A DNA stretch of 64,000 nucleotides. Source: Pontiella desulfatans (GTDB lineage: Bacteria; Verrucomicrobiota; Kiritimatiellia; Kiritimatiellales; Pontiellaceae). This document shows, piece after piece, positions 1 to 64,000 of the stretch. The stretch covers positions 124,001 through 188,000 of the forward strand of contig NZ_CAAHFG010000002.1 in NCBI RefSeq assembly GCF_900890425.1, given 5' to 3'. The translations under genes and the position numbers were made by a program. Position 1 is the stretch's first letter. Each line of letters opens with the position of its first letter. The notes below the pieces were generated by a model that worked only from the letters and a program-made list of their open reading frames with translations, had not been told where the DNA came from and searched no databases.

Positions 1-115
1 CGACGACCATTTGCGGTTCATCCCAGCCTGTATCAGGCGGTGTAATTTTTTGAACTTTCCCGCTTGCACCCCCATCCCGGCATAGGTATGTTCCACCACC
101 TTATTTCACAGTAAC

Positions 116-204
116 GCTCGGGTGGTGAAATTGGTAGACACGCAAGGTTGAGGGCCTTGTGGGAGTTAAATCCCGTGTGGGTTCGAATCCCACCCCGAGC
201 ACCA
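116..204 (+). tRNA. tRNA-Leu (GAG), prophage attachment gene
   Basis: A complete class II tRNA folds here. The acceptor stem GCTCGGG pairs with CCCGAGC, the D-loop has the leucine-type GTGAAATTGGTAGACAC, the anticodon loop TTGAGGG gives anticodon GAG, a long variable arm is present, and the T-arm is GTGGG-TTCGAAT-CCCAC followed by encoded ACCA. The 3' part from 176 lies inside the 40-bp phage att repeat, so the gene was rebuilt from phage DNA when the element integrated and should remain functional. Confidence 0.96.
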
Positions 205-215
205 TTTTTATGCCG
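176..215 (+). repeat. attL core (40-bp direct repeat)
   Basis: These 40 bases match 38454-38493 exactly; the copies diverge at base 175 versus 38453 and at 216 versus 38494. The repeat covers the tRNA T-arm, the acceptor strand, ACCA and the next eleven bases. It is the product of integrase-mediated crossover in the tRNA 3' end. Confidence 0.95.
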
Positions 216-242
216 TTTTTCTTTTGGAAAGCGGCTTTTTTT
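212..242 (+). terminator. Terminator after tRNA-Leu (phage-borne)
   Basis: A GCCGTTTTTC / GGAAAGCGGC hairpin (one wobble pair) is followed by a run of seven T. It lies just inside the left end of the prophage, so it replaces the host terminator displaced to 38491-38521. The phage attP thus supplies both the tRNA 3' end and a new terminator. Confidence 0.7.
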
Positions 243-273
243 GTGTTTTGGGGTGTCTACGTTTTGCCTACGC

Positions 274-302
274 TTGACATTTCCCGATATAGCCGATATA
301 TA
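274..302 (+). promoter_or_regulatory. Integrase promoter
   Basis: TTGACA (274-279), a 17-bp spacer and TATATA (297-302) form a near-consensus sigma-70 promoter. The -10 box ends only seven bases before the integrase ATG, so the transcript would be leaderless or nearly so. Confidence 0.75.
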
Positions 303-309
303 AGGATTC

Positions 310-1383
310 ATGGCTATTTATAAACGTGGTGATAAATATTGGATCTCAATCTACCGGGGCGCTGGGAAGCCGCGGAAGTACCTGCCGGCTGGCACCGATT
401 GCCGTGAAACTGCACTGGCGATGGAAGCCATGATTAAAACCGCCATGAACGGCAATATGGCGAGGGATCGGCTGTATGAAGCCATTGACTCGCTTATGGG
501 CTGGAACCAGGTTCCCGGCGTTATTGTGGGCGATCTATGGGCCACCTATTTGAAGACAAAGCCAACAGTCGGGCCGCACACGATGCGGCAGCGTGAAAGC
601 CTGTGCCGGAAGCTTTCGGATTGGCTGACCGGAAAGTATCCGGCAACCAAGGAGCTTCATCAGATTACGCCGCAACAGGCGTTTGAATTTTCGGATTGGT
701 TGCTGGAGGAAAAGGGCGGCAAGGGCAAGACGCACAACAACCGGATCGGTAATCTCAAAACGGTATTCAAGGCGATCCAGGTGCGGGCGAATATCAATGA
801 AAATCCATTCGGGTTGCATGGCAAGATGAGCGAGAGTGACAGCGTCCACGGCAGGCCGTTCACCGATGCGGAGCAGGCGGCAATCTTTGCGCGGTGTTGC
901 GAGGTTGGAAAGGATTGGTTGGCGATCTGTACCGTGTCGAAGTATTCGGGCGCCCGGTTGAAAGACCTTGCCCAGCTAAAATGGGATCAGGTCACACAGA
1001 AGCATATCGACATCACGCCGGCCAAAACGAAAAAGCATGGAATCCGTGCACTAATCCCGATCCATGTCAATGTGTCGAAGGAGCTTAACATGCTGGATCG
1101 GTCGGGGGAATATGTTTTCCCGACGTTGGCGGCGCGCTACCTGGAGAACGATCGATCGGAAAGCGGCTTTATGGAAGACATCATGAACCCCATCGATATT
1201 GATCGGGAAGGCGCACACATCACGTTTCATTGCTGGCGGCATACCTTCCGCACCATGATGGCCGCAGCGAAGGTGCCGGCGGATGTTGCCATGAAGATTG
1301 CCGGCTGGACGAATGAGGAAACCGCCGAGCTCTACAACCATGATTTCAGCCAGATGCAGGAAGCGATTGACGCGCTGGAATAA
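310..1383 (+). CDS. int: Tyrosine recombinase (phage integrase)
   Basis: This 357-residue protein performs site-specific integration and excision at tRNA-Leu. The catalytic domain shows the first Arg in KYSGARLKDLAQL (about residues 215-227), the His-x-x-Arg box in HCWRHTF (about 309-315) and the nucleophile Tyr in ELYNHDF near 343. An N-terminal arm/core-binding region precedes it. It lies right beside attL, the usual place for integrases of tRNA-targeting elements, and reads inward. The ATG at 310 is only 8 nt from the -10 box and has no Shine-Dalgarno sequence. Confidence 0.95.
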   Translation: MAIYKRGDKYWISIYRGAGKPRKYLPAGTDCRETALAMEAMIKTAMNGNMARDRLYEAIDSLMGWNQVPGVIVGDLWATYLKTKPTVGPHTMRQRESLCRKLSDWLTGKYPATKELHQITPQQAFEFSDWLLEEKGGKGKTHNNRIGNLKTVFKAIQVRANINENPFGLHGKMSESDSVHGRPFTDAEQAAIFARCCEVGKDWLAICTVSKYSGARLKDLAQLKWDQVTQKHIDITPAKTKKHGIRALIPIHVNVSKELNMLDRSGEYVFPTLAARYLENDRSESGFMEDIMNPIDIDREGAHITFHCWRHTFRTMMAAAKVPADVAMKIAGWTNEETAELYNHDFSQMQEAIDALE

Positions 1384-1407
1384 AACGGGAACCCGCAGGG
1401 AATGCCC

Positions 1408-1836
1408 CTACCGCGCTGGCTTCGCCGCGCCCGTGCCAAAAAGGAAGCCGACCACCACGTTTATCGTGTAGCCGAACCATTGCGGCAACACAAAGCCTTC
1501 GGCGGTGATTACCTCGGATTCCTTGCCCCACTTGATCAAACCCCAGAGGAGCGATTTTTGTGGGACATGTTCAACGATTGAAACCGGGATTTCGGAAAAG
1601 AACGCCACCAGCAAAAGACCACCGAAGCCAATCGTAAGAATCATAACGGCGGCGAACTTGCGTATCCAAGGGCTCGACCGCTTCGCCGCCGCATCGGCCA
1701 ACCCGGAGGCATGGCTATTGGCCTTCATGGCCTGCTCGGCAAGCTTGAACGTGTTGGCTTGCTGGTTTGCCTGACCCTTCATCAGGAAACCGATAATGCC
1801 GGAGCCGACGCCCGCAATGAGTTCCCACGGCATCAC
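1408..1836 (-). CDS. Membrane protein, candidate holin
   Basis: A 142-residue protein with an N-terminal hydrophobic stretch (WELIAGVGSGIIGFLM), a charged Gln/Ala-rich middle, a strong membrane segment near 65-85 (AAVMILTIGFGGLLLVAFF) and a third near the C-terminus (TINVVVGFLFGTG). The three-segment layout resembles phage or gene-transfer-agent 3-TM holins. It is the last gene of the leftward late operon, where lysis genes often sit, and its start overlaps the next small membrane gene (1833). No sequence family was recognised with certainty, so the holin role is an inference from position and topology. Confidence 0.5.
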   Translation of the reverse strand: MMPWELIAGVGSGIIGFLMKGQANQQANTFKLAEQAMKANSHASGLADAAAKRSSPWIRKFAAVMILTIGFGGLLLVAFFSEIPVSIVEHVPQKSLLWGLIKWGKESEVITAEGFVLPQWFGYTINVVVGFLFGTGAAKPAR

Positions 1837-2135
1837 GCGCCGCCTTTATCGATTTTCTGCCGAATGGTGTCGAGCGCCTGCTTTCCGGTGACCAGCACGG
1901 TTACCGTGATCAGGCTACCTAGAAAGGTCTTGGCTTCGAACACCTCGGAACCGGCTTTGAACATGATGGCCAGATCCAGCCCGAACGCCATGCCAACCAC
2001 AACAAACGCCATGATTTTCGAGAGGGTGACTCTAATTGTGTTTTCAATCATTCCGTGTTCCTCCGTGTTTGCCACGAGCTCCGTCCGACGATCCGCCTCG
2101 GCCACCATCTCGTGAATGTGCTTTGCGGAATCCAT
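1833..2135 (-). CDS. Small two-TM phage membrane protein
   Basis: A 100-residue protein with a charged N-terminus and two predicted membrane helices (about residues 41-60 and 72-90). It overlaps the downstream 142-residue membrane gene by four bases and follows another small membrane gene, forming a three-gene cluster of membrane proteins at the end of the late operon. It could be a holin, antiholin or spanin-like lysis accessory. No catalytic motif is visible. Confidence 0.5.
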   Translation of the reverse strand: MDSAKHIHEMVAEADRRTELVANTEEHGMIENTIRVTLSKIMAFVVVGMAFGLDLAIMFKAGSEVFEAKTFLGSLITVTVLVTGKQALDTIRQKIDKGGA

Positions 2136-2139
2136 GCCT

Positions 2140-2361
2140 TCAGCCCCGCTTGTCCAATGTTTGCTTCAAAATGCTATTCAGCGCCGGGCAGTGCTCGGCA
2201 TGGTCGGAGATGGCCTTCTGTATCTCGTCCTTTGTCTTGATCACCGCCGTCTGCACTTCGGTGCGTACCACCAAACGAACCACGAACGCATTGCAGGTGA
2301 TGATCGCCGACGCCGCCGCCACACTTCCCCCAATTACCGCCACTACTTCCGCAATCGTCAT
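2140..2361 (-). CDS. Small phage membrane protein
   Basis: A 73-residue protein with one N-terminal hydrophobic segment (EVVAVIGGSVAAASAIITCNAFVV) and a charged, probably coiled C-terminal half containing two Cys. It is tightly packed in the late operon, with two bases between it and the upstream stop. Its position with two other small membrane genes suggests a lysis or tail-tip role. Function unknown. Confidence 0.45.
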   Translation of the reverse strand: MTIAEVVAVIGGSVAAASAIITCNAFVVRLVVRTEVQTAVIKTKDEIQKAISDHAEHCPALNSILKQTLDKRG

Positions 2362-2362
2362 C

Positions 2363-2767
2363 TCATGCCGCCTTTTCTTTTGTTAAACTGGTGTGGTTGG
2401 GGCATCCGCCCTTGGTGCGGTTGACCCGGTGCTTGTATTCCCAGCATCGGCCTTGCACGCGCCCGCTGCTGTCGTCCTCGACCATGTTGGTGCAGGTGAC
2501 GCATTTGGGTTCGTGGCTCTCGACGATGGGACGGTAGCGGCTGATCAACCGACGCCCCGGCTCCGAGACGTGGGTTTTCATCACGCTTTTATAGGTGCCG
2601 ATTTCCATTTCCAGCAACCGCACCGTCTGCTCAAACTCGACTTTGCTCAAATTGGCGTTGGCGAGGAGCGTCATGTTGTCGAACAACTCTTGGTTGAGCC
2701 GGTGGATCTGCTCATTGTGCTGCTTGAGCAGGGCGGCATGGCAAAGGCGCTGGAGGGGGCAGTTCAT
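2363..2767 (-). CDS. Hypothetical phage protein with Cys-rich C-terminus
   Basis: A 134-residue protein starting MNCPLQRLC. The start at 2767 is chosen because its ATG overlaps the upstream stop (ATGA); the longer reading frame has no such support. Cys residues occur at the N-terminus and in a CVTC...C...C pattern in the C-terminal half, so it may bind a metal. The middle is a charged helical region. It lies between a predicted tail-associated lipoprotein and membrane genes. No family recognised. Confidence 0.5.
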   Translation of the reverse strand: MNCPLQRLCHAALLKQHNEQIHRLNQELFDNMTLLANANLSKVEFEQTVRLLEMEIGTYKSVMKTHVSEPGRRLISRYRPIVESHEPKCVTCTNMVEDDSSGRVQGRCWEYKHRVNRTKGGCPNHTSLTKEKAA

Positions 2768-3207
2768 TCGGCAGGCACCTCCGTTCGTGCGGCGGTCGGG
2801 GTGGAACCCGACCCTCCATACAACTTGAAAAACTGCGCCGCGTTGGTGGCGGGCACCGAACATGGAACCTCCACCGAAATCCAGAGGCCGGTCGAGAGGT
2901 TGGTGGTGGTGAGCATTGGCACGCTGAAATCAAACGTCGGCACCGGGCGGGGCGGGTGCCAACCGGGCGGGGTCAGTTCCAGATGAACCGGCGCGATGGT
3001 CTGCAAACGCGCCACGCTTCCGATGGTGCGGATATGCACAGGAACCGTGTTGGTGGTCGTGGCCTTGCGGAATGTTCCGCGCAACGCGGGAGCCGGGGTG
3101 GAACCCGGCCCTCCATCCGGCATCGGCGGGCCGTTGGTCGAGCCGATGCACTCGGCAACGAGCCAGAGCAGGACGGCGGGGATTATGACGAGGGACGGGC
3201 GCATCAT
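2764..3207 (-). CDS. Putative secreted/lipoprotein, tail-spike neighbour
   Basis: This 147-residue protein starts MMRPSLVIIPAVLLWLVAEC, a signal-peptide-like start with a possible lipobox (LVAEC). The start lies inside the upstream tail-spike stop (CCATGATG), showing translational coupling. Two copies of a dispersed ~30-bp repeat sit in the gene (about 2787-2820 and 3086-3119), each read through in frame as a GG(P/S)GSTP-type segment. Function unknown; it may accompany the tail spike or act at the cell surface. Confidence 0.5.
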   Translation of the reverse strand: MMRPSLVIIPAVLLWLVAECIGSTNGPPMPDGGPGSTPAPALRGTFRKATTTNTVPVHIRTIGSVARLQTIAPVHLELTPPGWHPPRPVPTFDFSVPMLTTTNLSTGLWISVEVPCSVPATNAAQFFKLYGGSGSTPTAARTEVPAE

Positions 3208-4931
3208 GGGGTATCCCATTTGATGTAGTCCGGCGCGGCGAGGAATGTCCCGTTGGTGTAGACCGCCACACCATCTGCAACGTGTCCATAGTAGTAGATC
3301 CAATCCTGCCCCGTGGTCATCACCCGGCCGCCCATCTGGTAAGTCTGATTTCCGACTCCAGACTGGTAGACGCACTGCCGCTTGTTGAGCGTGTCAACAT
3401 GGGCGAACTCGCAATCAACAACCGTCAGCGAGGAGTTGGTGCAGGTGTGCAATGTCAGTCCGAAATTATCCCCCGCCCCCGAAGCATGGAATCGACCACC
3501 CTCAACCGTGATGTTGATATTTGAGGCACTCCGCCAAGTCCATATAAACTGATAAACCGCAGTATTGTACGAGGTCGTCGTGCCTGCCTGGAACACGTAC
3601 CGCTGGGTTACGTTGTCGTCGGGATACATCGTCTTGTTGATGAGCGAGGAAGTCTGTACAAAAATCGTCCCGCTGAAATCGCTCGGGATGCAGTCGAAAT
3701 CCGGCCCTTGCACACCGACGATTTCGTCCAGGTTATCACCAACCACGATCACGTTTGGGTTGCGGGACAACTCTGTGCGCAATGCATTGCGGCCCGTTTG
3801 GACACTCAAGTCATCCATCGACCCCACGATCATCGCGCCGTTGATCTCGCCAACACCGGCGAGGAATGGCCGTTCATCGTCCTGTGCTCCGGCTGACGCG
3901 GGGAAGAGCGCCAGATCGTTGGCTGTGCATGCATCCAGTATCGAAAGCGACCCCACGTCGAAATAATCAATTCCGTCGTACACAAATGTGCAGTCATCAA
4001 AAACAGGCGGGAGCGCGCCGGCGTCATGCGTGGCCAACATGCCTGCCGAGTTATTGCTCCCCAGATCGCGTAAAACGAAGCCACACCCACGGAAGACCAC
4101 GCCGCTGGCCTCCGCCACGGCCACAACCATCTTGGCTCCGGACGAGTTATTCTCGGACATGTCCCACTGGTAGCGGCAATCCTCCACCACAGCATTGCTC
4201 GACCGGCTCAATACCAGTCCGTAGCGAGAATCAAGTGAGGCTACATCGCCGGTTGTGGACTGGTAGAAGTCGATTCCGGTCATGATGAAATTGGTCATAT
4301 AGGAGGCGTCCAAACCACGCTCATTGGGCACCAGGTTGGGCAGGGTGATATTGATGCGCGGGCGCCCGATTCCGGCCACGCGGATATTGTTGCGCGCACC
4401 GAAATGCGAGGTTTGCGATCCCAACTCGTTGTAGGTGCCGGGGTGGACGACGAAGCTGTCGCCATCCTGCGCGTCTGCGAATGCAGCGAACGGCGAGCCG
4501 TACCAATGCCGCCCGTCGGCTGAAATCCTCTCCACTCTGTTGGTGTAGCCGCTAGCCTCCGCAACAATCTCGGCGGAGTTGGTGAGGGTGCCGGATTGCG
4601 CGATGTAGCGGTCGTCGTTGTAGCCTTGGTTGCCGACCCCCTGGTCGCGTACCGGGTCGCCGGTGAGTTCCATCCACCCCGTAACCGTCACCCCGTCATC
4701 ATCCACGACGAGCGTATTATTCTGCAATGGCCCTCCAACGGTGACCTGCGTGGCGCTATAGATGCCGACGTCCGCCCCGGCCTCGGCGTCCAGCACGGCG
4801 GAGTTGGAAACGGTTGTGCCGACATACTCGGCGATGGTGGTGGTGGTGCCGTTTTCGTCCACCATCTTGGTGGGTTTGGCGGCAAAGAGGGCGAGCGGCA
4901 GTAGGGCCGCTAATAGAAGCAGTTTCTTCAT
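3204..4931 (-). CDS. Beta-helix tail spike / adhesin with signal-like N-terminus
   Basis: A 575-residue protein with right-handed parallel beta-helix character: repeated short strands with Asn ladders, segments such as NNIRVAGIG, SNAVVEDCRY and ASNINITVEGG, and 'FVVHPGTYNE' typical of pectate-lyase/tail-spike folds. Such proteins bind or cleave host surface polysaccharide. Unusually for a virion protein it begins with a canonical signal peptide (MKKLLLLAALLPLALFAAKP). It lies at the tail-fibre end of the tail module, before a small gene that also has a signal-like start. It is either a secreted product of the lysogen or an atypical spike. Confidence 0.65.
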   Translation of the reverse strand: MKKLLLLAALLPLALFAAKPTKMVDENGTTTTIAEYVGTTVSNSAVLDAEAGADVGIYSATQVTVGGPLQNNTLVVDDDGVTVTGWMELTGDPVRDQGVGNQGYNDDRYIAQSGTLTNSAEIVAEASGYTNRVERISADGRHWYGSPFAAFADAQDGDSFVVHPGTYNELGSQTSHFGARNNIRVAGIGRPRINITLPNLVPNERGLDASYMTNFIMTGIDFYQSTTGDVASLDSRYGLVLSRSSNAVVEDCRYQWDMSENNSSGAKMVVAVAEASGVVFRGCGFVLRDLGSNNSAGMLATHDAGALPPVFDDCTFVYDGIDYFDVGSLSILDACTANDLALFPASAGAQDDERPFLAGVGEINGAMIVGSMDDLSVQTGRNALRTELSRNPNVIVVGDNLDEIVGVQGPDFDCIPSDFSGTIFVQTSSLINKTMYPDDNVTQRYVFQAGTTTSYNTAVYQFIWTWRSASNINITVEGGRFHASGAGDNFGLTLHTCTNSSLTVVDCEFAHVDTLNKRQCVYQSGVGNQTYQMGGRVMTTGQDWIYYYGHVADGVAVYTNGTFLAAPDYIKWDTP

Positions 4932-4947
4932 GGCAGGTTCTCCTTGA

Positions 4948-5628
4948 TTAAGATTCGTCGGCAGCAGTCACTTCAGCACCGTCGCTGGTTGTCCACGCGG
5001 CTGCACTTTCGTCCCAGTAGATGGTGTAGCCCAGCGTCGTCACCCGCACCGGCTGAAGATCGGTCGGGCTGGCCGGCAGGGCCGCAAAGTTCGCCACGCG
5101 GGTGGGTTTGAACGAGGCCAGCAGGGCGGCGGTTTCCGTCTTGCTGTAATAGTCCTCGGCGGGAATTGGATCGGGATCGCCGCTGCCGGCGTTGATAGTG
5201 CCTTTGCAGACGACGGGAAAGTCGATGCTCCAAACCAGTTCGTCCACGTCGTCGCCCTGAAGTTCGAATGTTCCGCTGATCGATTTCTTGGTATCGACCG
5301 CCGCCTGGAATTCCTCGGTGTTGGCATCGAGCTGCACCACGATGGTGCCGGTGCTGGGCGTAATGGAAATATTAGCGTCGAGCGTCTTCACCATCACGGT
5401 GGTGGTGGTGGAATAGTCCTTGTCGATCGCGGCCTCGTAGGCCAGCGAAGCGTCGAGCGTGGTATCGACCACCGGCACGCCGCTGGCATCCAGCCCAGTA
5501 ATGCAGATGATGGTTAAATCCACCTTTTCGCGGTAGCGGATCCAAGGGTATTGGGCGCGCGGTAATTCACGGCCTCGGTCAACGTCGTAAAGCGTTCCGG
5601 TGGTAGTGTTGTAATAGACCGTTTTCAT
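4948..5628 (-). CDS. Putative tail fibre / baseplate protein
   Basis: A 226-residue protein with a beta-rich, Thr-rich N-terminal domain and a C-terminal repeat-like tail (a YYSKTETAALL segment, then FAALPASPTDLQPVRV and GYTIYWDESAAAW), patterns common at the ends of phage tail-fibre or receptor-binding proteins. It directly precedes the beta-helix spike gene and may connect it to the tail tip. No enzymatic motif is seen; the assignment rests mainly on composition and position. Confidence 0.5.
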   Translation of the reverse strand: MKTVYYNTTTGTLYDVDRGRELPRAQYPWIRYREKVDLTIICITGLDASGVPVVDTTLDASLAYEAAIDKDYSTTTTVMVKTLDANISITPSTGTIVVQLDANTEEFQAAVDTKKSISGTFELQGDDVDELVWSIDFPVVCKGTINAGSGDPDPIPAEDYYSKTETAALLASFKPTRVANFAALPASPTDLQPVRVTTLGYTIYWDESAAAWTTSDGAEVTAADES

Positions 5629-5711
5629 AGATATACGGTGGCAAGGCCACCTTCACTTTTCCAAGTTTACAGAACCGCAAAGGCGGGTTTCACCGCCCCT
5701 GCGTTGAGATT

Positions 5712-6926
5712 TCACGACTTAACGAAGTACGGCGCGCCAAGATCGCGCGGCTTTGGATCGCGGCTAAAGCACACGATCCGCGCATCCGCCGGCACGTCCC
5801 ACTCCAGCTGGTTGCGCGGCCACAGCACCATGCCGGGCATCACATCCGCCACCACGTTCGGCACAATCCCGCGCTCCGCCAAACGCTGCGAGAAGTGGAT
5901 GTCCGCAAAGCGAATGCGCTCCGGCGCTTCCGGCTCAAAGCTGTCCATCATAAACGAGAAGTCGCCGTTCCAGGCCATGATCCCCGAGCCATACCACCCC
6001 GGCACATTGTTCGGCACCGCATGCAGCATCATGATCCGATCCGTTCCGCCCAGCGCATAGTGCGCAAGGTCGTCGATGTTCCCGGGAATGTAGGTGTCCA
6101 GATCCAGATAGATGCACGGCCCCGTTTCGCGGAATAGATCCAGCTTGTCCCACCACGTCGGACGGCAACCCACCAGCGCAACGTCGGCAATCGCCGGATC
6201 GTCCGAATAGCAGACAAACTCATGCTCCACCGTCAGGCTTTCTGCCACCTGCCGCTTGAGGTTCCGCACGTCGTCGGCATCGTAGGCGCCGCCCGTCCGC
6301 AGCATGCACACCACCCGCAGCTTGCCGGAGCTCCGGAGGCGCAGGCGCTGGGGTTCCGGCAGCTCGCCAAAGCGCACCCGGCGGCTATCGATCTCCGGAT
6401 GGTTGGCAATCGCCTCCACCGCCCGGTCATACATCGGCACCGACTCCGCATCGTTCTGCGCAATCCACTTCCGCCGGCGAAGGTCTTCCAGCAGTTCCGC
6501 TTCGTCGCGCTCGCACAGGATCCACTTTGCTTCCGGGAACGCCTGGTGGAACACCGGCGCCATCAGCGCCAGCATCGGCAGCGCAACCACCACCGGCTCC
6601 GCCAAGTCCCACCCCTCCCGCCGCAGGATGCCCAGCAGCAGATCGCGGAAGTACGGCGGCTGCCAGTGCGGCTTCGCAAACGGCACCGGCGCGCGCTTCG
6701 GGTTCAAGATCTTCTTATCCTTCCCCTCCAGCTTCTTCCCCGGGAAGAACTGCTCAAGGTATGGCGCAACACACAGCTCCTTGATCTTCGGGTTCTCGTG
6801 CGTGTTGTGGATCGCCTGGTTCAGCGTCCGGCCCGCAAACGCCCCCTCCGCCTTCAGCAGCCCTGCCGCAAGGTTCAGCCCGCTTCCCGGCGCGCCCGTC
6901 ACAAACGTAATGTCCAGTTGCTTCAT
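5712..6926 (-). CDS. Sulfotransferase-like plus glycosyltransferase fusion
   Basis: A 404-residue two-domain protein. Residues ~1-190 begin with a P-loop (FVTGAPGSGLNL) like the PAPS-binding loop of sulfotransferases and resemble that fold, ending near 'MYDRAVEAI'. Residues ~205-404 start KLRVVCMLRTGGAYDADDV and carry the YLDLDTYIPGN Asp-x-Asp motif of a GT-A glycosyltransferase family frequent in phages. Both activities would modify glycans, possibly host polysaccharide or virion glycoprotein. It overlaps the DUF115-like gene by four bases, so the two probably act together. The sulfotransferase call is weaker than the glycosyltransferase call. Confidence 0.65.
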   Translation of the reverse strand: MKQLDITFVTGAPGSGLNLAAGLLKAEGAFAGRTLNQAIHNTHENPKIKELCVAPYLEQFFPGKKLEGKDKKILNPKRAPVPFAKPHWQPPYFRDLLLGILRREGWDLAEPVVVALPMLALMAPVFHQAFPEAKWILCERDEAELLEDLRRRKWIAQNDAESVPMYDRAVEAIANHPEIDSRRVRFGELPEPQRLRLRSSGKLRVVCMLRTGGAYDADDVRNLKRQVAESLTVEHEFVCYSDDPAIADVALVGCRPTWWDKLDLFRETGPCIYLDLDTYIPGNIDDLAHYALGGTDRIMMLHAVPNNVPGWYGSGIMAWNGDFSFMMDSFEPEAPERIRFADIHFSQRLAERGIVPNVVADVMPGMVLWPRNQLEWDVPADARIVCFSRDPKPRDLGAPYFVKS

Positions 6927-7606
6927 CCCAACACCTCCTCGATTGTGGTTTTCGGCCAGAACGGCAAAGTGGAGTTGGGTGATGCGTTCACCACCTCAAT
7001 GCCCCCGTGCGCCTCCAGATCCTCCCAGACCGATAGCGCATACTTCCGGTGCATCCGGTAGGTTCCATCCTTGCTCCCGCGCTCCTCGCGCTCGTACCAA
7101 TGATGGGCGTCCGACTGCCCGCACATATCGAACCCGAGCAACACAATTCGAACCGCACCCAGGTGCACCGCAATATTCATTGCACCAAGCCCCGAATTGC
7201 GGTTGATCCCGATCCGGCTAGAGTCCTCAAACTCGACTCCGGAACCCATGCCGCCCAGCAGCTTGATCCGCTCATCCGTCACCAGCTTCTGGCACGTCGT
7301 CACCGTGCCCGTGTAGGCCTCCAGTTCCGACTGGTGCTCGATCCACCACTGCAAGTCCGTGAAGTGGCACCAGTCCACCAGCTCCGCCCCCAGCTTGAAC
7401 GCCTCGTTGCAGCCGATCACCATCTTGCCGCGCAGCGCCTCCGCATGTTGCGCCGGATCAAAGCTCGGGCCGCCGCCCAGGATATAGACCGTGCCACCCT
7501 CGCACTCGCGCGGAATGTGCCACCGATCCTGCCGACGCGGGAACAACGGCGGCAACCCCGCATAACTCGTTCTCAACTCTTCTGCCCTAACCATACCTGC
7601 CTCCAA
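6923..7606 (-). CDS. DUF115-like Rossmann transferase
   Basis: A 227-residue protein with VYILGGGPSFD near residue 40, then IGCNEAF, NSGLGAMNIAVHLGA and IVLLGFDMC. This pattern is typical of DUF115/MAF-like or sialyltransferase-like enzymes that use activated sugars. It is coupled to the sulfotransferase-glycosyltransferase fusion, forming a two-gene sugar-modification unit inside the tail module. The C-terminal half also resembles the last two-thirds of the chimeric ORF at 18567-19028. Substrate unknown. Confidence 0.6.
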   Translation of the reverse strand: MEAGMVRAEELRTSYAGLPPLFPRRQDRWHIPRECEGGTVYILGGGPSFDPAQHAEALRGKMVIGCNEAFKLGAELVDWCHFTDLQWWIEHQSELEAYTGTVTTCQKLVTDERIKLLGGMGSGVEFEDSSRIGINRNSGLGAMNIAVHLGAVRIVLLGFDMCGQSDAHHWYEREERGSKDGTYRMHRKYALSVWEDLEAHGGIEVVNASPNSTLPFWPKTTIEEVLG

Positions 7607-9076
7607 TCAAACCAATAGAATTTCGCTGCCGGCCTCTTCCGGCTCCGCCGTGGGCGGGAATGTTTCCGGCTGCGTCGCAACTTCCGTAATCACAGAAAGC
7701 AACGTGCGCGTGCTCGACATCGAATAGGTCGGCACCCATGTGGTGAACGTCCCCGAGGTCTCCCGCCAATCCTCCGCAACCTCGAGCTTCCACGTCTGCT
7801 TGTACCCAGTGGACATGCGGTCGAAAACCATCGTGTCAGCGCTCTTTAGCGTCTCGCCCGTCGTCTGCGCCGTTGTGAAAAGGATCGTCTCATCCAAGGT
7901 CGGTAGCAACGTCGTCGCCAGTTTATCCGTCTGGCCATAGACATCCGTGTCCGTAAGCCGCCACGTCAGTTTCGGAACCGTGGTTTCTTCATAGGACGGC
8001 AACGGCTTCACACTCCAGGTCAGGTGCTCGCCGACCTTCGTCAATTCCTGCCATTGGTTGCCGGATCCATCAGACCAATCCGTCCAATCATATTCGTCGG
8101 TATCCCACCAAACGGTTATATAGTCGTAGCCCACTATCGTCTGTTTGAGGGAATGCGTTGCGAAGAACTCAGTGGTTTCAACTTGCCCGATCACGGTATC
8201 GACCTGCGTCGTTTCCAGATGCGCCGTGTCCTTCGTGGTAGGCAGCACCGTGCCCGTCCACACCGTATCCTTCATGGTCGGCATAAATGTCTGCTCGGCC
8301 TCGGTTTTCAGGATCGTCTGCATCTGCTCGGTGGTGCGCAGCACCGCCGAAAGGTATTCGTATATTGTCGTCCACTCGTAGGTCGTCATGGTCTGTGTGA
8401 ACGTCCGGCGATCAAAGACGGTGTCAATGATCCCGTTGTCGCGGCAGGATTCAAGAAACCACAGGAAGTCCGCCAGATCCTCCGTCAGCCATGGCCCCGC
8501 AATCTGATCCATGCGCGCGCTGCTGTACTTGTTCGCCAGGTATTCGTCGCGCGGAATATCCTCTTCCAGACTGAACGGATAGAACACCGCCGGAATGTTC
8601 TGCGCGCCTTCGGCCAGCAGTTGCTCCGTGCTCTTGCCTTCGGCCAGCCCCAACTCGATCTCGGTGCCCGGGCTGAAGCGGAAGCCCCAGCCGCCCCGGC
8701 TCTTGCTACCGACCCCGGCCATTGTGAAAATCCACTTCAGGCTCGGCTCGCCACCCTTCCACGGACACTTGAACATGCCCGTGTCTTGCGCCGCCCAAAG
8801 ATCGCGAAGCAGGAACGGCGCGTTATGCTCCAGCTGGTGCTGTATTAGATGGAAGAAGTTCAACTTGCCCGACTCGTTCGCGTCCGTCGTCAGCAGCGGC
8901 TCGTCGCCCGTCAGCCATGTCTCGTTCCGGTAGGCATAAATACCGGCATAGATGCACCCCGGCTGAACGTCGGCGAGTTGCAGGCCGGCCATCGCGCCGC
9001 GCAGCTCCTCGCGTGCATCAACGTGCGCGAAGTTCCGCCAGTCCTGCGGGGATTGAATGACGGGTGCGCCGGCCAT
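7607..9076 (-). CDS. Tail structural protein (tail tip/virion), unknown family
   Basis: A 489-residue protein starting MAGAPVIQSPQDW, chosen because this ATG overlaps the upstream stop (TAATG). The N-terminal ~250 residues look globular with many Trp. The C-terminal half is very Thr-rich, with recurring short TTxDT-like units (for example LPTTKDTAHLETTQVDT), suggesting extended beta structure. Its position after the tape measure and two small tail genes fits a tail-tip or central fibre component. Confidence 0.55.
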   Translation of the reverse strand: MAGAPVIQSPQDWRNFAHVDAREELRGAMAGLQLADVQPGCIYAGIYAYRNETWLTGDEPLLTTDANESGKLNFFHLIQHQLEHNAPFLLRDLWAAQDTGMFKCPWKGGEPSLKWIFTMAGVGSKSRGGWGFRFSPGTEIELGLAEGKSTEQLLAEGAQNIPAVFYPFSLEEDIPRDEYLANKYSSARMDQIAGPWLTEDLADFLWFLESCRDNGIIDTVFDRRTFTQTMTTYEWTTIYEYLSAVLRTTEQMQTILKTEAEQTFMPTMKDTVWTGTVLPTTKDTAHLETTQVDTVIGQVETTEFFATHSLKQTIVGYDYITVWWDTDEYDWTDWSDGSGNQWQELTKVGEHLTWSVKPLPSYEETTVPKLTWRLTDTDVYGQTDKLATTLLPTLDETILFTTAQTTGETLKSADTMVFDRMSTGYKQTWKLEVAEDWRETSGTFTTWVPTYSMSSTRTLLSVITEVATQPETFPPTAEPEEAGSEILLV

Positions 9077-9381
9077 TAGTGCAACCTCTCGTATCCATTC
9101 GCATGGTAGAGCGCCTTCCACTGGTCGTCCTCGGAAAGCTCCAACTCGGCCACCTTGTCCGTGTCGAGTTCAAGCACAACGGACATATGCCGCTTATGCG
9201 CGCTAGTGATTTCCGGCATGCCCGTGGCCAGCGCGGAAACCACGCCGTTGTTAACGCGGGTGGTGGTGCCGTCGCCTTTTGCGCGGACGCGGTCTAGTTC
9301 GGCGGCCAGTTCGTTGAGCCGGTTCTTGAGCTCCACAACCCAAGGCGGATCACTGGCATCGATTGGAACCATTGGAACCAT
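9076..9381 (-). CDS. Small tail-module protein
   Basis: A 101-residue protein starting MVPMVPIDAS; the ATG overlaps the upstream stop as TAATG. It has a helical N-terminal part (VVELKNRLNELAAELDRV), likely a coiled coil, then an acidic C-terminus. Its translational coupling on both sides supports a real gene of the tail operon. Function unknown. Confidence 0.5.
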   Translation of the reverse strand: MVPMVPIDASDPPWVVELKNRLNELAAELDRVRAKGDGTTTRVNNGVVSALATGMPEITSAHKRHMSVVLELDTDKVAELELSEDDQWKALYHANGYERLH

Positions 9382-10046
9382 TAGTTGTCCCACCCGATTG
9401 CCGAATACTTAAAAACCGACCGGCGCGAAACCATCGGTTCGCCATCGTCGTTCACGCCATCGCTGTCGATACTGACGCCTGCCACCAGCCATTTGCTGGA
9501 ATCCGCTCCGGTCATTCCCGCCGGCGCGGCGGTCTTGCCAACGTTCAACGAGGCCAGCACACCGGCCTGGCTCCACACAAAGTTAGCGATGAATTCCTCA
9601 TAGGTGTATTCAATGCCGCCGATGCCGATGGTCTTGTATCCCTCGGCCTTCTTAGCATCGCGGCTTGACTCGGTCAGGAAGCCGGAGGAAACCAGCCGCT
9701 CGTCATCGATCGGCACCTCGCGCCAATCCGAACGGCTCGACTGCCGGGTCTGGCCATCGGTATGGGTGCTGATGGTGCTGCCGGAACCGAACGGATCTTC
9801 GGGCGAATAGTTGAGCGTCACCAGCATAATGCCGGTGGCCTGCGTCGGCGTAATCGTGGCGCTCTGCAGCTTCATCTCGGTATCTTCGTACGATGAATAG
9901 GCATCCGGAATGAAATCCTCGGCCTTTTCGCTCACGATCTGAAACTTGTCGGTCAGTTTCCAGGTCTTGCCCTCGCGCCGCTTGACGGGGTAGCCCTTCA
10001 CCTGTACCGGGGTCTGAAAATTGGTCTCTGCTGACAAAAACATCAT
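9381..10046 (-). CDS. Tail protein downstream of tape measure
   Basis: A 221-residue, beta-rich protein (YPVKRREGKTWKLTDKFQIV, then TITPTQATGIMLVTLNYSPEDP). It directly follows the tape-measure gene, the place of distal tail or tail-tip proteins in siphophages. No signal peptide or catalytic motif is visible. Structural role inferred from position and composition only. Confidence 0.5.
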   Translation of the reverse strand: MMFLSAETNFQTPVQVKGYPVKRREGKTWKLTDKFQIVSEKAEDFIPDAYSSYEDTEMKLQSATITPTQATGIMLVTLNYSPEDPFGSGSTISTHTDGQTRQSSRSDWREVPIDDERLVSSGFLTESSRDAKKAEGYKTIGIGGIEYTYEEFIANFVWSQAGVLASLNVGKTAAPAGMTGADSSKWLVAGVSIDSDGVNDDGEPMVSRRSVFKYSAIGWDN

Positions 10047-10051
10047 GCCTC

Positions 10052-11674
10052 CTAAATCGCAAAGCTGAACGAGCCACGTTCCTGGATGCCTTCAACCACT
10101 TCCTGCAAAAGCTCGTTCGTCTTTTTCTGTTCGGTAACCTGGTCGCGGCTGTTCTGCGTCTTTTCCTGATCGCGCTGTTCGGAGCCGGTTGCACTGCCGG
10201 AAAGCGCGTGGTTGATCCGCAGTGCGCCGGTCATCATTCCCCGGATTGGCTCCGCCATCTTGGCAATATTTGCCATGGCGTTTTCGGTCATGGCAAAATC
10301 ACCCGCCATCTTGCTGGATTGGGTAAGCTCTGCTATGTCGGGAATTTCGAAATCGAACATTTTACGGCCTGCCGAAAATAGGTTTTCGAATTGATCGGGC
10401 AGAATTGCCTTCATCCGATCGCGCATGCGTTCGGCGAAAATCTCGCCAAAGGTATCGCCTTCGGTGGCGGCATCCTGGTGCAGGATCCGGCGGTCGGCTT
10501 CTTCGATGGCTCGGCTGAATTTAAGCACCCCTGCGTCGTCGCCCAATGCTTCGGCAATTGATTTTTGCGCCTCGAAAATCTTCTTTGATACCCTCGCGCC
10601 GAAGCTGAATTTTTTATCCAGCGCCTCCGCAAAATCATAGGCGGCAATGCTCGTCATGATGCCGGCCAACACCACATTGATTGCCCCGGCGGCGGTGGCG
10701 AAGTTAGCCACCAGCAACGCCAACCCGCGCGTGATCGGAATCAGCAGCCCCGATTTGAATGCAACGGTGATGCCCAGGAACGCAATGCCGGCGTTTCTCA
10801 CCGCATCGCGTTCGGCGTCGGTCATGGCGTTGAAGCCTCCGACAATATGGTTGATGGCATTCACCACGTTGGTGGCGAGGTTGACGAACCCGGTCATGAT
10901 TGCAGTGGTGGCGCCGCTTTCCCGCAAAGCCACCATGCTGGAGGTCAGGCCGGCAACGCTGTCGGATACGCTGTTGAGGTTGATGCCCTCGATCAGCAGT
11001 CCGCGGAACGAGCCTTTCAGCCGCGTGGTTTCATCGACGAATCGGGCGGCGGCGGCGGCCTGGTCGGCATCAAAGACAATCCCGAGCCGGTCGGCTTCGG
11101 CCTTCATCTCCTTCAAACCCTTGGCGCCGCCAGAAAGCATAGGCAGCAACTGGATGCCGTTTCGGCCAAACACCTTCAAAGCCAGCGCTGATTTTAACGA
11201 TGCGTCCTTGATGTCGGCCAAGCGCGTAAGGATCAGATCAAACCTCGCGCCGGGGTCGAGGTTTGCCAGATCCTCGAAGCTCAATCCAAGGTCGCCAAGC
11301 GCGTCAGTATAGGTCTTGGTGCCGCGCTTGGCCTCATAGAGTGCCGTACCCATCGCCTTGAGGCTTTTCTCCATGCCGTCAATGCTACCACCTGAAAGGG
11401 CGGCGGCGTGGGCATAGCGGGAAAGCTCGTCTGTCGCAATGCCGGTGCGCTTCGACATCTTGTCCATGGCATCGCCGGCCTTGGCAACAGAGTTTATTGC
11501 AGCGGTTCCCATGGCGGCCAGCGCTAGGCCGGCCACCGCCGCCATTTTGCCAATCTTCGCCAGCGGGGCACCGACGTTTTTCTTGAACTTGTTCACGCTT
11601 CGCTCAAGGTCGCGCACGGCGTCGCGCGCTTCCTTCGAGTTTAGGCTGATTTTTCCTTTAAGATGCGGAGCCAT
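10052..11674 (-). CDS. Tail tape-measure protein
   Basis: A 540-residue protein (start MAPHLKGKISLNSKE at 11674, overlapping the end of the preceding small ORF). The N-terminal ~150 residues match tape-measure proteins: KEARDAVRDLERSVNKF, then AMDKMSKRTGIATDELSRYAHAAALSGGS and DPGARFDLILTRLADI. Hydrophobic segments occur near 45-65 and 260-340. It sets tail length, and its modest size implies a short siphophage tail. It follows the tail chaperone pair exactly as in other siphophages. Confidence 0.9.
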   Translation of the reverse strand: MAPHLKGKISLNSKEARDAVRDLERSVNKFKKNVGAPLAKIGKMAAVAGLALAAMGTAAINSVAKAGDAMDKMSKRTGIATDELSRYAHAAALSGGSIDGMEKSLKAMGTALYEAKRGTKTYTDALGDLGLSFEDLANLDPGARFDLILTRLADIKDASLKSALALKVFGRNGIQLLPMLSGGAKGLKEMKAEADRLGIVFDADQAAAAARFVDETTRLKGSFRGLLIEGINLNSVSDSVAGLTSSMVALRESGATTAIMTGFVNLATNVVNAINHIVGGFNAMTDAERDAVRNAGIAFLGITVAFKSGLLIPITRGLALLVANFATAAGAINVVLAGIMTSIAAYDFAEALDKKFSFGARVSKKIFEAQKSIAEALGDDAGVLKFSRAIEEADRRILHQDAATEGDTFGEIFAERMRDRMKAILPDQFENLFSAGRKMFDFEIPDIAELTQSSKMAGDFAMTENAMANIAKMAEPIRGMMTGALRINHALSGSATGSEQRDQEKTQNSRDQVTEQKKTNELLQEVVEGIQERGSFSFAI

Positions 11675-11810
11675 CGCCGGCGTCCTCCAATAGTTCAAGA
11701 ATCTTTTTCAACTTGCCTGCTTCCCAGTCCACCCGCTGCCCCATGCGCTCCATATAGGCCGCCTGGCAGCGCATAACCGTTGCAAGCGGCGTGAGCCACA
11801 GGGCTTCCAT
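11658..11810 (-). CDS. Tail assembly chaperone, second (T-like) frame
   Basis: A 50-codon ORF from ATG 11810 (MEALWLTPLATVMRCQAAY...). The same frame stays open upstream through ASLEFCLSVLGLPR and overlaps the end of the preceding chaperone gene in the -1 frame, ending inside the tape-measure start. The LGLPRMEALWLTP segment resembles the C-terminal extension of GT-type tail chaperones. It is probably made as a -1 frameshift fusion with the 11855-12325 product; a GGGGG run near 11878-11883 is a candidate slip site. Separate initiation cannot be excluded. Confidence 0.6.
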   Translation of the reverse strand: MEALWLTPLATVMRCQAAYMERMGQRVDWEAGKLKKILELLEDAGDGSAS

Positions 11811-11854
11811 CCGGGGCAGGCCAAGGACGGAAAGGCAAAACTCAAGGCTGGCCG

Positions 11855-12325
11855 CTAACCAGTCGCGGCCTGCGACTCCCCCGACCCATCACCTCCAGCA
11901 CTTTCCACCACGGCCATGGTGTCGCGGAATTCCTGCAACATCGGGGCGGCGTCTTCAACCATCCTTGTGGTGGCCCCCAGGCCGAAGCCGGAAAGCCATT
12001 CGATGTTGATCCTAGCCCATAAACGTTCGGCGTCGTTGGCATCGCGCCAGAGCTGGGCAATGTCTTCCATATCCACCTGCACCAGGCAATAAATGATCAG
12101 CAGCGCCACATCGATGTCGGTCATGGGAATGCTGGCCTTATCTAATCCCATCGCCACGCGCTGCACGATGCGGAAATCGGCCATACTCAGGGCACGCGCC
12201 GGCATTCCCCCGATCATCAGCGCGCCGTCTGGTGCCAGGTCGGTGAGGCTTTCTTCCTCCCGCGCCTCGACCGCTGCTTCAGCGGCCTCCAGCGCGTTCT
12301 TGTCGATTTGTCCCTTGGTGTCCAT
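11855..12325 (-). CDS. Tail assembly chaperone (G-like)
   Basis: A 156-residue, acidic, helical protein sitting between the tail-tube gene and the tape measure, the fixed position of the G/GT chaperone. It has no membrane or secretion signal. Its last ~20 residues (GGDGSGESQAATG) look like a non-structural end, consistent with most translation stopping here and a minority shifting into the -1 frame ORF that continues to 11658. Confidence 0.65.
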   Translation of the reverse strand: MDTKGQIDKNALEAAEAAVEAREEESLTDLAPDGALMIGGMPARALSMADFRIVQRVAMGLDKASIPMTDIDVALLIIYCLVQVDMEDIAQLWRDANDAERLWARINIEWLSGFGLGATTRMVEDAAPMLQEFRDTMAVVESAGGDGSGESQAATG

Positions 12326-12328
12326 GGT

Positions 12329-12703
12329 TTACGCCGCCGTGGTGAAGCCTGTGCCATAGTTCTTGGCGGTCAGCGTGCCTTTCATCCATTGCCCTTCGGC
12401 ACGGACACGCGAAACACCAACCACGATGTATTCATCCTGAAACTCGGAATCGGTGATGTCGGAAATCACGGTTCCAATCAGGGCATCGCTGGCCAGGCTG
12501 TTCGTGCCCTTGATGGCGAAATCAATCTGAAGTTCGCCGGCAATGCCTTCGATATTCGTGGCCACGATCGCACCGGTTTCATCTTTCAGCGGCGTTTCTT
12601 CGCTGCTGTGCGTTTCGCTGATGCTGGTGATGATCACGTCGTAGGCGGTCTCTTGATCGACGCCGAACTTGACCCCGCTGATTGTTGCTAGTTTTGTCGC
12701 CAT
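12329..12703 (-). CDS. Major tail tube protein
   Basis: A 124-residue, mostly beta protein (MATKLATISGVKFGVDQETA..., 'GIAGELQIDFAIKG', 'YIVVGVSRVRAEGQWMKGTL'). Its size and position between the tail terminator-like gene and the tail chaperone fit a siphophage tail tube subunit. No sheath gene is present next to it, supporting a non-contractile tail. Family assignment is by context. Confidence 0.65.
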   Translation of the reverse strand: MATKLATISGVKFGVDQETAYDVIITSISETHSSEETPLKDETGAIVATNIEGIAGELQIDFAIKGTNSLASDALIGTVISDITDSEFQDEYIVVGVSRVRAEGQWMKGTLTAKNYGTGFTTAA

Positions 12704-12718
12704 GATGGCCTCCTGTTG

Positions 12719-13147
12719 TTAAGTGGCCTCAATTGCCACAAAGGCAATTTCGGCGGTTAAAATCTCTCGTTGTTCCTCTTCGTCGGCCTCGGGTTCCTCG
12801 GGCAAGAACATGATGCCCTTGGCTCCAATGTTATCCGGCAGCTCGGCATCCAGCGCGGCCACGGTGAGCGCGGAACGCACGGAAGAGAGATGGCCAGAAA
12901 GCGCGGCCCGCTTCGTATCTTTCAAAATGTGGGTTGCAATCACGATGCGAACGCCGACGCTGTAAAGGATGTCGCCCTCCAGCACAGTACCCACCGGGCT
13001 GGCCGCACAGGCGCAATAGGGATAGGCCAGCGGTTCGGGAACGGTTTCGCCGGGCGTGTCGTCCACCAGATAGGCGCGCACGTTCAGGCCGTCGATGCTA
13101 CCCAGCACCGCCGCAATCGCGCTTTCAATCTGTTTTTCTAGTTCCAT
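12719..13147 (-). CDS. Tail terminator-like protein
   Basis: A 142-residue protein (MELEKQIESAIAAVLGSIDG..., C-terminal EEQREILTAEIAFVAIEAT). The alpha/beta layout and the slot between the connector and the tail tube match minor tail proteins that cap the tube (gpU-like). It overlaps the previous gene by ten bases. Assignment is positional. Confidence 0.5.
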   Translation of the reverse strand: MELEKQIESAIAAVLGSIDGLNVRAYLVDDTPGETVPEPLAYPYCACAASPVGTVLEGDILYSVGVRIVIATHILKDTKRAALSGHLSSVRSALTVAALDAELPDNIGAKGIMFLPEEPEADEEEQREILTAEIAFVAIEAT

Positions 13148-13707
13148 GCCCGTTCAAACTCCTTGCTGACCTTGCGGTCGAGGATGGCCTGCATTGCGTT
13201 GGCCGCCTTGTTGTAAGCGGTCGGCAAGATGGCCGGAAACGCCTTCATCATGTAGCTTGTAAAGTTTTCAATGGTGATGCTCGGCGCATGCGTATCCATG
13301 CCGCGCTTTTTGGCCGTGCCCCAGCTCGCACCGCGTCCACCGCCGGCCACAGCCTTGGTCTTTCCATTCAAGGTGCGGAAAACACCGTTCCAACTGTTCT
13401 TTGCCGCGCCACGCATCTTTATGACCCGGCGCGGATCCCGCAGCGCGTTGGTCGGCAGCATGCGGTCGGGCTTGCCCTTCTGGTTCTTCACCACGATCAG
13501 CCACTTGGCACCGTTCTTTGACGAGTTCGGCACAACATCGCGGTTTTTCTTGCCGATCTTGGAAGAGGCCCGCCCCGAAGTGGCAAAGCGGATGGCGCCA
13601 TATTTGACGGTATCGGCGGCGCTGCGCTGCGACTGATCAAAAACGTTGTCGAGCGAGCGCTGAAAAGCACGTTCGCTTGCATGGTCAAATTGTACGCCAT
13701 CAACCAT
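13138..13707 (-). CDS. HK97 gp10-like tail completion / minor tail protein
   Basis: A 189-residue basic protein beginning FDHASERAFQRSLDNVFDQSQ and ending in a helical segment (AYNKAANAMQAILDRKVSKEFERAW) typical of gp10/minor tail Z-like proteins with an N-terminal helix, a central beta region and a C-terminal helix. It overlaps both neighbours, as expected for a neck gene. Assignment by shape and position. Confidence 0.5.
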   Translation of the reverse strand: MVDGVQFDHASERAFQRSLDNVFDQSQRSAADTVKYGAIRFATSGRASSKIGKKNRDVVPNSSKNGAKWLIVVKNQKGKPDRMLPTNALRDPRRVIKMRGAAKNSWNGVFRTLNGKTKAVAGGGRGASWGTAKKRGMDTHAPSITIENFTSYMMKAFPAILPTAYNKAANAMQAILDRKVSKEFERAWN

Positions 13708-14023
13708 CGATTGCCTTCAAATCCAATTGCCACCGCGCCCCATACGGATCTTTTTCGGCGGCGATGATGCTGTATTCCGTGCCGTCCACCGTCACTAGGC
13801 GGTTCGGCTTGATTTCGCCCATACCGTGGCTGGAAAACCAGACGCTTAACTCGTAGGCCGAGAACAGGCCGGAAAACGCCATGTCGGGGTCGATCTTCAC
13901 CAGTCCCTTGGTGGCATCCACCGCCGTCTTGCCGTCGTAGACAACGGAAACGGAAGCCCCGCCGCGCATACGCGCCACGCGATTCCCGCAATCCCGCATA
14001 ATTTCTCTGGTCAGTCCAGGCAT
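13700..14023 (-). CDS. Head-tail connector protein
   Basis: A 107-residue beta-rich protein (MPGLTREIMRDCGNRVARM..., LVTVDGTEYSIIAAEKDPYG). The pattern 'V.GTEYSI...DPYG..W.LDLK' is common in head-tail joining or adaptor proteins. It is the first gene after the capsid terminator, so expression may depend on read-through or a weak promoter. Function inferred from position. Confidence 0.5.
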   Translation of the reverse strand: MPGLTREIMRDCGNRVARMRGGASVSVVYDGKTAVDATKGLVKIDPDMAFSGLFSAYELSVWFSSHGMGEIKPNRLVTVDGTEYSIIAAEKDPYGARWQLDLKAIDG

Positions 14024-14037
14024 GATGCTCCAAGTTC

Positions 14038-14088
14038 AAAAAGCGGGGTGACCGGGGCCAAGGGAGGAATAAACTCCCCGGCCACCCC
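14038..14088 (-). terminator. Terminator after the major capsid gene
   Basis: On the minus strand a strong hairpin (GGGGTGGCCGGGG paired with CCCCGGTCACCCC, one mismatch, 19-nt loop) is followed by GC and five T. It begins six bases past the capsid stop. It would keep capsid expression above that of the downstream connector and tail genes. Confidence 0.75.
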
Positions 14089-14093
14089 ATGAA

Positions 14094-15023
14094 TTACGCT
14101 ACAACCGCCTCAGTCGAAGTGATGGCATCCGTTACAATGATCGGGATTCCGTCTACTTCGGTCGGGCGCGGTGCCGGTGCGCCGGTGGCGTTGGTGGCCG
14201 TGCGGCTTTCGCGCAGCATGCGCAGGCCTGCACGGTTCATGATGATGTGCGTCGGCTGGCGATCCGTCGGGAACATTGCAATTGCATTGTAGATCAGATC
14301 GTCGGTCAGGGTGTCGCCGGTAGCATCTTCAATATTACAGATGCGCAGTGCGCTAAAGACAGAACCGAGCTGAACGCCGAGCCATCCCATGATCGACATT
14401 GCCAACACACTAAGCAGCTTGGTGTCGTCGGTATCGTCGGTGTTAATTACCGTTTCGAACACATCAGAAATATCGAGGTTGCCATCCTGACCAGCAACAA
14501 CCGCAATATCATCGTCAGTCGAGCGCACAATGTAGCAAGAGGTTTGCACACTGGCGGTGGAACCCGTTGCCTTCAGAACCATATTGGAATCGATGCCATC
14601 CTTCAGAGCGGCAAAACCATCGGAATCGTTGCCGGTTCCATTGATGATCTGTTTTTCCACCATAGCAAACGCCGCGCGGATTGACTTGACAGCCTCACGG
14701 GCCATATAGGCAAGTTTTCCTTTCGAGTAACCGAGGGCAATCGCCTTGTCGCGCTCAAACGATGCGTCCAACACCTTGAGCGTGGCGGTAACCAGGGTTT
14801 CCTGTCCTGCGGCATTCGCGCGGCCAGTATTCACATCGCGGAACGCTGCGCCTGGTGCGACGGTTTCCTTCAGATACTTATGCAGCGTACCGTTGGAAGC
14901 TTCCTTTGCGAAAAGTGCGGCCAATACCGGCGCGCTTTCCAAAAGGTCGGAAACCTCGATGTCATCGAGATTCATATCGTTCATCTGGATCAATCCAGCG
15001 AGGGTGTTTGTGATTTCAGCCAT
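14094..15023 (-). CDS. Major capsid protein
   Basis: A 309-residue protein in the capsid slot, downstream of the protease/scaffold gene and upstream of a strong terminator. The sequence has features of an HK97-fold coat protein: an N-terminal helix, FRDVNTGRANAAGQETLVTA, a long helix (GKLAYMAREAVKSIRAAFAMVEKQIING) that resembles the spine helix, and a C-terminal HIIMNRAGLRMLRESRT domain. Family members are usually 280-400 residues. No separate decoration protein gene was seen between scaffold and capsid. Confidence 0.8.
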   Translation of the reverse strand: MAEITNTLAGLIQMNDMNLDDIEVSDLLESAPVLAALFAKEASNGTLHKYLKETVAPGAAFRDVNTGRANAAGQETLVTATLKVLDASFERDKAIALGYSKGKLAYMAREAVKSIRAAFAMVEKQIINGTGNDSDGFAALKDGIDSNMVLKATGSTASVQTSCYIVRSTDDDIAVVAGQDGNLDISDVFETVINTDDTDDTKLLSVLAMSIMGWLGVQLGSVFSALRICNIEDATGDTLTDDLIYNAIAMFPTDRQPTHIIMNRAGLRMLRESRTATNATGAPAPRPTEVDGIPIIVTDAITSTEAVVA

Positions 15024-15058
15024 TTTACTGCTCCTGCGCTATTGCGCTTTAATTTAGA

Positions 15059-15529
15059 TTACTTCCGTTTGCCCGAAATGACCTCTTCCATAGAGATCTT
15101 CTTGCCTGTGTCCTCTCCGAACTCTGCCGGGTCGGCACCTTCTTCGCCCAGTTCGGCCACCTTGGCCTTGAGGGCTTTGTTTTCCACGGCGATGGCCGCG
15201 TAGTACGCTTCCTTCGCTTCGGCATATCCGCCGCCGGCTTTAAAGGCCGCTGCGGAAACCTCGGCGCCGAATTCATCCACGCTGCGCGCAAACTCTTCGG
15301 GGTCGATGGTTCTGGAAGGCTCCGCTTCCGACAGTTCGGATTCTTCGGCTTCGGGCTCTTCGGAAGGCTCTGCTTCCTCGGACTCTTCGGCTTCCGCTTC
15401 CTCGCTGGTGGTTTCTTCTTCGACAACTTCCACGGCTTCGGTCGCCTCGACCTCTTCCGTGGATTGCGTTTCTTCAAGTTCTTCGGCTTCGGTCGCAACT
15501 TCGGCAGAAGTGTCGTTTTCTGTGCTCAT
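15059..15529 (-). CDS. Nested scaffold protein (internal start)
   Basis: The last 156 codons of the protease gene can be translated alone from an in-frame ATG (MSTENDTSAEVATEAEE). This ATG has an excellent Shine-Dalgarno, AGGAG, six bases upstream (15535-15540 on the plus strand as gctcct), within the codons for EQEQS. The product is a highly acidic, Glu-rich rod plus a helical C-terminus (AVENKALKAKVAELGEE), like other scaffolds. This parallels lambda Nu3 nested in C. Confidence 0.7.
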   Translation of the reverse strand: MSTENDTSAEVATEAEELEETQSTEEVEATEAVEVVEEETTSEEAEAEESEEAEPSEEPEAEESELSEAEPSRTIDPEEFARSVDEFGAEVSAAAFKAGGGYAEAKEAYYAAIAVENKALKAKVAELGEEGADPAEFGEDTGKKISMEEVISGKRK

Positions 15530-16351
15530 GCTTTGCTCCTGTTCGTTGCGATACGATAAGTACCGCTTCATGAATTCATCCATCTTGTCGCCATACTTGG
15601 CCATGGCTTCCAGCACCTCCGGCGAATTTTCGAGCAGGTCGAAAACGGCGGGGTTCTGGTCGAGAAAATCGGTAATCAATCCGGCTGGCGTTTCCTGGGC
15701 AAAGGCGGAAAACAGGCCATCGTTGGCGGCGGGTTCGTCCACGCAATCGCAGGCATGGAGCTTTTCGCATTCGACAAAGATTTCCTCGGAAAGCTCCTCG
15801 GCTTCATCCTCGGAAAGTCGGCTTCCATCTTCGCGGGTGTACCAGATTTCACACCCATACATACTTTCCCGAATGTGCCGATATGCTTTTTCACCATCCT
15901 GGGTTCTTCGATATGATTTACCCGGCGTAAACACGATCGAGGTGCCGAACATGTCGGCCTCGTTTTCCGCCATCGAAAGAATATAGGAATACAGATCGCC
16001 GTTGGGCGTCTCCTTGGCGCTGTTGCTTAGAAACAGATCCGCATAGCAGCAGTCAACCTTTGATCCATCGTCGCGGATAGTGGTGCCTTTGCTGAAATTC
16101 TTGAAGCGCCCGACAAAGGTGCCGAGGGCCGAGCTGCACATGTTGGGGTGACCAAAGCGCGCCTTGAGTCCTTGCTTGGTCTCGGAACCTTGCTTAACAA
16201 GGGTATCGATAAATTCGGAGTCGAGATGGACGCCATGCCCTCTTGCTTCGCCAACGGAACAAACCTTGACGCCGGCAATGATTCCTTTTTCATGATCCAC
16301 CTCTGCGGGCTTGCTTTTTAAGTAGCCGGTATCAAACCATTTTTTACTCAT
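15059..16351 (-). CDS. Capsid maturation protease fused to scaffold
   Basis: A 430-residue protein starting MSKKWFDTGYLKSK; the ATG lies within the portal stop region (AATGAGTAA), the longer upstream frame being an artefact. Residues ~1-170 form the protease domain, with GHPNMCSSALGTFVGRFKNF containing the likely catalytic His and SMAENEADMFGTSIVF a possible Ser region. Residues ~275-380 are extremely Glu/Ser-rich and disordered, followed by a helical tail. This is a lambda C/Nu3-type arrangement: cleavage removes scaffold and trims the shell. The catalytic residues are inferred, not verified. Confidence 0.75.
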   Translation of the reverse strand: MSKKWFDTGYLKSKPAEVDHEKGIIAGVKVCSVGEARGHGVHLDSEFIDTLVKQGSETKQGLKARFGHPNMCSSALGTFVGRFKNFSKGTTIRDDGSKVDCCYADLFLSNSAKETPNGDLYSYILSMAENEADMFGTSIVFTPGKSYRRTQDGEKAYRHIRESMYGCEIWYTREDGSRLSEDEAEELSEEIFVECEKLHACDCVDEPAANDGLFSAFAQETPAGLITDFLDQNPAVFDLLENSPEVLEAMAKYGDKMDEFMKRYLSYRNEQEQSMSTENDTSAEVATEAEELEETQSTEEVEATEAVEVVEEETTSEEAEAEESEEAEPSEEPEAEESELSEAEPSRTIDPEEFARSVDEFGAEVSAAAFKAGGGYAEAKEAYYAAIAVENKALKAKVAELGEEGADPAEFGEDTGKKISMEEVISGKRK

Positions 16352-17798
16352 TGCCGTCTCCTTCTTCCTGCCCCTTGGTCTCTTGCCCTGGATCGCCAAT
16401 CGCAACGGAAACTTTGCGCTTTTCGATTTCGCGCTCTTCTTCTTCGAGTTCGCGGACAATCTTCCGCCAGTCGCCAAGGTTATATTTCTGACAAATGCGC
16501 TGGCGGCTCTGAATGCCACCGGCCACCGCTTTTAGTTCTGCTTCGATCTGGCTTTTGGGGTCGTACCAAGGCTGACCGGCGGGGATCCATTCCACTGCCC
16601 GCACCAATTCCCGCGCGTCGGTAATACCGGCGGCCTTCATCAGTTTCGCCACATCCGGCAACCGCGCCCATGCGGCCACCTTCCACGCGGTGTATTGATT
16701 CAGAAAACTTCTGATCGACTCGCGTTTCTGTCGGCAACTTTCCTCGTAGTCGTTGCGGTCGATGATCCGCGCAGAAAAAGAGGACTTCATCGAGTCATAG
16801 AACGTGTAGGGAATATCCAGCGCCAGCAGTCCGGCCCGAATCATCACTTCTGAAAAATCGAGGAAACCCGAGTTTGGCGTCTTGCTCTCGATGGTGTCCG
16901 CGCCTTCCCCAGGTTCCAGTCGCAGCAACTGAGGGCCATCCATGAAGTTGATTTCAGCTTCGCCCGCGTTCGCAGTGCCGGCACTCGCCGCCGTACCGAA
17001 CTCGTCGCTGCCGATGTCGCCTTCCTGCTCGCCATCATCATTGATGCCGGTATCCTCTTCATCCAGTTTTTGACTGATCGCGATGCCGAACAGCGCATGC
17101 AGTTTGATCTTTAGCAGGGTGAAGTCCCAGTTCTCATAGAGGTCTTGAAAGGTGGTGATGGCCGTCGTCAGAGGACTGATCCCGCGCGTCTGATCGAACC
17201 GTTGGAAGTAACCATCAAAGATACAGTACTTCGCGTCCACCATGTGCGAGTAGACCAGATCACGATCAACGCGGTTGGTGATTGCATATTTCTTGACCGC
17301 GCCATATTGATCCAGCACCAGCCCATTGTCATTGAGCGTTTTCGGTCGGTTTTTTTTCGGGAAAGTCGCCGTGGCCCCCGCGATGCGATCGCCCTCGATA
17401 AACTGCAGGTTTCCGGTCTTCAGCATAACCGCAAGGGCATCGCCATCCGTTGCGCGGTGCGATTCCCACAAACGCAGAGCCCGACGACGGGAATGCCGCT
17501 TGCAAATGTCAAAGTTTTCCTTGCGGCCATGCCATTCGAAAAGCTGGTTGAGCTTTGCGTCCAGCGCATCGTTTCCTGTGCGGATTAACACATTGAAATC
17601 AGTCACATAATCCAAATGCTTGCGAACCATCCACGCCACCAGCGAAAGATTGCGCATCTGGTCGTGAACGGTGCCGGTCAGCTTGCGACGATCGCGCGGC
17701 TTTAGCATTGCGTCTTCGCTCATTGTCCGAGTGGCTGGGGCTTTGCGTTGCCCCTTGCTTTGGATCGCGTTATATTCCAGGCTGGTTTTTTTAGACAT
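16344..17798 (-). CDS. Portal protein (lambda gpB-like)
   Basis: A 484-residue protein of the lambda-type portal family: RDRRKLTGTVHDQMRNLSLVAWMVRKHLDYVTDFN near the N-terminus, ATDGDALAVML, then KEYxx-type FEWHGRKENFDICKR and a long helical C-terminus rich in Glu/Lys. It forms the dodecameric DNA channel at the capsid vertex. It follows gpW and precedes the protease, as in lambda. Confidence 0.85.
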   Translation of the reverse strand: MSKKTSLEYNAIQSKGQRKAPATRTMSEDAMLKPRDRRKLTGTVHDQMRNLSLVAWMVRKHLDYVTDFNVLIRTGNDALDAKLNQLFEWHGRKENFDICKRHSRRRALRLWESHRATDGDALAVMLKTGNLQFIEGDRIAGATATFPKKNRPKTLNDNGLVLDQYGAVKKYAITNRVDRDLVYSHMVDAKYCIFDGYFQRFDQTRGISPLTTAITTFQDLYENWDFTLLKIKLHALFGIAISQKLDEEDTGINDDGEQEGDIGSDEFGTAASAGTANAGEAEINFMDGPQLLRLEPGEGADTIESKTPNSGFLDFSEVMIRAGLLALDIPYTFYDSMKSSFSARIIDRNDYEESCRQKRESIRSFLNQYTAWKVAAWARLPDVAKLMKAAGITDARELVRAVEWIPAGQPWYDPKSQIEAELKAVAGGIQSRQRICQKYNLGDWRKIVRELEEEEREIEKRKVSVAIGDPGQETKGQEEGDGNE

Positions 17799-18004
17799 TA
17801 TGCACCCGGAAAGTTTACGTTATTGAAAGTGTTTTGTCGGCGCTTGTTGCGGGCCAGCGAACGCTTCAGATCCTTCTCGCGCTGATACAGCGTGGAAAGA
17901 TCGGCCATGGTGACGGTCTCGTCGCCCATGCGATAATTCTGGACGCCGCCCTCGATCGCCTTGATCGCCTCGCGCACGCTTCGCAACTGTTCCGCCGTTG
18001 TCAT
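17798..18004 (-). CDS. gpW-like head-tail joining protein
   Basis: A 68-residue protein starting MTTAEQLRSVREAIKAIEGG, with 'MADLSTLYQREKDLKRSLAR' following, closely resembling lambda gpW (about 68 residues). The start at 18004 is preferred over the longer frame, which adds a non-conserved Cys-rich leader. gpW attaches the tail to the filled head. In lambda it follows the large terminase directly; here about 4.8 kb of accessory DNA intervenes. Confidence 0.75.
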   Translation of the reverse strand: MTTAEQLRSVREAIKAIEGGVQNYRMGDETVTMADLSTLYQREKDLKRSLARNKRRQNTFNNVNFPGA

Positions 18005-18103
18005 GCTTCTGAAAAAGCACGGCGCACAAAAAAAGCGCAATCCACAGATCGCGCTTTCAAATATTTCACTTTATTGGCGTTGAGAATTCAACCAACGTGA
18101 CCC

Positions 18104-18132
18104 TTGACAGTCGTGATATGGTACATTCTAAA
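18104..18132 (+). promoter_or_regulatory. Promoter for the lone plus-strand gene
   Basis: A perfect TTGACA (18104-18109) is followed, 16-17 bases on, by TTCTAA/TCTAAA as a -10 box. It faces against the late operon and reads into the gene at 18151, fitting independent expression from the lysogen. Confidence 0.55.
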
Positions 18133-18150
18133 CCTAACCAAGGGGGCATA

Positions 18151-18570
18151 GTGAAAGAATTCTGGAATACAACCGAATGCGGAACATGGCTGTTTAACCT
18201 AAAAATCGAAGACGAAGTTGGCCGGCTAACGGCAACGCGAATTACAGACGATGGATTTTCCTCGTTTGATGCCAAGCCCATTGAAGGCGAAAACGAAAAA
18301 GTGATCATTGCCGCCGCTGAGGTTGCTGCCAAGGAAAAGGCTGGTACAGAAATTTTGCTGGTCACGATTAATGCGGCAAATCAAAAACCATACGCCATCC
18401 TAAAAAATGGCAAGATCGCAGCAAATCCTGTACTAGCAGCCAGCGAAGACGAGGCACTCGATCAAGCCTACGAACTGCTTCAACCAGGCCTACCACAAAA
18501 GGCATCGCACGCCCCCGGAGATTCTCCGGACTGGCAAAGCGCAATTACTGTCGCAAGAATAACGAGCTAG
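18151..18570 (+). CDS. Orphan plus-strand phage gene (moron candidate)
   Basis: A 139-residue protein starting at GTG 18151 (VKEFWNTTECGTWLFNLKIE); AGGGGG lies four bases before it, better than the upstream ATG. It is an alpha/beta protein with an N-terminal beta region (VGRLTATRITDDGFSSFDA) and helices later. It has its own promoter, opposes the flanking late genes and overlaps the end of the next gene tail to tail. Such an island is typical of genes expressed in the lysogen (defence, exclusion or fitness), but no family was recognised. Confidence 0.6.
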   Translation: MKEFWNTTECGTWLFNLKIEDEVGRLTATRITDDGFSSFDAKPIEGENEKVIIAAAEVAAKEKAGTEILLVTINAANQKPYAILKNGKIAANPVLAASEDEALDQAYELLQPGLPQKASHAPGDSPDWQSAITVARITS

Positions 18571-19028
18571 TACGGCATCAGCCCCGTCTTGCTACCCAGA
18601 TTCACCAGCTCGCACTTGCGCCGAAGCGCGTGCCGCTCAAACAGCAAAAACCAGATATGCAGCATGTCGTTGCTGAAGCGCAGGGGATCGGCGTTGCCAC
18701 TGCCATAGAACGTATTGGCCGAGCCCTTGGGATAGTCCATCGAACAGCCGACAAACGAAATTTCGTCCGGTTCGAGCTCGCCGAGGATCCAATACGCGGC
18801 ATTGAAAAACATGGTGGCCCCGATGCCGAGCTCCTGCCGGCCAAAGCGTTCGCGCTGGATGTCGCCGTCGTATTCTTGGTAGCTGATCGGCTCCACATGC
18901 GCCGGCAGTGTACGCACAAAACCCATGTACTTTTTCAGCCACGACGAATAGCTCTTTTCGGTCGAATATTCCATGTGCTTCAGCCGAATCTTTTCACGCA
19001 ACAACCCCAATGCCTTAGCTTCATTCAT
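18567..19028 (-). CDS. Chimera: integron-type recombinase N-terminus joined to DUF115-like C-terminus
   Basis: A 153-residue ORF with a good GAGGTGAT Shine-Dalgarno before ATG 19028. Residues ~1-40 (LREKIRLKHMEYSTEKSY then SSWLKKYMGFVR) match the SAM-like N-terminal domain of integron-type tyrosine recombinases (compare IntI1 [21 protein letters not shown]). From ~45 on (NAAYWILGELEPDEISFVGC, ADPLRF, ELVNLGSKTGLMPY) it resembles the C-terminal half of the DUF115-like protein at 6923-7606. Neither half is a complete enzyme. It lies just beyond the broken end of the cassette array and is probably a recombination product, expressed or decaying. Confidence 0.6.
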   Translation of the reverse strand: MNEAKALGLLREKIRLKHMEYSTEKSYSSWLKKYMGFVRTLPAHVEPISYQEYDGDIQRERFGRQELGIGATMFFNAAYWILGELEPDEISFVGCSMDYPKGSANTFYGSGNADPLRFSNDMLHIWFLLFERHALRRKCELVNLGSKTGLMPY

Positions 19029-19052
19029 GATAATCACCTCGGTTTAATACAC

Positions 19053-19080
19053 GACACATGTCGCTCAATCATTGTTCGAT
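19053..19080 (-). repeat. Half attC-like site at the array end
   Basis: On the minus strand ATCGAAC (one mismatch to RYYYAAC) is followed by ...ATTGAGCGACATGTG, closely like the left arm of the other sites (TGAGCGG). The right half is missing and the sequence runs directly into the ribosome-binding site of the chimeric ORF. It marks a deletion or recombination junction. Confidence 0.5.
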
Positions 19081-19238
19081 TTACGGATCTCATCCATGCT
19101 ATGCGCCCATTTAATTGCCTCACCTAGTTTAAGCCTGAGTTCTTCAGCCGCCTTCAGCGTGAATTTTTCAGTCCCGTGGCGAGAAACGATCCCGATAGGG
19201 AACTGAGCGTCATATCTTTTTGTAACGTCTATATTCAT
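19065..19238 (-). CDS. Cassette ORF, 57 residues
   Basis: Starts MNIDVTKRYDAQFPIG at 19238; GGAGG lies 5 bases upstream and only a few bases after the right box GTTCGAT of the preceding attC-like site, as in gene cassettes. The longer frame from 19313 would run through the recombination site and is rejected. The protein is a small alpha/beta fold with a helix FTLKAAEELRLKLGEAIKWA. Function unknown. Confidence 0.6.
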   Translation of the reverse strand: MNIDVTKRYDAQFPIGIVSRHGTEKFTLKAAEELRLKLGEAIKWAHSMDEIRKSNND

Positions 19239-19249
19239 TTTAACCTCCA

Positions 19250-19337
19250 ATCGAACCAGAACATTGAGCGTACTGTGAAAACGCCTGATTCCTTGTTTGT
19301 AGCTTGAGCGCACAGCCGCTCATGTTAATCGTTGGAT
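19250..19337 (-). repeat. attC-like site alpha (88 nt)
   Basis: Left box ATCCAAC (perfect RYYYAAC), right box GTTCGAT (near GTTRRRY). Arms AACATGAGCG-G-CTGTG and CACAG-TA-CGCTCAATGTT pair with a 1-versus-2 base bulge, mimicking the extrahelical base of integron attC sites. It follows the stop codon of the 77-residue ORF by two bases. Confidence 0.7.
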
Positions 19338-19570
19338 TAATCGTCGTAATCTGGATTTTTATCCATCCAGCGTTGAGCTGCGGCAGCCATGACCGCAGTG
19401 TTTTCTACATATTGCGCGAGGCGACTTTCGACCTGCTTGTTGTATTCCAGCATTTGTTCTTTCATTTCATCCCGTCCCTTTTTCGATGCTAGGTGACAGA
19501 GAAAAGCTCCAACACAAACACCAACCGAAAACATGATTCCAGCGGCAAACGCATTCAGTACATTAAACAT
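19337..19570 (-). CDS. Cassette ORF, 77-residue membrane protein
   Basis: MFNVLNAFAAGIMFSVGVCVGAFLCHL forms one membrane helix, followed by a charged, probably coiled C-terminus (KKGRDEMKEQMLEYNKQVESRL). AAGGAG precedes the ATG, about 25 bases after the attC right box GTTGGAT. The stop codon abuts the next attC left box. Function unknown; small membrane proteins are common integron cassette products. Confidence 0.6.
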   Translation of the reverse strand: MFNVLNAFAAGIMFSVGVCVGAFLCHLASKKGRDEMKEQMLEYNKQVESRLAQYVENTAVMAAAAQRWMDKNPDYDD

Positions 19571-19599
19571 TTTTCATTCTCCTTATGTTTTTAATAAAA

Positions 19600-19687
19600 A
19601 TCCAACCAGTTGCTAGAGCGCGACGCGGGCCGACGCTCGTTTTTAATGCAGCGTTACTTTCCCGCGCCGCTCACCATTTCGTTAGCC
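19600..19687 (-). repeat. attC-like site A (88 nt)
   Basis: Left box GGCTAAC contains the stop codon TAA of the 94-residue ORF; right box GTTGGAT fits GTTRRRY perfectly. Arms GAGCG-G-CGCGGG and CCCGCG-TCG-CGCTC pair with an asymmetric bulge. Same length and TGAGCGG motif as site alpha. Confidence 0.75.
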
Positions 19688-19966
19688 GTATGTATTCTTA
19701 ATCCACGTTTCCCAGTCAAAGCCGCAGTCGCAGACTTCTTGCGAGAGGTCACATTCAGGGCAATGCGGAAATTTGATTTCAACCTTTGTTCCAATCGGCA
19801 AATGTTTTGGGTCGATAGTCCAAGGTTCTTCTGTCGTGTCATCTTGCATATCTCCGTTGCAGAAACCCCAGAGCACAGGCTTAATTTCATCACCTGAGTC
19901 TCCGTTGTAGCAATCGGCTTTCACCTCAAACACGCAGTCATTTTGGAAGTATGTCGGTTCTTTCAT
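19682..19966 (-). CDS. Cassette ORF, 94-residue Cys-rich protein
   Basis: An acidic protein beginning MKEPTYFQNDCVFEVKADCY and ending with a CPECDLSQEVCDCGFDWE segment that could form a zinc-binding site. Its stop codon is embedded in the left box of attC-like site A, a hallmark of integron cassettes. AAAGGTG precedes the ATG, shortly after right box GTTAGCC. No family recognised. Confidence 0.6.
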   Translation of the reverse strand: MKEPTYFQNDCVFEVKADCYNGDSGDEIKPVLWGFCNGDMQDDTTEEPWTIDPKHLPIGTKVEIKFPHCPECDLSQEVCDCGFDWETWIKNTYG

Positions 19967-19991
19967 GTGTTCACCTTTCTGTTAATTATTC

Positions 19992-20078
19992 GGCTAACCA
20001 TGGGCTTGAGTTTACCCGGACAACGCCGGTTTTAAATTTCGAGTTTATTTCCCGGGCAACTCAGCCCGGTCGTTCGCC
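19992..20078 (-). repeat. attC-like site C (87 nt)
   Basis: Left box GGCGAAC, right box GTTAGCC. Arms GGGCTGAGTT-G-CCCGG and CCGGG-TA-AACTCAAGCCC pair over 14-15 positions with the same 1-versus-2 bulge as site alpha. It starts at the stop of the 69-residue ORF. Confidence 0.75.
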
Positions 20079-20287
20079 TAATCACGCGGGAGCCCAAGGT
20101 CTGCCCCGCAAACACGACATTCCATATCGCAATCATCAACCGACCAGCGGGACGTGTGCCCTCCGTTAAAAATACAGATAAGCCCCCCGAAGATCCGGCG
20201 AACAAGCGGCATCAGCCTACGCAATACCCCGCGCAATGCCCCGCGCAATGCCCCGCGCAGTTTCCAGAATTTGTGTCCATACTTCAT
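20078..20287 (-). CDS. Cassette ORF, 69 residues, basic repeat plus Cys motif
   Basis: The N-terminal third contains three near-identical RGALRGALRGVLR units encoded by a 12-bp tandem repeat. The C-terminal part has CIFNGGHTS...CDMECRVCGADLG, a likely zinc site resembling small DUF1660-type phage proteins. Its stop lies at the attC-like site C left box and GGAGAG precedes the ATG. Function unknown. Confidence 0.55.
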   Translation of the reverse strand: MKYGHKFWKLRGALRGALRGVLRRLMPLVRRIFGGLICIFNGGHTSRWSVDDCDMECRVCGADLGLPRD

Positions 20288-20317
20288 ATCACTCTCCGAT
20301 TTCCTTGCGAGGCTGTC

Positions 20318-20373
20318 CCGTAACGTTGGGCTGGGAAGGAATTAAACCGACCCAGCCGTAACAAACCTTAAAC
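20318..20373 (-). repeat. Degenerate attC-like palindrome D
   Basis: Hairpin GGCTGGG...CCCAGCC with a 15-nt loop lies between the sponge-like ORF stop and a GTTACGG right-box candidate. It lacks a good left box and is shorter than the 87-88-nt sites, so it may be a decayed site or an ordinary hairpin. Confidence 0.35.
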
Positions 20374-20778
20374 CGTGTGCGTCCCTTCAACGCCTCGCCG
20401 CATCCGCTCAATCGTTCGCTGTTGAAGCCAGTGTTGCGCCTCTTCGATGTGAGTCAGTGCACAGGCATTCGCCTTGCACGCATACGGCCCAGCCTGAAAC
20501 GAGCGCAGACGATCTGCAACGATTTCCAAAAGGACTTCTTGCGTAATCCCGTTCACTCCGATTTCTGGGATAGGGCCATTTTGGAATACAATTTCCACTC
20601 TCGTTTGTTCGTTCCGCTGGCCGTCTGTGGCGGATGGATTGAGTTGCATATCCATTCCATAGATTACATACAGATGGTTTGCACCTCCGGCACCCGGCGC
20701 GTCTTGAACCTCAATATCAAGAGTGTCGTTTGCCGGGTTTACTTTGTGTCCGTTCAGTTTTCTAACTGGTGTATTCAT
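20368..20778 (-). CDS. Acb2/Tad1-like cyclic-nucleotide sponge (anti-defence)
   Basis: A 136-residue protein from ATG 20778 (ACGGAG nine bases upstream). The C-terminal half has RVEIVFQNGPIPEIGVNGIT, then VADRLRSFQAGPYACKANAC, ALTHIEEAQHWL and RGVEGTHTV. As I recall the family, this pattern is that of the Acb2/Tad1 hairpin domain, whose members sequester CBASS cyclic nucleotides or Thoeris gcADPR. The N-terminal LDIEVQDAPGAGGANHLYVI region fits Tad1-type proteins. It would act in the host cytoplasm during infection. Here it lies in a cassette array, not the early operon. Ligand class unknown. Confidence 0.65.
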   Translation of the reverse strand: MNTPVRKLNGHKVNPANDTLDIEVQDAPGAGGANHLYVIYGMDMQLNPSATDGQRNEQTRVEIVFQNGPIPEIGVNGITQEVLLEIVADRLRSFQAGPYACKANACALTHIEEAQHWLQQRTIERMRRGVEGTHTV

Positions 20779-20823
20779 TGTGTTTTCTCCGTCCGGCTTT
20801 GTTGTCTTGCTGCGCCACCGGGA

Positions 20824-20894
20824 GCCCAACAAGAATTTAGAGCGTACGGCTTAACTCTTTCGCCACGCATCAATAGCCGCCTTTTTCGTTGGAT
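20824..20894 (-). repeat. Possible attC-like site D' (71 nt or partial)
   Basis: Right box GTTGGGC fits GTTRRRY perfectly. A perfect RYYYAAC left box (ATCCAAC, 20888-20894) occurs but lies inside the 45-residue ORF, and arm pairing is weak. It could be a site overlapped by the gene or a fused half site. Confidence 0.4.
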
Positions 20895-20988
20895 ATTGCT
20901 TCATCCCTTTTGAGGCACGGTCATAGGTTCCGACATTGCCACGGTTTTCGTGTTTCCCTCTCAGGTTGTGTATTTTTTCAAAAGCCAT
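20851..20988 (-). CDS. Cassette ORF, 45 residues
   Basis: A small basic protein MAFEKIHNLRGKHENRGNVG...AAIDAWRKS, starting 9 bases after the right box GTTCAAT of attC-like site B. No Shine-Dalgarno is obvious (TTTTAAGATT). The stop overlaps the start of site D'. The short leader and position match cassette organisation. Function unknown. Confidence 0.5.
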   Translation of the reverse strand: MAFEKIHNLRGKHENRGNVGTYDRASKGMKQYPTKKAAIDAWRKS

Positions 20989-20997
20989 AATCTTAAA

Positions 20998-21085
20998 ATT
21001 GAACCAGCGAGTAGAGTTCGACGCGGCACGACGCTCAAAATCCGATCAACGCCCATCGCCGCGCGTCTCACTCGTAACGTAAAAC
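20998..21085 (-). repeat. attC-like site B (88 nt)
   Basis: Left box GTTTTAC (one mismatch to RYYYAAC), right box GTTCAAT. Arms CGAGTGAG-ACGCGCGGC and GCCGCGTCGAACTCTACTCG pair imperfectly. It has exactly the same 88-nt length as sites alpha and A, and is the first site of the array. Confidence 0.6.
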
Positions 21086-21088
21086 TAA

Positions 21089-21140
21089 TGCGCGGGCAGG
21101 ACTCGAACCCGCCGACCTGATTGGCCTCTTCCTGCCGCGC
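21089..21140 (-). other. tRNA 3'-half-like sequence
   Basis: On the minus strand GCGGG-TTCGAGT-CCTGC forms a normal T-arm, followed by an acceptor-like CCGCGCA that can pair with GCGCGG about 50 bases upstream. The D-arm and a credible anticodon arm are missing, so this is not a complete tRNA. It may be a tRNA remnant, an old attachment target or a plain hairpin. Confidence 0.35.
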
Positions 21141-21147
21141 TTAAACA

Positions 21148-21699
21148 TTATTTCTTCGTCGCGCAATGGCAGCACGTGCCGACACCATCGGCATCCCACA
21201 TTGAAGCCAGGCGGCCACAGCCGCACTTGACCGCGCGCGCCTTAATTGGAACCTTCACGACCAGATGCTGACCGCATGCGCAGCAATAGCGGCAAAATAT
21301 GACGCCGTCAAAATTATGATCGGGCGTGGCCTGGTGCATACGCGGATCCCGGCGCGTCTCGCCCTCGAGCGCCTTGGCCGGATCGATGGCTTTGCCACAC
21401 GTGCAAGCCATCGGTAGGCACACCTTCGCGCCCGTGTTGCGGTAGGGCTTGAGGTTGCCGGCCAGCGCCTGCTTCAGCTGCGCCACGTTCCATGAATCGG
21501 AAAAGGCAATGCCTTGCTTGCGGCATTCATCGCGCAGCGCCTTCCGCTGGCCGCCGCTCCGAGGTGATGGTCGCTTGCCGTCCAGAGCCGCCTGCAGCTC
21601 CTTCGATCCCCAGCGCGTGGCATACTTGATCCCGCGCTCCTCACACTGCCGCTGAAGCAGTTGTTTCTTCGTCTGGTAGTTACCGCGTTTAACGCCCAT
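21148..21699 (-). CDS. Zinc-ribbon phage protein with SAP-like motifs
   Basis: A 183-residue protein from ATG 21699 (AGGAGCAAAACC upstream). Two similar helical units, KKQLLQRQCEERGIKYATRWGSKELQAALDG and KALRDECRKQGIAFSDSWNVAQLKQAL, look like SAP/HeH-type DNA-binding motifs. The C-terminal half has CTCGK, FCRYCCACG, CGCGRL and CCHC, implying two zinc ribbons. It overlaps the preceding small gene. It may bind DNA or RNA in late functions; a small-terminase role is possible but unsupported. Confidence 0.55.
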   Translation of the reverse strand: MGVKRGNYQTKKQLLQRQCEERGIKYATRWGSKELQAALDGKRPSPRSGGQRKALRDECRKQGIAFSDSWNVAQLKQALAGNLKPYRNTGAKVCLPMACTCGKAIDPAKALEGETRRDPRMHQATPDHNFDGVIFCRYCCACGQHLVVKVPIKARAVKCGCGRLASMWDADGVGTCCHCATKK

Positions 21700-21859
21700 G
21701 GTTTTGCTCCTGGTTGAATCCTCGTTTAAACAAAATTCGCCAACTGGCTTTAAGTCGTTCACGAAATGGCAAACAACAAAGCCGATTGAAAAAGGTTGAA
21801 TACTGCACCTTGATTTCACGCCGCACCGCCTGCCCGACCTTCCTGCTATGCTTTCCCAT
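21689..21859 (-). CDS. Small basic phage protein (56 residues)
   Basis: Starts MGKHSRKVGQAVRREIKVQY at 21859, with AAGGAG six bases before the ATG. Very basic and Arg-rich throughout; it could bind nucleic acid. The start overlaps the glycosyltransferase stop and the end overlaps the zinc-ribbon gene start, so it sits in a coupled operon. Function unknown. Confidence 0.5.
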   Translation of the reverse strand: MGKHSRKVGQAVRREIKVQYSTFFNRLCCLPFRERLKASWRILFKRGFNQEQNHGR

Positions 21860-22769
21860 TTTTACTCCTTGGTTTGAGTTCAAAGCGTTCGATCCAATCT
21901 TCGATTGTGCGCGTCCATGGAGTGGATTCGCGGAAGAGATCGGCAGAAGATAGATAGGCATGCGCATTAATTTTATTGAGCCGCGCCGCAAATGCCTTAT
22001 TGCAAGTCAGCCATGTGACAAGCTCCACTTTCGTGGCATTTTTAAACGGCAACATCCACAGCAACCGCAACCGGTTCGCCCAAAGCTGATCAACCCAGTC
22101 CACGGAACAGTGTCGAGGCTTGCCCATGTAGTGGCCGACGTAGTGGTCGAGTAGATCGATGCGGCCACCGCACAGCCATTGCACGGCGCTAATGGTTTCC
22201 TCGTCGCATCCCCAACCTGTACCGAGCCGCCATGGCTGATTGAGGTCGAGATAGCGCTGGCGGCGCATTCCGTAGCACGCGCCCATCACGCAGCTGATTT
22301 CATCACCGGGCTTGTTGTCGGCCCACTTGCCAACAAGAGCGCCATGGAAACCGCTGTCTTCGCGCACCATCCAATTCATGGCCGCGCCTTTGTAGACCCC
22401 GCGGCCCTGCGTCCAAGAATCGTGCCCATCCTCAAGCGCCACCATCTTGAAGCAGCAGAGGCCATCAGGTTCGTGGTGCAGATAGCTCCGCAACTGCGAA
22501 GCCCATCCGGGCTGGAAATCCATGTGCGCGTCGCAGGTGAAAACCACATCGCCGCCCGCTGCCATAATGCCGGTATGCCGGCTGGACTGGGTGCCGAGCG
22601 GCATCTCAGGCATTACCGCAGTAAAGTTTGCAGGCAAATTTTCTGGCGGCGCGCAGCCATCAAAAACAACAATCACTTCAGAACCCGGGGCCGTTCGCTC
22701 AATGCTTTCGAGCGTCTGCATTAAATGGGGTTCGTCCGCCTTGCACGGAATCACGATTGACAAGTCCAT
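21846..22769 (-). CDS. GT2-family glycosyltransferase
   Basis: A 307-residue protein starting MDLSIVIPCKADEPHLMQTL at 22769, with the GT-A nucleotide-sugar fold: VIVVFDGC near 35, FTCDAHMDFQPGW (Asp-x-His metal site) near 85, and GWGCDEETISAVQWL near 190, similar to the GalNAc-transferase-like branch. It probably glycosylates a virion protein or host glycan. It is the first accessory gene after the terminase and lies behind an operator-containing intergenic region. Confidence 0.75.
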   Translation of the reverse strand: MDLSIVIPCKADEPHLMQTLESIERTAPGSEVIVVFDGCAPPENLPANFTAVMPEMPLGTQSSRHTGIMAAGGDVVFTCDAHMDFQPGWASQLRSYLHHEPDGLCCFKMVALEDGHDSWTQGRGVYKGAAMNWMVREDSGFHGALVGKWADNKPGDEISCVMGACYGMRRQRYLDLNQPWRLGTGWGCDEETISAVQWLCGGRIDLLDHYVGHYMGKPRHCSVDWVDQLWANRLRLLWMLPFKNATKVELVTWLTCNKAFAARLNKINAHAYLSSADLFRESTPWTRTIEDWIERFELKPRSKNGKA

Positions 22770-22812
22770 TTTGTTCCCTTCCTTGTTGGCGTTGATATTT
22801 AGCACAGCGGCA

Positions 22813-22824
22813 TTACCGCAGTAA
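22813..22824. promoter_or_regulatory. Operator copy at the glycosyltransferase leader
   Basis: Perfect TTACCGCAGTAA, identical to the operator beside the repressor gene. It is 44 bases upstream of the glycosyltransferase ATG and just past the terminase stop, with TAAATAT downstream on the minus strand as a possible -10 box. It suggests the repressor also controls this accessory/late segment. Confidence 0.6.
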
Positions 22825-22827
22825 CGT

Positions 22828-24882
22828 TTAAATTTGAATTTTTTGCACTCGGGGCTTGCGCGCTTTTTTTGCCCGTCGCTTTACGGGGTCGGCCTGGCCA
22901 GCCCCGAGCAGGGCGGCGGCGGCAATACAGCCCTTGACGGCGTCGAGCAAATCGTTGCGCCCGTTCGGGGGCGTCCAGGTGTAGGAATCGACAATGTCGC
23001 CGCGCAACAACTGAAGCAGCTGCTGGCTGGCAATCTCGGCGCCCATGCGCTCATGCTTCAGCGGATCGTTGCCGAAAAGCGAAATGGATAGGGGAGCGCC
23101 GGCGAACAGTTTAAAGCCCTGCTGTGCATCCTTCTGCCAGCGGTCGCTGACATAGACGCACTCAAATCCGCGGTCATTCTTTTCGAGATGAACATCCTGC
23201 GCCCGCTTCATCACCTTGGCACCGCGCGCCGTCCGGTACTGCTTCGTCGGTCGGGATCTCGATGTCCACACCTGGAAGTTGAGCTTTCGCGAAAGCGCCT
23301 TGCAGGCCTTCGCCACGGTGTCGGTCATATAGTTGGCGTCGAACATGATCGCATTGAAAAAGATGCGGGTGCCGTCCTCGCGCACGAATTCGGTACTGTG
23401 CAGAAGTTCGCCCAGTTTCATCACACCTTGATAGACGGCCTGCTCCTCGGTCAGTCCCTGCTTGGCCGCAATGGCCTTCGACCATAGCCACTTTCGCCCA
23501 TCCGGATATTTGCCATAGTCGGCGATCCAGCCCGCGCGCTTGCTATCGAAACCAGCCGCCGCCCAGTTCAGGCCAAGATAGTTGACATCGATCATGGCCG
23601 TCAGATACTGCGCTTCGTTCGGTAGCTTACGCCGCCCGAGATGGTTCAAGGCATTGCGCACATCGTCGGCGGCGATCTTGTAGCTGTCGTTTTCCTCCCC
23701 GGGCGGCTCGTTTTGATACTCGGCAAGAAAAGCGGGCTCGCCGACTTTGTACAGCAGATGGAAAGCATGCTGAACGGCGGAAAGTTCCTCGCTGCTGTCG
23801 TAGAAATATTTACTCGCCACCTCGACGCCGGCATCCATGGCCTTGCGGTTGGATTTATAGAACGCATTGGCCTCGGCCATGTCGCCATTCAATTTGCAAC
23901 GTTGCCAAATTTCCTTGTAGGCATCCCACAGCGCCGAGTTTTCATATTCGTGCTTGCTGCCCTTGGCCTTGTTCTTCACGCCCCAGGCATAAACCAGCTT
24001 CGTGCGGTGGCCGCGCCACTCTGGATTATTCCCACGGTCAAGGAACCGATCGGCCAGGTCGCCTTTTTCGATCACTGTGCATGGCATCACTGCCGATATA
24101 ACCCGATCATGGCCGGCCAGTCCCATTACGTCGCCGCGAATAATCTTTTCCCGCGCCTCGCTCTGGTCGAAGCTCTTCGCGCTCTCCCGGGTTTGCGGAT
24201 CATCCAAAATAACGAAATCAGGCCTGATCTTCGCATCCATGTTTTTGTGATGCAGACCACGAACGCCGGCAGTCAATCCTTTAGCCTGGAGCACCGAGCC
24301 CCGCGCCAAGGTGTACTTGGTCTTCGGAACGGTGGGGAAGACTAGCCGCGCCGACTTCCATTGCATGTGCGTTGGCTCGCCGTTCACATGCTGGGATCCG
24401 CACCGCTGCACCCGACCTTCCAAATGCTCGACCGGCTTGCACACCTCGGGAAAGTCATCCTGCAACAGCTCGTTGTTTTCAAATTCCGTCGTGATGTCGG
24501 CAAGGATCGATTCCGCCGCTTTCTGATCCGAGCCGATCACCACCCCGAACCGGATATGGCCGAACAGGATTCCCCAGATTGCCGCACCCTCCGAAATCGA
24601 GGTCTTGCCAAAACCGCGCGGCATCGCAATCGCTGCCAGCCCGCCGTTCATCACCGCTGCCTCGATGCTCTTCACCGCCGCGATCTGGTCGTCGCAAAAT
24701 TCAAGGTAGAACGTCTGGCCTAAATAGGTGCGCAGAAACTTCAGCAGATTCTTTCGGCACGAATTTCGACGCCGAACATTCGCCGGCTTCGGGATCGTTC
24801 CAATGTTCTGAAGATCCTCGCGCTTCCTGGCGTTGTGCTTCGCCTGCCGGCTCATGCCATCAATTGTAATCGGCTCGGTCAT
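22828..24882 (-). CDS. terL: Terminase large subunit
   Basis: A 684-residue packaging ATPase-nuclease. Walker A is AIAMPRGFGKTSISEGAA (about residues 83-100), Walker B PDFVILDDPQT (about 225-235). The nuclease domain shows AMIDVNYLGLNW near 435 and IMFDANYMTD near 515, plausible metal-binding Asp positions. The C-terminus is very basic (KRRAKKARKPRVQ). Its size and the gpW/portal neighbours suggest the lambda gpA-like branch, but no small subunit was recognised next to it. Confidence 0.88.
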   Translation of the reverse strand: MTEPITIDGMSRQAKHNARKREDLQNIGTIPKPANVRRRNSCRKNLLKFLRTYLGQTFYLEFCDDQIAAVKSIEAAVMNGGLAAIAMPRGFGKTSISEGAAIWGILFGHIRFGVVIGSDQKAAESILADITTEFENNELLQDDFPEVCKPVEHLEGRVQRCGSQHVNGEPTHMQWKSARLVFPTVPKTKYTLARGSVLQAKGLTAGVRGLHHKNMDAKIRPDFVILDDPQTRESAKSFDQSEAREKIIRGDVMGLAGHDRVISAVMPCTVIEKGDLADRFLDRGNNPEWRGHRTKLVYAWGVKNKAKGSKHEYENSALWDAYKEIWQRCKLNGDMAEANAFYKSNRKAMDAGVEVASKYFYDSSEELSAVQHAFHLLYKVGEPAFLAEYQNEPPGEENDSYKIAADDVRNALNHLGRRKLPNEAQYLTAMIDVNYLGLNWAAAGFDSKRAGWIADYGKYPDGRKWLWSKAIAAKQGLTEEQAVYQGVMKLGELLHSTEFVREDGTRIFFNAIMFDANYMTDTVAKACKALSRKLNFQVWTSRSRPTKQYRTARGAKVMKRAQDVHLEKNDRGFECVYVSDRWQKDAQQGFKLFAGAPLSISLFGNDPLKHERMGAEIASQQLLQLLRGDIVDSYTWTPPNGRNDLLDAVKGCIAAAALLGAGQADPVKRRAKKARKPRVQKIQI

Positions 24883-25015
24883 TTAATAGCCCTTGGCAAA
24901 ATAGCGTATAAGACATGCGCAAAATGTAAACGGTCATTTATGGCGAGATGTCGTCCGTCGCTCTCTTGGCGCTGCGGAGCGCTGGAAGTACCTAAGAGGG
25001 GGGTGCCTGTTCTCA

Positions 25016-25402
25016 TTATTGCGAAAGCCCCTCAATGCTGATGAAGATGCCCGGTTGCCTCGACCAGAACTTTTCCACGATCAGAGACGCCACCTGTGCG
25101 TCATCGTGCCAGTAGCCAAGCTTGGTCATGACATCAAGCAGCAACTTGGTGCTGTTGTCCACGTCGGGCTTGGTGGTCTTGTACTGGCCATCGGCCTTGC
25201 CATTCCAACACCACTTGGCAACAAGTCGGATGGCGCCGTCGATTGGCTCGGCTGGTTTATGTGGATGCAATGCCTCATACAGATCGCGGCGAGCTTCGGC
25301 CAACTTGGTCGGCTCGTAGAACTGCGGCTTACCCTTCACGACTCGCACCTTCTTCATCTGGTGCGTGGTTCGCGGTGGATCGATGGCCAGGAAGAACTGC
25401 AT
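25016..25402 (-). CDS. rusA: RusA-like Holliday junction resolvase
   Basis: A 128-residue protein with the RusA-family core: TTKPDVDNSTKLLLDVMTKL followed by GYWHDDAQVASLIVEKFW, containing the conserved Asp residues (PDxDN...DD) needed for metal-dependent cleavage. It resolves recombination or replication intermediates before packaging. Its ATG overlaps the stop of the small upstream ORF (TAATG). It is the last gene of the replication segment, just before the terminase. Confidence 0.85.
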   Translation of the reverse strand: MQFFLAIDPPRTTHQMKKVRVVKGKPQFYEPTKLAEARRDLYEALHPHKPAEPIDGAIRLVAKWCWNGKADGQYKTTKPDVDNSTKLLLDVMTKLGYWHDDAQVASLIVEKFWSRQPGIFISIEGLSQ

Positions 25403-25689
25403 TAGATCAGCCCTACCTTCGCCCGCGACACTATTGCGTCTCTGTGTCGTGGTAGGGGAAATACAGGCACGAAGTAACAGCCTGTTTTCCTACCGGACAC
25501 ACACATAGTGCAACGCAAGTTTATATATTTATATATACCTTTGCACTGCACTTTTGCACTCTGCGTTGTAAGTGGGTTGGTATTGCGGACGTTACGACGG
25601 ATTTGCACCATTGCACTGATGGCCCTGAAACCGGCACCAGAGTGCAAGAGTGCAACAACTAGCTTTGCACTGCACTTTTGCACTAACAT
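25402..25689 (-). CDS. Uncertain ORF across the putative origin
   Basis: A 95-codon ORF starting MLVQKCSAKLVVALL. Both ends show TAATG couplings: its ATG overlaps the primase-helicase stop and its stop overlaps the rusA ATG, which argues for translation. Yet its codons run through TTGCAC repeats and an AT-rich tract, the composition is odd and no family was seen. It may be an accidental open frame across the replication origin that still couples translation between two real genes. Confidence 0.35.
   Translation of the reverse strand: MLVQKCSAKLVVALLHSGAGFRAISAMVQIRRNVRNTNPLTTQSAKVQCKGIYKYINLRCTMCVSGRKTGCYFVPVFPLPRHRDAIVSRAKVGLI
25508..25684. repeat. Iteron-like TTGCAC cluster with AT-rich tract (putative origin)
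   Basis: Nine TTGCAC/GTGCAA motifs lie within 177 bases, including an exact 22-bp repeat at 25539-25560 and 25663-25684. A 17-bp tract of only A and T (TTTATATATTTATATAT) lies at about 25520-25536. Iterons plus an AT-rich element beside a RepA-like primase-helicase gene is the usual layout of a phage or plasmid replication origin. Confidence 0.55.
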
Positions 25690-27899
25690 TAAATATCCTC
25701 CTTTTTGACGATCTGGCCGGATGGTGCGGCATAGCCACACTCTTTCAGTCGGCCCATGATGGTGCGCTTCGAAAGCCCCATATATTCCATCATGTTGGTG
25801 ACCGTTGGCGGGCCGTCCATCGAGCAGGCTTCAAGGGCTTGAACGAAACCGTTCTTGCGCTCAATGACCCGCTCGGTCTTCGACATCTTCTTTACACCTT
25901 GCTTCTTTTGCCACGGCGCTTCGTCGCCGGCTGGGCTGGCCTCGTTCAGCAGATTGGCCTCAGTGATATGAACCGGATATTGAAACCAGAGGTTTCGCGG
26001 CTTGAAGGGTGCGAACTCCCGCAGCGTGGCCTCGATGCGCCAGGCCGTGGCCTGCCTGATCGGCATGCGTGTTGCCATCATGATATGGTTGAGCTCTTCG
26101 CCCTGATCATGGGAAAGCAGTTTCTTAGCCTTGGGTTCAAACTTCTTTTCCACCATGGCGTCGTCGTCGGCAATTTCATCCTGCCAGCCGGGTGCGTGCT
26201 TATCCAAATAGGATGAAATGGCTTCACACACCGCCCGGTTTTCGCGCACCTTTTTCGGTTCCTCGGCCTCCAGTTCGATCAGATCGAGCAGGGCATCGGG
26301 ATCGCGGGCAAACACTCCGGACCCACTTGCACGGTCGGCGCTGCGCTTTGCTCCCTGTCCACCCTTTGAATGATGATGGCAGTCGATTACCGCAGCACCC
26401 AGCTCGGCGCAAATCTTATCGAACTGATTGCAAAAGTGGCTCATGGCCTCGGCGCTGTTTTCGTCGCCGGTGATGACCTTGTAAATCGGATCGATCACGA
26501 TGGCCTTATATCCCTTTTTCAGCGAGCGCCGTATCAACTTCGGTGCCAGCTTATCCATCGGCACGGCCTTGCCACGCAGATTCCAAATGTCGATGTTTCG
26601 CACATTCTTCGGCTCTCGGCCCAATGCCCTGTAGATGTCGCGGAAACGATGCAGGCAGCTGGCCCGATCAAGCTCCAGATTAACATAGAGCACCGGCCCC
26701 TGGGCGCATTGCCAACCCAGCCAGTCCCAGCCCTCGGCAATGGCAATACAGAGATGGTTCAGCTTAAAACTCTTCCCCGCCTTCGATGGCCCCGCAATAC
26801 GCATCTTATGCCCTTGCCGCAGCACGCCGGCAATCAGTTCCGGCGATTTATCCGGCAGATTGTCAAAGACGCTATCCAGCGCCTCGGGATCGGGCAGGTC
26901 GTCGTTCAGATCCTGAATCCAGTCCTCCCATTCCGCCCAACTCAGTTTTCCGATATTGGTGCCGACCAAAAACTGCTTTTTGCCATTGCGCAGAATCCCC
27001 GGCATTCTGGACAGCCGCGACGGGTTGCGGTTCTGGCGGTCAATCTCCAGCCCGTTCTTTTTGCACACCTCATAAAGGAAATCCACGCGCTTGCGGTAGA
27101 CATCCATACTGTCGGCCTCGATGCGCACCACGGCATGCACGCTCTTGCCGCCGCTATGCACCATGGTCACAATCGGCAATTCCAACTCCTTCAGCAGGGC
27201 GATCTGGCGCGGTATTTCCACCGTGTCGGATTCAACGAGGGCATAACGCAGTTCCGAAACATTTTCGTCCTTGATGCCCACGCCATCGAACGGGTTGAAG
27301 CGAATCCACGCGCCAACTTCCGGCAGGGTGTCGCCAATCACGGCGCCAATGTCGCCCTTGCACTTTTGAAGCTGGTCGATCAGCTCGCCGGCGGTACGGT
27401 CGAAACAGCCCTTTTTCGGCAGGTGCTTGCCGTCCTTCTCCCAGCACTCCGTAACATAGCCCACATGGTCGTCGGATTGAAACAAAGCCGACAGATAGCG
27501 AATAAGCTCGTTAACCGGTTGCCAATCGTTCGGCTCGTGTATCTCTTCATCCTGAATCCAGTTGGAATCCACCACCTTTAGGGTGTCGTGCCTTCCGCCG
27601 ATTTCCGAGTCCCATTCCAGCTCCTTCGATTCGCGCCGCTGGTATTCCTGCGGCTCTTCCCAGTCAATCGGCTGGCCGCGTCCAAACTTCACGGCTTCAC
27701 ACCATTTATCCGTGCCCTCCTTGGCATTCATCGAAAGCGATGCCGCCAGCTGCTCAAGCTGAAACAAATCCATCGGCTGAATAGCACCCGTCGAGGCATA
27801 GCCACCCGCCAGCCGGCCAACGTCACGCAAGCAGCCGTGCATTTGCCCCTGTACCATCCCATCCCGAAGCTTGCGCTCGATTACGTCGTATGCGGTCAT
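25689..27899 (-). CDS. Primase-helicase replication protein
   Basis: A 736-residue protein. Residues ~120-330 look like a primase/polymerase-type domain (VGAWIRFNPFDG, YALVESDT, HSGGKSVHAVVRI, RLSRMPGI). Residues ~365-570 form a RepA/DnaB-like RecA-fold helicase with Walker A AGPSKAGKSFKLN, Walker B YKAIVIDPIYK and VIDCHHHSKGG. The C-terminal ~100 residues contain a likely winged-helix (TNMMEYMGLSKRTIMGRLKE). It would load and drive replication at the neighbouring iteron region. It is coupled to the PcfJ-like gene upstream. Confidence 0.82.
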   Translation of the reverse strand: MTAYDVIERKLRDGMVQGQMHGCLRDVGRLAGGYASTGAIQPMDLFQLEQLAASLSMNAKEGTDKWCEAVKFGRGQPIDWEEPQEYQRRESKELEWDSEIGGRHDTLKVVDSNWIQDEEIHEPNDWQPVNELIRYLSALFQSDDHVGYVTECWEKDGKHLPKKGCFDRTAGELIDQLQKCKGDIGAVIGDTLPEVGAWIRFNPFDGVGIKDENVSELRYALVESDTVEIPRQIALLKELELPIVTMVHSGGKSVHAVVRIEADSMDVYRKRVDFLYEVCKKNGLEIDRQNRNPSRLSRMPGILRNGKKQFLVGTNIGKLSWAEWEDWIQDLNDDLPDPEALDSVFDNLPDKSPELIAGVLRQGHKMRIAGPSKAGKSFKLNHLCIAIAEGWDWLGWQCAQGPVLYVNLELDRASCLHRFRDIYRALGREPKNVRNIDIWNLRGKAVPMDKLAPKLIRRSLKKGYKAIVIDPIYKVITGDENSAEAMSHFCNQFDKICAELGAAVIDCHHHSKGGQGAKRSADRASGSGVFARDPDALLDLIELEAEEPKKVRENRAVCEAISSYLDKHAPGWQDEIADDDAMVEKKFEPKAKKLLSHDQGEELNHIMMATRMPIRQATAWRIEATLREFAPFKPRNLWFQYPVHITEANLLNEASPAGDEAPWQKKQGVKKMSKTERVIERKNGFVQALEACSMDGPPTVTNMMEYMGLSKRTIMGRLKECGYAAPSGQIVKKEDI

Positions 27900-29230
27900 T
27901 AAGCCGCCTCCTCTAAACTGGAATTGTTGCTGAAAGCTCTATTCATAAATTCCAGCACCTTCTTCGGTGGCTTGCTGTTCTTGCTGCCATAACACTGGGT
28001 AACGACGCCGCGCTTCAGGTTGTATTCAACCGCCACGAAGGCCGTATCGGGGGCAGCGCGTTCACGCACGAAGACAATTAAAACCTCACCTCGCGCAACC
28101 TTGGCCGCATAACCTCTGCCCAGGCAATTCGCCAGCGCCTTGCCCTCGGCCGAAAATTCTTTCACCGAGCGCGGGAGCACAATCCGGTAGGAACCTCGCA
28201 ACTTTTCCAGCCAACTCCACTGCTCGGCAATGGCCGCGATTTTCTTAGGCATTTCCCGTTTAGTTTTCGCCTCCGCCTTCTGGCGCAGTTCTTTGGCTTC
28301 CGCCCGAATAACGTCGATCTGATCCTGCACATGCCGCCGGCGCGCATTGAACTGCTTCGGGAATGAAACCTTTGTGTCGGCCAGATTCATATTCAGCGTC
28401 TGGCAGTTGTGCAGATAGCCTGTGAATTGCCACGGCGTGACTTTCTTTTGCTCGATATACCGAAGCGCCTTCAGTGGATCAATTTCGCGCGGAAGACCAT
28501 TGCCACGAAACCGGCGTCGGGCTTCCTGAATTTGCTGGGCATGGGCAAGGGTGATTCCCTTGTTGTACGCCATCGTGATTTCGGGGATGTTGAATCGACA
28601 GTATTTGATGGCATCGATGTTCTGCGTGAAAAACTGCCGGAACCCTCGATCCTTCTTCAGTTTCCGGAGCAGGGAAACCTTCGTGCAGAAATGACCCAAG
28701 CCGTTTTTCGCAAGCAATTCAATTTCCGGATGCTCTGTATATACTTTCAAGTAATCAAGGATATGCCCGTTTTTAGGCTCCCAGGCCGACCATCTGAATC
28801 GGCGCGTCCGCTTCAGTAGCTCCGGATTAACCACCGGCGCGTCGATTTTCCACATGCAGCGTAAACCATACGCCTCCGATTCCCACCGTCCTCGATAATC
28901 CCAATACTTCGCAGGGCCAACGCCTTCCGGCGACCAGTCCACGCTGTATCCGCTCATATGAACGAAACCAAGATCATGAATGCGGATCCACGGATCATCA
29001 ACACTGGCCAGCGCAACTTCCTTCACCACCGGCTGTTCATGGCGCTTTCGAGCCTTCACGGCCACAGTACGGATCTCCACATCAGACTTCCGCTGGGTTA
29101 GATACAAATAGAAGCGGTTGCGGTTCTGCTGGTTTCCATCAGGCCCGAAGCCGGCATCCTGATCGAATTGAAGAATGCGGCGAACCGCACTTGCCGACAG
29201 CGGGGCATATTTAAGATGATCGAAGGTCAT
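27899..29230 (-). CDS. PcfJ-like protein
   Basis: A 443-residue protein whose C-terminal half carries the PcfJ-type pattern: LPRSVKEFSAEGKALANCLG, then VFVRERAAPDTAFVAVEYNL and TQCYGSKNSKPPKKVLEFM. PcfJ-family proteins occur on conjugative plasmids and in phages; biochemical function is unsettled. It overlaps the PcfK-like gene by four bases and the primase-helicase by one base, so all three are co-translated. A helical basic region (residues ~300-345) lies in the middle. Confidence 0.75.
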   Translation of the reverse strand: MTFDHLKYAPLSASAVRRILQFDQDAGFGPDGNQQNRNRFYLYLTQRKSDVEIRTVAVKARKRHEQPVVKEVALASVDDPWIRIHDLGFVHMSGYSVDWSPEGVGPAKYWDYRGRWESEAYGLRCMWKIDAPVVNPELLKRTRRFRWSAWEPKNGHILDYLKVYTEHPEIELLAKNGLGHFCTKVSLLRKLKKDRGFRQFFTQNIDAIKYCRFNIPEITMAYNKGITLAHAQQIQEARRRFRGNGLPREIDPLKALRYIEQKKVTPWQFTGYLHNCQTLNMNLADTKVSFPKQFNARRRHVQDQIDVIRAEAKELRQKAEAKTKREMPKKIAAIAEQWSWLEKLRGSYRIVLPRSVKEFSAEGKALANCLGRGYAAKVARGEVLIVFVRERAAPDTAFVAVEYNLKRGVVTQCYGSKNSKPPKKVLEFMNRAFSNNSSLEEAA

Positions 29231-29616
29231 CGTCCCACCGCCGATACAGCTTCGCCTGTGAAAAGATCCATCACAAGAGGGCCGGTGGGTTTCTCTTTCT
29301 TGGCAGGCTTGGGTTTCGGCTTTGCCTTCACCCCGCCCGGCACCCGGGTTTTCGGCTTCTTCGCGCCCTCTTTGATTTCATCCTCTTCGAAGAAATGAAT
29401 GATCCACCCGAACACGGTGTCGTCATCCACCACGGCACAGCCATCAATCGCCATGCTACGCGCTTCGCCCCTGGCATAATCCAAAGCACCGGCCAGCGTC
29501 TTCTTGCCGAAGTTGATTTTTGCCACCAGTTCGGTGGAAGCATTTTCGATCAGGTAGTCGAGGATCCGCTGCTCGGTCGAATTCTCTGCGGTCAGGTTTA
29601 GTTTAGGTGTGCTCAT
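29227..29616 (-). CDS. PcfK-like protein
   Basis: A 129-residue protein with the PcfK pattern: EQRILDYLIENASTELVAKI, GKKTLAGALDYARGEARSMA, then DDTVFGWIIHFFEEDEI, followed by a Lys/Pro-rich low-complexity tail. PcfK and PcfJ are nearly always neighbours. Here they belong to the phage early operon between helicase and primase genes, suggesting a replication or single-strand DNA role. Confidence 0.8.
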   Translation of the reverse strand: MSTPKLNLTAENSTEQRILDYLIENASTELVAKINFGKKTLAGALDYARGEARSMAIDGCAVVDDDTVFGWIIHFFEEDEIKEGAKKPKTRVPGGVKAKPKPKPAKKEKPTGPLVMDLFTGEAVSAVGR

Positions 29617-29846
29617 TTATTTTCTCCATTCAAATATTCAAACCGAACGCCGCGCGCCTGGGGTGCGCGGCCAGATAGTTGGGCAATGATATGGGCACGC
29701 CCGATGCCCGTTGAACATTCCGCCCAGGCAATACTGCGGAAACGTTCGCCGACTTCGAGCGGTCGCCCAGGCGGCTTGTGGCACTTGAGGCCGACCTCCA
29801 CCACGACGATGGGGGCGGCGAATCCGTTTGATCGTGCGCGGCTCAT
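29613..29846 (-). CDS. Small early phage protein
   Basis: A 77-residue protein starting MSRARSNGFAAPIVVVEVGL at 29846; the start overlaps the previous stop and the end overlaps the pcfK-like start, so it is a coupled operon gene. Conserved-looking features are CHKPPGRPLEVGERF and GIGRAHIIAQL. No function recognised. Confidence 0.5.
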   Translation of the reverse strand: MSRARSNGFAAPIVVVEVGLKCHKPPGRPLEVGERFRSIAWAECSTGIGRAHIIAQLSGRAPQARGVRFEYLNGENK

Positions 29847-30250
29847 AGCGATCCTTCCCATAGCTTTTCTTCGAAGCCGGACACGATGGAGCGGCAGCGC
29901 TGATTGTATTCGTTGAGAGAGTCCTCGGCCTTTGGTGACGCGAGATCGAACGATTCAAGGTAGAGCATCAGCTTGCGCCACTCTTCTTTCAGATCGTTGG
30001 CTAGTGTGGTGATTTTATCGTTGTCGTGCGGACAGTATTTCTTTAGCGACGGAACATACTCATGCCATTGCATGCTGTCGATGTCGTCGCTTTCGCAACA
30101 GATGCAGGCGCGAAGGTAGCAATATGGTTCTGGCATGGTTGCCCCGCACTTTTTGCATAGGGTTGGAAGGTAGGCGATGCTGTGCTGTGGCAACTCGTTT
30201 TTTGGCGGGTCGCTGGTGACCGCGTCGGTATCAAATAATTCTTCGGGCAT
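29843..30250 (-). CDS. Cys-rich early phage protein
   Basis: A 135-residue protein. LCKKCGATMPEPYCYLRACICC near residue 31 looks like a zinc-binding knuckle; the C-terminal half is helical (DLKEEWRKLMLYLESFDLAS). It is coupled to the following small gene by four overlapping bases. GGAGAAAGCT precedes the ATG. Role in early gene expression or replication is possible but unsupported. Confidence 0.5.
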   Translation of the reverse strand: MPEELFDTDAVTSDPPKNELPQHSIAYLPTLCKKCGATMPEPYCYLRACICCESDDIDSMQWHEYVPSLKKYCPHDNDKITTLANDLKEEWRKLMLYLESFDLASPKAEDSLNEYNQRCRSIVSGFEEKLWEGSL

Positions 30251-30406
30251 AGCTTTCTCCTTGGGTTAAAATTATCCTTCCGGTTCCGATTCTTATCCCG
30301 CCCCGGTTGCCCGGCGGGTTGAGATGCCCGGCGCTAAATAAGGAAATACGCCGGGGGCAGGGGAGCGCAGAATCGGAACGACGCGGATGCCCCTGCCAGT
30401 GTTGCC

Positions 30407-32023
30407 CTAACCGAATTCAGTCAATAACGGGGTGCGTTTGGCCTCGGGCGGTTGGTAGGTCTTGGGGTCGATGCCCTTCGGCGTCTGCCAGCGGTTGGCG
30501 GCAATGCGATCCACCAGGCCCGACGCCTGCGCCTTCGTCCAGTTGCCGACGTGCTGGAAGCCCTTGCGCTCCAGCAGCCGAATCTGCTTCGGCGTGGCGA
30601 GGTTGGATTTCCTGCGCGCCTTCACGCTCTCGATCAGCTTGGCGGCCTTGCCGGCGGATTCAATGCCGACCGGGTTAATGTCGAGTTTTGCGAGGGTTTC
30701 GAGCTGTTCGGGCTTCGGCGCGCCGGTTTCCCAGCCAAAGGCCGGAACATAATTGACCAGATCGGGGTCGCGGATACTGTGCTCATACTGCACGGGATCG
30801 ACCAACTTGGCGGCCTTGTGCTTCATTTCCTCCAGCATCTTGGCCAGCGCTTCCTCGCGTGCGGCCACGGTATCTTCCTCGGCCCGTTCAACGGCTTCGG
30901 AAACATCCACCGCCGCACCGCTTTCATTAATGCTCTCGGTCATGGTCTGCGCCACTTCGTCCGACTCGCAAACCAGATGCGCGGGGCGGCATAATTCGAG
31001 GCGGTCGCTGTGCCACAGGAAATCGAGCAAAAGCAAATGATCCTTGCCCGGGTGCAGGCGGGTACCGCGCCCCACCATCTGGCAGTAGAGCGCCCGCACC
31101 TTCGTTGCTCGCAACACGATTACGCAATCGACAGACGGACAATCCCACCCCTCGGTCAACAGCATCGAGTTCAGCAGCACGCCGCCTTCCTGCTTGTCAA
31201 AGCGGGTCAGGATCTCTTTACGGTCGGCGCTCTCGCCATTAACTTCATCCACCTTCATGCCGCGTTCCGCCAGCATGCCCTGCAGCTTCTTACTGGTGGC
31301 AATCAGCGGCGTAAACACCACGGTTTTGCGGCCCTGGCATCGGCTCGCCATTTCGTCGGCAATCGATGCAAGATAGGGATCGAGCGCATTGCCCAGCGCC
31401 CCGGCATTGTAGTCGCCGGCGGTTTTCTTCACGCCCGACAGGTCGAGCTTGATCGGGATCGTCTGCGCCTTGATCGGCGAAAGAAACCCTTCGCGGATCG
31501 CCTGCGGCAGGTGATATTCATACGCCAGCGAATCGAAGAACTCTCCAAGGTTGCGCATGTCGCCACGGTCTGGCGTGGCGGTAACTCCCAGCACGTTGGC
31601 CCCGCAAAAATGATTTAAAACCCGCAAATATGAATCCGAAAGCACATGGTGCGCTTCGTCCACAATGATGGTGTCGAAATGATCCGGTGCAAAAAGCTGC
31701 AGCCGCCTCTCGCGCATCAGCGTTTGAACCGAGCCGACAACAATGCGATACCATTCGCCAATGCTGGTTTGTTCCGCCTTTTCGACGGCGCACCCCAGGC
31801 CGGTGGCCTTGGCCATCTTATCGGCGGCTTGCTCCAGGAGTTCGCCACGGTGGGCGAGGATCAGCACGCGCTTGCCCGCGCCGACCTCCTTCTCGGCCAG
31901 TTTGCAAAAAACAATGGTCTTGCCGCAGCCGGTCGGCAACACCAACAACGTGCGGTGGTTGCCGTCGCACCATTCGCGGTTTATGGCTTCAATGGCTTGG
32001 GATTGGTAGGGTCTCAGTTGCAT
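30407..32023 (-). CDS. DEAD/DEAH-type SF2 helicase
   Basis: A 538-residue ATP-dependent nucleic acid helicase starting MQLRPYQSQAIEAI at 32023. Motif I is VLPTGCGKTIVF, motif II IIVDEAHHVLS, motif III VTATPDR and motif VI QMVGRGTRLHPGK. The C-terminal ~150 residues, including TPKQIRLLERKGFQHVGNW, look like an accessory nucleic-acid-binding module. It belongs to the early operon and probably assists replication or recombination. Confidence 0.88.
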   Translation of the reverse strand: MQLRPYQSQAIEAINREWCDGNHRTLLVLPTGCGKTIVFCKLAEKEVGAGKRVLILAHRGELLEQAADKMAKATGLGCAVEKAEQTSIGEWYRIVVGSVQTLMRERRLQLFAPDHFDTIIVDEAHHVLSDSYLRVLNHFCGANVLGVTATPDRGDMRNLGEFFDSLAYEYHLPQAIREGFLSPIKAQTIPIKLDLSGVKKTAGDYNAGALGNALDPYLASIADEMASRCQGRKTVVFTPLIATSKKLQGMLAERGMKVDEVNGESADRKEILTRFDKQEGGVLLNSMLLTEGWDCPSVDCVIVLRATKVRALYCQMVGRGTRLHPGKDHLLLLDFLWHSDRLELCRPAHLVCESDEVAQTMTESINESGAAVDVSEAVERAEEDTVAAREEALAKMLEEMKHKAAKLVDPVQYEHSIRDPDLVNYVPAFGWETGAPKPEQLETLAKLDINPVGIESAGKAAKLIESVKARRKSNLATPKQIRLLERKGFQHVGNWTKAQASGLVDRIAANRWQTPKGIDPKTYQPPEAKRTPLLTEFG

Positions 32024-32080
32024 AGCTTCTCTCGTTTTAAAAAGGTATGGGTGCCCCCTGCGGGCACCCACGGGATTGGA

Positions 32081-32527
32081 TTAGAACGTGCCTTCGGTGT
32101 AGCCCTGCGGCTTCGGGTCAAGCCACTGCTGCACCTGGTTGATGGTGCGGGTCTCGCCGTCTTTCTGGTAGGAGCGCACCGCCACCTTGGCGCGGCCTGT
32201 CGTGCCGACCACGCTGCCCCAGTCCATCACAACCTTTTCACCCGACTTGCGGGCACCGATTGAACGAAAGAACGCGCAAAGCAACCCCTCGGTCTTGGTG
32301 TGCAGAAACAGGTTTTCGGTGATGGTCGCCTTACCCTTTTCGCCACCATCAATCTCGATGCCGAGCATCGCCTTGTTGCAGGGCGGAAGCTTTGGCGAAC
32401 CGGCGTGGCGCCCGCGTTCAAAGCCGATGACAGTAAAGGCGTATTCACCTGCCGGCAGGGTTACGAAATCCGCGCCGTCGTGCTCGATGGTGTCGTCCCA
32501 TCCCAGTTCTCGATCTTGTGTACTCAT
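32081..32527 (-). CDS. DUF669-family phage protein (SSB-like)
   Basis: A 148-residue protein with the DUF669 pattern: DFVTLPAGEYAFTVIGFERG, KATITENLFLHTKTEGLLCAFF and VGTTGRAKVAVRSYQKDG, ending with a flexible tail. DUF669 proteins accompany phage single-strand annealing/ATPase modules and are thought to bind single-stranded DNA. It overlaps the Sak4-like ATPase gene by four bases. Confidence 0.75.
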   Translation of the reverse strand: MSTQDRELGWDDTIEHDGADFVTLPAGEYAFTVIGFERGRHAGSPKLPPCNKAMLGIEIDGGEKGKATITENLFLHTKTEGLLCAFFRSIGARKSGEKVVMDWGSVVGTTGRAKVAVRSYQKDGETRTINQVQQWLDPKPQGYTEGTF

Positions 32528-33651
32528 GCTGCTTTTTCCTTTCGGTTGGATTTGATTGCGTTAAAAACCTGCTCCCACGCGGCCACCAATACGCCGGCCA
32601 CGAAGTCGTCGGCATAGTTCCCGACCGGCGTGTCGGCGGGGTAGTAGCCCTTCGCCGCAACAACCTGCTGGATCTCGGCCTCCTGCACCTGGTTGGCGTG
32701 CATCAGCTCGAACAGCGCGGCGGGAAAAGCAGTCGGGTCAGTAAATGGCACCTTCGTGCCGGTCGGCTCGGCGGCAGGTGCCGGCTGGTTTGCATGCACC
32801 GCGTCGGCGGGATCCGGCTGGGCAACAAAGTCGGCAGGCACATCATCTGATGGAGGGCCCGGTTCCACCCGGGCTTCCAACGGTGCGGCCTCGGTCGAAG
32901 TGGAACTCGCCCCTCCCACCGCCGGGAAGCAATGCCCGATCTGCTCAAACGCCCCAGCCTTCGGAAAGTCTAGCTTGGCCGGCAGGTCGTGGCGGTTCTT
33001 CGCATCCCAGCAAACGTGATGCGTGGTATGGATCACGCGCTTTCCGCCCTGCGCCTTGTTGGTCTTGGTGTTGGCATCCTGCACAACAATGGTTTCATAG
33101 TTGCAGAACAGCACCATATCCGCCCACTCCTTCAGCAACGGCGCGGCATACTTCGACAGCTTCATTTCATAGCGGTCGTAGGCACCGGATTCGTCGGGCT
33201 GTTCAAACTTCTTCAGGTGGGCATGGGCCAGCACCACCACGTTCATTCCAGCGGCGGTGGAAAGATCGGTCAGGAAGTCGAGAAACTTGCCCCACTCCTC
33301 GCCGGCACGAACGAAGCCCTTGCCATAGCCCGGCTCTTCGATCGATGCCCAGTTGTTGGAATCGCAAATGTGCTGAAGACAAAGGCGTTCCGCCCAGTCC
33401 GCGGTGTCGATCACCAGGGTGGCGAAGCCCATGGGGTCGGCCTTGATCTCTTTCAGCTGCTCTTTGAACATCGCCCAGCTGCTGGCCTTCGGGGCACGCG
33501 CCACGTCCAGCGTGGACGTGCCGCCCTCGATGTCGATGAACAGCGGCTTCGGGAACTGGCTGGCAAACGTCGATTTGCCGATGCCCTCGGGCGCATAGAT
33601 AACGACGCGCTGGGGCTTGATCTGTTTTCCGGTTACAAGTTGCAATGGCAT
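32524..33651 (-). CDS. Sak4-like RecA-fold recombinase (AAA_24)
   Basis: A 375-residue ATPase. Walker A VVIYAPEGIGKSTFA is at residues ~16-30, PLFIDIEGG at ~36, Walker B ATLVIDTADWAERL at ~77, and NVVVLAHAHLKKF at ~130. The C-terminal ~120 residues are Pro/Ala-rich and contain a dispersed repeat copy (32849-32920) read in frame, then a helical end. It should act in phage recombination with the DUF669 and SbcC-like partners. Confidence 0.8.
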   Translation of the reverse strand: MPLQLVTGKQIKPQRVVIYAPEGIGKSTFASQFPKPLFIDIEGGTSTLDVARAPKASSWAMFKEQLKEIKADPMGFATLVIDTADWAERLCLQHICDSNNWASIEEPGYGKGFVRAGEEWGKFLDFLTDLSTAAGMNVVVLAHAHLKKFEQPDESGAYDRYEMKLSKYAAPLLKEWADMVLFCNYETIVVQDANTKTNKAQGGKRVIHTTHHVCWDAKNRHDLPAKLDFPKAGAFEQIGHCFPAVGGASSTSTEAAPLEARVEPGPPSDDVPADFVAQPDPADAVHANQPAPAAEPTGTKVPFTDPTAFPAALFELMHANQVQEAEIQQVVAAKGYYPADTPVGNYADDFVAGVLVAAWEQVFNAIKSNRKEKAA

Positions 33652-33674
33652 GATCTATCTCCTTATGGGTTGGG

Positions 33675-34973
33675 TTAAAACTGGCCGGCGTTGAAGGCGG
33701 GTTTCTGTACCGCCGGCGGCTCGCCGGCCCCGTCGAGTGCTTCGCCATCCTCAATGATGATCGAACATTCGTCGCCGGTGCTGACACGGGTGGCGATGGC
33801 TTGCAGGCCGAGGCTTTCGAGGTGCGCGCCGAATTCGCGCAATGTATCGAGGTCGAACTGTTCGGCTTTGTCGATCAGCACGAAGCCGCAGGCGGGATTC
33901 AGGCGCTGGGCGATGGCCGTGCCGACGCGCAGCTGTTCCGATCCGCTCATGCAATCCCACTTGTTGCCGTTGTAAAGCAGTTCGCCGCCTTCGACGGTGA
34001 GCCCGGGCAGGGGCAGGTCGGCCCCGTTCAGTAGTTCCATGCGCCTGGTGCGGATGACCTCGATCTTGCCGGTCATGTCGTTGTATTCGGTGGTCAGCGC
34101 TTCGGCATCGTCCTGCGCCTTGGCTTTGTCGAGGTTGGCGCGAACCTTGGCGTTGATGGTTTCAATCTCTTCCAGCTTCGCCTCGATGGCGGCGGTCGAT
34201 TCGTCCTGCAACTGCTCGGAACTCTTGCGGGCGTCCACTAGGTCAACGGCAATGGCTTCGCGCTTCTGGCGGGCTTCCTCGATCTTCTTTTCGAGGTCGG
34301 CAATAATAACGGACGCCTGTTCGTGCTCGCGCTCCAGGTCGGCCAGGCGTTGCCGCTTGCGCTGGTTCTCTCCATTCTGCGCAAGGATGGTCTGCTGCTG
34401 CTGGATTAGTTCGACGGCGGAAACCGGAACTTCCGGCATACCGTCGAAGCAGGGCATTTCCTCGGCAAACTTTTTCTTGCGGTCGGCCAGCTGGCCATGG
34501 GCATGGCGGGAATCGAACAGCGCGCGTTCCTGCCGTTCAAGGTTTTCAAGTTCGTCGCCGATGCCGAGGATCGAAAGCAAAATCTTCGCTTTCTCGCTCG
34601 TGGTGGCGTGGATGAACTTCGGCAAATCAATCGCCAGCACCGAAACAAACTCGTTGAGCAACTGCTGGCCGGTCTTGCCGCCATTCGGATCGGTAATCTT
34701 CAGCGCGGCATTCTTGCCCTTGCGCTCGACAATCAGGCCATTGCTCATGGTCAGCTTAATCTCGGCATCGGCAATCGATCCCTCGCGCTTCAGGTTGGTG
34801 GGGCGATGGCGCTCGCCGCCGAGGGCGAAGGCAATCGAGTCGAGCACCGATGTTTTGCCCTGCCCGTTCTTGCCGCCCACCACGGTGAGCGCGTTGCCGG
34901 TGCAGTCGATCCGCACGGCCTTGATTCGTTTAACGTTCTGAATTTCCAGTGTGTCAATGGTTATAGGTTTCAT
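33675..34973 (-). CDS. SbcC/Rad50-like SMC ATPase
   Basis: A 432-residue protein with Walker A VVGGKNGQGKTSVLDSIAF (about residues 32-50), a long central coiled coil (~180-300), an ABC signature MSGSEQLRVGTA near 343 and Walker B FVLIDKAEQFD near 367. The coiled coil is short and no SbcD nuclease gene is adjacent. It probably handles DNA ends in phage recombination or protects against host nucleases. Confidence 0.8.
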   Translation of the reverse strand: MKPITIDTLEIQNVKRIKAVRIDCTGNALTVVGGKNGQGKTSVLDSIAFALGGERHRPTNLKREGSIADAEIKLTMSNGLIVERKGKNAALKITDPNGGKTGQQLLNEFVSVLAIDLPKFIHATTSEKAKILLSILGIGDELENLERQERALFDSRHAHGQLADRKKKFAEEMPCFDGMPEVPVSAVELIQQQQTILAQNGENQRKRQRLADLEREHEQASVIIADLEKKIEEARQKREAIAVDLVDARKSSEQLQDESTAAIEAKLEEIETINAKVRANLDKAKAQDDAEALTTEYNDMTGKIEVIRTRRMELLNGADLPLPGLTVEGGELLYNGNKWDCMSGSEQLRVGTAIAQRLNPACGFVLIDKAEQFDLDTLREFGAHLESLGLQAIATRVSTGDECSIIIEDGEALDGAGEPPAVQKPAFNAGQF

Positions 34974-35018
34974 CTGTTTTTCCTTCCTTGGGGTTAAAAA
35001 AAGTAGGTAGTCCCGCCT

Positions 35019-35231
35019 TTAGGCGGTTTCGTCGCGCTCGACCCAGTAGGGCGCAAGCGGGGCGAACTTGTGGCACTCCATGCAGGTATCAAGACATTCG
35101 GGCTTGCCATGCTTCGCGCAAGTGTCGCAGCAGCGCGCGGGCTTGCAGCTTTCGTGATTGGCCAGCGCATCGCCCACGGCCATGCAGATCAGCAACAGAA
35201 TGAACAGGGCGGCAATGATGGTTCCTAGCAT
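35019..35231 (-). CDS. Small membrane-anchored Cys-rich protein
   Basis: A 70-residue protein with one N-terminal membrane helix (MLGTIIAALFILLLICMAVG) followed by a Cys-rich segment (CKPARCCDTCAKHGKPECLD, then CMECH). Eight Cys in the last 50 residues imply metal binding or disulfides. Its start overlaps the stop of the 54-residue gene. Function unknown; a surface or anti-host role is possible. Confidence 0.5.
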   Translation of the reverse strand: MLGTIIAALFILLLICMAVGDALANHESCKPARCCDTCAKHGKPECLDTCMECHKFAPLAPYWVERDETA

Positions 35232-35389
35232 GGCGTATCTCCTTTGTGGTTGGTTGCGATTGCGTCGGCCCGGCGTTGTTCCCGGGCAAGGTGGTTGCGG
35301 TTTTTGGCGTTGAACTTTTCCAGCCCGTGGAATTCGCGGGTGTCCAGTTCCGACCGTTCCGCCTCTCGGTTAAAGTCGTGGTGGGTCAC
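35225..35389 (-). CDS. Small early phage protein (54 residues, GTG start)
   Basis: VTHHDFNREAERSELDTREF... starts at a GTG that overlaps the upstream TGA stop (GTGA) and ends overlapping the next ATG by seven bases. Such double coupling strongly supports translation. The product is very hydrophilic and probably helical. Function unknown. Confidence 0.55.
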   Translation of the reverse strand: MTHHDFNREAERSELDTREFHGLEKFNAKNRNHLAREQRRADAIATNHKGDTPC

Positions 35390-35595
35390 TTCGCCACCAT
35401 CCAGTCATAGACATCCTGCACGTGGTAGAGCGCGGCGCTGTTCTTGCTCTCGCCCGTCTTCTTACGGCGGATGATCCCCTCGTTCGCCAGCTTGATCAGT
35501 TGCTTATCCGAAAGGCCGAAGAGTTGACGGCAGGTTTTGGCGCTCCCGAAAATCGGGCAAAGGACGGTTTTAAGTTCGAGGGTTTCGAGCGGCAT
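35386..35595 (-). CDS. Excisionase/MerR-like DNA-binding protein
   Basis: A 69-residue protein with a winged-helix pattern: TCRQLFGLSDKQLIKLANEG then IIRRKKTGESKNSAALYHVQDVYDWM, as in excisionases and small MerR-like regulators. It is second in the leftward early operon, and an operator copy (35600-35611) overlaps its leader. It may act as excisionase or early regulator. Confidence 0.6.
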   Translation of the reverse strand: MPLETLELKTVLCPIFGSAKTCRQLFGLSDKQLIKLANEGIIRRKKTGESKNSAALYHVQDVYDWMVAK

Positions 35596-35599
35596 AACA

Positions 35600-35611
35600 T
35601 TACTCCAGTAA
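35600..35611. promoter_or_regulatory. Operator copy (TTACTCCAGTAA)
   Basis: A one-base variant of the repressor palindrome TTACYGCRGTAA, lying in the ribosome-binding region of the excisionase-like gene. It may give a second level of control within the early operon. Confidence 0.5.
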
Positions 35612-35637
35612 GGTAGACGGGGAAATAAAAACAGGCA

Positions 35638-35649
35638 TTACTGCAGTAA
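35638..35649. promoter_or_regulatory. Operator copy (TTACTGCAGTAA)
   Basis: A perfect 12-bp palindrome just after the stop of the RHH gene and before the excisionase-like gene. It matches the copies flanking the repressor promoter. Confidence 0.6.
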
Positions 35650-35653
35650 GGCA

Positions 35654-35824
35654 CTACGGCAAATAGCGGCGCACCTGGGGCAGGCTCGGCAGGTGCTGGT
35701 CAAGCGTCTTGCGGATCAGCTTGGATTCGTCCATGTGTTCCTTGGCGGCAGTTCCTTGCAGGCGTTTCTTTAAGGTTTCGGGTACTTTTGCGGCGATGCT
35801 TGCCGAGTTGTCGTTAGTGGCCAT
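35654..35824 (-). CDS. Ribbon-helix-helix-like regulator, first early gene
   Basis: A 56-residue protein MATNDNSASIAAKVPETLKK..., with the RHH layout: a short strand (SIAAKVPETLKKRLQGTAAK) followed by two helices (HMDESKLIRKTLDQHL). It is the first gene of the leftward early operon, directly opposite the repressor, the place of Cro- or Arc-type regulators. Shine-Dalgarno AAGGAT precedes the ATG. Confidence 0.65.
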   Translation of the reverse strand: MATNDNSASIAAKVPETLKKRLQGTAAKEHMDESKLIRKTLDQHLPSLPQVRRYLP

Positions 35825-35865
35825 GGGGTATCCTTTGTGGTTGGTTGTTGATGATTAGAACTACA

Positions 35866-35887
35866 TTACTGCGGTAAGGTACGTCAA
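35866..35887 (-). promoter_or_regulatory. Leftward early promoter with operator
   Basis: On the minus strand TTGACG (35882-35887) is the -35 box and the palindrome TTACCGCAGTAA (35866-35877) fills the spacer up to a weak -10 (TAGTTC). Repressor bound here would block the early operon. Confidence 0.6.
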
Positions 35888-35913
35888 ATTATTTTTTGGA
35901 AAAAATTTGAAAT

Positions 35914-35942
35914 TTGACAAAATCCGAGTATTACCGCAGTAA
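35914..35942 (+). promoter_or_regulatory. Repressor promoter with operator
   Basis: TTGACA (35914-35919) is the -35 box; TTACCGCAGTAA (35931-35942) overlaps the -10 region 27 bases before the repressor ATG. The mirror-image layout with the leftward promoter is a classical immunity region and suggests autoregulation. Confidence 0.6.
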
Positions 35943-35968
35943 ATGAGGCAACCACAAGGGAGGGTGCC

Positions 35969-36514
35969 ATGGAAAAAATAACTCCAAATCGAGAAGAGAT
36001 CATCACGCGCCGCAAGGCCAAGCAGCTAACCCAGAAAGATCTGGCGCAGCTCGCCGATGTCAGTGAATCATACATCACCCGCATCGAAACCGGATCGGCA
36101 AAAAACCTCTCACTGCAAACCGCCGCCGCGATCGCTCTAGCGCTCGGGTGCAAGCCGCCGGAAATTGCCAACGGTGTAAACATGGCCATCATGGCTAACA
36201 TGCTCGAAATAGATACCCACAACGCCCTCGGCGGCTATATCGAAAAACTATCCGATTCCGAAAAGGCACGCCTCAAGGTGTCGGAAGGGGATCGGGAACT
36301 TTATGCCGATGCCCATACCGACCTGCGCAACTGGATTTTCCACAACAAGCCAGGCGGAACCATTCTGATCCTCGCCGTGCGCTGCGGATGGAAAGGTATG
36401 GAGGCCATCGACCAATGGCTCCGCAACGTCGCAGCCGAACAAGATGTTGAAACCATCTATTCCGCCGCGAACGAAGCGGGCTATAAAGGCCGCGATCCGG
36501 TATTTATGCAGTAG
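35969..36514 (+). CDS. XRE-family phage repressor
   Basis: A 181-residue protein. Residues ~8-65 form an HTH_XRE domain (RRKAKQLTQKDLAQLADVSE, then YITRIETG). The C-terminal ~110 residues have an alpha/beta character (LRNWIFHNKPGGTILILAVR, GWKGMEAIDQWLRNVA) and lack the Ser-Lys protease signature of LexA/CI-type repressors, so induction may not rely on RecA-driven self-cleavage. Shine-Dalgarno GGGAGG precedes the ATG. It is transcribed away from the early operon and is the likely immunity repressor binding the TTACYGCRGTAA palindromes. Confidence 0.75.
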   Translation: MEKITPNREEIITRRKAKQLTQKDLAQLADVSESYITRIETGSAKNLSLQTAAAIALALGCKPPEIANGVNMAIMANMLEIDTHNALGGYIEKLSDSEKARLKVSEGDRELYADAHTDLRNWIFHNKPGGTILILAVRCGWKGMEAIDQWLRNVAAEQDVETIYSAANEAGYKGRDPVFMQ

Positions 36515-36791
36515 TCGATTCGGTGGTCTCTTCTTGCCGGGCCTTATCGCGCGCCACCATTCTTTTGCCGATATCACACCCGTCACGATGGTCGCAAATC
36601 GAGCCGCAATACATGATGCGCCAGCTGATCGCGCAGGTGCGGAGGTGTCGCCGTTCAAAGTCGGCGGTTGCAAATGGCAGACCGACGTCCCTGCCAGCCC
36701 GCTCGCTCAGCAGCCACTTGTCTTCATCGATGGCATCTTTTAGAATCTGGATCTGCCAGGCCATAAGCTCTGGGAATGCTTTGCAGTGCAT
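36504..36791 (-). CDS. Conserved-looking small phage protein
   Basis: A 95-residue protein with AGGAGG five bases before the ATG. MAWQIQILKDAIDEDKWLLSERAG and FERRHLRTCAISWRIMYCGSICDHR are well-ordered segments with His/Cys residues that may bind metal. It converges on the repressor gene with an 11-base overlap. I recall similar small phage proteins but not a function. Confidence 0.5.
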   Translation of the reverse strand: MHCKAFPELMAWQIQILKDAIDEDKWLLSERAGRDVGLPFATADFERRHLRTCAISWRIMYCGSICDHRDGCDIGKRMVARDKARQEETTESTTA

Positions 36792-36819
36792 CTCGTCCTC
36801 CTAGACGTAAACAAGTTAT

Positions 36820-36851
36820 TACCATATACCAGAAACTAATAGTTTATGGTA
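36820..36851. promoter_or_regulatory. Inverted repeat TACCATA...TATGGTA
   Basis: A 7-bp inverted repeat with an 18-base spacer lies in an AT-rich stretch upstream of the minus-strand gene at 36791. The half site with flank (GTTTATGGTA) recurs inverted at 37223-37232 before the plus-strand RHH gene, suggesting a shared operator for one of the small RHH proteins. Confidence 0.4.
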
Positions 36852-36946
36852 TAAGAGCATCCCGTTAAATGGCTTTCGTTAAAGATGATCACCGACACCA
36901 AAAAAGCGCCGAAAAACGGAAGGCCCCACAAACAGCAACAGTCTCT

Positions 36947-37096
36947 CTAACCGCTGCCTTCCTCTGCCCGCAGTGCGAGCATTTCAATCAAAAGATTTTC
37001 CACCGTCTGCTCAAGACTAAGCCCATGCCGGGCCGCATGATCCTCAAGGTCACTCTTCAAAGCCTTCGACACCTCAACCACAATATTTTCACGCAT
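36947..37096 (-). CDS. Small RHH-like protein (49 residues)
   Basis: MRENIVVEVSKALKSDLEDH...GLSLEQTVENLLIEMLAL has a strand-helix-helix pattern like CopG/Arc proteins or plasmid antitoxins. The shorter start at 37096 is preferred because it begins exactly with the domain. No toxin partner is adjacent. It probably regulates nearby lysogenic genes. Confidence 0.5.
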   Translation of the reverse strand: MRENIVVEVSKALKSDLEDHAARHGLSLEQTVENLLIEMLALRAEEGSG

Positions 37097-37271
37097 TTCA
37101 TCACCCCAACCCGTTTGCAATACCTCAAAAGACAGCTCCCTCAACTCACATACAAGCTAACCTTGCGCTAACGCTTTTTCAATCAAATTTGGTGGCTAAA
37201 AATATTATAAAATAATAGTAGCTACCATAAACGGCTTCCTGTATAAACTTCCGCCAGTTAGGAGAAACACC

Positions 37272-37445
37272 ATGGCTAAATCACAAGATGAAGAGTCGGG
37301 TAAAACAAACATAAGCATCACCCTGCCCAGGGAACTCATAAAGCAGCTGGATGTAATCAGTCGCCAGGAACAGCGCAGCAGATCAAACATGATTGCTGTA
37401 ATGTGCGAAGAGATCATACAGAAAAAAAAGATGCAAACTGTTTAA
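37272..37445 (+). CDS. RHH-like DNA-binding protein (57 residues)
   Basis: MAKSQDEESGKTNISITLPR then ELIKQLDVISRQEQRSRSNM and IAVMCEEIIQ form a canonical ribbon-helix-helix (CopG) domain. GGAG lies eight bases before the ATG, and an AT-rich promoter region with the TACCATAAAC motif is just upstream. It is the first gene of the right-end plus-strand segment and may control the cargo genes behind it. Confidence 0.65.
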   Translation: MAKSQDEESGKTNISITLPRELIKQLDVISRQEQRSRSNMIAVMCEEIIQKKKMQTV

Positions 37446-37546
37446 TCACGACCTTGCAGCGGCCGTCGGCAGTAAAACCGCGGTCGCCGCTCAGATTCAT
37501 CGTGAAAGCCATGGCGTGCGGATTTAAATAAGGAAGGCAACGCGCC

Positions 37547-38047
37547 ATGAAAACACTGTTACTGGCAGTAATCTGTTCCATCGCCACCTCCGCACTAGCC
37601 ACCGGCCCGGCAGGATTCTTCGGCCTGAAGTGGGGCTGCACCAAGGCCGAAGCCGAAACCGTACTGGCCGCAGCCGGCGTCGATGTTTCGAAATCATCGC
37701 ATTTGCCGCATGATTCGCTACCAACTTGGCGTTACAACGGTTCGCACTATTTCGCCACAGCCAACCGTACATTTCTAATGTTCAACGAGAATGATCAGTT
37801 GATCTGGGTGCAGTTAATGTTTCCGAAGCAGACAAGCAACGATCTGTTCGATTCCCTCACGCGGCAATTCAAGACTGTTTTCGGCTCGGACAACGTGGAT
37901 CTAACCAAGCAAAACCTAGCGAAGGTGAATCGCGCCAATGACTCCCTATGGATCCGCAACAAGGTCGCACCCAACGAGACCGTCGTCTACGTCTTTGGCA
38001 AACACAATGCACCCTATGAGACCTTCATGAAGACGCGCACAGAATGA
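37547..38047 (+). CDS. Secreted phage-encoded protein (conversion candidate)
   Basis: A 166-residue protein with a clear signal peptide (MKTLLLAVICSIATSALATG). The mature part is a small alpha/beta domain (FFGLKWGCTKAEAETVLAAA, NDQLIWVQLMFPKQTSNDLF), similar in layout to periplasmic proteins of unknown function. AAGGAAGG precedes the ATG. It lies next to attR, outside the lytic modules, and overlaps the next gene by four bases, so the pair is probably expressed in the lysogen. Confidence 0.6.
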   Translation: MKTLLLAVICSIATSALATGPAGFFGLKWGCTKAEAETVLAAAGVDVSKSSHLPHDSLPTWRYNGSHYFATANRTFLMFNENDQLIWVQLMFPKQTSNDLFDSLTRQFKTVFGSDNVDLTKQNLAKVNRANDSLWIRNKVAPNETVVYVFGKHNAPYETFMKTRTE

Positions 38048-38352
38048 AAACGCAGCGCTTCTTTTGTAAGGACTGCAACGAATACCGAAAGTGCGAGGGC
38101 CGCACTCCCAGCCACATCCTGCATCTTCTGCTATCCATAATCACCGGCGGCATCTGGCTAATCGTCTGGCTGATCCTGCTCCTCAAGCCCCAGGCCTGGC
38201 ACTGCGCCACCTGCGGATCCCGCCGCATCGCCAAGCACCACGAACTGTCCGAAGCCATCAAGAACAAGAGGCAAGCCAACCCCGTCGCCATACTGATCGG
38301 CCTTCTCGCCGGCATCGCAATCGGCTTCTGGCTCATGCTCTCGGGTGGGTAG
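38044..38352 (+). CDS. Zinc-ribbon membrane protein (conversion candidate)
   Basis: A 102-residue protein. A zinc ribbon formed by CKDC...C (residues ~8-18) and CATC (~54-57) brackets a membrane segment (ILHLLLSIITGGIWLIVWLI); a second membrane helix lies at the C-terminus (VAILIGLLAGIAIGFWLML). It is translationally coupled to the secreted protein. Topology and location suggest an envelope function such as superinfection exclusion, but this is inference. Confidence 0.55.
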   Translation: MKTQRFFCKDCNEYRKCEGRTPSHILHLLLSIITGGIWLIVWLILLLKPQAWHCATCGSRRIAKHHELSEAIKNKRQANPVAILIGLLAGIAIGFWLMLSGG

Positions 38353-38453
38353 CTCCCGCCCCTAAAACAGTCAACGGATTGCCTACGGGGATATGCCCGA
38401 CACATCCGATATACCCGAAAAACCCCAATAAAACGCACATTACAAACCACAAA

Positions 38454-38493
38454 TGTGGGTTCGAATCCCACCCCGAGCACCATTTTTATGCCG
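38454..38493 (+). repeat. attR core (40-bp direct repeat)
   Basis: An exact copy of 176-215, containing the last 29 bases of tRNA-Leu with ACCA plus eleven bases. It marks the right prophage end; beyond it host sequence resumes. Confidence 0.95.
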
Positions 38494-38521
38494 CAGATCG
38501 ATTGATCTTGCGGTTTTTTTT
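38491..38521 (+). terminator. Original host terminator of tRNA-Leu
   Basis: CCGCAGATC-GATT-GATCTTGCGG followed by eight T. It starts inside attR and would have terminated the tRNA gene before integration. Confidence 0.75.
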
Positions 38522-38652
38522 GTGTCTGGTCGCATGGATGGGCCTATCCCAATGGACAGCTTGTTATTCTGTTGGATTGGTGGGTTTATCCCTTGGCTGG
38601 AAGGGGGCGTCCAAGGGGGGGGCGGAGGCCATTTCCAGGGTGTGGCAATTGT

Positions 38653-39860
38653 GGTAGACTGTAAATTAAAATGCCCAACTTTCCGTGGCGGCGAACATCT
38701 CATGCTGCAACCTCCAGAGCGAACAGTTCTTCTGCGGTTTTAAAATTGAGGATCTTGCGGGGATAGCGATTGATCCATTCCTCGATTCTTCGGATATCTG
38801 TGTTGGTAAACTTACCGATATCGCATCCTTTGGGAATGAACCTGCGTATGATGCGATTAGCATTCTCGTTGGACCCGCGTTCCCAAGACGAATAGGGGTG
38901 GGCATAGTAGATGTAGGTTCGGGGCGTCCGGGTCTTTACTGATTGCTCCAGAGCGACATAATCGAGGAACTCGCTGCCGTTATCGGCTGTGATGGATGTG
39001 AACATAACCCTGAACGCCTCCTTGCCCATGGAGCGCTCAATGCCGTTGACGGCACGAAGTACCGAGGCCTGGGTTTTGTCTTTTATCTTACGGATGATCA
39101 ACTTGCGGGTTTTTCGCTCTACCAGGGTCAGCAGCGCGGCCTTTCCCGTTCCCTTGCCGCCAACTACCAGGTCGATCTCCCAGTGACCGCAGGCTTCGCG
39201 GCTGGTAACCTCCTCGGGGCGATCATCAATGCTACGACCCTGCGGGGTGCCGCGCTTGGCCTGCCGTCGGAGAGACTTATGCGTCTTACCCCGGGAGCGC
39301 TTTTCCCATAATGACTCGTTACTTACGCCAGGTATTTCGCCTTTATCAATATGATTGTAGATGGTTTTGGCACAGACAGCCTCATCCATGCCCTTCTGTT
39401 TCATACGTGCGGCCACGACCTCCGGAGACCACTTTCGTATGACGATATGGCAACGAATGAACTCTACGGCAGCACTGTTGGCCTTCAGCTTGACCGCAGG
39501 CCCCTTTGCCGTAGCATTCAGATCATGTACGTCTTGCGCCCGGTCCGCATTGTATACCCACTGCGTTGTCAGGTCGCTGTTGAGGTGTTCAACCTGTCCT
39601 TGCTTAATCTCACGATCGATAGTTCGCCGATCCCGACTCAGTTGGCTGGCTATTTTAGATTTCGCCATCCCTGCCTTTAAAAAGCCTTCTATTAAAATAC
39701 GTTCGTTTCGGTTCAAGTGCTTGCCCTTACGTGATGGGATGTTACCTTTATTTTGCTCCATGCCGATGCTCCTATCCTCGTTTGTGGTGAATTGAAGAAA
39801 GGTTCATTCTGGCATGGGGCACTTGATTTCCAAACTGGGCATTTTAATTTACAGTCTACC
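38653..39860 (-). mobile_element. IS30-family insertion sequence (1208 bp)
   Basis: Perfect 25-bp terminal inverted repeats (38653-38677 and 39836-39860, beginning GGTAGACTGTAAATT) enclose one transposase gene. The element is flanked by exact 15-bp direct repeats GGGTGTGGCAATTGT (38638-38652 and 39861-39875). It lies about 160 bp beyond attR, in host DNA. Confidence 0.92.
38700..39761 (-). CDS. IS30-family transposase
   Basis: A 353-residue DDE transposase. The N-terminal HTH (LNRNERILIEGFLKAGMAKS, then KIASQLSRDRRTIDREI) is typical of IS30. The catalytic core shows HWEIDLVVGG (first Asp), TADNGSEFLDY (second Asp) and NENANRIIRRFIPKG (Glu). The frame is intact, so the element may be active. 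Confidence 0.95.
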   Translation of the reverse strand: MEQNKGNIPSRKGKHLNRNERILIEGFLKAGMAKSKIASQLSRDRRTIDREIKQGQVEHLNSDLTTQWVYNADRAQDVHDLNATAKGPAVKLKANSAAVEFIRCHIVIRKWSPEVVAARMKQKGMDEAVCAKTIYNHIDKGEIPGVSNESLWEKRSRGKTHKSLRRQAKRGTPQGRSIDDRPEEVTSREACGHWEIDLVVGGKGTGKAALLTLVERKTRKLIIRKIKDKTQASVLRAVNGIERSMGKEAFRVMFTSITADNGSEFLDYVALEQSVKTRTPRTYIYYAHPYSSWERGSNENANRIIRRFIPKGCDIGKFTNTDIRRIEEWINRYPRKILNFKTAEELFALEVAA

Positions 39861-39954
39861 GGGTGTGGCAATTGTTGAAAAATATGGCGACAGAAACTTG
39901 GTTTTTTGCCATTAATTACCGCGTCTTTTCTGAATTTTGTTTGAGGGTTTCTGG

Positions 39955-40833
39955 ATGAATCGGTTTTTGTTGTTCGAGGCGTTGCTGTGTTTTGGCCTGA
40001 CGGTGGTTGCGGCGGATGCGGAGGTGCGCGATTTCAGGACGCAGGACGGGAAGAGTGTCCGCGGTGAAATCGAGAGCTATAAGCTGCAAACGGATAAGTT
40101 GGCGATCAAGACGGAAGGCGGGAAAACCGTTCAGCTGAAGGCCGATGATTTGGTTGATGATGACTATGTCTATGTCCGCGACTGGGATTCGGTGAGGCTC
40201 TTTTCGCAAAACACGCATTTCCGCATGTATTTCAATGGGCCGGAGTCGCTCAACAAGTGGTCGAAGATCCTGTGGCGCCGCCCGCCGGGCAATGTCGAGG
40301 CGCAGCAAACCTATAAGATCGACCACAACCGGCTGGGATATGAAATCAAGTTCGATAACCAGACCGGCTACGACCTGGAGAACGTTGAACTCAAATACAA
40401 TCTGTTCTACATGCAGGAGCGCATGGACTACCGGGTTGAGGAGAAGGTTCCGGATATTGTGGTTCGGCCGTGCCTTGAACGGTATGCGATCGTCCCCAGC
40501 GGCAAGAACAACAAGTTTGCGTCGAAAACCATCGTGCTTCGCCGCAAGGAGATTGCGGGGGCCGGCACAAAGCTGCGCTATCTGGAAGGGGAGGGACGTT
40601 TCCTGAAGAGCGAGATGATCGGGGCCATCTTCCGCGCAACGATCACGACCCGGAGCGGGCTGTCGACGGTTCGCGAGATTCGGATGCCGAAGGATCTCTC
40701 GGAGGAGTATGTCTGGGTGGAGCCGACCGCAGAGAATATTGTGTGGGCGGATGATTCGCTTGATGAGCGTGAAGATGTGCGGCGCCCGCCGACCCTTTGG
40801 GTTGAGTTGGGTGGTAGTGGTGAAGGGGGGTAA
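39955..40833 (+). CDS. Secreted protein with SHD1-like domain
   Basis: A 292-residue protein starting MNRFLLFEALLCFGLTVVAADA (signal peptide). The next ~50 residues (VRDFRTQDGKSVRGEIESYK, TVQLKADDLVDDDYVYV) resemble the SHD1 beta module common in PVC-group envelope proteins. The remainder is beta-rich, with 'NQTGYDLENVELKYNLFYMQ'. It precedes, probably in one operon, the TonB-like/vWA-like gene at 40863. Function unknown. Confidence 0.55.
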   Translation: MNRFLLFEALLCFGLTVVAADAEVRDFRTQDGKSVRGEIESYKLQTDKLAIKTEGGKTVQLKADDLVDDDYVYVRDWDSVRLFSQNTHFRMYFNGPESLNKWSKILWRRPPGNVEAQQTYKIDHNRLGYEIKFDNQTGYDLENVELKYNLFYMQERMDYRVEEKVPDIVVRPCLERYAIVPSGKNNKFASKTIVLRRKEIAGAGTKLRYLEGEGRFLKSEMIGAIFRATITTRSGLSTVREIRMPKDLSEEYVWVEPTAENIVWADDSLDEREDVRRPPTLWVELGGSGEGG

Positions 40834-40862
40834 CCGGGAATTTCGCGTTCCGGGAGGTTGAT

Positions 40863-42074
40863 ATGGCCAAGAAGAAAAAGCCGTTTTTTGCAAAACACGC
40901 CAAGTCGAGTGCGGCGATGGTGAGTTTGGGCATCCATGCCGCCATCATCCTGGCGGCGGCAAGTTTTGTTGCGTTCAAGGTGATCGTTAAGGAAGAAAAG
41001 GTGTTTGTTGCCAAGGAGAACAAGCGGCCGAAGATGAAGCTCAAGAAGCTTCAGGTTCCGATCAAGATGGAGAAGCGCAAGAAGCAGACGGCCAAGCTGC
41101 GCAAGCGCGTGGTGGCCAAGAACCCGCGGCGAACCCAGATGGATATCACCATGCCGGAAATTACGGGCGTGATGGGCGGCATGGGGGCGATGGATGTTTC
41201 CGGCGGGCTGGGCGGCGACATTGGTTTCAATATTCCCGAGATCAACTTTTTCGGCGTGAAGAAAAAGAGTGAAAAAGTAGTGTTCGTGGTCTTGGCGGGC
41301 CCGGCTTCGACCAATGGATCGAATGGCTACCAAAGCCCGAAGTCGCGCATGTGCTTCTATACCTTGCGGGCGCGGTTGAACGACATGGTGCAGAGCCTGC
41401 CGGAATATGCCCTGTTCAATGCAACCTTCTTCATGAGCGAGATCACCACGCCGTTTTCAACCAATATGTTGCTGGCGACCCAGGAAAACAAGGATCTGCT
41501 GGTCGAGTGGGGGTCTACCGTGAACCCGCTGGAGCTGGAGGAAACCTACGGCCCCGGAAACAACTATGAGGGGTTCTGGGCGAAGTATATCACGCTCGAC
41601 TGGGAAAATGGCGATCGCTGGGAGGGCGAAGACCTTCCGCCGGTCTATCCCAAGTGGCTCTATCGCTATGAGCCGGGCCCGAGAATCCTGAAGCATTTCC
41701 CGAAGAACGGGGTGAAGCTCAAAAAGGAATTCGAGCACTGGAACAAGGCCGTCTGCTTTGCGTTTGAGCAGAAGCCGGATACCATTTTCATTCTGACCAC
41801 GAACTATATCGGCGAGGAACCCGGCGTGCTGACCCAGTCGTTCATGGATATTTGCACCGACATCTACGGTCCCGACCGAAAGCGGTTCCCGACCATCAAC
41901 GTGGTTGTGCTGACCCGGCCGGGGCAGAATGCAGAAGGGGCTTCCAATGTGTTGGATACCTACATATCCATCATCAACAAGTTTCGCGGCAAGGGCGAGA
42001 TCATCAACGATATCCGCGACCACATGACCGTCGAGGAAAAGGCCGCCATGGAAAAGCTGGAGGGAACGTTCTAG
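40863..42074 (+). CDS. Membrane-anchored vWA-like protein
   Basis: A 403-residue protein with a basic N-terminus and one membrane helix (MVSLGIHAAIILAAASFVAF, as in TonB-like proteins), a Lys/Arg-rich periplasmic linker, a Gly/Met-rich stretch (GVMGGMGAMDVSGGLGGDIG) and a C-terminal domain beginning EKVVFVVLAGPAS with helices and NATFFM / DTIFILTTNYIG strands, like degenerate von Willebrand A domains. The usual MIDAS motif is altered. It follows the SHD1-like gene by 29 bases. Confidence 0.55.
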   Translation: MAKKKKPFFAKHAKSSAAMVSLGIHAAIILAAASFVAFKVIVKEEKVFVAKENKRPKMKLKKLQVPIKMEKRKKQTAKLRKRVVAKNPRRTQMDITMPEITGVMGGMGAMDVSGGLGGDIGFNIPEINFFGVKKKSEKVVFVVLAGPASTNGSNGYQSPKSRMCFYTLRARLNDMVQSLPEYALFNATFFMSEITTPFSTNMLLATQENKDLLVEWGSTVNPLELEETYGPGNNYEGFWAKYITLDWENGDRWEGEDLPPVYPKWLYRYEPGPRILKHFPKNGVKLKKEFEHWNKAVCFAFEQKPDTIFILTTNYIGEEPGVLTQSFMDICTDIYGPDRKRFPTINVVVLTRPGQNAEGASNVLDTYISIINKFRGKGEIINDIRDHMTVEEKAAMEKLEGTF

Positions 42075-42136
42075 TCCTTCGCATTGCGGTGTATAATCGG
42101 TGTTCATTCGCGCCCATCTGTGGTTCACTCCTGCGC

Positions 42137-42757
42137 ATGAGTGAAAAGGAACTGAAGAAAACATCCGCATACGTCTGGTTCGATGCCGAGTTTACCTCGC
42201 TGGAGCTGGATGCCGCCCGCCTCCTGCAGGTGGCCGTCATCATTACGGACAACGAATTGAACCGGTTGCATCCCGAATCCGCCGATCTGAACCTCTGCAT
42301 CCGGCTGGAGGAGGGGGAGCAGGTTAGTGCGTGGGTCGAGGAAAACCTATCCGGCCTGGTTGCGCAGTGCCGTACCGGCGGGGCGGTGACGCTGGAGGAG
42401 GCCGATGCCCGCATTGCCGCCATGCTGGACCGGTATGCCGGAACGCCGTGCGCCGAAATGTCCGACCGTCCGGTGCTGGCCGGCAACAGTGTGCATAACG
42501 ACTGGTTTCTGATGCGCAGGTTCCTTCCGCAGTTTGCAGGCCGTTTGCATTATCGCCTGCTCGATGTCTCCACCCTCAAGATCCAGTGGATGGATTGGGT
42601 CGGGCGGGAACCGTTCGATAAGGAAAGCATTGAACTGCTGAACCAGTATTGCCCAGGCGGTGGAATCGATGCGGCCAATGCCCACGATGCGCTTTTCGAT
42701 ATCAAGGCCTCCATCGCCGAGTTGGCGTTCTACCGATCCGGACTGACTACGAACTGA
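42137..42757 (+). CDS. orn: Oligoribonuclease
   Basis: A 206-residue 3'-5' exoribonuclease of the DEDDh family that degrades very short RNAs (and pGpG). Exo I is WFDAEFTSLELDA, Exo II GNSVHNDWFLMRRFLP, and Exo III AHDALFDIKASI with the catalytic His. Start ATG 42137 (MSEKELKKTSAYVWFDAE) fits family N-termini. It overlaps the end of pspC tail to tail. Confidence 0.9.
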   Translation: MSEKELKKTSAYVWFDAEFTSLELDAARLLQVAVIITDNELNRLHPESADLNLCIRLEEGEQVSAWVEENLSGLVAQCRTGGAVTLEEADARIAAMLDRYAGTPCAEMSDRPVLAGNSVHNDWFLMRRFLPQFAGRLHYRLLDVSTLKIQWMDWVGREPFDKESIELLNQYCPGGGIDAANAHDALFDIKASIAELAFYRSGLTTN

Positions 42758-43127
42758 AGCGCCGGTCCCAGTCGTAGGCCCGGGCGGTCACGGTGTCTTC
42801 CATGCGCTGGATGCGCCGGTCGAGGTTCATGAATTTTTCATGGATCTGGTGGATCGTGTATTTAGGTACGCGCACGTAGGCGTCGTAGAACTCCTTTTCC
42901 GAGTCGCTGGAAAGCGGGCGGACGGGGCTCGGCTTCATGAGCAGCGCCGCCACGAAATAGAGGATCAAGGTCGGCCAGACGCCGGTAATAAGAAATAGGA
43001 CAACCACCCCGATGCGCGTCCAGAAGGTGGAGATGCCGAAGTGTTCCGCCAGGCCGGCGCAGACGCCGCAGATTTTTCCGTTTCTAGAGCGATAGGGGCC
43101 GTTTCTGCTTTTTTCTGAATTGCTCAT
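42747..43127 (-). CDS. pspC: PspC-domain membrane protein
   Basis: A 126-residue protein. The PspC domain (YRSRNGKICGVCAGLAEHFG, then STFWTRIGVVVLFLITGVWP) includes a membrane-spanning stretch and is followed by a cytoplasmic helical tail with HQIHEKFMNLDRRIQRMED. It is the last gene of the pspA-pspB-like-pspC operon; in other bacteria PspB/PspC sense envelope stress and release PspA from PspF. Confidence 0.9.
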   Translation of the reverse strand: MSNSEKSRNGPYRSRNGKICGVCAGLAEHFGISTFWTRIGVVVLFLITGVWPTLILYFVAALLMKPSPVRPLSSDSEKEFYDAYVRVPKYTIHQIHEKFMNLDRRIQRMEDTVTARAYDWDRRFSS

Positions 43128-43130
43128 GGC

Positions 43131-43355
43131 TCAGCGATCCTTGTTCTTGGGTTCGTAGAGAATGGTTTCCAGGGCTTCGATCCGCCGTTCCATGCGCTCG
43201 AGGCCATGATGGATCTCCTGGATCATCTTGGTTTGTTCGGGATCATCCTTGTATTGCGGCTTTCGCTTGGCGATGACAATGAGTGTGCCGCAAATAATCG
43301 CGATTACAGGCGTTCCGAACAATAGGATTACCGCTGCTAGACCGACGATGTCCAT
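43131..43355 (-). CDS. pspB: PspB-like membrane protein
   Basis: A 74-residue protein with an N-terminal membrane helix (IVGLAAVILLFGTPVIAIIC) and a helical cytoplasmic tail (MIQEIHHGLERMERRIEALE), the PspB architecture. It sits between pspA and pspC. Its tail resembles the PspC tail, so the two probably interact by coiled coil. Confidence 0.75.
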   Translation of the reverse strand: MDIVGLAAVILLFGTPVIAIICGTLIVIAKRKPQYKDDPEQTKMIQEIHHGLERMERRIEALETILYEPKNKDR

Positions 43356-43375
43356 TTTGGATTCCCCCTTCCGGA

Positions 43376-44068
43376 TTAGGCGTTTGGTGTTTCTTTGGAA
43401 TCTGCTGAAGCAGAATATTGCGAGTTCTTCAGGTCGGCCAGTTCTTTTTCAATCTGTTCGTCGGTTGCGAGTTGCGCGAACGCCTCTTCAAGCGTCGGTT
43501 TGGTCTTGGGATTGACCAGGTCGGCCTCGGCCTCCATTTGGTCGATGCGGCTTTCCAGCTTGTCGAACCGGTCGATGGCGTCCGTGCCGTTGTAGCGGCG
43601 GATGCCCTCCTGTGCTCGCTTCTTGCCGTTCGCGTGCTTGTGCCGCTCAACGAGCGTGCGCTTCTTCTCGCGGGCCCCGGTTAATTTGTTTTCCAACTCG
43701 GTGATGTCGTTCTTGTATTGCTCGATCAGATTGGCCAGCGCGTTGATTTCCTCCTCCACCGATTCAACCTGTTCGGCGAAACGGCGCTTTTCGAGCAGGG
43801 CTTCGCGGGCGAGGTCGTCGCGGCCTTTGGAGACGGCGAGTTCGGCGCGCTTGGTCCAGGTTTGGATGACTTCCGAAAGTTCATCCTTGCGGCGCTCGAT
43901 CCGTTTGCAGTTGGCAATGACGCCGGCGCAGGACGATTTGAGTTCGATCAGCGTGTCTTCCATTTCCCGGATCATCATCTTGATCATCTTTTCGGGGTCC
44001 TCGGCCTTGTCCAGCATGGCGCCGATGTTCGAGTTAACGATATCCCGGAATCGTGTGAAAATACCCAT
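43376..44068 (-). CDS. pspA: Phage shock protein A
   Basis: A 230-residue ESCRT-III-like protein starting MGIFTRFRDIVNSNIGAMLD, with the conserved amphipathic N-terminus and DPEKMIKMMIREMEDTLIEL, followed by long helices. It polymerises on stressed membranes and inhibits PspF. It is the first gene of the operon behind a sigma-54 promoter. Confidence 0.95.
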   Translation of the reverse strand: MGIFTRFRDIVNSNIGAMLDKAEDPEKMIKMMIREMEDTLIELKSSCAGVIANCKRIERRKDELSEVIQTWTKRAELAVSKGRDDLAREALLEKRRFAEQVESVEEEINALANLIEQYKNDITELENKLTGAREKKRTLVERHKHANGKKRAQEGIRRYNGTDAIDRFDKLESRIDQMEAEADLVNPKTKPTLEEAFAQLATDEQIEKELADLKNSQYSASADSKETPNA

Positions 44069-44100
44069 GGTTAGCCTCCGTTGTTAGGTTATCTCCCCAA

Positions 44101-44118
44101 TAACAGCAAGTGTGCCAA
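44101..44118 (-). promoter_or_regulatory. Sigma-54 promoter of the psp operon
   Basis: On the minus strand TTGGCACACTTGCTGTTA matches the layout of the E. coli pspA promoter as I recall it (TTGGCACGCAAATTGTAT), with GG at -24 and GT at -12 in the same 12-base register. It lies 33 bases upstream of pspA and divergent from pspF. Confidence 0.7.
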
Positions 44119-44221
44119 TCTGTTTGGTTGTCGCAAGGTAAACTTAATGAAGGGTTAATGAAAATTGACAATAATCTGCAATGTGGTATAAAAAGCCAAA
44201 ATCTAGCAAAAAAGGCCAATA

Positions 44222-45253
44222 ATGTCTGAAAATACACCATCGGTAGTCGAGGCTTTGGGTCAGTCGGAAGCGTTCCTGGATTTCCAGGCGCGCCTTTCGA
44301 AGGTGGCCCCGGTTGAGCGCCCGGTATTGCTGGTTGGCGAGCGCGGCACCGGCAAGGAATTGGCGGCCAGCCGCCTGCATTATCTTTCTGGCCGGTGGGA
44401 CGGGCCATTCGTCACTTTGAATTGCTCGACGCTCTCCTCGTCCCTGATCGAGGCCGAACTCTTCGGCCATGAAAAAGGGGCCTTCACCGGGGCTGAGCGG
44501 CAGCGGGCGGGGCGCTTCGAGACGGCCCATGGCGGAACGCTCTTCCTCGATGAAATCGGGACAATTCCACTGCCGGTGCAAGAAAAGATTCTGCGCGTGG
44601 TGGAATACGGATCGTTCGAGCGGGTCGGCGGATCGCAGCCGATCGAGGTTGATGTACGGATCGTCGGGGCCACCAATGCGGACTTGGCCCAGATGGCCGA
44701 TGGAGGCGAATTCAAGCGCGACCTGCTCGACCGGCTCTCGTTCGAGGTGCTCTATCTACCGCCGCTGCGTTCGCGCAGGGAGGACATCATGCTGCTCGCC
44801 AACCATTTTGCGACGCGCATGGCCTTCGAACTCGGTTATGGCGATATTCCCCGGTTTGGCCGCAAGGCGACCGGCCTGCTGGAGCGCTATGCATGGAAAG
44901 GCAACGTACGGGAACTGAAAAACGTCGTCGAGCGCGCCGTCTACCAATCGGAGGGGCATGTGATCGACGAGATCGTCTTCAATCCCTTCGTTTCGCCCTA
45001 TCCCTTCGAGCCGTTGCCTAACGCACCGAAGGGGCCGGAAGCGAACCTGGAGGTCGACGAGGGGCCATCCGCCGCACCCATCGACCTAAATCAGCCCTTC
45101 AAGGAATCGGTGCGGCAGCACGAGCACCGCCTTCTTCAAGCCGCGCTCGAACAGACTCACTTTAACCAGCGCAAAGCCGCCCAACTGCTCCAGCTCTCCT
45201 ATGACCAATTCCGCGGCCTGCTGAAAAAGCACAAGGAAGCGTTGTCGGTTTAG
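44222..45253 (+). CDS. pspF: PspF-like sigma-54 activator
   Basis: A 343-residue protein without a receiver domain, as for PspF. AAA+ motifs: Walker A LLVGERGTGKELAA, GAFTGAERQRAGRFE (the sigma-54-contacting loop), Walker B GGTLFLDEIG, and LDRLSFEVLYLPPLR. The C-terminal Fis-type HTH is LLQAALEQTHFNQRKAAQLL. It is divergent from pspA and should activate it when PspA is sequestered at the membrane. Confidence 0.92.
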   Translation: MSENTPSVVEALGQSEAFLDFQARLSKVAPVERPVLLVGERGTGKELAASRLHYLSGRWDGPFVTLNCSTLSSSLIEAELFGHEKGAFTGAERQRAGRFETAHGGTLFLDEIGTIPLPVQEKILRVVEYGSFERVGGSQPIEVDVRIVGATNADLAQMADGGEFKRDLLDRLSFEVLYLPPLRSRREDIMLLANHFATRMAFELGYGDIPRFGRKATGLLERYAWKGNVRELKNVVERAVYQSEGHVIDEIVFNPFVSPYPFEPLPNAPKGPEANLEVDEGPSAAPIDLNQPFKESVRQHEHRLLQAALEQTHFNQRKAAQLLQLSYDQFRGLLKKHKEALSV

Positions 45254-45425
45254 CGATTGTTGCGCTGGGTTTTTTCCAGCGTGTCCTAATCTGGCTCTCA
45301 TTTATACATGGGACTTTCCGCGTTCATAGGCTTCGATCTATCACAGTTCGCGAACTATGATAGTGTTCAGTAAAGAGTGAGGAAGATGTGCAGGGGGTGA
45401 TGGATCGCTTTTTCGGGGCTGTAGG

Positions 45426-46763
45426 CTATTGGGTGAAGTGCAGGTAGGTGGGGGGCTCTGACAGATCGATAATGATGAAGCTTTCTCCTTCGGGGCCCAC
45501 GACGACAGGCGAGGGGGCGTTTGAAAAAGGCATCCGCTCGGCCTTGATCAATGTTCCGGGAAGCCGTTGGGCATCGATTTTGCAATGTCGCTTCTCTCCT
45601 TGGGTCGTCCAAGCCACCCAGATGGTGTCGGTGGGATTCTTGTTCTTGGTGAACTCGAAAATATGGACACCGTCCGTTTCTTCCAGGATAACGCGGCTAA
45701 AGCGGTAGTCGCCGAGGGTTTCGTAGAAATGTTTAACCGCCCAGAACGACGGCTTCGGCTTAAAGTTGCGGGTGAGGCCGGATGCGGCGTGGACGGATGC
45801 CTGGTCGGAGTCGTTGAAAAAATAGATGTAGGCCCGGTCGATGTCGCGCTTGGAAAAGCAGAGCAGGGAGCGGATGAGATATTGCGCCTGTTGTTCATCG
45901 GTGACGCCCCGCCAGTTCAGCTTCTTAAACCAGCCCGTTCGCTTTTCCATCGCTTCCGGGGTGCAGGAGTCGTAGCCGAATTCCGTGATCCAGATTTCCT
46001 TGTCCGGCGCGTGTTTGTTTCGCCATGCGATGGTTTCGTCGACGATCTTCAGGTAGTCGAGTTGCGGATCTTCCGGGTAGCTCCTATCCCACGGGCTGTA
46101 CGCCTTGCTCTTGGGTTTGATGGGGTAGACGTGCAGATTGATCACGTCGTACAGACCTTTTATTTTCGGGGATGCAAAGGTTTCGTCGAGCGACTTGGAA
46201 TATTTGTCGGCCTCGCGCGCATGGGCGGTGGCCGTCACGATTTTAAGATCGGGATCCGCCGCCCGAATGCCCGAAGCCATGTTGATGAAGAGTTTTTGGT
46301 AGAGCTTGTCGTCGAAGTCGTTCCCCGGTTCGTTGCCGATCTCGATCGAAGTCGCGAGCTTGCGGGATCCAAAATAGTCGGCAACGGCTCGGCCATATTG
46401 ACGGGCCCATTCCTCTTTTTCCTCCCATAGCTGGCGGTATTCCTTGTTGCTTTCGCTGAAGCGGGAAAACTGCAGGCAGATATCGGTTTCGAATCCGTGT
46501 TTCGCCCATTTGCCGTAGACGTTTTTATCCCAGTCGACCTTGTTGACGCATTTTGGAATGGTGATCGGATCGCCTGGCGCGTTCACGTCCCAGTCGATAT
46601 TATGGTAGTTCCGGACAAGTCGGCAGGTGGGGCGGTACAACTCCGGTCTAAACTGGAAATGCCCGTTCAGTCCCAGGAAATCCTTGATCAGCGGTTTTCC
46701 GGAATTCCCGTTGGCCGTGTTGAGGATCATGGCGGCACATAGGATGGGTGGGATTTGTTTCAT
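45426..46763 (-). CDS. Clan GH-A glycoside hydrolase-like protein
   Basis: A 445-residue protein with a short hydrophobic N-terminus that may be a signal peptide (MKQIPPILCAAMILNTANG). The barrel shows IEIGNEPGNDF (acid/base Glu) near 145 and EIWITEFGYDS (nucleophile Glu) near 255, the clan GH-A signature, with INLHVYPI between. A beta-sandwich C-terminal domain follows (VHIFEFTKNKNPTDTIWVAW). The substrate is unknown; beta-galactoside- or xyloside-type activity is plausible. Confidence 0.75.
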   Translation of the reverse strand: MKQIPPILCAAMILNTANGNSGKPLIKDFLGLNGHFQFRPELYRPTCRLVRNYHNIDWDVNAPGDPITIPKCVNKVDWDKNVYGKWAKHGFETDICLQFSRFSESNKEYRQLWEEKEEWARQYGRAVADYFGSRKLATSIEIGNEPGNDFDDKLYQKLFINMASGIRAADPDLKIVTATAHAREADKYSKSLDETFASPKIKGLYDVINLHVYPIKPKSKAYSPWDRSYPEDPQLDYLKIVDETIAWRNKHAPDKEIWITEFGYDSCTPEAMEKRTGWFKKLNWRGVTDEQQAQYLIRSLLCFSKRDIDRAYIYFFNDSDQASVHAASGLTRNFKPKPSFWAVKHFYETLGDYRFSRVILEETDGVHIFEFTKNKNPTDTIWVAWTTQGEKRHCKIDAQRLPGTLIKAERMPFSNAPSPVVVGPEGESFIIIDLSEPPTYLHFTQ

Positions 46764-46765
46764 GG

Positions 46766-48103
46766 TTAAGTTCTTTCATTCAACTCATCGAGCCGGTGGG
46801 TGATGAGATAGTCGTGGAAGATTTGAATGAGCCCCTGCCGGGCGAGGGCGGATTTGTAGACCTTGGCGGTGTGGTCGGGGCCGAATAGGGTGAAGGCGGT
46901 CTGGCGGATGATGCTGTTGGAGGGTTCGACCGGGAGCTTTCCGAGGTTCAATTCGGTTGCTCCGTTGGCGGCCTGGAACGGAACCAGGATGTTGGTGATG
47001 ATGGCGTTGGCTCGGGATTGGCCGACGAGCGCGGTCGGTTTGCATTTGGTTTTCCAGCCGATATGCGTTGTCCACTGGTTGGTGGGGAATTGGGTTAAAA
47101 GGTTCCAGTGCTCTAGGAGTTGCTGCGTGTTGAATGCATAGTGCGCTGCGGCCATGAGGCGGCGAACGGGATGGTTGGCGGGGCGGATGCCGGCGAGCGT
47201 CCAAGCGGACTTGAAAAATGCCAGTTCCTTGAGTTCTTCGGGCTGCTTCCACCAGAAGTCCCAGATGGTGCGGATGAAGGTTTTGGTTTCGGGCGTCCAC
47301 TTGGGATCGGGATTGGTGGGCAGCAATCCGGAGAGGCCAATGAGCAGGGCATAGGCCTCGTCGGGCGACGTTGCCAGGGAGCGAATTCGGGCCAGCGGAA
47401 GAGCCGTGGCGAGTTGCCGGAAGGGGGCCTTGTTGTTTTTATAGCCGAGGGCCGCTAGGAGTTCTTCCCACAGGACTTGTTCCGGTTCCTTGGTTTGGAT
47501 GGAAAGCACTAGCCGCTCGGCCTTGAGCCGAAGCCGCTCCTCACCTGCGGATTCAAGGAATTCGGTTTTCCGGTCGGGATCCATTCCGAGCAAAGGGAAC
47601 GTGCCGGAAGGGATGGAGTAGGGGAATGCGGTGAGGTCGATATTGTCGAACGAGAACTTTGGATCGCTGGCCAGTGGTTCTTGTAGTGGAATCTGGACAA
47701 GGCCAGGTATTTCCACACCTTGGAAATAGACGATGTGGAAGCGGACGTTTTCATAGCGCGGGTCATGGCTGTGGCCGTGCTGGTTCCAGGCGTTGGCATG
47801 GATGTGGATCTCAAGATCGCCGCAGACGCGCCGCTTTTCTTTGCCGACCAGGAGGGCGGCGTTGAGGAAGTCTGGGCCGGCCTCGAGGTTCCAGTCGCCG
47901 GGGTGCTCCACCTCGACCGGTTCGCCATCGGTGGTTGTGAGGTCGGCGGGCCGGTTGCGCGGATCCGCCCAGAGGCACTGGATGTGCCGCTCGCGGTAGG
48001 GGAAGTGGCGGAAGGGCGTCGAGGATTCCCGGAGTGCCCCGGCGGAGTCCATCTGCCGATAGGCGGGGGAGCGGGGGAAGCATGTTTCCATGTTGTGGAG
48101 CAT
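46766..48103 (-). CDS. DUF2851 family protein
   Basis: A 445-residue protein from MLHNMETCFPRSPAY (48103); longer starts add non-conserved sequence overlapping the upstream membrane gene. Characteristic DUF2851 segments are VEHPGDWNLEAGPDFLNAAL, GDLEIHIHANAWNQHGH and NVRFHIVYFQG. Members are found in Bacteroidetes and PVC bacteria; function unknown. It lies 3 bases from the start of the GH-A gene and may be in its operon. Confidence 0.8.
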   Translation of the reverse strand: MLHNMETCFPRSPAYRQMDSAGALRESSTPFRHFPYRERHIQCLWADPRNRPADLTTTDGEPVEVEHPGDWNLEAGPDFLNAALLVGKEKRRVCGDLEIHIHANAWNQHGHSHDPRYENVRFHIVYFQGVEIPGLVQIPLQEPLASDPKFSFDNIDLTAFPYSIPSGTFPLLGMDPDRKTEFLESAGEERLRLKAERLVLSIQTKEPEQVLWEELLAALGYKNNKAPFRQLATALPLARIRSLATSPDEAYALLIGLSGLLPTNPDPKWTPETKTFIRTIWDFWWKQPEELKELAFFKSAWTLAGIRPANHPVRRLMAAAHYAFNTQQLLEHWNLLTQFPTNQWTTHIGWKTKCKPTALVGQSRANAIITNILVPFQAANGATELNLGKLPVEPSNSIIRQTAFTLFGPDHTAKVYKSALARQGLIQIFHDYLITHRLDELNERT

Positions 48104-48134
48104 CGGGATCACATGGGGCCATTGTGTTTGGTTT

Positions 48135-48824
48135 TTATTCTTCTGTTGGTATCGTTGAAGAGATGCCGAGATGGAAGTTGGGTAGGTGTTTATCGATGTA
48201 GGATGAGAATGCATGAATGAAGACAATGGCACCGGACATTTCCAGTAGCTCCTCCATGGCGACCATGGAATGATAGCCAATCCCTTCAATTCCTCCGGCT
48301 CTTAGGCGACCGCCGATCACTTCGACCACTAGGGATCCGCATACATAAAGGGAGCCTGCTATGATGATCAAATTGCGGGTTTCTTTCGGGATTTCGCCAA
48401 GGAACCTCAGGTACGAGATGGCGAAAACAATGGCGAGAACGGCGTAGGGTAGTGTCCATCCGAGGGTCAGGATGCCGGAGTCCCTCAGGAAAATCCCGTT
48501 CAGGCGTTCATGGAAACAGAGTGCTTCGTCGATCCCCAAGAAGAAGAAGGCGAGGGCAATACCTCCCCATTTCAGACGATAGGAGCGTTTGCCGGGGTCG
48601 CTTCTGGCGATGAAGGCGGCAAAGATGGCGCAGAGCCACAGGAGCACGGTAGAGAACAGGGCGGGAATGCTTTGTTCTGCATCGAGGTTAAGCATGTAGA
48701 TGGGGACATCCCGGGTTCCGCGCAACAATGGGACGAAGCTGACAATGTTGAGCAGTCCCATTGCAATGGCAAGTGCCACAAGAAGCGTAGTTGTTTTTTT
48801 TGGACTGATAGTCACTTGATCCAT
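48135..48824 (-). CDS. Multi-spanning membrane protein
   Basis: A 229-residue protein with six likely membrane helices. Charged residues recur inside or near helices (FLGIDEALCFHERL; MVAMEELLEMSGAIVFIHAF), a pattern seen in a widespread family of six-TM proteins with unknown role. ATG 48824 has no strong Shine-Dalgarno. Upstream is a 148-base intergenic stretch separating it from the divergent gene at 48973. Confidence 0.6.
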   Translation of the reverse strand: MDQVTISPKKTTTLLVALAIAMGLLNIVSFVPLLRGTRDVPIYMLNLDAEQSIPALFSTVLLWLCAIFAAFIARSDPGKRSYRLKWGGIALAFFFLGIDEALCFHERLNGIFLRDSGILTLGWTLPYAVLAIVFAISYLRFLGEIPKETRNLIIIAGSLYVCGSLVVEVIGGRLRAGGIEGIGYHSMVAMEELLEMSGAIVFIHAFSSYIDKHLPNFHLGISSTIPTEE

Positions 48825-48972
48825 GGTTTCCCCTAGTTTGTAGTTAATTCATGGTTTTCAAAAAGCTAATCAAACGCAAACAAAGTGCTAACAAAATTGC
48901 GAGGTAAATCCGCAATTCTCTACAAGGATCGTTTTCTATTGCACCTGCCGGGGCAGCAGATAGGATGACTGC

Positions 48973-49473
48973 ATGAATACATTGCAGGCAGACCGTGTTG
49001 TGAAGGCCATTGTGGATGGCGAGGACGAATATGCAACTATTGCGGAGCTTTCGGGCGTTGAGCCGCAAGAGCTGGTTGCGCAGTCGGAAACGATTGACCG
49101 GGCCATTCAGTTAATGCGGGGCTTCTACAAGTACGGTCATGAAAACATGAAGCCTGCCGGCCTGCCTCCGCCCAGGAATCCCTATTTCGACATGGAGAAG
49201 GGGATCGACGAACAGTGCCCGGAATATTTTGCCTTCGAAGCGGTGCAGCGGAATGGCATGGATCGTGAGCGTTGCATCTGGACGTGCGGCCAGTTTGGTC
49301 TGGATTCCGCCACCGCCGAAACCGCGCTTGATAATGTCATCATTCCATGGCGCGGTGCCAATGGTTGGAAAACCTACGCCCGGCGGAATGCTTCCGGGCA
49401 CCTGGTCTTGCAGGACAAGCCTCCGGTAAAACTGAAGCGTCATCTAGAGAAGCTGATCCAATCGCTCGTCTAG
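48973..49473 (+). CDS. Hypothetical cytoplasmic protein
   Basis: A 166-residue soluble protein beginning MNTLQADRVVKAIVDGEDEY. It is divided into a helical N-terminus, a linker (KPAGLPPPRNPYF) and a C-terminal domain with LDNVIIPWRGANGWKTYARR. No signal peptide or known motif. It stands alone, divergent from the membrane gene. Confidence 0.5.
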   Translation: MNTLQADRVVKAIVDGEDEYATIAELSGVEPQELVAQSETIDRAIQLMRGFYKYGHENMKPAGLPPPRNPYFDMEKGIDEQCPEYFAFEAVQRNGMDRERCIWTCGQFGLDSATAETALDNVIIPWRGANGWKTYARRNASGHLVLQDKPPVKLKRHLEKLIQSLV

Positions 49474-50217
49474 ATTCCTTTGTTGGTATCTGCCTTGAAC
49501 CATGCCGGTTCCCATGTTCCTGGCATCGATCTTCTCTGCTTTTTAGCCGGAGGGTTTAATTGCTTTCATGAATTAAACTTTTCAACAGATTTCACTATAT
49601 AAAACTTTGATTTGTGGGTAAGTGCTGTGTTTAGAGGGGGTGGTGAAATCCGGTCGGATTCCTCATGTTCTACGGCATTTTTTTACCTCCTCAATTTGCA
49701 GGCAAATACATTTGACCGGTAGCGGATGCTGATATAAACACTCGATCCTTTGATGCAGGCAGGGGTATGTCTGTTGATGTAAGTGCTTATAGATTAAGGT
49801 GAAGAGGTTGTTCTTTACCTTGTTGAAAAGATCTTTCCAGTAGTTCGGCGGAGGCAAAGGATTCCTGCTGGGAAAAGGAGAAGAGCTGGCCACGAATCCA
49901 TTTCTCTTTTTTGAGAACAAGTTCGGTTTTGGCTTTCGATCCGGAAGTTAAGCAATAACTAAGATGAAAATAAAAGCGGCGGATGGAAGCAAGATCCGCC
50001 GGCGGTTCGGGACGCGTGATTCCGGAGCAAACCCTCTAGTTGTTGCGGTTGGATCGTCCGGCTTTCGTTGGATGCATTGACTACATACCCCCCTCATTTG
50101 GCATAGCGTGTGCTACTTGGCACCTGCGTGTTCTGCTTTCGAATTCGGTGATCGGATCCGGGGCAACTCTGGGGGCGGAGGGAACGGGTGCCAACAACAC
50201 TTACTAGGAAGAAGTCG
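49474..50217. other. 744-base intergenic region before the exopolysaccharide cluster
   Basis: No convincing gene: an 85-codon minus-strand frame (49663-49920) has no ribosome-binding site and an atypical composition. A GGCGGAT...ATCCGCC hairpin lies at 49978-50000, and a sigma-54-like element at 50099-50114. The region probably holds activator-binding sites and the leader of the gene at 50218. Confidence 0.6.
50099..50114 (+). promoter_or_regulatory. Sigma-54-like promoter of the exopolysaccharide cluster
   Basis: TGGCATAGCGTGTGCT has GG and GC in the correct 12-base register of a -24/-12 promoter (consensus TGGCACG-N4-TTGCW), with two consensus mismatches. It lies about 100 bases before the Ig-repeat gene. 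Sigma-54 control is known for many exosortase/PEP-CTERM exopolysaccharide loci, so the match fits the context. Confidence 0.45.
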
Positions 50218-52134
50218 ATGCAGTTTAGTTTGATTCATAGAAGTAAAGCCATCTTTGCCGCCATGACATTGGCGCTTGTTTTTACGCATGGAGCGGGAGC
50301 CGTTGGCCCCCTCCCACCAACGGGCGGCCCGCCTGCTCCTGTCTTGGTAGACATCTCGGTTTCGGGGCCTGTTTCGATGGATGAAAATTCTTCGGAGCAG
50401 ATGCTTTGTACCGCCAGCTATTCGGATGGGACTTCCGTACAAGTCTCACCGGTTTGGAGCGAGGATTCCAGCGAGGCCGCGATCGATGGTTCGGGCATGC
50501 TCTCCGTAGGGGATGTAACCGGGGATCAAGTTGTTAATGTCTATGCCGATTTCGGCGGGAAATCCAAAAGCTTAAGCATAACCATTGTCGATACTACCCC
50601 CGTTCTGGATAGCTTGGAGATCAGTGGGCCGACTGTGGTCGCCGAGGGAACCTCGGAGCAGTTTAGCTGTACGGCCATTTATTCCGATGGTTCTGTTTTG
50701 GCCATAACGCCTGCATGGAGCGTCTCGCCCGGCATTGCATCAATTGATTCGGCGGGGCTTTTGATTGCAGGGGATGTTGTGTCTGACCAGGAAGTAACTG
50801 TTTCCGCAAGTTTCGGGGGCAAAACCGTCCTGCTGAAGGTGCTGATCAAATATGTGCCGCCTGTTCTCTCCGGGCTAACCATACAAGGTGCGGTTTCGAT
50901 GAATGAAGAGACCTCGGTCCAGCTGAATTGCGTGGGGCATTATTCCGATGGGTCAACCGCTTTGGTGGTGGCTGAATGGAGTGAAAATTCATCGTATGCC
51001 ACGATTGATGGAAGCGGGGTGCTGAGCGCCGGCAATGTTTCCTCCGATCAGAACGTGATGGTGGGTGCCAGTTTTGGAGGATATGCCGATACCCATTCGG
51101 TCGTGATTAAATATGTTGCTCCGACACTCATAGGCATCACGGTTTCCGGGCCCTCCATCGTGGCAGAAAATTCATCAGGTCAGTATGGCTGCGTTGCAAC
51201 CTATTCCGATGGGACTACGCAGGCTGTTGTGCCCGACTGGAGCGAAAACTCCTCCCACGCATCCATTAATTCGTCCGGTACTTTGACGGCGGGTGATGTG
51301 TCTTCGGATCAATCCTTGACCGTTTCCGCAACGTACCAGGGCAAGTCGGACTCCATGCCGGTTACGATCAAGTATGAGGCACCGACGTTGCAGTCGATTT
51401 CGATTTCAGGATCGACCAGTGTGGATGAAGGCGAATCGACTCAATACACCTGCATCGCAAGCTATTCCGATGGGACATCGGAAAGTGTTGTGGCCACTTG
51501 GTTCATGGATTCGGAGTTTGCCCAAATCAGCACTTCGGGAATGCTCGTGGCTGGCGCCGTGGCCAAGGATGAGACGGTAATCGTTTCCGCGACCTATTCC
51601 GGAAAAGCTGATACCTTTGACGTGACTGTGAAGTATGTTCCGCCGCCCGTGGTTCTGGCCGGTTTGGCCATATCCGGGCCGACGGAGCTTAATGAACTTG
51701 AATCCATCTCGCTGACCTGCCAAGCAACCTATTCCGATGGATCGACCGAAACCGTTACTCCGGTTTGGTCTGAGGATTCGGCTAAGGCAAGCGTCAGTGC
51801 TTCCGGTGTCCTGACGGCCGGAAACATAGAATCCGATGCTACCGTGAATGTTGTCGCAACCTTTGGTGGGTTGCAGGCCAGCCATGCGGTTTCGGTTTGG
51901 TGGGTTGGCGATCAGGTTGTCTATCCGCTCACGGGGCTCGCTGGAAAAGCGGTGAGGGCCGAGCTTTATGATCACGCGACAGGCGACTGGTACGACCTCG
52001 GGCCGTTCGATAGCCCGGAGGAACTAGTGATCGAAAACGTAAATCCCGATCAGTGGTACTGGATTTCAATTTCTGAATCGAACACGACGAGCGATTCGTG
52101 GGATGAAGTCCAGGCTAACTGGCTGCACATGTAA
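50218..52134 (+). CDS. Secreted Ig-like (BIG-type) repeat protein
   Basis: A 638-residue protein starting MQFSLIHRSKAIFAAMTLAL (signal peptide ending near GAGAV; AGGAAG before the ATG). It holds six ~85-residue Ig-like repeats, each with a TYSDGTS-type strand, a W(S)EDSS..A.I..SG.L.AG segment and V.ATFGG, resembling bacterial Ig-like group 2. The last ~63 residues form a module (AELYDHATGDWYDLGPFDSP, DQWYWISI) shared with two other proteins of the cluster. Likely a cell-surface or matrix protein. Confidence 0.75.
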   Translation: MQFSLIHRSKAIFAAMTLALVFTHGAGAVGPLPPTGGPPAPVLVDISVSGPVSMDENSSEQMLCTASYSDGTSVQVSPVWSEDSSEAAIDGSGMLSVGDVTGDQVVNVYADFGGKSKSLSITIVDTTPVLDSLEISGPTVVAEGTSEQFSCTAIYSDGSVLAITPAWSVSPGIASIDSAGLLIAGDVVSDQEVTVSASFGGKTVLLKVLIKYVPPVLSGLTIQGAVSMNEETSVQLNCVGHYSDGSTALVVAEWSENSSYATIDGSGVLSAGNVSSDQNVMVGASFGGYADTHSVVIKYVAPTLIGITVSGPSIVAENSSGQYGCVATYSDGTTQAVVPDWSENSSHASINSSGTLTAGDVSSDQSLTVSATYQGKSDSMPVTIKYEAPTLQSISISGSTSVDEGESTQYTCIASYSDGTSESVVATWFMDSEFAQISTSGMLVAGAVAKDETVIVSATYSGKADTFDVTVKYVPPPVVLAGLAISGPTELNELESISLTCQATYSDGSTETVTPVWSEDSAKASVSASGVLTAGNIESDATVNVVATFGGLQASHAVSVWWVGDQVVYPLTGLAGKAVRAELYDHATGDWYDLGPFDSPEELVIENVNPDQWYWISISESNTTSDSWDEVQANWLHM

Positions 52135-52158
52135 AATTTGACAAGGAGAAGCAAAATC

Positions 52159-52452
52159 ATGAAAAAAATACTGGCAACAATCATCATAGCGCTTTGCGCA
52201 ACATCGTTCGCAGGCACCGTTGGCAAACCAACCGAGCATCTCGCCCTTCCCGAGGTGTCGGGGGGGCACTTGGTCTGTATCTGGGATCAGACGGCCGGGG
52301 CATGGATCGGCGGATTCGAAAGCTACGACCACTCCGGAACCTACAATTTCGCGGTTCCCGAATGGGGGCGTTGGTACTGGATTGGCCTGTGGGATGAAGC
52401 CAAGGGTGAATATGTCTATAGCAAGTGGATTGGCCACTTCCTGACGGACTAG
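52159..52452 (+). CDS. Small secreted protein consisting of the shared C-terminal module
   Basis: A 97-residue protein with signal peptide MKKILATIIIALCATSFAG and a mature part that is nearly only the module also found at the ends of the Ig-repeat and beta-helix proteins (GGHLVCIWDQTAGAWIGGFE, WGRWYWIGLWDE). It follows the Ig-repeat gene by 24 bases with AAGGAGAAG upstream. A free-standing copy suggests a binding or assembly function. Confidence 0.6.
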   Translation: MKKILATIIIALCATSFAGTVGKPTEHLALPEVSGGHLVCIWDQTAGAWIGGFESYDHSGTYNFAVPEWGRWYWIGLWDEAKGEYVYSKWIGHFLTD

Positions 52453-52473
52453 GCGCAAGGTTGGGAATTCGAC

Positions 52474-52944
52474 ATGAATGGAATCAGGATTATCAGTGGG
52501 TTTCTGGCCGTGGCCATGGTTTCGGGGTGTGCCTCGATGGATGGGGCACAAGGACCCGGTGGGCCGAGGCTAACCGGTTCCGGAATGGCGACCGAATATG
52601 GCCAGTATGCCGAGGTTGGTGTCGAATTCTCCTCCATGGGCGATTTTGTGGCGCTCGTTTCGCCTAAGCGTTGGCAATCGCCCGTGGCAACGGGCGGAAG
52701 CCTTTCGTGGGTGAATCCAGTTGCCTGGAGCGAAGATCCCGGTCGGACGGGACGAATCCTCCTCGGCGAGGCCGTGGTGGTTGGCGGGATTGCCGCTGCT
52801 TCCATGGCTGGTGGAGGAAGCGATGGGGGGGAGGCTACATCTAGCGGCGGAGGGACTGCTTCTTCCGGAGGTACAGGAGGATCATCTGTCGTTGGAGATC
52901 CTGTTGAAATTCCTTTTGACGGCGCCCGCCCCGTGCGTCCTTAG
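52474..52944 (+). CDS. Lipoprotein
   Basis: A 156-residue protein with a lipobox (MNGIRIISGFLAVAMVSGC then ASM), a short globular part, a hydrophobic segment (ILLGEAVVVGGIAAASMAGG) and a Gly/Ser-rich C-terminus. It lies 21 bases after the small secreted protein gene. Probably an outer-membrane lipoprotein of the exopolysaccharide apparatus; no family recognised. Confidence 0.55.
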   Translation: MNGIRIISGFLAVAMVSGCASMDGAQGPGGPRLTGSGMATEYGQYAEVGVEFSSMGDFVALVSPKRWQSPVATGGSLSWVNPVAWSEDPGRTGRILLGEAVVVGGIAAASMAGGGSDGGEATSSGGGTASSGGTGGSSVVGDPVEIPFDGARPVRP

Positions 52945-52984
52945 GCATGAATAGCTTGCCTTGGTTGGCCTGGATCGTCTAAAG

Positions 52985-53012
52985 AACAGCCCCAGTGTGT
53001 GGCTGTTTTTTT
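52985..53012 (+). terminator. Rho-independent terminator after the lipoprotein gene
   Basis: AACAGCC-N9-GGCTGTT followed by a T run (seven T in all). It separates the first three secreted-protein genes from the Wza-like gene at 53031, reducing read-through. Confidence 0.75.
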
Positions 53013-53030
53013 ATTTGGAGACTTTTGATC

Positions 53031-53687
53031 ATGTTTAAGGGTGTTGTTTTTTCGGTATTATTGTTCGGTGTTCTTGTTTTGTTAAACGGATGCTCCGCAA
53101 CGGGTGCGAAGACGGTTTCCGCCGAGGAATTTTCCGAGAAGGTGGATGATGGAAAGGCCAAGGTGGCAGCACTGGTTGCTGGCGATGGCATTGAGCTGTC
53201 GGTTGAGGTGGATGGCCGGATGGAGGTTGCCGCCCATCGCGCAACTATCAACCATGCCGGCATGGTTACACTTCCCTTGGTGGGCGACGTGAAGATTGGT
53301 GGCATGACCCTTGCCCATGCCCGTAGCGCGATTTACGAAACCTACGGAGCCTATTTTGTAAACTCCCCGGTGATCATGATCAACCGGGTGGATGATGCGG
53401 CCGAGGGCGAGTGGGGCTTCATAACCGTTACCGGACGCGTGTCGCAACCGGGAAGGATCAAGATTCCGTCGGCCAAGGGTATGAAGCTGACGGCGGTGAT
53501 CCAGGAGGCCGGCGGTTTTGAGGCAAGTGCGAAGAAGAGCGATATCCGGGTTTCACGAACCAGCAAGGATGGGCGGAAGATCCAGGTGACTGTCGATTAC
53601 GACGAAATTGGTCAAGAGGGGAATCTTCAGGCGGACATTGATCTGAAGGATGGCGACATCGTCTATGTTCCGGAACGGATCTTTTAG
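53031..53687 (+). CDS. Wza-like polysaccharide export lipoprotein
   Basis: A 218-residue outer-membrane polysaccharide exporter. Signal/lipobox VLLFGVLVLLNGCSA. The Poly_export domain (LVAGDGIELSVEVDGRMEVA, VTLPLVGDVKIGGMTLAHAR) is followed by an SLBB-like domain (FITVTGRVSQPGRIKIPSAK, GMKLTAVIQEAGGF) and DGDIVYVPERIF at the end. It is shorter than E. coli Wza (~380). It immediately precedes the beta-barrel gene, suggesting a joint export pore. Confidence 0.85.
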   Translation: MFKGVVFSVLLFGVLVLLNGCSATGAKTVSAEEFSEKVDDGKAKVAALVAGDGIELSVEVDGRMEVAAHRATINHAGMVTLPLVGDVKIGGMTLAHARSAIYETYGAYFVNSPVIMINRVDDAAEGEWGFITVTGRVSQPGRIKIPSAKGMKLTAVIQEAGGFEASAKKSDIRVSRTSKDGRKIQVTVDYDEIGQEGNLQADIDLKDGDIVYVPERIF

Positions 53688-54833
53688 ATGAAACGTCTTT
53701 GCTCCGTCTGTTTAATTGCGTTTTTTTCTGCTGCGGCGATTGCCCAGGATCAGGCGGGTATAGAGGTGGGGCGTTTTTTCCTGCGCCCGCAGGCCGATCT
53801 GACGGCTGCCTACGATACCCGTGCGACCCGGACGCAGGGGGGGGGCTACGAAAAGGATTTTTATTCCGAGCTCTCGGGCGGAGTGGTTTTTGGCAATCTT
53901 CCGGCCCGGTACGATTTTTCCGGTCGTGCCCGTTATGGAGTGCGGCACTACAATGAGACGTCCGGGGAACTAGGGCAGTTCTACGATCTGTCCGCTGCCC
54001 TTGGCTCGAGGGGGAACGCTATGGATTGGGGTTTGTCTGGCAGTCTCTCGAAATCCTTGGATTACGGGACGGCCTATGATCCCGACGCAGGGGTGGAGCC
54101 GGATCCCATTCTCACCAGCGAGGAAAACACCCAATATCAGCTCCGGGGGAATGTAGGGTATAACCAGCGGCTATCGGACAAGATGTCGCTGGTGCCGGCC
54201 TATTCCCTTCTCTACTACTTTCAGGAGTTCGAGACGACCGAGGCGGCCGAGTGGGTGACCCACGAGGCAAGTTTGCAGCTTCGGCGCAAGCATAGCGAGG
54301 AAACCGTTTTTACGTTGGGTGGATACTACACCGTGCAGACGCGCGAGGAAGAGGCCGGGACCATCGGCTCGGTCATGTTGGGTATGGAGCGGGATCCATC
54401 CCCGAAGACATCGGTGTTGGCGGAAATCGGCGTCTCCCATGCCGATTATGATCTTTCCGGTTCCGAACAGGGGGTTGTCGGAAACCTCAGGGGTACTTGG
54501 CAGCTCACCGACAAGATCGGTGTCCATGCCTATGGGGGGACGGACTTTGTCCCTGGTTTTGGAGGTGACGGGGCAAGCATGGTCTATCGTCTTGGGTATG
54601 GCATTGGGTGGAACGTGCTTGAAAAGCTCGGTGCACAGGCATCCGCCCTGCACGAATACCGGGATGCCGTCGAAGGGGACGGAGCGGATGCGATAACCAG
54701 GTTTTTCGCGAATGCGGGCATGCAATATGCTTTTACCGATAGGTTCAACCTTGGGGTTGGGTATCGATTTGTGAGCGACGAAAACGAGCCCGATCAGCAT
54801 GTTGTCTCGGCAACGGCGGGGTATGCGTACTGA
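53688..54833 (+). CDS. Outer-membrane beta-barrel protein
   Basis: A 381-residue protein with signal peptide (MKRLCSVCLIAFFSAAAIAQ) and repeated amphipathic strands ending in aromatic residues (FYSELSGGVVFGNL, FSGRARYGVRHY, YSLLYYFQEF), finishing with the C-terminal aromatic pattern VSATAGYAY typical of outer-membrane barrels. It starts at the base after the Wza-like stop, so they are co-translated. Probably the exopolysaccharide outer-membrane channel partner. Confidence 0.7.
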   Translation: MKRLCSVCLIAFFSAAAIAQDQAGIEVGRFFLRPQADLTAAYDTRATRTQGGGYEKDFYSELSGGVVFGNLPARYDFSGRARYGVRHYNETSGELGQFYDLSAALGSRGNAMDWGLSGSLSKSLDYGTAYDPDAGVEPDPILTSEENTQYQLRGNVGYNQRLSDKMSLVPAYSLLYYFQEFETTEAAEWVTHEASLQLRRKHSEETVFTLGGYYTVQTREEEAGTIGSVMLGMERDPSPKTSVLAEIGVSHADYDLSGSEQGVVGNLRGTWQLTDKIGVHAYGGTDFVPGFGGDGASMVYRLGYGIGWNVLEKLGAQASALHEYRDAVEGDGADAITRFFANAGMQYAFTDRFNLGVGYRFVSDENEPDQHVVSATAGYAY

Positions 54834-54933
54834 ACTTGGTCCTTGCTTGAAATTTGTTGGTTTTTAAGGTGGAGGAAAAGGTCGTGTTGACCTATAAATG
54901 AGCATCATTACAAATAATTGTCAGGAGACTGCG

Positions 54934-56154
54934 ATGAATATGAAGAAAAAAACCTTGTTTGCGATGTTGTCTGTCGCGCTTCTATCTGGATTATCCATGG
55001 CCGACGATATGGTGTTTGTGCCGATTGGGGATGCCGGCAACAGTGCGGATACCACGGGCTATGGCGCGGTGGGATACGAGTTCCAGATCAGTCAGACGGA
55101 GGTTTCGTATCATCAGTGGCAAGACAGCGGCATCGGTGGAGGAAACTCCTGGGTGGGAACCTTGGGGACTGAAGCTCCGGCCGCAAGTGTGACTTGGCAT
55201 CAGGCCGCGCGCTACTGCAACTGGTTGACGAGCGGCAATGCCGATAATGGCGCCTACACCATCGGGGCTGGCGACAAGGTTACCGCTGTAACGGCTCACA
55301 ATGGCTTGGCCATGGATGCGCTGGTGGCAACCCACGGCGTTGTTTATGTGCTTCCCACCGAGGACGAGTGGTACAAGGCGGCCTACTACACCGGCTCGGG
55401 CTATTCGCTTTTCGCCAATGGAACTTCCACGGCTCCCGTGCAGGGTGTTGATTCCGTATATGGCGGTGTTGCCAACCCGGAAGAAGTTGGTTTCGGTACT
55501 GCCGAGCAAAGCGGCACCTTCAACATGATGGGCAATGTCATGGAGTGGACGGAGGATGCCACCTCCGACGGTTCCCCGTTGAATCTGGGCGATGCGTCCC
55601 AGAACATGGCTCTTCGCGGTGGGGGGTTTAATAGCTATACTGGCATCGGGTTTGGCGATGCTGAGCTTCTAAGCAAAGACGGACGTTTTGCATATGAACC
55701 CTATATTGTTCGCGATGCAGCCAGCAACGACACCGGTTTCCGTGTGGTGGCCATTCCCGAGCCGGGAACCATCAGCCTCATGAGCCTGAGCACGGTAGGC
55801 CTTTTCCTCACCCGTACGATCCGTCGCCGCAAGCGTTTCGGAAGTAGCCTGATGCCGATCCGCCGCACCCCGCTCTGCGACTCCTTTGTGTCGGCGCAAG
55901 AGTTCCAGGGAATGGATGAAGAGGATGCCTTGGAGGATAGCTATTTTGCCGAATTGAGTTTGCAACTGCGGCAGTCGGTTGTGGATTGCATCAACTCGGC
56001 AGTGAGTGTTTTCCGTCGATTGGATATGACGTTCTGGAATCGCATGGTGGTCGTGCATGAGCGTCGTGTTGAGCGCCGCCGCATGGTACTCGCTACCATA
56101 AAGAAGAAAGCGCTTCATGGTTTCGACGAGTTTCTCGCATTGATTATGAAATAG
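54934..56154 (+). CDS. FGE-sulfatase-domain protein with internal PEP-CTERM motif
   Basis: A 406-residue protein (AGGAG six bases before ATG 54934). After the signal peptide a formylglycine-generating-enzyme-like domain is recognisable: SQTEVSYHQWQD, VTWHQAARYCNWLTSG, LPTEDEWYKAAYY, GNVMEWTED and LRGGGF. The PEP-CTERM sorting motif (IPEPGTISLMSLSTVGLFLT then RTIRRRKR) starts at residue ~274, but ~105 further residues follow, which is abnormal for a C-terminal sorting signal. The enzyme's Cys pair is not evident, so it may be a non-catalytic lectin-like variant. Confidence 0.7.
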   Translation: MNMKKKTLFAMLSVALLSGLSMADDMVFVPIGDAGNSADTTGYGAVGYEFQISQTEVSYHQWQDSGIGGGNSWVGTLGTEAPAASVTWHQAARYCNWLTSGNADNGAYTIGAGDKVTAVTAHNGLAMDALVATHGVVYVLPTEDEWYKAAYYTGSGYSLFANGTSTAPVQGVDSVYGGVANPEEVGFGTAEQSGTFNMMGNVMEWTEDATSDGSPLNLGDASQNMALRGGGFNSYTGIGFGDAELLSKDGRFAYEPYIVRDAASNDTGFRVVAIPEPGTISLMSLSTVGLFLTRTIRRRKRFGSSLMPIRRTPLCDSFVSAQEFQGMDEEDALEDSYFAELSLQLRQSVVDCINSAVSVFRRLDMTFWNRMVVVHERRVERRRMVLATIKKKALHGFDEFLALIMK

Positions 56155-56168
56155 CCTGGTGCTCGAAG

Positions 56169-56195
56169 AAAGGCCTCGGTTCGCGGGGCCTTTTT
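56169..56195 (+). terminator. Rho-independent terminator after the FGE-domain gene
   Basis: AAAGGCC and GGCCTTT, separated by 11 bases, form a stem followed by more T. It separates the PEP-CTERM gene from the Wzc-like gene. Confidence 0.7.
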
Positions 56196-56374
56196 CATGA
56201 ACGGGAGATTCCCGGAAACATTGTTGCGCAATGGCCAGTATGGTTGATTTTCCACTTCCCGAATTTGCATTGGTGAACGTTTTTTCATTGGTTCCAAGGA
56301 ATTCCCGTCTTTTGAAGTTCTGTTGGCATACTTGGTGCATAAGGTTCAGTCCTTTTTAAGAGAATGTGGGATTA

Positions 56375-58567
56375 ATGGATAAAGAAGGCATATATCAAGG
56401 CGGCACCCAGAAGGTGATCCCCCGGGCGGCTCAGGCCGGAAAAGCGACTGGCGGAAGTCTTTTCGAGCCAATGAATCTGTTGCGCATGGTGCTTCGGCGT
56501 TGGATGACGGTTGCGCTCCTCACTCTTTTTGGAGGACTTGCCGGTGTCTTTGTGGCACAGCATGCAACGCGCACCTACGTAGCCAAGGCGGAGCTGGAAA
56601 TGAGTGTCCGTCGGCCAAAGGTCATCAATAATGAAGCGGTGTACGACGACAGTACGGCGCGAGACGAAGGGGTTATTTTCAATACCCGCTTCAAAAAGTT
56701 CAAGTCGCCAGCCATGGAGCGGCTCGCAACCCAGGAATACTTCAAGCGCTACCCCGAGGACGAACAGTCTAAAGGTGGAACCATCGGGAAATACACGCTT
56801 GCTACCCTCATCCGGGATGTCAACTGGTATAAGGATCCTTCGGCGAACATTGTTTATGTATCCTACCTGAGCACGAATCCGGAATTCGCCGCAAAGTTGG
56901 TGAACGTGCTTTCACATTGCGCGGGTTTGTTGATGATGCAGGAAAACCAGACGATGTCCGATGAGGCCGTGAAATGGTTGATCACGCAACTTGACGATCA
57001 ACGGGATGAGCTCGAAGAAGTTGAGCTCCAGCTAGCCGGCATCCGCGACGAGCTTCAGCTCGGTTCCCTCGAACAGCGAAAGGAAGCGCAAAGCCAGGCA
57101 CTGGTCGCCGTATCTGGGGAAAGGGAGGGATTGGTCAGTACTCTGGCATCCCGGGAAACCGTATACGGTTTCGTGATGGAATTGAATGGAACCGATCCCA
57201 ACCTCGAAATCCTTCCCACTGGACTTCCTAAGGAGGAGCAGCTCAACGAGTTGATCGGCACTTGGCGATCCGCCCACGATGAGTTGTTATCCGTGGCAAG
57301 CCGCTATACCGATATCCATCCCGAATATAAGGCTGCCGAAGATAAAGAGGCTCGTGCGAAAAACCGGTTGGAGCAATTTATCGACATGTCCGCCAAGGCG
57401 GTGCAGAACGAAATCGACTTGCTCGGCAAGCAGCTCAAGCAGGTTGATGAGCGCATCGTCAAGATCGAGCGTGAAATACTCGACCTGGAGCAGCAGATTG
57501 TCAGTGGAAACCAGAAACTCCAGCGATTGGAGCGAAAACGCGATGCCGCGGATAACGCCTATCAGTCCATGTTGCGCAGGATGGAGGAGGCGCGCCTGTC
57601 CGCTGATGAAAACATGGCATTCACCAAAATCATTCGCAATGCCGAGGTGCCGCGCATTCCCGAAAGCCCCAGCAAGAAAAAAATCGTTGCAACAGGGATC
57701 TTTTTCGGGGGAGCCGCCGGGTGTGCACTTGTGCTGTTGCTCTCCATTTTTGGTGACAAGATTGAATCAGTCACCGATCTTAAATCGCTCGGCCTTCATA
57801 TACTGGGAACTCTTCCGACCCACAAGAAGGTCGATTCCCGTAGCGAACTGGCCACGATCGGCCTGAGGGATAAGTTTTGCCACATGATCGAGATCTTTGC
57901 TGGTGTCAATGCACTCATTTCCTCCAACAAATATGCAGAAAAGACCAAGGTGCTTCTTGTGAACAGTGCCATGCCGGGGGAAGGGAAAACCGTTGCCTCG
58001 TGCAACCTCGCAATTAGTGCCGCAATGAACGGCTCCCGGACGCTGCTGATCGATGGCGATCTGCGTCGTCCGCAGCTCGCGAAGGTTTTTGCGATTGGAG
58101 AGGATCATCCATCATTGCTGGAATGGTTGGTCGATGGCGATAGCTTGATGGGTCATCGTGACCTGGTATCCCATGGCGTAATCGAAAACCTCGATGTGGT
58201 AACGAGTCGGCCTATAAAGGAAATCAATCCTGCTGAATTGCTTGGGCGTGGTAGGTTATCCGAATTGCTGGACTGGGCCCGCGTGCATTATGACCGCATC
58301 ATCATCGATTCACCTCCTCTTGGCGCAGTAGGCGATGCTCAGGTGCTTGCCAATCTTTCTGATGCCATAATCATTGTTTCGCGGATAGGAAAAACACGCC
58401 GACGGACGCTCAAGTTTGTCCTGGCAAAGTTTGAGGAAATCGACGCCCTTGTCTTCGGTTGCATTGCCAACGACGTTCCCCATTCGATATCGGGAATGTT
58501 CCAAGGGGCCGAGGGCTATGGCTATACCTCAAAGTACGGCGCCTACAAGCCCTACGGGGGCGAGTAG
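56375..58567 (+). CDS. Wzc-like bacterial tyrosine kinase / chain-length regulator
   Basis: A ~730-residue inner-membrane protein. The Wzz-type N-terminus has a membrane helix (VALLTLFGGLAGVFVAQHAT) and a long periplasmic coiled coil (residues ~180-430); a second membrane helix (IFFGGAAGCALVLLLSIFG) leads to the cytoplasmic BY-kinase with Walker A NSAMPGEGKTVAS, A' LLIDGDLRRPQL, B DRIIIDSPPLGAV. The end is Tyr-rich (GYGYTSKYGAYKPYGG), the autophosphorylation cluster. A GTG at 56366 is an alternative start. It controls chain length and export of exopolysaccharide. Confidence 0.92.
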   Translation: MDKEGIYQGGTQKVIPRAAQAGKATGGSLFEPMNLLRMVLRRWMTVALLTLFGGLAGVFVAQHATRTYVAKAELEMSVRRPKVINNEAVYDDSTARDEGVIFNTRFKKFKSPAMERLATQEYFKRYPEDEQSKGGTIGKYTLATLIRDVNWYKDPSANIVYVSYLSTNPEFAAKLVNVLSHCAGLLMMQENQTMSDEAVKWLITQLDDQRDELEEVELQLAGIRDELQLGSLEQRKEAQSQALVAVSGEREGLVSTLASRETVYGFVMELNGTDPNLEILPTGLPKEEQLNELIGTWRSAHDELLSVASRYTDIHPEYKAAEDKEARAKNRLEQFIDMSAKAVQNEIDLLGKQLKQVDERIVKIEREILDLEQQIVSGNQKLQRLERKRDAADNAYQSMLRRMEEARLSADENMAFTKIIRNAEVPRIPESPSKKKIVATGIFFGGAAGCALVLLLSIFGDKIESVTDLKSLGLHILGTLPTHKKVDSRSELATIGLRDKFCHMIEIFAGVNALISSNKYAEKTKVLLVNSAMPGEGKTVASCNLAISAAMNGSRTLLIDGDLRRPQLAKVFAIGEDHPSLLEWLVDGDSLMGHRDLVSHGVIENLDVVTSRPIKEINPAELLGRGRLSELLDWARVHYDRIIIDSPPLGAVGDAQVLANLSDAIIIVSRIGKTRRRTLKFVLAKFEEIDALVFGCIANDVPHSISGMFQGAEGYGYTSKYGAYKPYGGE

Positions 58568-59018
58568 TCGATACGCTGGTGGATAGATCGGGAATTCCAA
58601 ATGCATTCCCGAAACTTACCATGGACAAAAGCGCACTTAAAATAGTTCGGGCTGGTCTAGGCGAAGGGTGCCGAACGACCAATGGCGGTAGCGTGCCCGA
58701 TAGTTTCCTGATCCCCGCACCAAGTCTTGCGTAGCTATTGCAACGTCTTTTCAGGCAGTGCTTAATGCGGGTTGTTCGGTCGGTTTTTAGTGATTTAATT
58801 TCCCTGCTATTTGATTTGATGATTCTCCCTTCCCGTGCCAAAACACCCGTTTGGCAAGAGGTAGGGAAAAGTATCTTCATGAGACACATGGCATGCCTGT
58901 TGCTTAATTATGATTCCATGGAATAACAGCCGATGTCTGTTGGCGATCAACAGACGGAAGCCGCATTTTGATTGGGGCAAAATGCGTATCCAGGAAAAAG
59001 CAATTAGGAAAAAGCAAA
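58568..59018. other. 451-base intergenic region before the beta-helix gene
   Basis: No gene recognised. It contains an 8-bp inverted repeat GTCTGTTG-gcgat-CAACAGAC (58935-58955) close to the next gene and no clear sigma-70 promoter. The short open frames here have no ribosome-binding sites. Confidence 0.6.
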
Positions 59019-61865
59019 ATGACACCGACACGTAATCTTTTAAATAAATGCAATGTCCGTTGGTTTGCTGTGGTAGTGGCTGTTGTCTCCTTCGGATCTA
59101 CATCGCAGGCGACGTCATTTCCGGACATGCCTACACACGGCCCTACGGATCAATTCCCGCCGAGTTTTTTTGATTTTATTCCACCAGTTGGCGGTGTTGC
59201 TGCAGACGCCTCTCCTTTGGTCAACGAATGGACGCGCCACAACCAACCCGGCGATACCATGGCGCTTACGGGAGAGGATCTTTCATTTCCTCCCGCGGGA
59301 AAGCCAGAAGGTGCCGATACGACGTTCCTTTTCTTTGGACAGAACTTTGCGGTAACCTCCGGCATCGTCCAGCGGGTTGAAGGTCGTCACTGCGCCGTCA
59401 CCCTACCCTTCAGGCTTCCTCCCGACGAGATGTACTTGGCATGGCCGACCAACTCCAACGGTGTAGGTATGCCCGTGGCGATCAACCAGACCGAGTCTTG
59501 GTGGATTGGATTCGACGAGGTTGCGGCAGGGGAAACATTCTCGGTCTACGGCCGTAACCTTTCGCTCGGAGGCGGTGCTTGCTGGGTCTATATCGAGGAA
59601 ACAGGCGATTGGGAGAAGAGTTTCAGCGCGAATCCCTACAAGGCGGATTTCACCTGCCCCGATCTCAAGAATGGAACTTATACCATTTGGCCTCACAACG
59701 GTCATGGAGATAAGTATGGTTGGGGAGCGCCTCGGAAACTTACTGTGCGCGATGCCAATGTATGGAGTGATGATTCGCACTCTTGGTTCAATGTAAAGGA
59801 TTATGGGGCTGTGGGCGACGGGATCACGGATGATACCGAAGCTATAAATCTCGCGGCGAAGGAGGCGGGGGATAAACCTTATTCCACGGTTTATTTCCCC
59901 GCCGGAACCTTTCTGGTTTCGGATCGTATTTATCCAAACCGGGCCTTCTTGCGCTACAAGGGAGCCGGGGAGTCTCTGACGACGCTGCAGGCGGCATCGG
60001 ATTCGTTTGGCTCCTCAAAGTACATGCTACCCTTGCGCGAAGATTCCGCGGTCGAAGATCTGGCATTCAACAAGGGGGACTTGAATGTCATTCCCATCAC
60101 GGTGCAGGGCGGTAGGACGAGAAGTCACATCACCCTGACGCGCGTCACCTCGTCGGCGTTGAGTACCGGGCCGCTGGGCGATACCAGCGGGGCTCCCGCG
60201 CTGGACTACACAAGCGGTAAATATTTTAAAGCCAAGGATTGCACCTTCATTACGAATTACGGGGTAAAGGGGGGGAAGGCCGACCAGGTATTGTTCGAGA
60301 ATTGCGAGTTCGTCGGCATTGGGGATTGCAACGGACTCATGTGGTACGAAGGATCCCGCTTTGCCATGACCGGTTGTCATGCCCATCCATACGATGCAAG
60401 TAGTTCGGTCGATGGCTTGGGCTGGGCAAAAGGGCGTTGGGTGTATGGCGGAGGGTATATTACCAAGGCTTACATCGGGGATAATGTTTCCATCGACATG
60501 GCCCCTCGCCTTGCCGATCCGTTTTATCGAGGGAACCCTGTTTCGATTAGCGCGCTTGAATGGGTTGATCCGGAAAAAACCGGGCCAACAGACCAGGCTA
60601 GGCAGGTCTTGTCGTTCAGCGATTTAGGCCGTCAAGAGATTGGTAACGTGCAGGCTTCTGTTGGCGAAGTGGGTCATAAACGTCCGGAATGGGGAAGTAA
60701 AATCGAAAGCTGGGACTATGACCAGGGCCAAGTGGAAATACGTGGCATGGCGAAGAATCTTGCCAGTAGCACGGATGACGAAGTGATTTTCTTCGATATC
60801 GTCGACCAAAACGCTGGAGAGCAGTTTCTGTGGGAGGCGATGGTTGTTACGTATGCAGGTTCCCCGTCCGCAGTGACGGACTCAGCAACCCTCCATTTCG
60901 GTGATCTGGAAGAGGATTTTAGTGGTTATACCATGATAATTGCCGAAGGGCGCGGTGCCGGGCAGTCGAGCAAGTTGGCGGCCAGCGACACGTCCAACGG
61001 CACCGTAACGCTGGAAACCCCGTTAGGCGTTGAACCGGATTCAACAAGCCTGTGCAAAATCGGGAAGTTCTTGGATCGCGTTGTTTTGTATGGAAATGAC
61101 CTTAGTGGAACCGACCGAGCTAGCGAGGCCGGTGTTTATACGGCCACTACGGGGATTAGCTGTTATGGCGGCGGAAGCAAGCTCATTGTCGATGGCAACA
61201 AGTTTTCGAAAATGAAATCGGGGGTTGTCCTGTGGGCCGGTGCTGGAGAGGCTCCTTCGAACATCATGCAGCCCAACGTCTTTAATGTGGTGAAGAACAA
61301 CACTATCGAAAGTTGCCAGAACGGGGTCGCGAACGTCGTGAACGACTGGGGCCACGGGGTTCAGCAAGATAAAACCTTCTTCTGCAATGTTACCCGTAGC
61401 AACCGTATCGTTAACTCGACGGTGGCGGCATTCGTGAACTCCACCTCGGAAGGGCGCCAGCGAAAGGATCTGTGCGTGTTTGAGCAAATCCATCTCGAGA
61501 GCAATGCCGCCATGGTGCTTGAAGAGAATGTGGATGTTCATAATCAAATATGGATTAGGAACGAGTTTACAGTGGAAGGTTCTGGGCATATCAATATCAC
61601 AATTGTTTTGCCGGGGGGAGTGGATGAAAGCAGGCGCAACACGTCATCTTATCCCTTGGTCGGTTTTGGTGATAGGCCTGTAAGGGCCATGTTATATGAC
61701 ATAGAAGGAACATTGATCCAAACATGGAACGGTTTGGAGGACGAGAGCCGGCTCTACTTGGAAAACCTGATGAGTGACCGATGGTATGAAGTGAAGTTCT
61801 TTGTCTTTCAAGAAAGCAGTTGGACCCATCATAGCTCCATTTCAATCGGCCCGAATACCCAGTAG
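59019..61865 (+). CDS. Pectate-lyase-like beta-helix protein of the exopolysaccharide cluster
   Basis: A 948-residue protein starting MTPTRNLLNKCNVRWFAVVV (AGGAAAAAG upstream), with a signal peptide ending near TSQA. An N-terminal Ig-like/IPT-like region is followed by the Pectate_lyase_3 hallmark FNVKDYGAVGDGITDDTEAI at about residue 260 and a long right-handed beta-helix. The last ~63 residues (RPVRAMLYDIEGTLIQTW, LYLENLMSDRWYEV) are the shared C-terminal module. It may trim, cleave or anchor the polysaccharide; catalytic residues were not identified. Confidence 0.75.
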   Translation: MTPTRNLLNKCNVRWFAVVVAVVSFGSTSQATSFPDMPTHGPTDQFPPSFFDFIPPVGGVAADASPLVNEWTRHNQPGDTMALTGEDLSFPPAGKPEGADTTFLFFGQNFAVTSGIVQRVEGRHCAVTLPFRLPPDEMYLAWPTNSNGVGMPVAINQTESWWIGFDEVAAGETFSVYGRNLSLGGGACWVYIEETGDWEKSFSANPYKADFTCPDLKNGTYTIWPHNGHGDKYGWGAPRKLTVRDANVWSDDSHSWFNVKDYGAVGDGITDDTEAINLAAKEAGDKPYSTVYFPAGTFLVSDRIYPNRAFLRYKGAGESLTTLQAASDSFGSSKYMLPLREDSAVEDLAFNKGDLNVIPITVQGGRTRSHITLTRVTSSALSTGPLGDTSGAPALDYTSGKYFKAKDCTFITNYGVKGGKADQVLFENCEFVGIGDCNGLMWYEGSRFAMTGCHAHPYDASSSVDGLGWAKGRWVYGGGYITKAYIGDNVSIDMAPRLADPFYRGNPVSISALEWVDPEKTGPTDQARQVLSFSDLGRQEIGNVQASVGEVGHKRPEWGSKIESWDYDQGQVEIRGMAKNLASSTDDEVIFFDIVDQNAGEQFLWEAMVVTYAGSPSAVTDSATLHFGDLEEDFSGYTMIIAEGRGAGQSSKLAASDTSNGTVTLETPLGVEPDSTSLCKIGKFLDRVVLYGNDLSGTDRASEAGVYTATTGISCYGGGSKLIVDGNKFSKMKSGVVLWAGAGEAPSNIMQPNVFNVVKNNTIESCQNGVANVVNDWGHGVQQDKTFFCNVTRSNRIVNSTVAAFVNSTSEGRQRKDLCVFEQIHLESNAAMVLEENVDVHNQIWIRNEFTVEGSGHINITIVLPGGVDESRRNTSSYPLVGFGDRPVRAMLYDIEGTLIQTWNGLEDESRLYLENLMSDRWYEVKFFVFQESSWTHHSSISIGPNTQ

Positions 61866-62035
61866 TTGTGTTAGTTGCGGATTGCACTTTGCTAAACCAT
61901 ATCGGGTATGGTTTTCGTTTGAAGCAGTTCAGATGATAGCAGTTAGGGAAGACCCTGCCATGGTATCTTGGTTCCGGGCAACGCCTCCGAGACATAGGCC
62001 GGTCGTATAAGCGGTCGGTTTAGATCTGGATTCCC

Positions 62036-63583
62036 ATGCAAAAATTCCATTCAGACAATAGTGTCAAGAGAGTGATGAAGAACGGTTTCTTTACCGCGCT
62101 TCGTTTCGGTGTGTATCTGTTGACGGGGATTTTCTTTATTCCCTTTCTCGTTAAGCGGTATGGGAGTGGTGAATATGGCTTGATTGCCTTGGCCGGATTC
62201 CTGACCCAATATGTGGGTATGATATCTGGATGCGTAGGGAGCGCAATTGCACGCTACCTAAACATTGCACTAAATAGGAATGACTGGAAAGAGGCCAGTG
62301 AGATTTTCACTACAGCCTTGGTCTCCATTGCCGGATTGGTGCTTATCCAATTACCGATTTATATATTTTTCGTTTGGAAGCTCGATTGGTTGATCGATTT
62401 CCCATTGGAAGTAGCTTCAGATTTTAGGATACTGGTCATATGCAACATCCTGATTTTCCTCATCAGCACGTTGACAGGTGTGCTTTTCACTCCTTTGGGA
62501 GCCGCAAACCGTCTGGACTTGGGGGCAAAGATCGATGTGGTGCGTCAGATTCTCAGGGTTGTTCTTCTTGTTGGCTCGATTCATTTCCTAGGAGCAAGGC
62601 TATGGATCATCGGTGTGGTTGATTTAGGGCTAACCCTTGCAAATTCTGTTCTCGGTTTTTGGCTATATCGTAGGTTTGCTAGTCAATTGGAATTCAGGGT
62701 CGGACTGTTTTCTAGAAGATGGATACGGCCTGTACTGGATATGGCCGGGTGGTCGCTGGTCTCTATGCTGGGTTTTTCTCTGTTTGTTAAGACGGATGTA
62801 TGGATGATCAACCGATTTGTGAGTAAAGAGATGAGCGGGGTATATGCAGCATTGTTGGTTTGGCCAAATTTGGTAAAGCAGGTCGGTGGCATGGTTGGCG
62901 GTCTGGTGGCACCGGTTTTTACAATTGACTATGCCAAAGGCAATCTTGATCGCATGCGGAACACCTGTTTGATATCTAGCCAGATCCTTTCATACGCGGT
63001 GGCCTATGGGTGCGGTGTTTTTGTTGTCGGATCGTCGGGATTGATACACTTGTGGCTGGGCAAGGAATTCATCGAATATTCGTTCTGGGTCAAACTGATG
63101 GTAGGGCAATTGGCGTTCACGATTAGTGGATCGATCGTTTGGCATATCTTTGTTACCATTGGTAAGACGAAGTACATGGGGCTGGGAAACCTGATTCCTG
63201 GAACTGTTAATATCATATTATCATTGCTTCTCATCCACATGGGGTATGGAACCCTTGGGGTATTGTGCGGAACACTCGGAGCTGTCTTTCTGAAAGAGAA
63301 CCTGCTTTTTCCTATTTGGATTTCAAAGGAGGTCGGGATTCCATACGCCAAGTTTGTCGCCATATACCTGCGTTCCGGGGTAGTACTTGGACTTGTTTAT
63401 GTGTCGGGAAGGTTTTTTCTTCCTCCCGCTAGTGATTTCTCAATAATCAGGCTGGCAACCGTTGCATTGGTATCCATAGTTGTTATTCTTCCGGCGGTAT
63501 ATCTTATGACCGGTCGCGTAGAGCGTTCAGCAATTTATCAGTTTATAGTAACTCGAATCGGTTCTTGGAAGGTGAGTGCATGA
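62036..63583 (+). CDS. Wzx-type polysaccharide flippase
   Basis: A 515-residue polytopic membrane protein (about 12-14 helices) of the MOP/polysaccharide transporter group: FFTALRFGVYLLTGIFFIPF and LVKRYGSGEYGLIALAGFLT at the N-terminus, then paired helices throughout. It would flip lipid-linked repeat units across the inner membrane. Its stop overlaps the next glycosyltransferase start (ATGA). Confidence 0.88.
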   Translation: MQKFHSDNSVKRVMKNGFFTALRFGVYLLTGIFFIPFLVKRYGSGEYGLIALAGFLTQYVGMISGCVGSAIARYLNIALNRNDWKEASEIFTTALVSIAGLVLIQLPIYIFFVWKLDWLIDFPLEVASDFRILVICNILIFLISTLTGVLFTPLGAANRLDLGAKIDVVRQILRVVLLVGSIHFLGARLWIIGVVDLGLTLANSVLGFWLYRRFASQLEFRVGLFSRRWIRPVLDMAGWSLVSMLGFSLFVKTDVWMINRFVSKEMSGVYAALLVWPNLVKQVGGMVGGLVAPVFTIDYAKGNLDRMRNTCLISSQILSYAVAYGCGVFVVGSSGLIHLWLGKEFIEYSFWVKLMVGQLAFTISGSIVWHIFVTIGKTKYMGLGNLIPGTVNIILSLLLIHMGYGTLGVLCGTLGAVFLKENLLFPIWISKEVGIPYAKFVAIYLRSGVVLGLVYVSGRFFLPPASDFSIIRLATVALVSIVVILPAVYLMTGRVERSAIYQFIVTRIGSWKVSA

Positions 63584-64000
63584 AGATAGCAATTTTGGCG
63601 GTATATTTTGGGAACCTTCCTCCGTTCGCCCAATTGTTCCTTGCTTCGTGCGGCAGGAATCCCGATTACGATTTTCTTTTAATCGGTGATGCGTGGAAAG
63701 GGCTTATGCAATCCGATGTACCTGTGAATTGCCGCTTGCTTCCCATGGGGCTTGGACAGCTGAAAGAACTGGTTGTGTGCCGCACTGGCTTCAATCCCCA
63801 TTTCTCTTCCCCATATAAGCTCTGCGATTTCAAACCCGCTTTTGGAGAGATTTTCCAGGATGAGCTGACGGATTATGACTACTGGGGTTTTACTGACATC
63901 GACTTGGTATTAGGGGATCTTCAGGCATTTCTTTCCGGTTTGGGGGAATTCGATGTTTTCAGCACGCGTAAGGAATTTCTTAGTGGGCCGTTTTTCCTGA
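63580..64000 (+). CDS. DUF6625-like glycosyltransferase (truncated by window end)
   Basis: The first 140 codons are present: MKIAILAVYFGNLPPFAQLF, then KLCDFKPAFGEIF and DYDYWGFTDIDLVLGDL with the Asp-x-Asp nucleotide-sugar motif. This pattern fits a glycosyltransferase family frequent in polysaccharide loci (DUF6625). It is translationally coupled to the flippase gene. The C-terminus lies outside the window. Confidence 0.75.
   Translation, partial: MKIAILAVYFGNLPPFAQLFLASCGRNPDYDFLLIGDAWKGLMQSDVPVNCRLLPMGLGQLKELVVCRTGFNPHFSSPYKLCDFKPAFGEIFQDELTDYDYWGFTDIDLVLGDLQAFLSGLGEFDVFSTRKEFLSGPFFL

Follow-up and report, generated by a model that had tools for sequence, protein, structure and literature searches.

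A polarity-reversed integron cassette array lacking an intact integrase in a Pontiella prophage

Phage-borne integrons and CALINs are already known. A previous study reported them in TJE1, PH101, P12002L, Vibrio anguillarum phages and Shewanella M16-3, together with the recombination of phage attC sites by IntI1 (Qi et al. 2023, PMC9892861, here and below according to the excerpts of that paper on which we draw). The phage CALINs of that study resemble the array described here, since they hold attC sites without an integrase in phage genomes, with DNA methyltransferase cargo, and the Shewanella M16-3 CALIN is flanked by tail, capsid and terminase genes, a similar setting. However, the cassettes of TJE1 and PH101 are described there as one-direction and bacteria-typical, and the attC of P12002L as divergent, whereas the cassettes of the present array are reversed; the excerpts describe no class of inverted arrays, no attC-embedded start codons and no Pontiella-like host group. 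Another comparable system is the reverse integrons of Treponema (PMC3607928), in which, as in the present array, integrase and cassettes point the same way. In Treponema, however, transcription of intI proceeds to attI and continues into the cassettes, whereas in the present array the cassette genes point to the attI end, with a probable integrase fragment downstream of them. It was previously established that strand choice is determined by the first extrahelical base, with a role in expression, and the orientation of cassettes with respect to attC is considered to guarantee that the integron promoter expresses them (PMC2727003). Searches of the open-access literature turned up neither systematically inverted phage cassettes nor attC sites with a start codon inside; the polarity reversal and the attC-embedded starts are what is new here, phage-borne integrons as such having already been reported.

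The window, that is, the whole 64-kb stretch of Pontiella desulfatans DNA analysed, sits in contig 2 of the 8.66-Mb host genome (G000) and holds a prophage of about 38.3 kb bounded by a perfect 40-bp repeat (176-215 and 38454-38493). Primase, terminase, portal, capsid/major head, tape-measure and tail genes are present, and these, with the att repeats and an integrase recognised by position and motif, are what an intact prophage should contain. The integrase assignment is probable, judging from an HxxR-type motif seen by eye and the position next to the tRNA. The cassette array is placed between terminase and gpW, with genes on the minus strand like the rest of the operon. The main features around it are as follows.

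176..215, plus strand: prophage attL, 40-bp direct repeat at the 3' end of tRNA-Leu(GAG) (tRNA 116-204)
310..1383, plus strand: probable phage tyrosine integrase, intact ORF of 357 aa beside attL
16344..17798, minus strand: portal, beyond the gpW-like adaptor
17798..18040, minus strand: gpW-like head-tail adaptor, downstream flank of the array (phrog_118/phrog_21 evidence for gpW and portal)
18567..19028, minus strand: 153-aa fused ORF at the attI end of the array; residues 9-39 like an integron integrase N terminus, then unrelated sequence
22828..24882, minus strand: terminase large subunit, upstream flank of the array (phrog_38, E=4e-25)
38454..38493, plus strand: prophage attR, perfect copy of the 40-bp attL repeat

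Terminase and fused-ORF searches of the viral contig set recovered no relatives, and a terminase search of 97 relatives gave two matches, both distant. One distant relative, with 32-36% identity in three of its proteins, lacks the array: its terminase is followed directly by an 84-aa ORF, an ORF of gpW size and portal, so that the array, a glycosyltransferase and the fused ORF would most simply have been gained in this prophage's lineage. The first-pass annotation of this DNA had named conservation of these genes and spacers in fixed order among related phages as evidence against an array, and no such conservation was encountered; in the absence of any close relative among the matches, turnover of cassettes at the site could not be observed directly.

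That annotation had described four palindromes of 88, 88, 87 and 88 nt, which exist at those lengths (19250-19337, 19600-19687, 19992-20078 and 20998-21085). As it had noted, they share box motifs, a 1-versus-2/3 internal loop and a TGAG/CTCA motif; the boxes have AAC in all four sites, GTT in three and GTA in the fourth. On the plus strand, each site runs from an R'' box ending in AAC through 8 nt, a single extra base, GAG, 2 more nt and a 2-3/1 internal loop to a third stem, a loop containing a conserved ACGC, CTC, 8-9 nt and GTT (GTA in the fourth site). We take this to be the layout of classic attC sites (class 1, Vibrio), with the extra base where the first extrahelical base stands. The four sites held up, but a fifth attC (20197-20331) and a half site at 20824 had been missed. 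The sites, numbered from the attI side, are the following.

19074..19080, plus strand: attI-side cassette boundary GTTCGAT, exact complement of attC 1 R'' (ATCGAAC)
19250..19337, top strand plus: attC 1, covariance model R1 81.9 bits
19600..19687, top strand plus: attC 2, R1 51.0 bits; R'' complements attC 1 R', 7/7
19992..20078, top strand plus: attC 3, R1 84.7 bits; 86% identical to a host-array attC
20197..20331, top strand plus: attC 4, long apical loop; R'' complements attC 3 R', 7/7; stems CAGCC/GGCTG and CGCAA/TTGCG
20824..20860, plus strand: attC 5, left half only, right half missing; GCCCAAC complements attC 4 R' (GTTGGGC), 7/7
20998..21085, top strand plus: attC 6, right edge of the array, R1 54.7 bits; degenerate R' (GTAAAAC)

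MAFFT misaligned the four window sites when run on them alone, and host sites were added for a proper alignment; covariance model R1 was built from 25 sites, namely 21 from the host genome and these four. In the 64-kb window, R1 reported only these four sites, which were in its training set, with 85, 82, 55 and 51 bits and on one strand only. Strong attC-model matches and an extrahelical base, whose absence would have spoken against the first-pass reading, are both present. AttC 4, which overlaps the start of a gene, is not reported by R1 and was identified by box complementarity and stem pairing. Rfam gave no match in 18400-21900, and a pairing scanner of our own was dropped as too permissive (130 matches in 309 kb of shuffled sequence). 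The stem is supported by covariation in the 25-site alignment, where 86.8% of pair cells are paired, versus 68.4% after shuffling and 24-40% when slid, with 120 double changes versus 50 in shuffles. A strict pattern matched 15 times genome-wide, versus 4 for a reversed control, and the true matches cluster in arrays. Homology to the window family extends to 22 sites of the host's chromosomal arrays; by strict pattern and profile search, same-family sites occur in six such arrays, two of which adjoin integron integrases. A pattern from this family matches almost only Kiritimatiellae, mostly Pontiellaceae. The host's sedentary chromosomal integrons share attC family, boundary rule and 88-nt sites with the prophage array; unlike it, they have cassette genes sense to attC and adjoin intI or what remains of it.

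The left-end bases of an integrated cassette derive from its own R' box. Therefore, R'' should complement the preceding boundary and not the adjacent box. For cassettes 1-5 this complementarity is 7/7, the boundaries being GTTCGAT (19074), GTTGGAT, GTTAGCC, GTTCGCC and GTTGGGC, and it was this rule that exposed attC 4 and the half attC at 20824. Exact complementarity of R'' to the preceding R' was found in 12 of 21 phage pairs (random expectation 0.5) and 91 of 105 cellular pairs (3.3), and to the adjacent R' in none of the phage pairs and in 5 cellular ones. Judged by these boundaries, each unit is shown to be a true cassette, consisting of a gene and an attC between predicted G^TTRRRY crossover points, and the first-pass proposal of an integron-like cassette array inside a prophage, between terminase and gpW, is borne out by the attC family, the cassette boundaries and the prophage ends. 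The rule is symmetric for polarity; it proves cassettes, not direction, and was not used in support of direction. The genes of the array are listed below.

19065..19238, minus strand: g6 of cassette 1, 57 aa, no assigned function; ORF with GGAGG
19337..19570, minus strand: g5 of cassette 2, 77 aa, no assigned function; ORF with AAGG
19682..19966, minus strand: g4 of cassette 3, 94 aa, phage family phrog_24515 (E=2e-13; two phage records)
20078..20287, minus strand: g3 of cassette 4, 69 aa; ATG at offset 44 of attC 4, preceded by GGAG
20368..20778, minus strand: g2 of cassette 5, 136 aa, homologue of Thoeris anti-defence 1 (Tad1)
20851..20988, minus strand: g1, 45 aa, no assigned function; ORF

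The attC top strand in the window is the plus strand, since R1 matches only there and the extrahelical base, 8 nt past AAC, belongs to that strand's left arm. All window cassette genes lie on the minus strand, antisense to attC, with the attC at the 5' end of the gene; a canonical cassette, with a gene sense to the attC top strand and the attC at its 3' end, is not found in the window. The minus-strand assignment was based on codon score, ribosome-binding sites and the homology of g2 and g4, and for most other window genes ribosome-binding sites or codon scores fit this strand. On these gene assignments, the orientation of the window array is shown to be reversed relative to its attC sites. 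The left and right labels of the first-pass annotation fit the gene strand, but the attC top strand is the opposite one, and the genes running against attC polarity had been missed. A block inversion of a normal array was rejected as the origin, because it would turn genes and attC together.

The comparison was extended to the five phage loci that carry this attC family, namely the window, G097 (IMGVR_UViG_3300022217_000002), G099 (IMGVR_UViG_3300017613_001601), G100 (IMGVR_UViG_3300025433_000001) and L043 (IMGVR_UViG_3300033151_000303); we infer from the attC family that the hosts of the four IMG/VR phages are Kiritimatiellae. In host chromosomal arrays nearly all genes run with attC. By ORF coverage, 84 cellular cassettes were sense, 6 antisense and 18 unclear, versus 1, 11 and 8 for phages (Fisher p about 8e-10, with cassettes treated as independent though sharing loci). 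Codon score gave 73, 19 and 21 for cells and 0, 14 and 2 for phages; cassettes that share a locus are not independent. The window's three pairs were unclear by ORF length and antisense by codon score. Low scores (14-36 bits) are common among the phage attC, and some of the cassette genes are short ORFs. The G099 array has at least 10 attC sites; the arrays of G097, G099 and G100 lie on the strand of non-structural genes, and that of L043 precedes a head-tail joining gene. Since the cassettes of Tetrasphaera phage TJE1 are sense-oriented, the reversal is not general to phages.

A second property of the phage sites concerns translation. A Shine-Dalgarno sequence and a start codon within attC, with the frame passing through the L''-R'' arm into the gene, were found in 18 of 32 phage sites versus 5 of 175 cellular ones (p about 3e-13); in the opposite orientation the counts were 1/32 and 3/175. 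Among the window genes, g3 has its start codon within attC 4. N-terminal leaders encoded by attC are predicted for several proteins, such as GVATDSLNVLV and GSDSLNELV, and of 16 predicted RNA folds, 10 leave the AUG mostly unpaired. Searches with start-in-loop attC patterns found no further viral contigs.

The reversal could be a by-product of selection that concentrates rare antisense bacterial cassettes fitting a phage operon, with no separate phage lineage. Antisense ORFs do occur in bacterial arrays (6 of the 90 called), and promoters and genes of opposite orientation are known in Vibrio superintegrons (PMC11014356). However, the near-confinement of start-in-loop attC to phage sites points to a distinct cassette lineage, and among 10 cellular antisense candidates only two, both from the host genome, have a proper SD-ATG that adjoins the attC and does not overlap it. 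This explanation is regarded as somewhat unlikely.

The source of recombination activity was also considered. The first-pass annotation was right that no complete integrase lies nearby: no intact intI was found near the prophage array, and in place of the intact intI beside attI of a complete integron, only residues 9-39 of one ORF resemble IntI. With two or more attC sites and no adjacent intI, the array is a CALIN. The NCBIfam matches of the fused ORF are two, both weak (TIGR02249 positions 4-34, E=0.0072; NF011946, E=0.03), and its PF13495 match (E=1.6e-4) is below the cut-off; it aligns to host IntI. Its 5' end faces the attI-side boundary, 46 nt away, as in a normal integron (75 and 166 nt in the host), and the ORF is probably an IntI N-terminal remnant; its AlphaFold model has a pLDDT of 37. 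The sequence upstream of the boundary GTTCGAT at 19074 is only slightly like host attI. A host IntI, intact in sequence, is encoded at C2:975563 (409 bits versus a 265-bit cut-off), 0.8 Mb from the array; a second integron integrase at C1:1467546 is frameshifted, and a third host array (L036) follows a truncated intI. In G097, only a weak tyrosine-recombinase match, below the IntI cut-off, was found. As no intact intI lies near the array, recombination in trans by host IntI was taken as the working hypothesis. The terminal cassettes of two host arrays, one of which adjoins the intact IntI, are small and antisense, with SD and ATG adjacent to an attC, and these attC are 81% and 86% identical to attC 3, versus 51-69% for two other sites compared, which suggests cassette traffic between phage and host arrays.

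Alternatively, the array could be a passive fossil, an old integron fragment without present cassette movement whose genes are now ordinary phage accessory genes. The half-deleted attC 5, the degenerate R' of attC 6 and the integrase reduced to about 40 aa and fused would fit such decay, as would the fact that none of the window's cassette genes is common to the other loci compared. However, the boundaries of cassettes 1-5 still match 7/7, the same genome holds the two arrays ending in phage-style antisense cassettes, and another phage, G099, has a large array, so that this reading is considered unlikely. That the hairpins are transcription or translation control elements of the phage operon and not recombination sites, as their location between co-directional genes and the SD and start codon in many loops might suggest, is highly improbable in view of their homology to attC beside an intact IntI, the R''/preceding-R' rule, the strand-specific extrahelical base and the R1 match to an attC-like site in TJE1, whose attC recombined with IntI1 according to the excerpts (PMC9892861).

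The cassette cargo with recognisable homology appears largely to be counter-defence, while most other cassette genes have no assigned function. The g2 product is a sequence homologue of Tad1 over nearly its whole length (PDB Tad1 chains at E about 1e-20; phrog_2428; 119 phage records) and differs in being integron-type cassette cargo. In the other phages, a Mom-like protein and a PAPS reductase (G097), an N6/N4 DNA methylase beside an attC (G100) and a cell-wall hydrolase (G099) were found. Among this recognisable cargo, Tad1, Mom and the DNA methyltransferase have known or likely counter-defence roles, as judged by homology.

The reading judged probable is an integrase-less, polarity-inverted cassette array (CALIN) in a prophage, whose cassettes host IntI would shuffle in trans and whose genes would be expressed as part of the phage operon. 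At the left end of this CALIN would stand an eroded integron. The attC bottom strand, which is the recombinogenic one, coincides with the coding strand, so that the genes run towards the attI end. Transcription would come from the phage operon and not from the integron Pc promoter. In many phage cassettes, the apical loop of attC contains the predicted ribosome-binding site and start codon, and its arm encodes the predicted N terminus. Host IntI may fold and recombine phage attC sites in trans, and phages would thereby swap small, largely counter-defence genes (Tad1, Mom, DNA methyltransferases). A bacterial cassette inserted there would be antisense to phage transcription, and the phage and host pools would thus be kept largely apart by polarity. 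Additionally, the recombinogenic strand, being the coding strand, could fall on the lagging-strand template if replication and transcription are co-directional, a placement with which cassette excision increases in Vibrio cholerae (PMC11023631).

In this coherent set of phage arrays, almost all cassettes with a clear call are reversed, and attC frequently doubles as the predicted translation start; such arrays break the orientation rule and suggest that a separate phage cassette pool exists. A wider proposal, put forward tentatively and with slightly more doubt than confidence, is that Kiritimatiellae phages keep a polarity-inverted cassette pool of their own, with attC doubling as the translation start of counter-defence genes, shuffled in trans by host IntI and isolated by polarity from the bacterial pool; the gene-capture machine of the host would thus diversify phage anti-immune genes. 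Bacterial integrons are now regarded as carrying anti-phage defence. Phages, for their part, seem to employ this recombination system for genes of counter-defence, and whether a host integrase reassorts viral genes becomes a directly testable question.

Outside the prophage, six separate attC arrays were found in the host genome (G000; contigs C1 to C3), several of which lack an intact integrase:

C1:511-517 kb, attC array
C1:1469-1474 kb, attC array
C2:67-68 kb, attC array
C2:801-802 kb, attC array
C2:978-981 kb, attC array
C3:1199 kb, attC array

The integrase at C1:1467 kb is frameshifted, and the array belonging to it is interrupted by insertion sequences. The intact host IntI (locus L001, G000:C2:975563-976492) is encoded by an ORF of about 460 aa, of which about 145 N-terminal residues precede the usual integrase start as an extension, and a truncated copy on contig 3 (L036:4487-4732) retains the start of this extension.

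At the right edge of the prophage array, attC 6 is directly adjoined by a tRNA-like remnant (window 21085-21150) containing the T-arm-like stretch GCGGGTTCGAGTCCTGCCCGCGC, for which neither ARAGORN nor Rfam returned a match. Between the fused ORF and the gpW-like gene, a 157-aa ORF without a family match (18097-18570, plus strand) runs opposite to the operon and is possibly a moron.

Regarding other phages, Polaribacter phage P12002L carries one attC (L117 29960-30090) in which, by eye, the extra base lies on the arm where it would be expected if the genes ran opposite to the attC; the attC directions of this phage are termed divergent in PMC9892861. The 41.7-kb phage contig IMGVR_UViG_3300017613_001601 (loci L119 and L121) harbors at least 10 attC sites, which, assuming a circular contig, are distributed over about 14 kb, and the leader MT(D/E)TKKRDGLDSLD recurs in several of its cassette genes.

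Follow-up and report, generated by a model that had tools for sequence, protein, structure and literature searches.

A Tad1 gene in a reversed integron cassette array of a Pontiella desulfatans prophage, with related arrays in phage contigs

Integrons or CALINs were described in 21 phages by Qi et al. 2023 (PMC9892861), who suggested that phages may acquire anti-restriction genes via integrons, while sedentary chromosomal integrons have been presented as stores of defence genes in bacteria (Darracq 2025, cited in PMC13064858). The phage arrays analyzed here have attC arrays, integrases and methylase cassettes in common with those of Qi et al. 2023, and neither a Tad1/Tad2 cassette nor gene reversal is reported in its abstract, the opening of its section 3 with 3.1, or its section 3.4. 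As in the systems of Darracq 2025, integron arrays appear as pools in the phage–bacterium conflict; there the bacterium stores defence, whereas here the phage stores counter-defence, with its genes reversed. Unlike the known Tad1 proteins (CbTad1, CmTad1 and phiKZ gp184), the one described here is carried in an integron cassette. Phage integrons are therefore already known, and the reversed variant and the Tad1 cassette are new in the literature searched; neither Tad1 cassettes nor phage arrays of reversed polarity turned up there, but only open-licence literature was searched and absence is hence not proven.

The window, i.e. the whole 64 kb stretch of DNA that was analyzed, contains a prophage with a tRNA-Leu gene (116-204), a tyrosine integrase gene (310-1383) and late genes for tape measure, head, portal and terminase on the minus strand. 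The tad1 region is located between the terminase and portal genes, and every likely gene of the array lies on the minus strand (Table 1). No relative of the terminase was found in IMG/VR viral contigs or in 28 other genomes of the host's family, and consequently no empty site was available for comparison.

Table 1. Features of the tad1 cassette region and of one Tad2 cassette in a viral contig. R1 and R2 are the two attC covariance models described in the text; positions are those of the window unless a locus is named.
Feature	Position	Strand	Details
Portal protein	16344..17798	minus	phrog_21 E 2.4e-33; downstream flank of array
Integrase-like ORF	18567..19031	minus	154 aa; place and strand expected of intI
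attC	19250..19337	plus	R2 74.8 bits, E 8.8e-20
Cassette gene, unknown	19337..19570	minus	77 aa; coding score 14; no convincing family
attC	19600..19687	plus	R2 39.7 bits, E 2.3e-9
Cassette gene	19682..19966	minus	94 aa; phrog_24515 E 2e-13, phage family, function unknown
attC	19992..20078	plus	R2 82.0 bits, E 6.4e-22
ORF, may not be a gene	20078..20287	minus	69 aa; overlaps attC 20197-20331; no family found
attC, long loop	20197..20331	plus	R2 29.7 bits, E 2.2e-6; left bound of tad1 cassette
tad1 ORF	20368..20778	minus	136 aa; ATG at 20778, stop at 20368
Doubtful extra attC	20824..20894	plus	R1 E 0.16, R2 E 0.18 (5 kb, filters off)
Small ORF	20851..20988	minus	45 aa; coding score 7 (amino-acid make-up); upstream of tad1, same inter-attC space
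attC	20998..21085	plus	R2 33.2 bits, E 2e-7; right bound of array
Terminase large subunit	22828..24882	minus	phrog_38 E 4.3e-25; upstream flank of array, late operon
Tad2-like gene	L185:2163-2456	minus	E 4.4e-21, over cut-off; viral contig

A sequence-only reading of the locus had designated the central ORF as an Acb2/Tad1-like anti-defence sponge. The ORF held, and each of the motifs named was located in its product: FQNGPI at residue 65, GVNGIT at 74, ADRLRSFQAGP at 88, ALTHIEEAQHWL at 107 and RGVEGTH at 128. GGAG precedes the start codon, and comparison with the relative in L015 indicates purifying selection (dN 0.076, dS 1.48). Against solved structures, phmmer retrieved phiKZ gp184 (E 2e-22) and six sets of Tad1 chains (E 7e-21 to 8e-18), and a profile of 56 homologues matched solved Tad1 at E 2e-28. 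The AlphaFold2 model (pLDDT 86, pTM 0.77) has the Tad1 layout, and the structural comparison proposed in the earlier reading came out in favour of Tad1: the best 20 Foldseek matches in the PDB were all Tad1 (E 9e-11 to 2e-7), the next match having E 0.96, and VIA-align superposed the model on Tad1 with Z 12.7 and 4.1 A over 124 residues. The VIA-align rows below the Tad1 chains were two-helix look-alikes, among them T4 Vs.4 with cGAMP (Z 6.5), a match that we read as the shared hairpin only. The window protein is a Tad1 by sequence and predicted fold, with about 40% identity to CbTad1. The Acb2 part of the label was dropped, since the N-terminal half of the model carries strands ahead of its two long helices and the sequence match goes to Tad1; with reference to the Acb2 layout given in a review (PMC12043709), only the C-terminal hairpin is common to the two families.

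Of the tools that gave no support, Pfam PF24729 (Acb2/Tad1 hairpin) scored the window protein at 15.2 bits, under its curated cut-off of 27. This shortfall was not counted against the Tad1 identity because all six other Tad1 homologues examined fail the cut-off too, phiKZ gp184 (orf184), named as Tad1 in the same review, being without any match. PADLOC, run on six proteins from the array and its flank with Tad1 among them, likewise returned no match. phiKZ gp184 differs from the window protein by an extra N-terminal stretch of about 100 aa; its gene (L254:259-951) is annotated as a structural protein, though a solved chain exists. Among the 56 homologues N104 and R121 are fully invariant and F94 nearly so, and we take these to be the counterparts of the CbTad1 ligand-binding residues. 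Hexamer formation and the binding of gcADPR or cyclic oligonucleotides, i.e. of the Thoeris and CBASS signalling nucleotides which the sequence-only reading had assigned to the protein, can only be inferred from the family, as binding data are lacking. Tad1 matches occur in 119 of 50,697 phage records, all below 60% identity, and relatives are encoded in 179 viral-contig stretches, 80 of which were kept.

The carriage of the gene in an exchangeable cassette had been taken for granted in that reading. Two covariance models were built to examine it. R1 rests on a six-site alignment of four window sites and two host integron sites, in which 11 of 20 pairs are altered on both sides. In order to avoid circularity, R2 was built from bacterial sites only, namely 20 attC sites from host-genus integrons and none from the window. 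Run over the whole window, R2 gave five matches up to E 5, all of them within 19250-21085 and on the plus strand. As tad1 sits between two of these sites, the cassette claim holds, and with five R2 sites and the compensatory pairs the array qualifies as a CALIN, which requires at least two attC sites that have outer boxes, arms that pair and unpaired bases. At 19992-20078 the site matches the attC of the host integron itself with 83.75% identity over 80 bp, and another host attC with 90.2% over 82 bp.

Of the two sites bounding tad1, the left one ends with the crossover box GTTGGGC (20325-20331), separated from the tad1 stop by 36 nt, and was missed by R1 and by an R2 run over 5 kb with filters off. 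The right one has R'' ATTGAAC and R' GTAAAAC; its crossover triplet is GTA, not GTT, so that this site is perhaps dead and the tad1 cassette may be stuck. The doubtful site between them has perfect outer boxes (GCCCAAC ... GTTGGAT) and poor arms. It lies about 45 nt before the tad1 start, which is the spacing of other tad1 cassettes, and it is the sole perfect-box pair in 19000-21200, where 0.145 is expected per shuffle. A hairpin at 20324-20365 was rejected as an attC; its box order is wrong and it looks more like a terminator. In the two cassettes nearest the portal gene the genes run into their sites, the final base of the attC box being the first of the stop codon of the 77 aa gene, and the stop codon of the 94 aa gene falling inside the box at 19681-19687.

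No complete integron was found in the prophage, there being no functional intI beside the array and just an ORF resembling an N-terminal fragment. The first 46 aa of this ORF resemble an integrase SAM-like domain (PF13495, E 1.6e-4, under cut-off; 29% over 28 aa to the host IntI), the remainder is unlike it, and TIGR02249 (integron integrase) gave no match there. Recombination of the window sites by IntI has no assay behind it and is indicated only by junction footprints in other phages. The host genome encodes an IntI (409 bits, over the TIGR02249 cut-off) elsewhere than at the prophage array, together with 39 attC sites by R1, and R1 sites occur in 24 of 28 genomes of the host genus, host included. 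A second host integron (L013 ~9586-10484; G000:C1:1467546-1468486) has its integrase split over two frames, and at L128:6135-6473, beside other attC sites, residues 1-113 of the host IntI recur with 100% identity. With regard to the defences that a Tad1 would counter, a SMODS cyclase was not found in the host genome and is present in 2 of 28 genus genomes; ThsB-type TIR domains also occur in 2 of the 28, the host being one of them with three places, though membership in Thoeris has not been established.

An attC site is asymmetric, with extra unpaired bases on one arm. In classic class 1 integron cassettes the side with the extra bases faces the gene. In the window all five attC sites are on the plus strand and the array genes, tad1 included, are on the minus strand; the genes hence run against the attC polarity (anti). 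In the integrons of the host genus, the attC strand agrees with the longest ORF (same) in 48 of 56 cassettes, with 8 anti and four further cassettes without an ORF left out, whereas in phage contigs 59 of 62 distinct cassettes are anti and three are same. The phage count was drawn from 58 viral loci, with 37 ORF-less spaces and six duplicates set aside, and its 62 cassettes come from 28 loci (contigs) in 26 clusters. The main host-genus and phage counts rest on two different gene callers (Fisher 6.6e-21); with one caller the value is 7.7e-7, the host-genus set then comprising just seven same and one anti. These Fisher values are rough, because loci of one clan are not independent.

A wider sample was obtained with a DNA pattern for one attC class, which matched 47 viral and 32 bacterial loci; a second pattern, derived from host-type sites, found no match in viral contigs. 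When genes were called from amino-acid make-up, 46 of the 52 viral sites were anti, five same and one unclear; two of the five are shorter readings of sites counted as anti and two share one contig. Bacterial contigs with the same attC pattern were mixed, 23 anti against 12 same (Fisher, phage against all matched bacterial contigs, 2.2e-4), and 16 of the 23 derive from one Propionivibrio MAG (L220, L228, L230 and L242), in which the contig of L220 and L228 carries a phage tail protein gene. A first crude count with genes called by length only (pattern set 60 anti and 32 same; second Tad1 set 10 and 9) had scored known reversed arrays as same and was discarded in favour of the amino-acid-based calling. 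Among the phages of Qi et al. 2023, TJE1 has canonical polarity at all three sites counted, and MW202573 has one site reversed. The reversed gene is the usual state in the sampled phage contigs and not in the host-genus integrons; the geometry of intI with reversed cassettes is shown in three groups of phage contigs.

Cassette carriage of Tad1 recurs beyond the window. Nine of 89 distinct viral Tad1 flanks hold 11 strict attC sites, all anti to tad1, where shuffles gave an expectation of 2.6; the other 80 flanks are without a strict site, so that most phage Tad1 loci lack attC. An earlier, looser scan had given 21 raw matches against 6-13 in shuffles, and stricter settings were used later; its matches at L027, L029, L061, L076 and L089 were judged by pairing pattern to be chance and left out. 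At L070, tad1 is alone in its cassette, with one attC 41 nt before its start and another 30 nt past its stop, in an array of about ten sites. The nearest relative of the window Tad1 (86% identity, L014/L015) adjoins an attC as well, and in a tree of 56 Tad1s the window protein is sister to that of L014. The cassette label needs five changes on this tree, at least three of them by well-supported branches; the cassette state was thus gained or lost three times or more. Near-identical Tad1 genes also occur in contigs that are otherwise unlike, sharing little beyond the gene and pieces of attC.

Integrases were identified in viral loci L141 and L174, with 51% and 49% identity to the host IntI. A scan with the L141 integrase gave seven loci, five at 100%, L250 at 68% and L251 at 62%; L251 shows no array in the contig DNA examined. 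Five viral contigs (L245-L249, L245 being the contig of L141) share an open intI (L245 7938-8954) and differ in array content. In L245, L250 and L174 the cassette genes share the strand of intI, while the attC sites lying upstream of the integrase gene are directed away from it (six of seven sites in L250); this arrangement of intI and attC is the classic one, but with reversed genes. The place and strand of the integrase-like ORF in the window are those of these phage intI genes, a resemblance that is no more than suggestive.

The contig pair L245 and L248 provides the footprint of an exchange. The two share 5,126 bp at 99.9% and 1,335 bp, including intI, at 100%; the interval between the shared parts measures 2,762 bp in L245, where it includes Tad1, and 369 bp in L248. 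The common DNA on the attI side breaks off at TTCGAATTTAAG^TT, after which GTTGGCC follows in L245, GTTAAGC in L248 and GTTAGAC in L249, and the far-side junction of the variable block is G^TTAGCA. Both L245/L248 junctions are thus integron crossover points (G^TT). Gain or loss of the Tad1 block by integron recombination in phages is supported by this one pair, and on the attI side by the third contig, without any experiment. To that extent there is support for the proposal of the earlier reading that phages trade anti-defence genes through integron recombination; for the window's own tad1 cassette no exchange was seen in this prophage. The variable block with Tad1 also holds a DHH phosphoesterase gene (L245:5499-6311), which could act on nucleotide signals, and an ORF next to attI in L249 (136-486) seems to us to encode a PTPS of the QueD type, which may serve DNA base modification; we take it for the one PTPS of the Pfam scan described next.

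In a Pfam scan of 44 phage cassette proteins, N6/N4 methylases accounted for five and DHH phosphoesterases for two, with one each of PTPS, Mom, RNA ligase and a Tad2-like protein, and most were without a known family. The Tad2 gene lies reversed between attC sites at 2060-2127 and 2457-2514 of its locus. Because most of these proteins belong to no known family, a cassette scan would be a way to unknown anti-defence genes.

The explanation that we consider probable is that of a Tad1 sponge in a reversed array captured by the prophage, with cassettes exchanged in related phages. In this view, an integron cassette array was taken into the prophage between terminase and portal and would be read with the late genes; the Tad1 sponge would hold gcADPR (the Thoeris signal) and cyclic oligonucleotides (the CBASS signals), and with the signals sequestered the suicide effectors of the host would not be switched on. 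In phages with their own intI, the integrase runs with the operon, the array growing upstream of intI, and Tad1 cassettes would come and go by attI x attC recombination. Only cassettes with reversed genes would be read by the phage transcript, because intI is co-directed with the operon and the array lies upstream of it; this selective reason is inferred.

Two rivals were weighed against this explanation. In one, tad1 is a plain moron that by chance sits near old attC sites, the array being the dead remnant of a host integron that the prophage caught, and Tad1 was brought in by ordinary phage recombination. It draws on the many Tad1 loci that lack attC, the broken crossover triplet of the last window site (20998-21085), an integrase-like ORF that is a fragment at best, and the want of any relative showing exchange at the window locus. 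Against it stand the bracketing of tad1 by two attC sites found with R2, the attC abutting the nearest Tad1 relative, the cassettes with G^TT junctions that Tad1 forms in phages, and the single, non-canonical direction in which all likely array genes are turned. We regard this rival as improbable. Still less credence can be given to the other, in which the attC-like hairpins of phages are RNA terminators or processing sites that came to resemble attC by convergence. The hairpins do lie just past stop codons and nearly all in one sense relative to the genes, and Qi et al. 2023 (PMC9892861) note a possible weak terminator activity of attC sites. However, the hairpins match attC in their outer boxes, the spacing of their arms and their unpaired bases; one of the window sites shows 84-90% identity to attC DNA of the host; a phage intI stands beside such arrays in three contig groups, with junctions at G^TT; and IntI1 recombined five of six phage sites in the assay of Qi et al. 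2023 (PMC9892861).

Beyond the favoured account of a captured array with exchange in related phages, a bolder reading can be put forward, which in our estimation is as apt to fail as to hold. Phages would keep a cassette pool of their own, with genes against attC, rich in counter-defence (Tad1, Tad2, methylases, Mom and RNA ligase), moved by a co-transcribed phage integrase and cut off from the bacterial pools. A phage cassette in a bacterial attI would then be silent because it is antisense to the integron promoter, and, if the reading is true, the same silence would befall any bacterial defence cassette that a phage captured.

Overall, the observation that phages carry integron pieces becomes a testable system, in which sponges and anti-restriction genes would be captured and lost as modules by site-specific recombination. 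Reversed polarity offers a simple marker by which phage data can be searched for such arrays, and it may explain a separation of phage and bacterial cassette pools; integron slots could be a quick route for phages to trade counter-defence tools.
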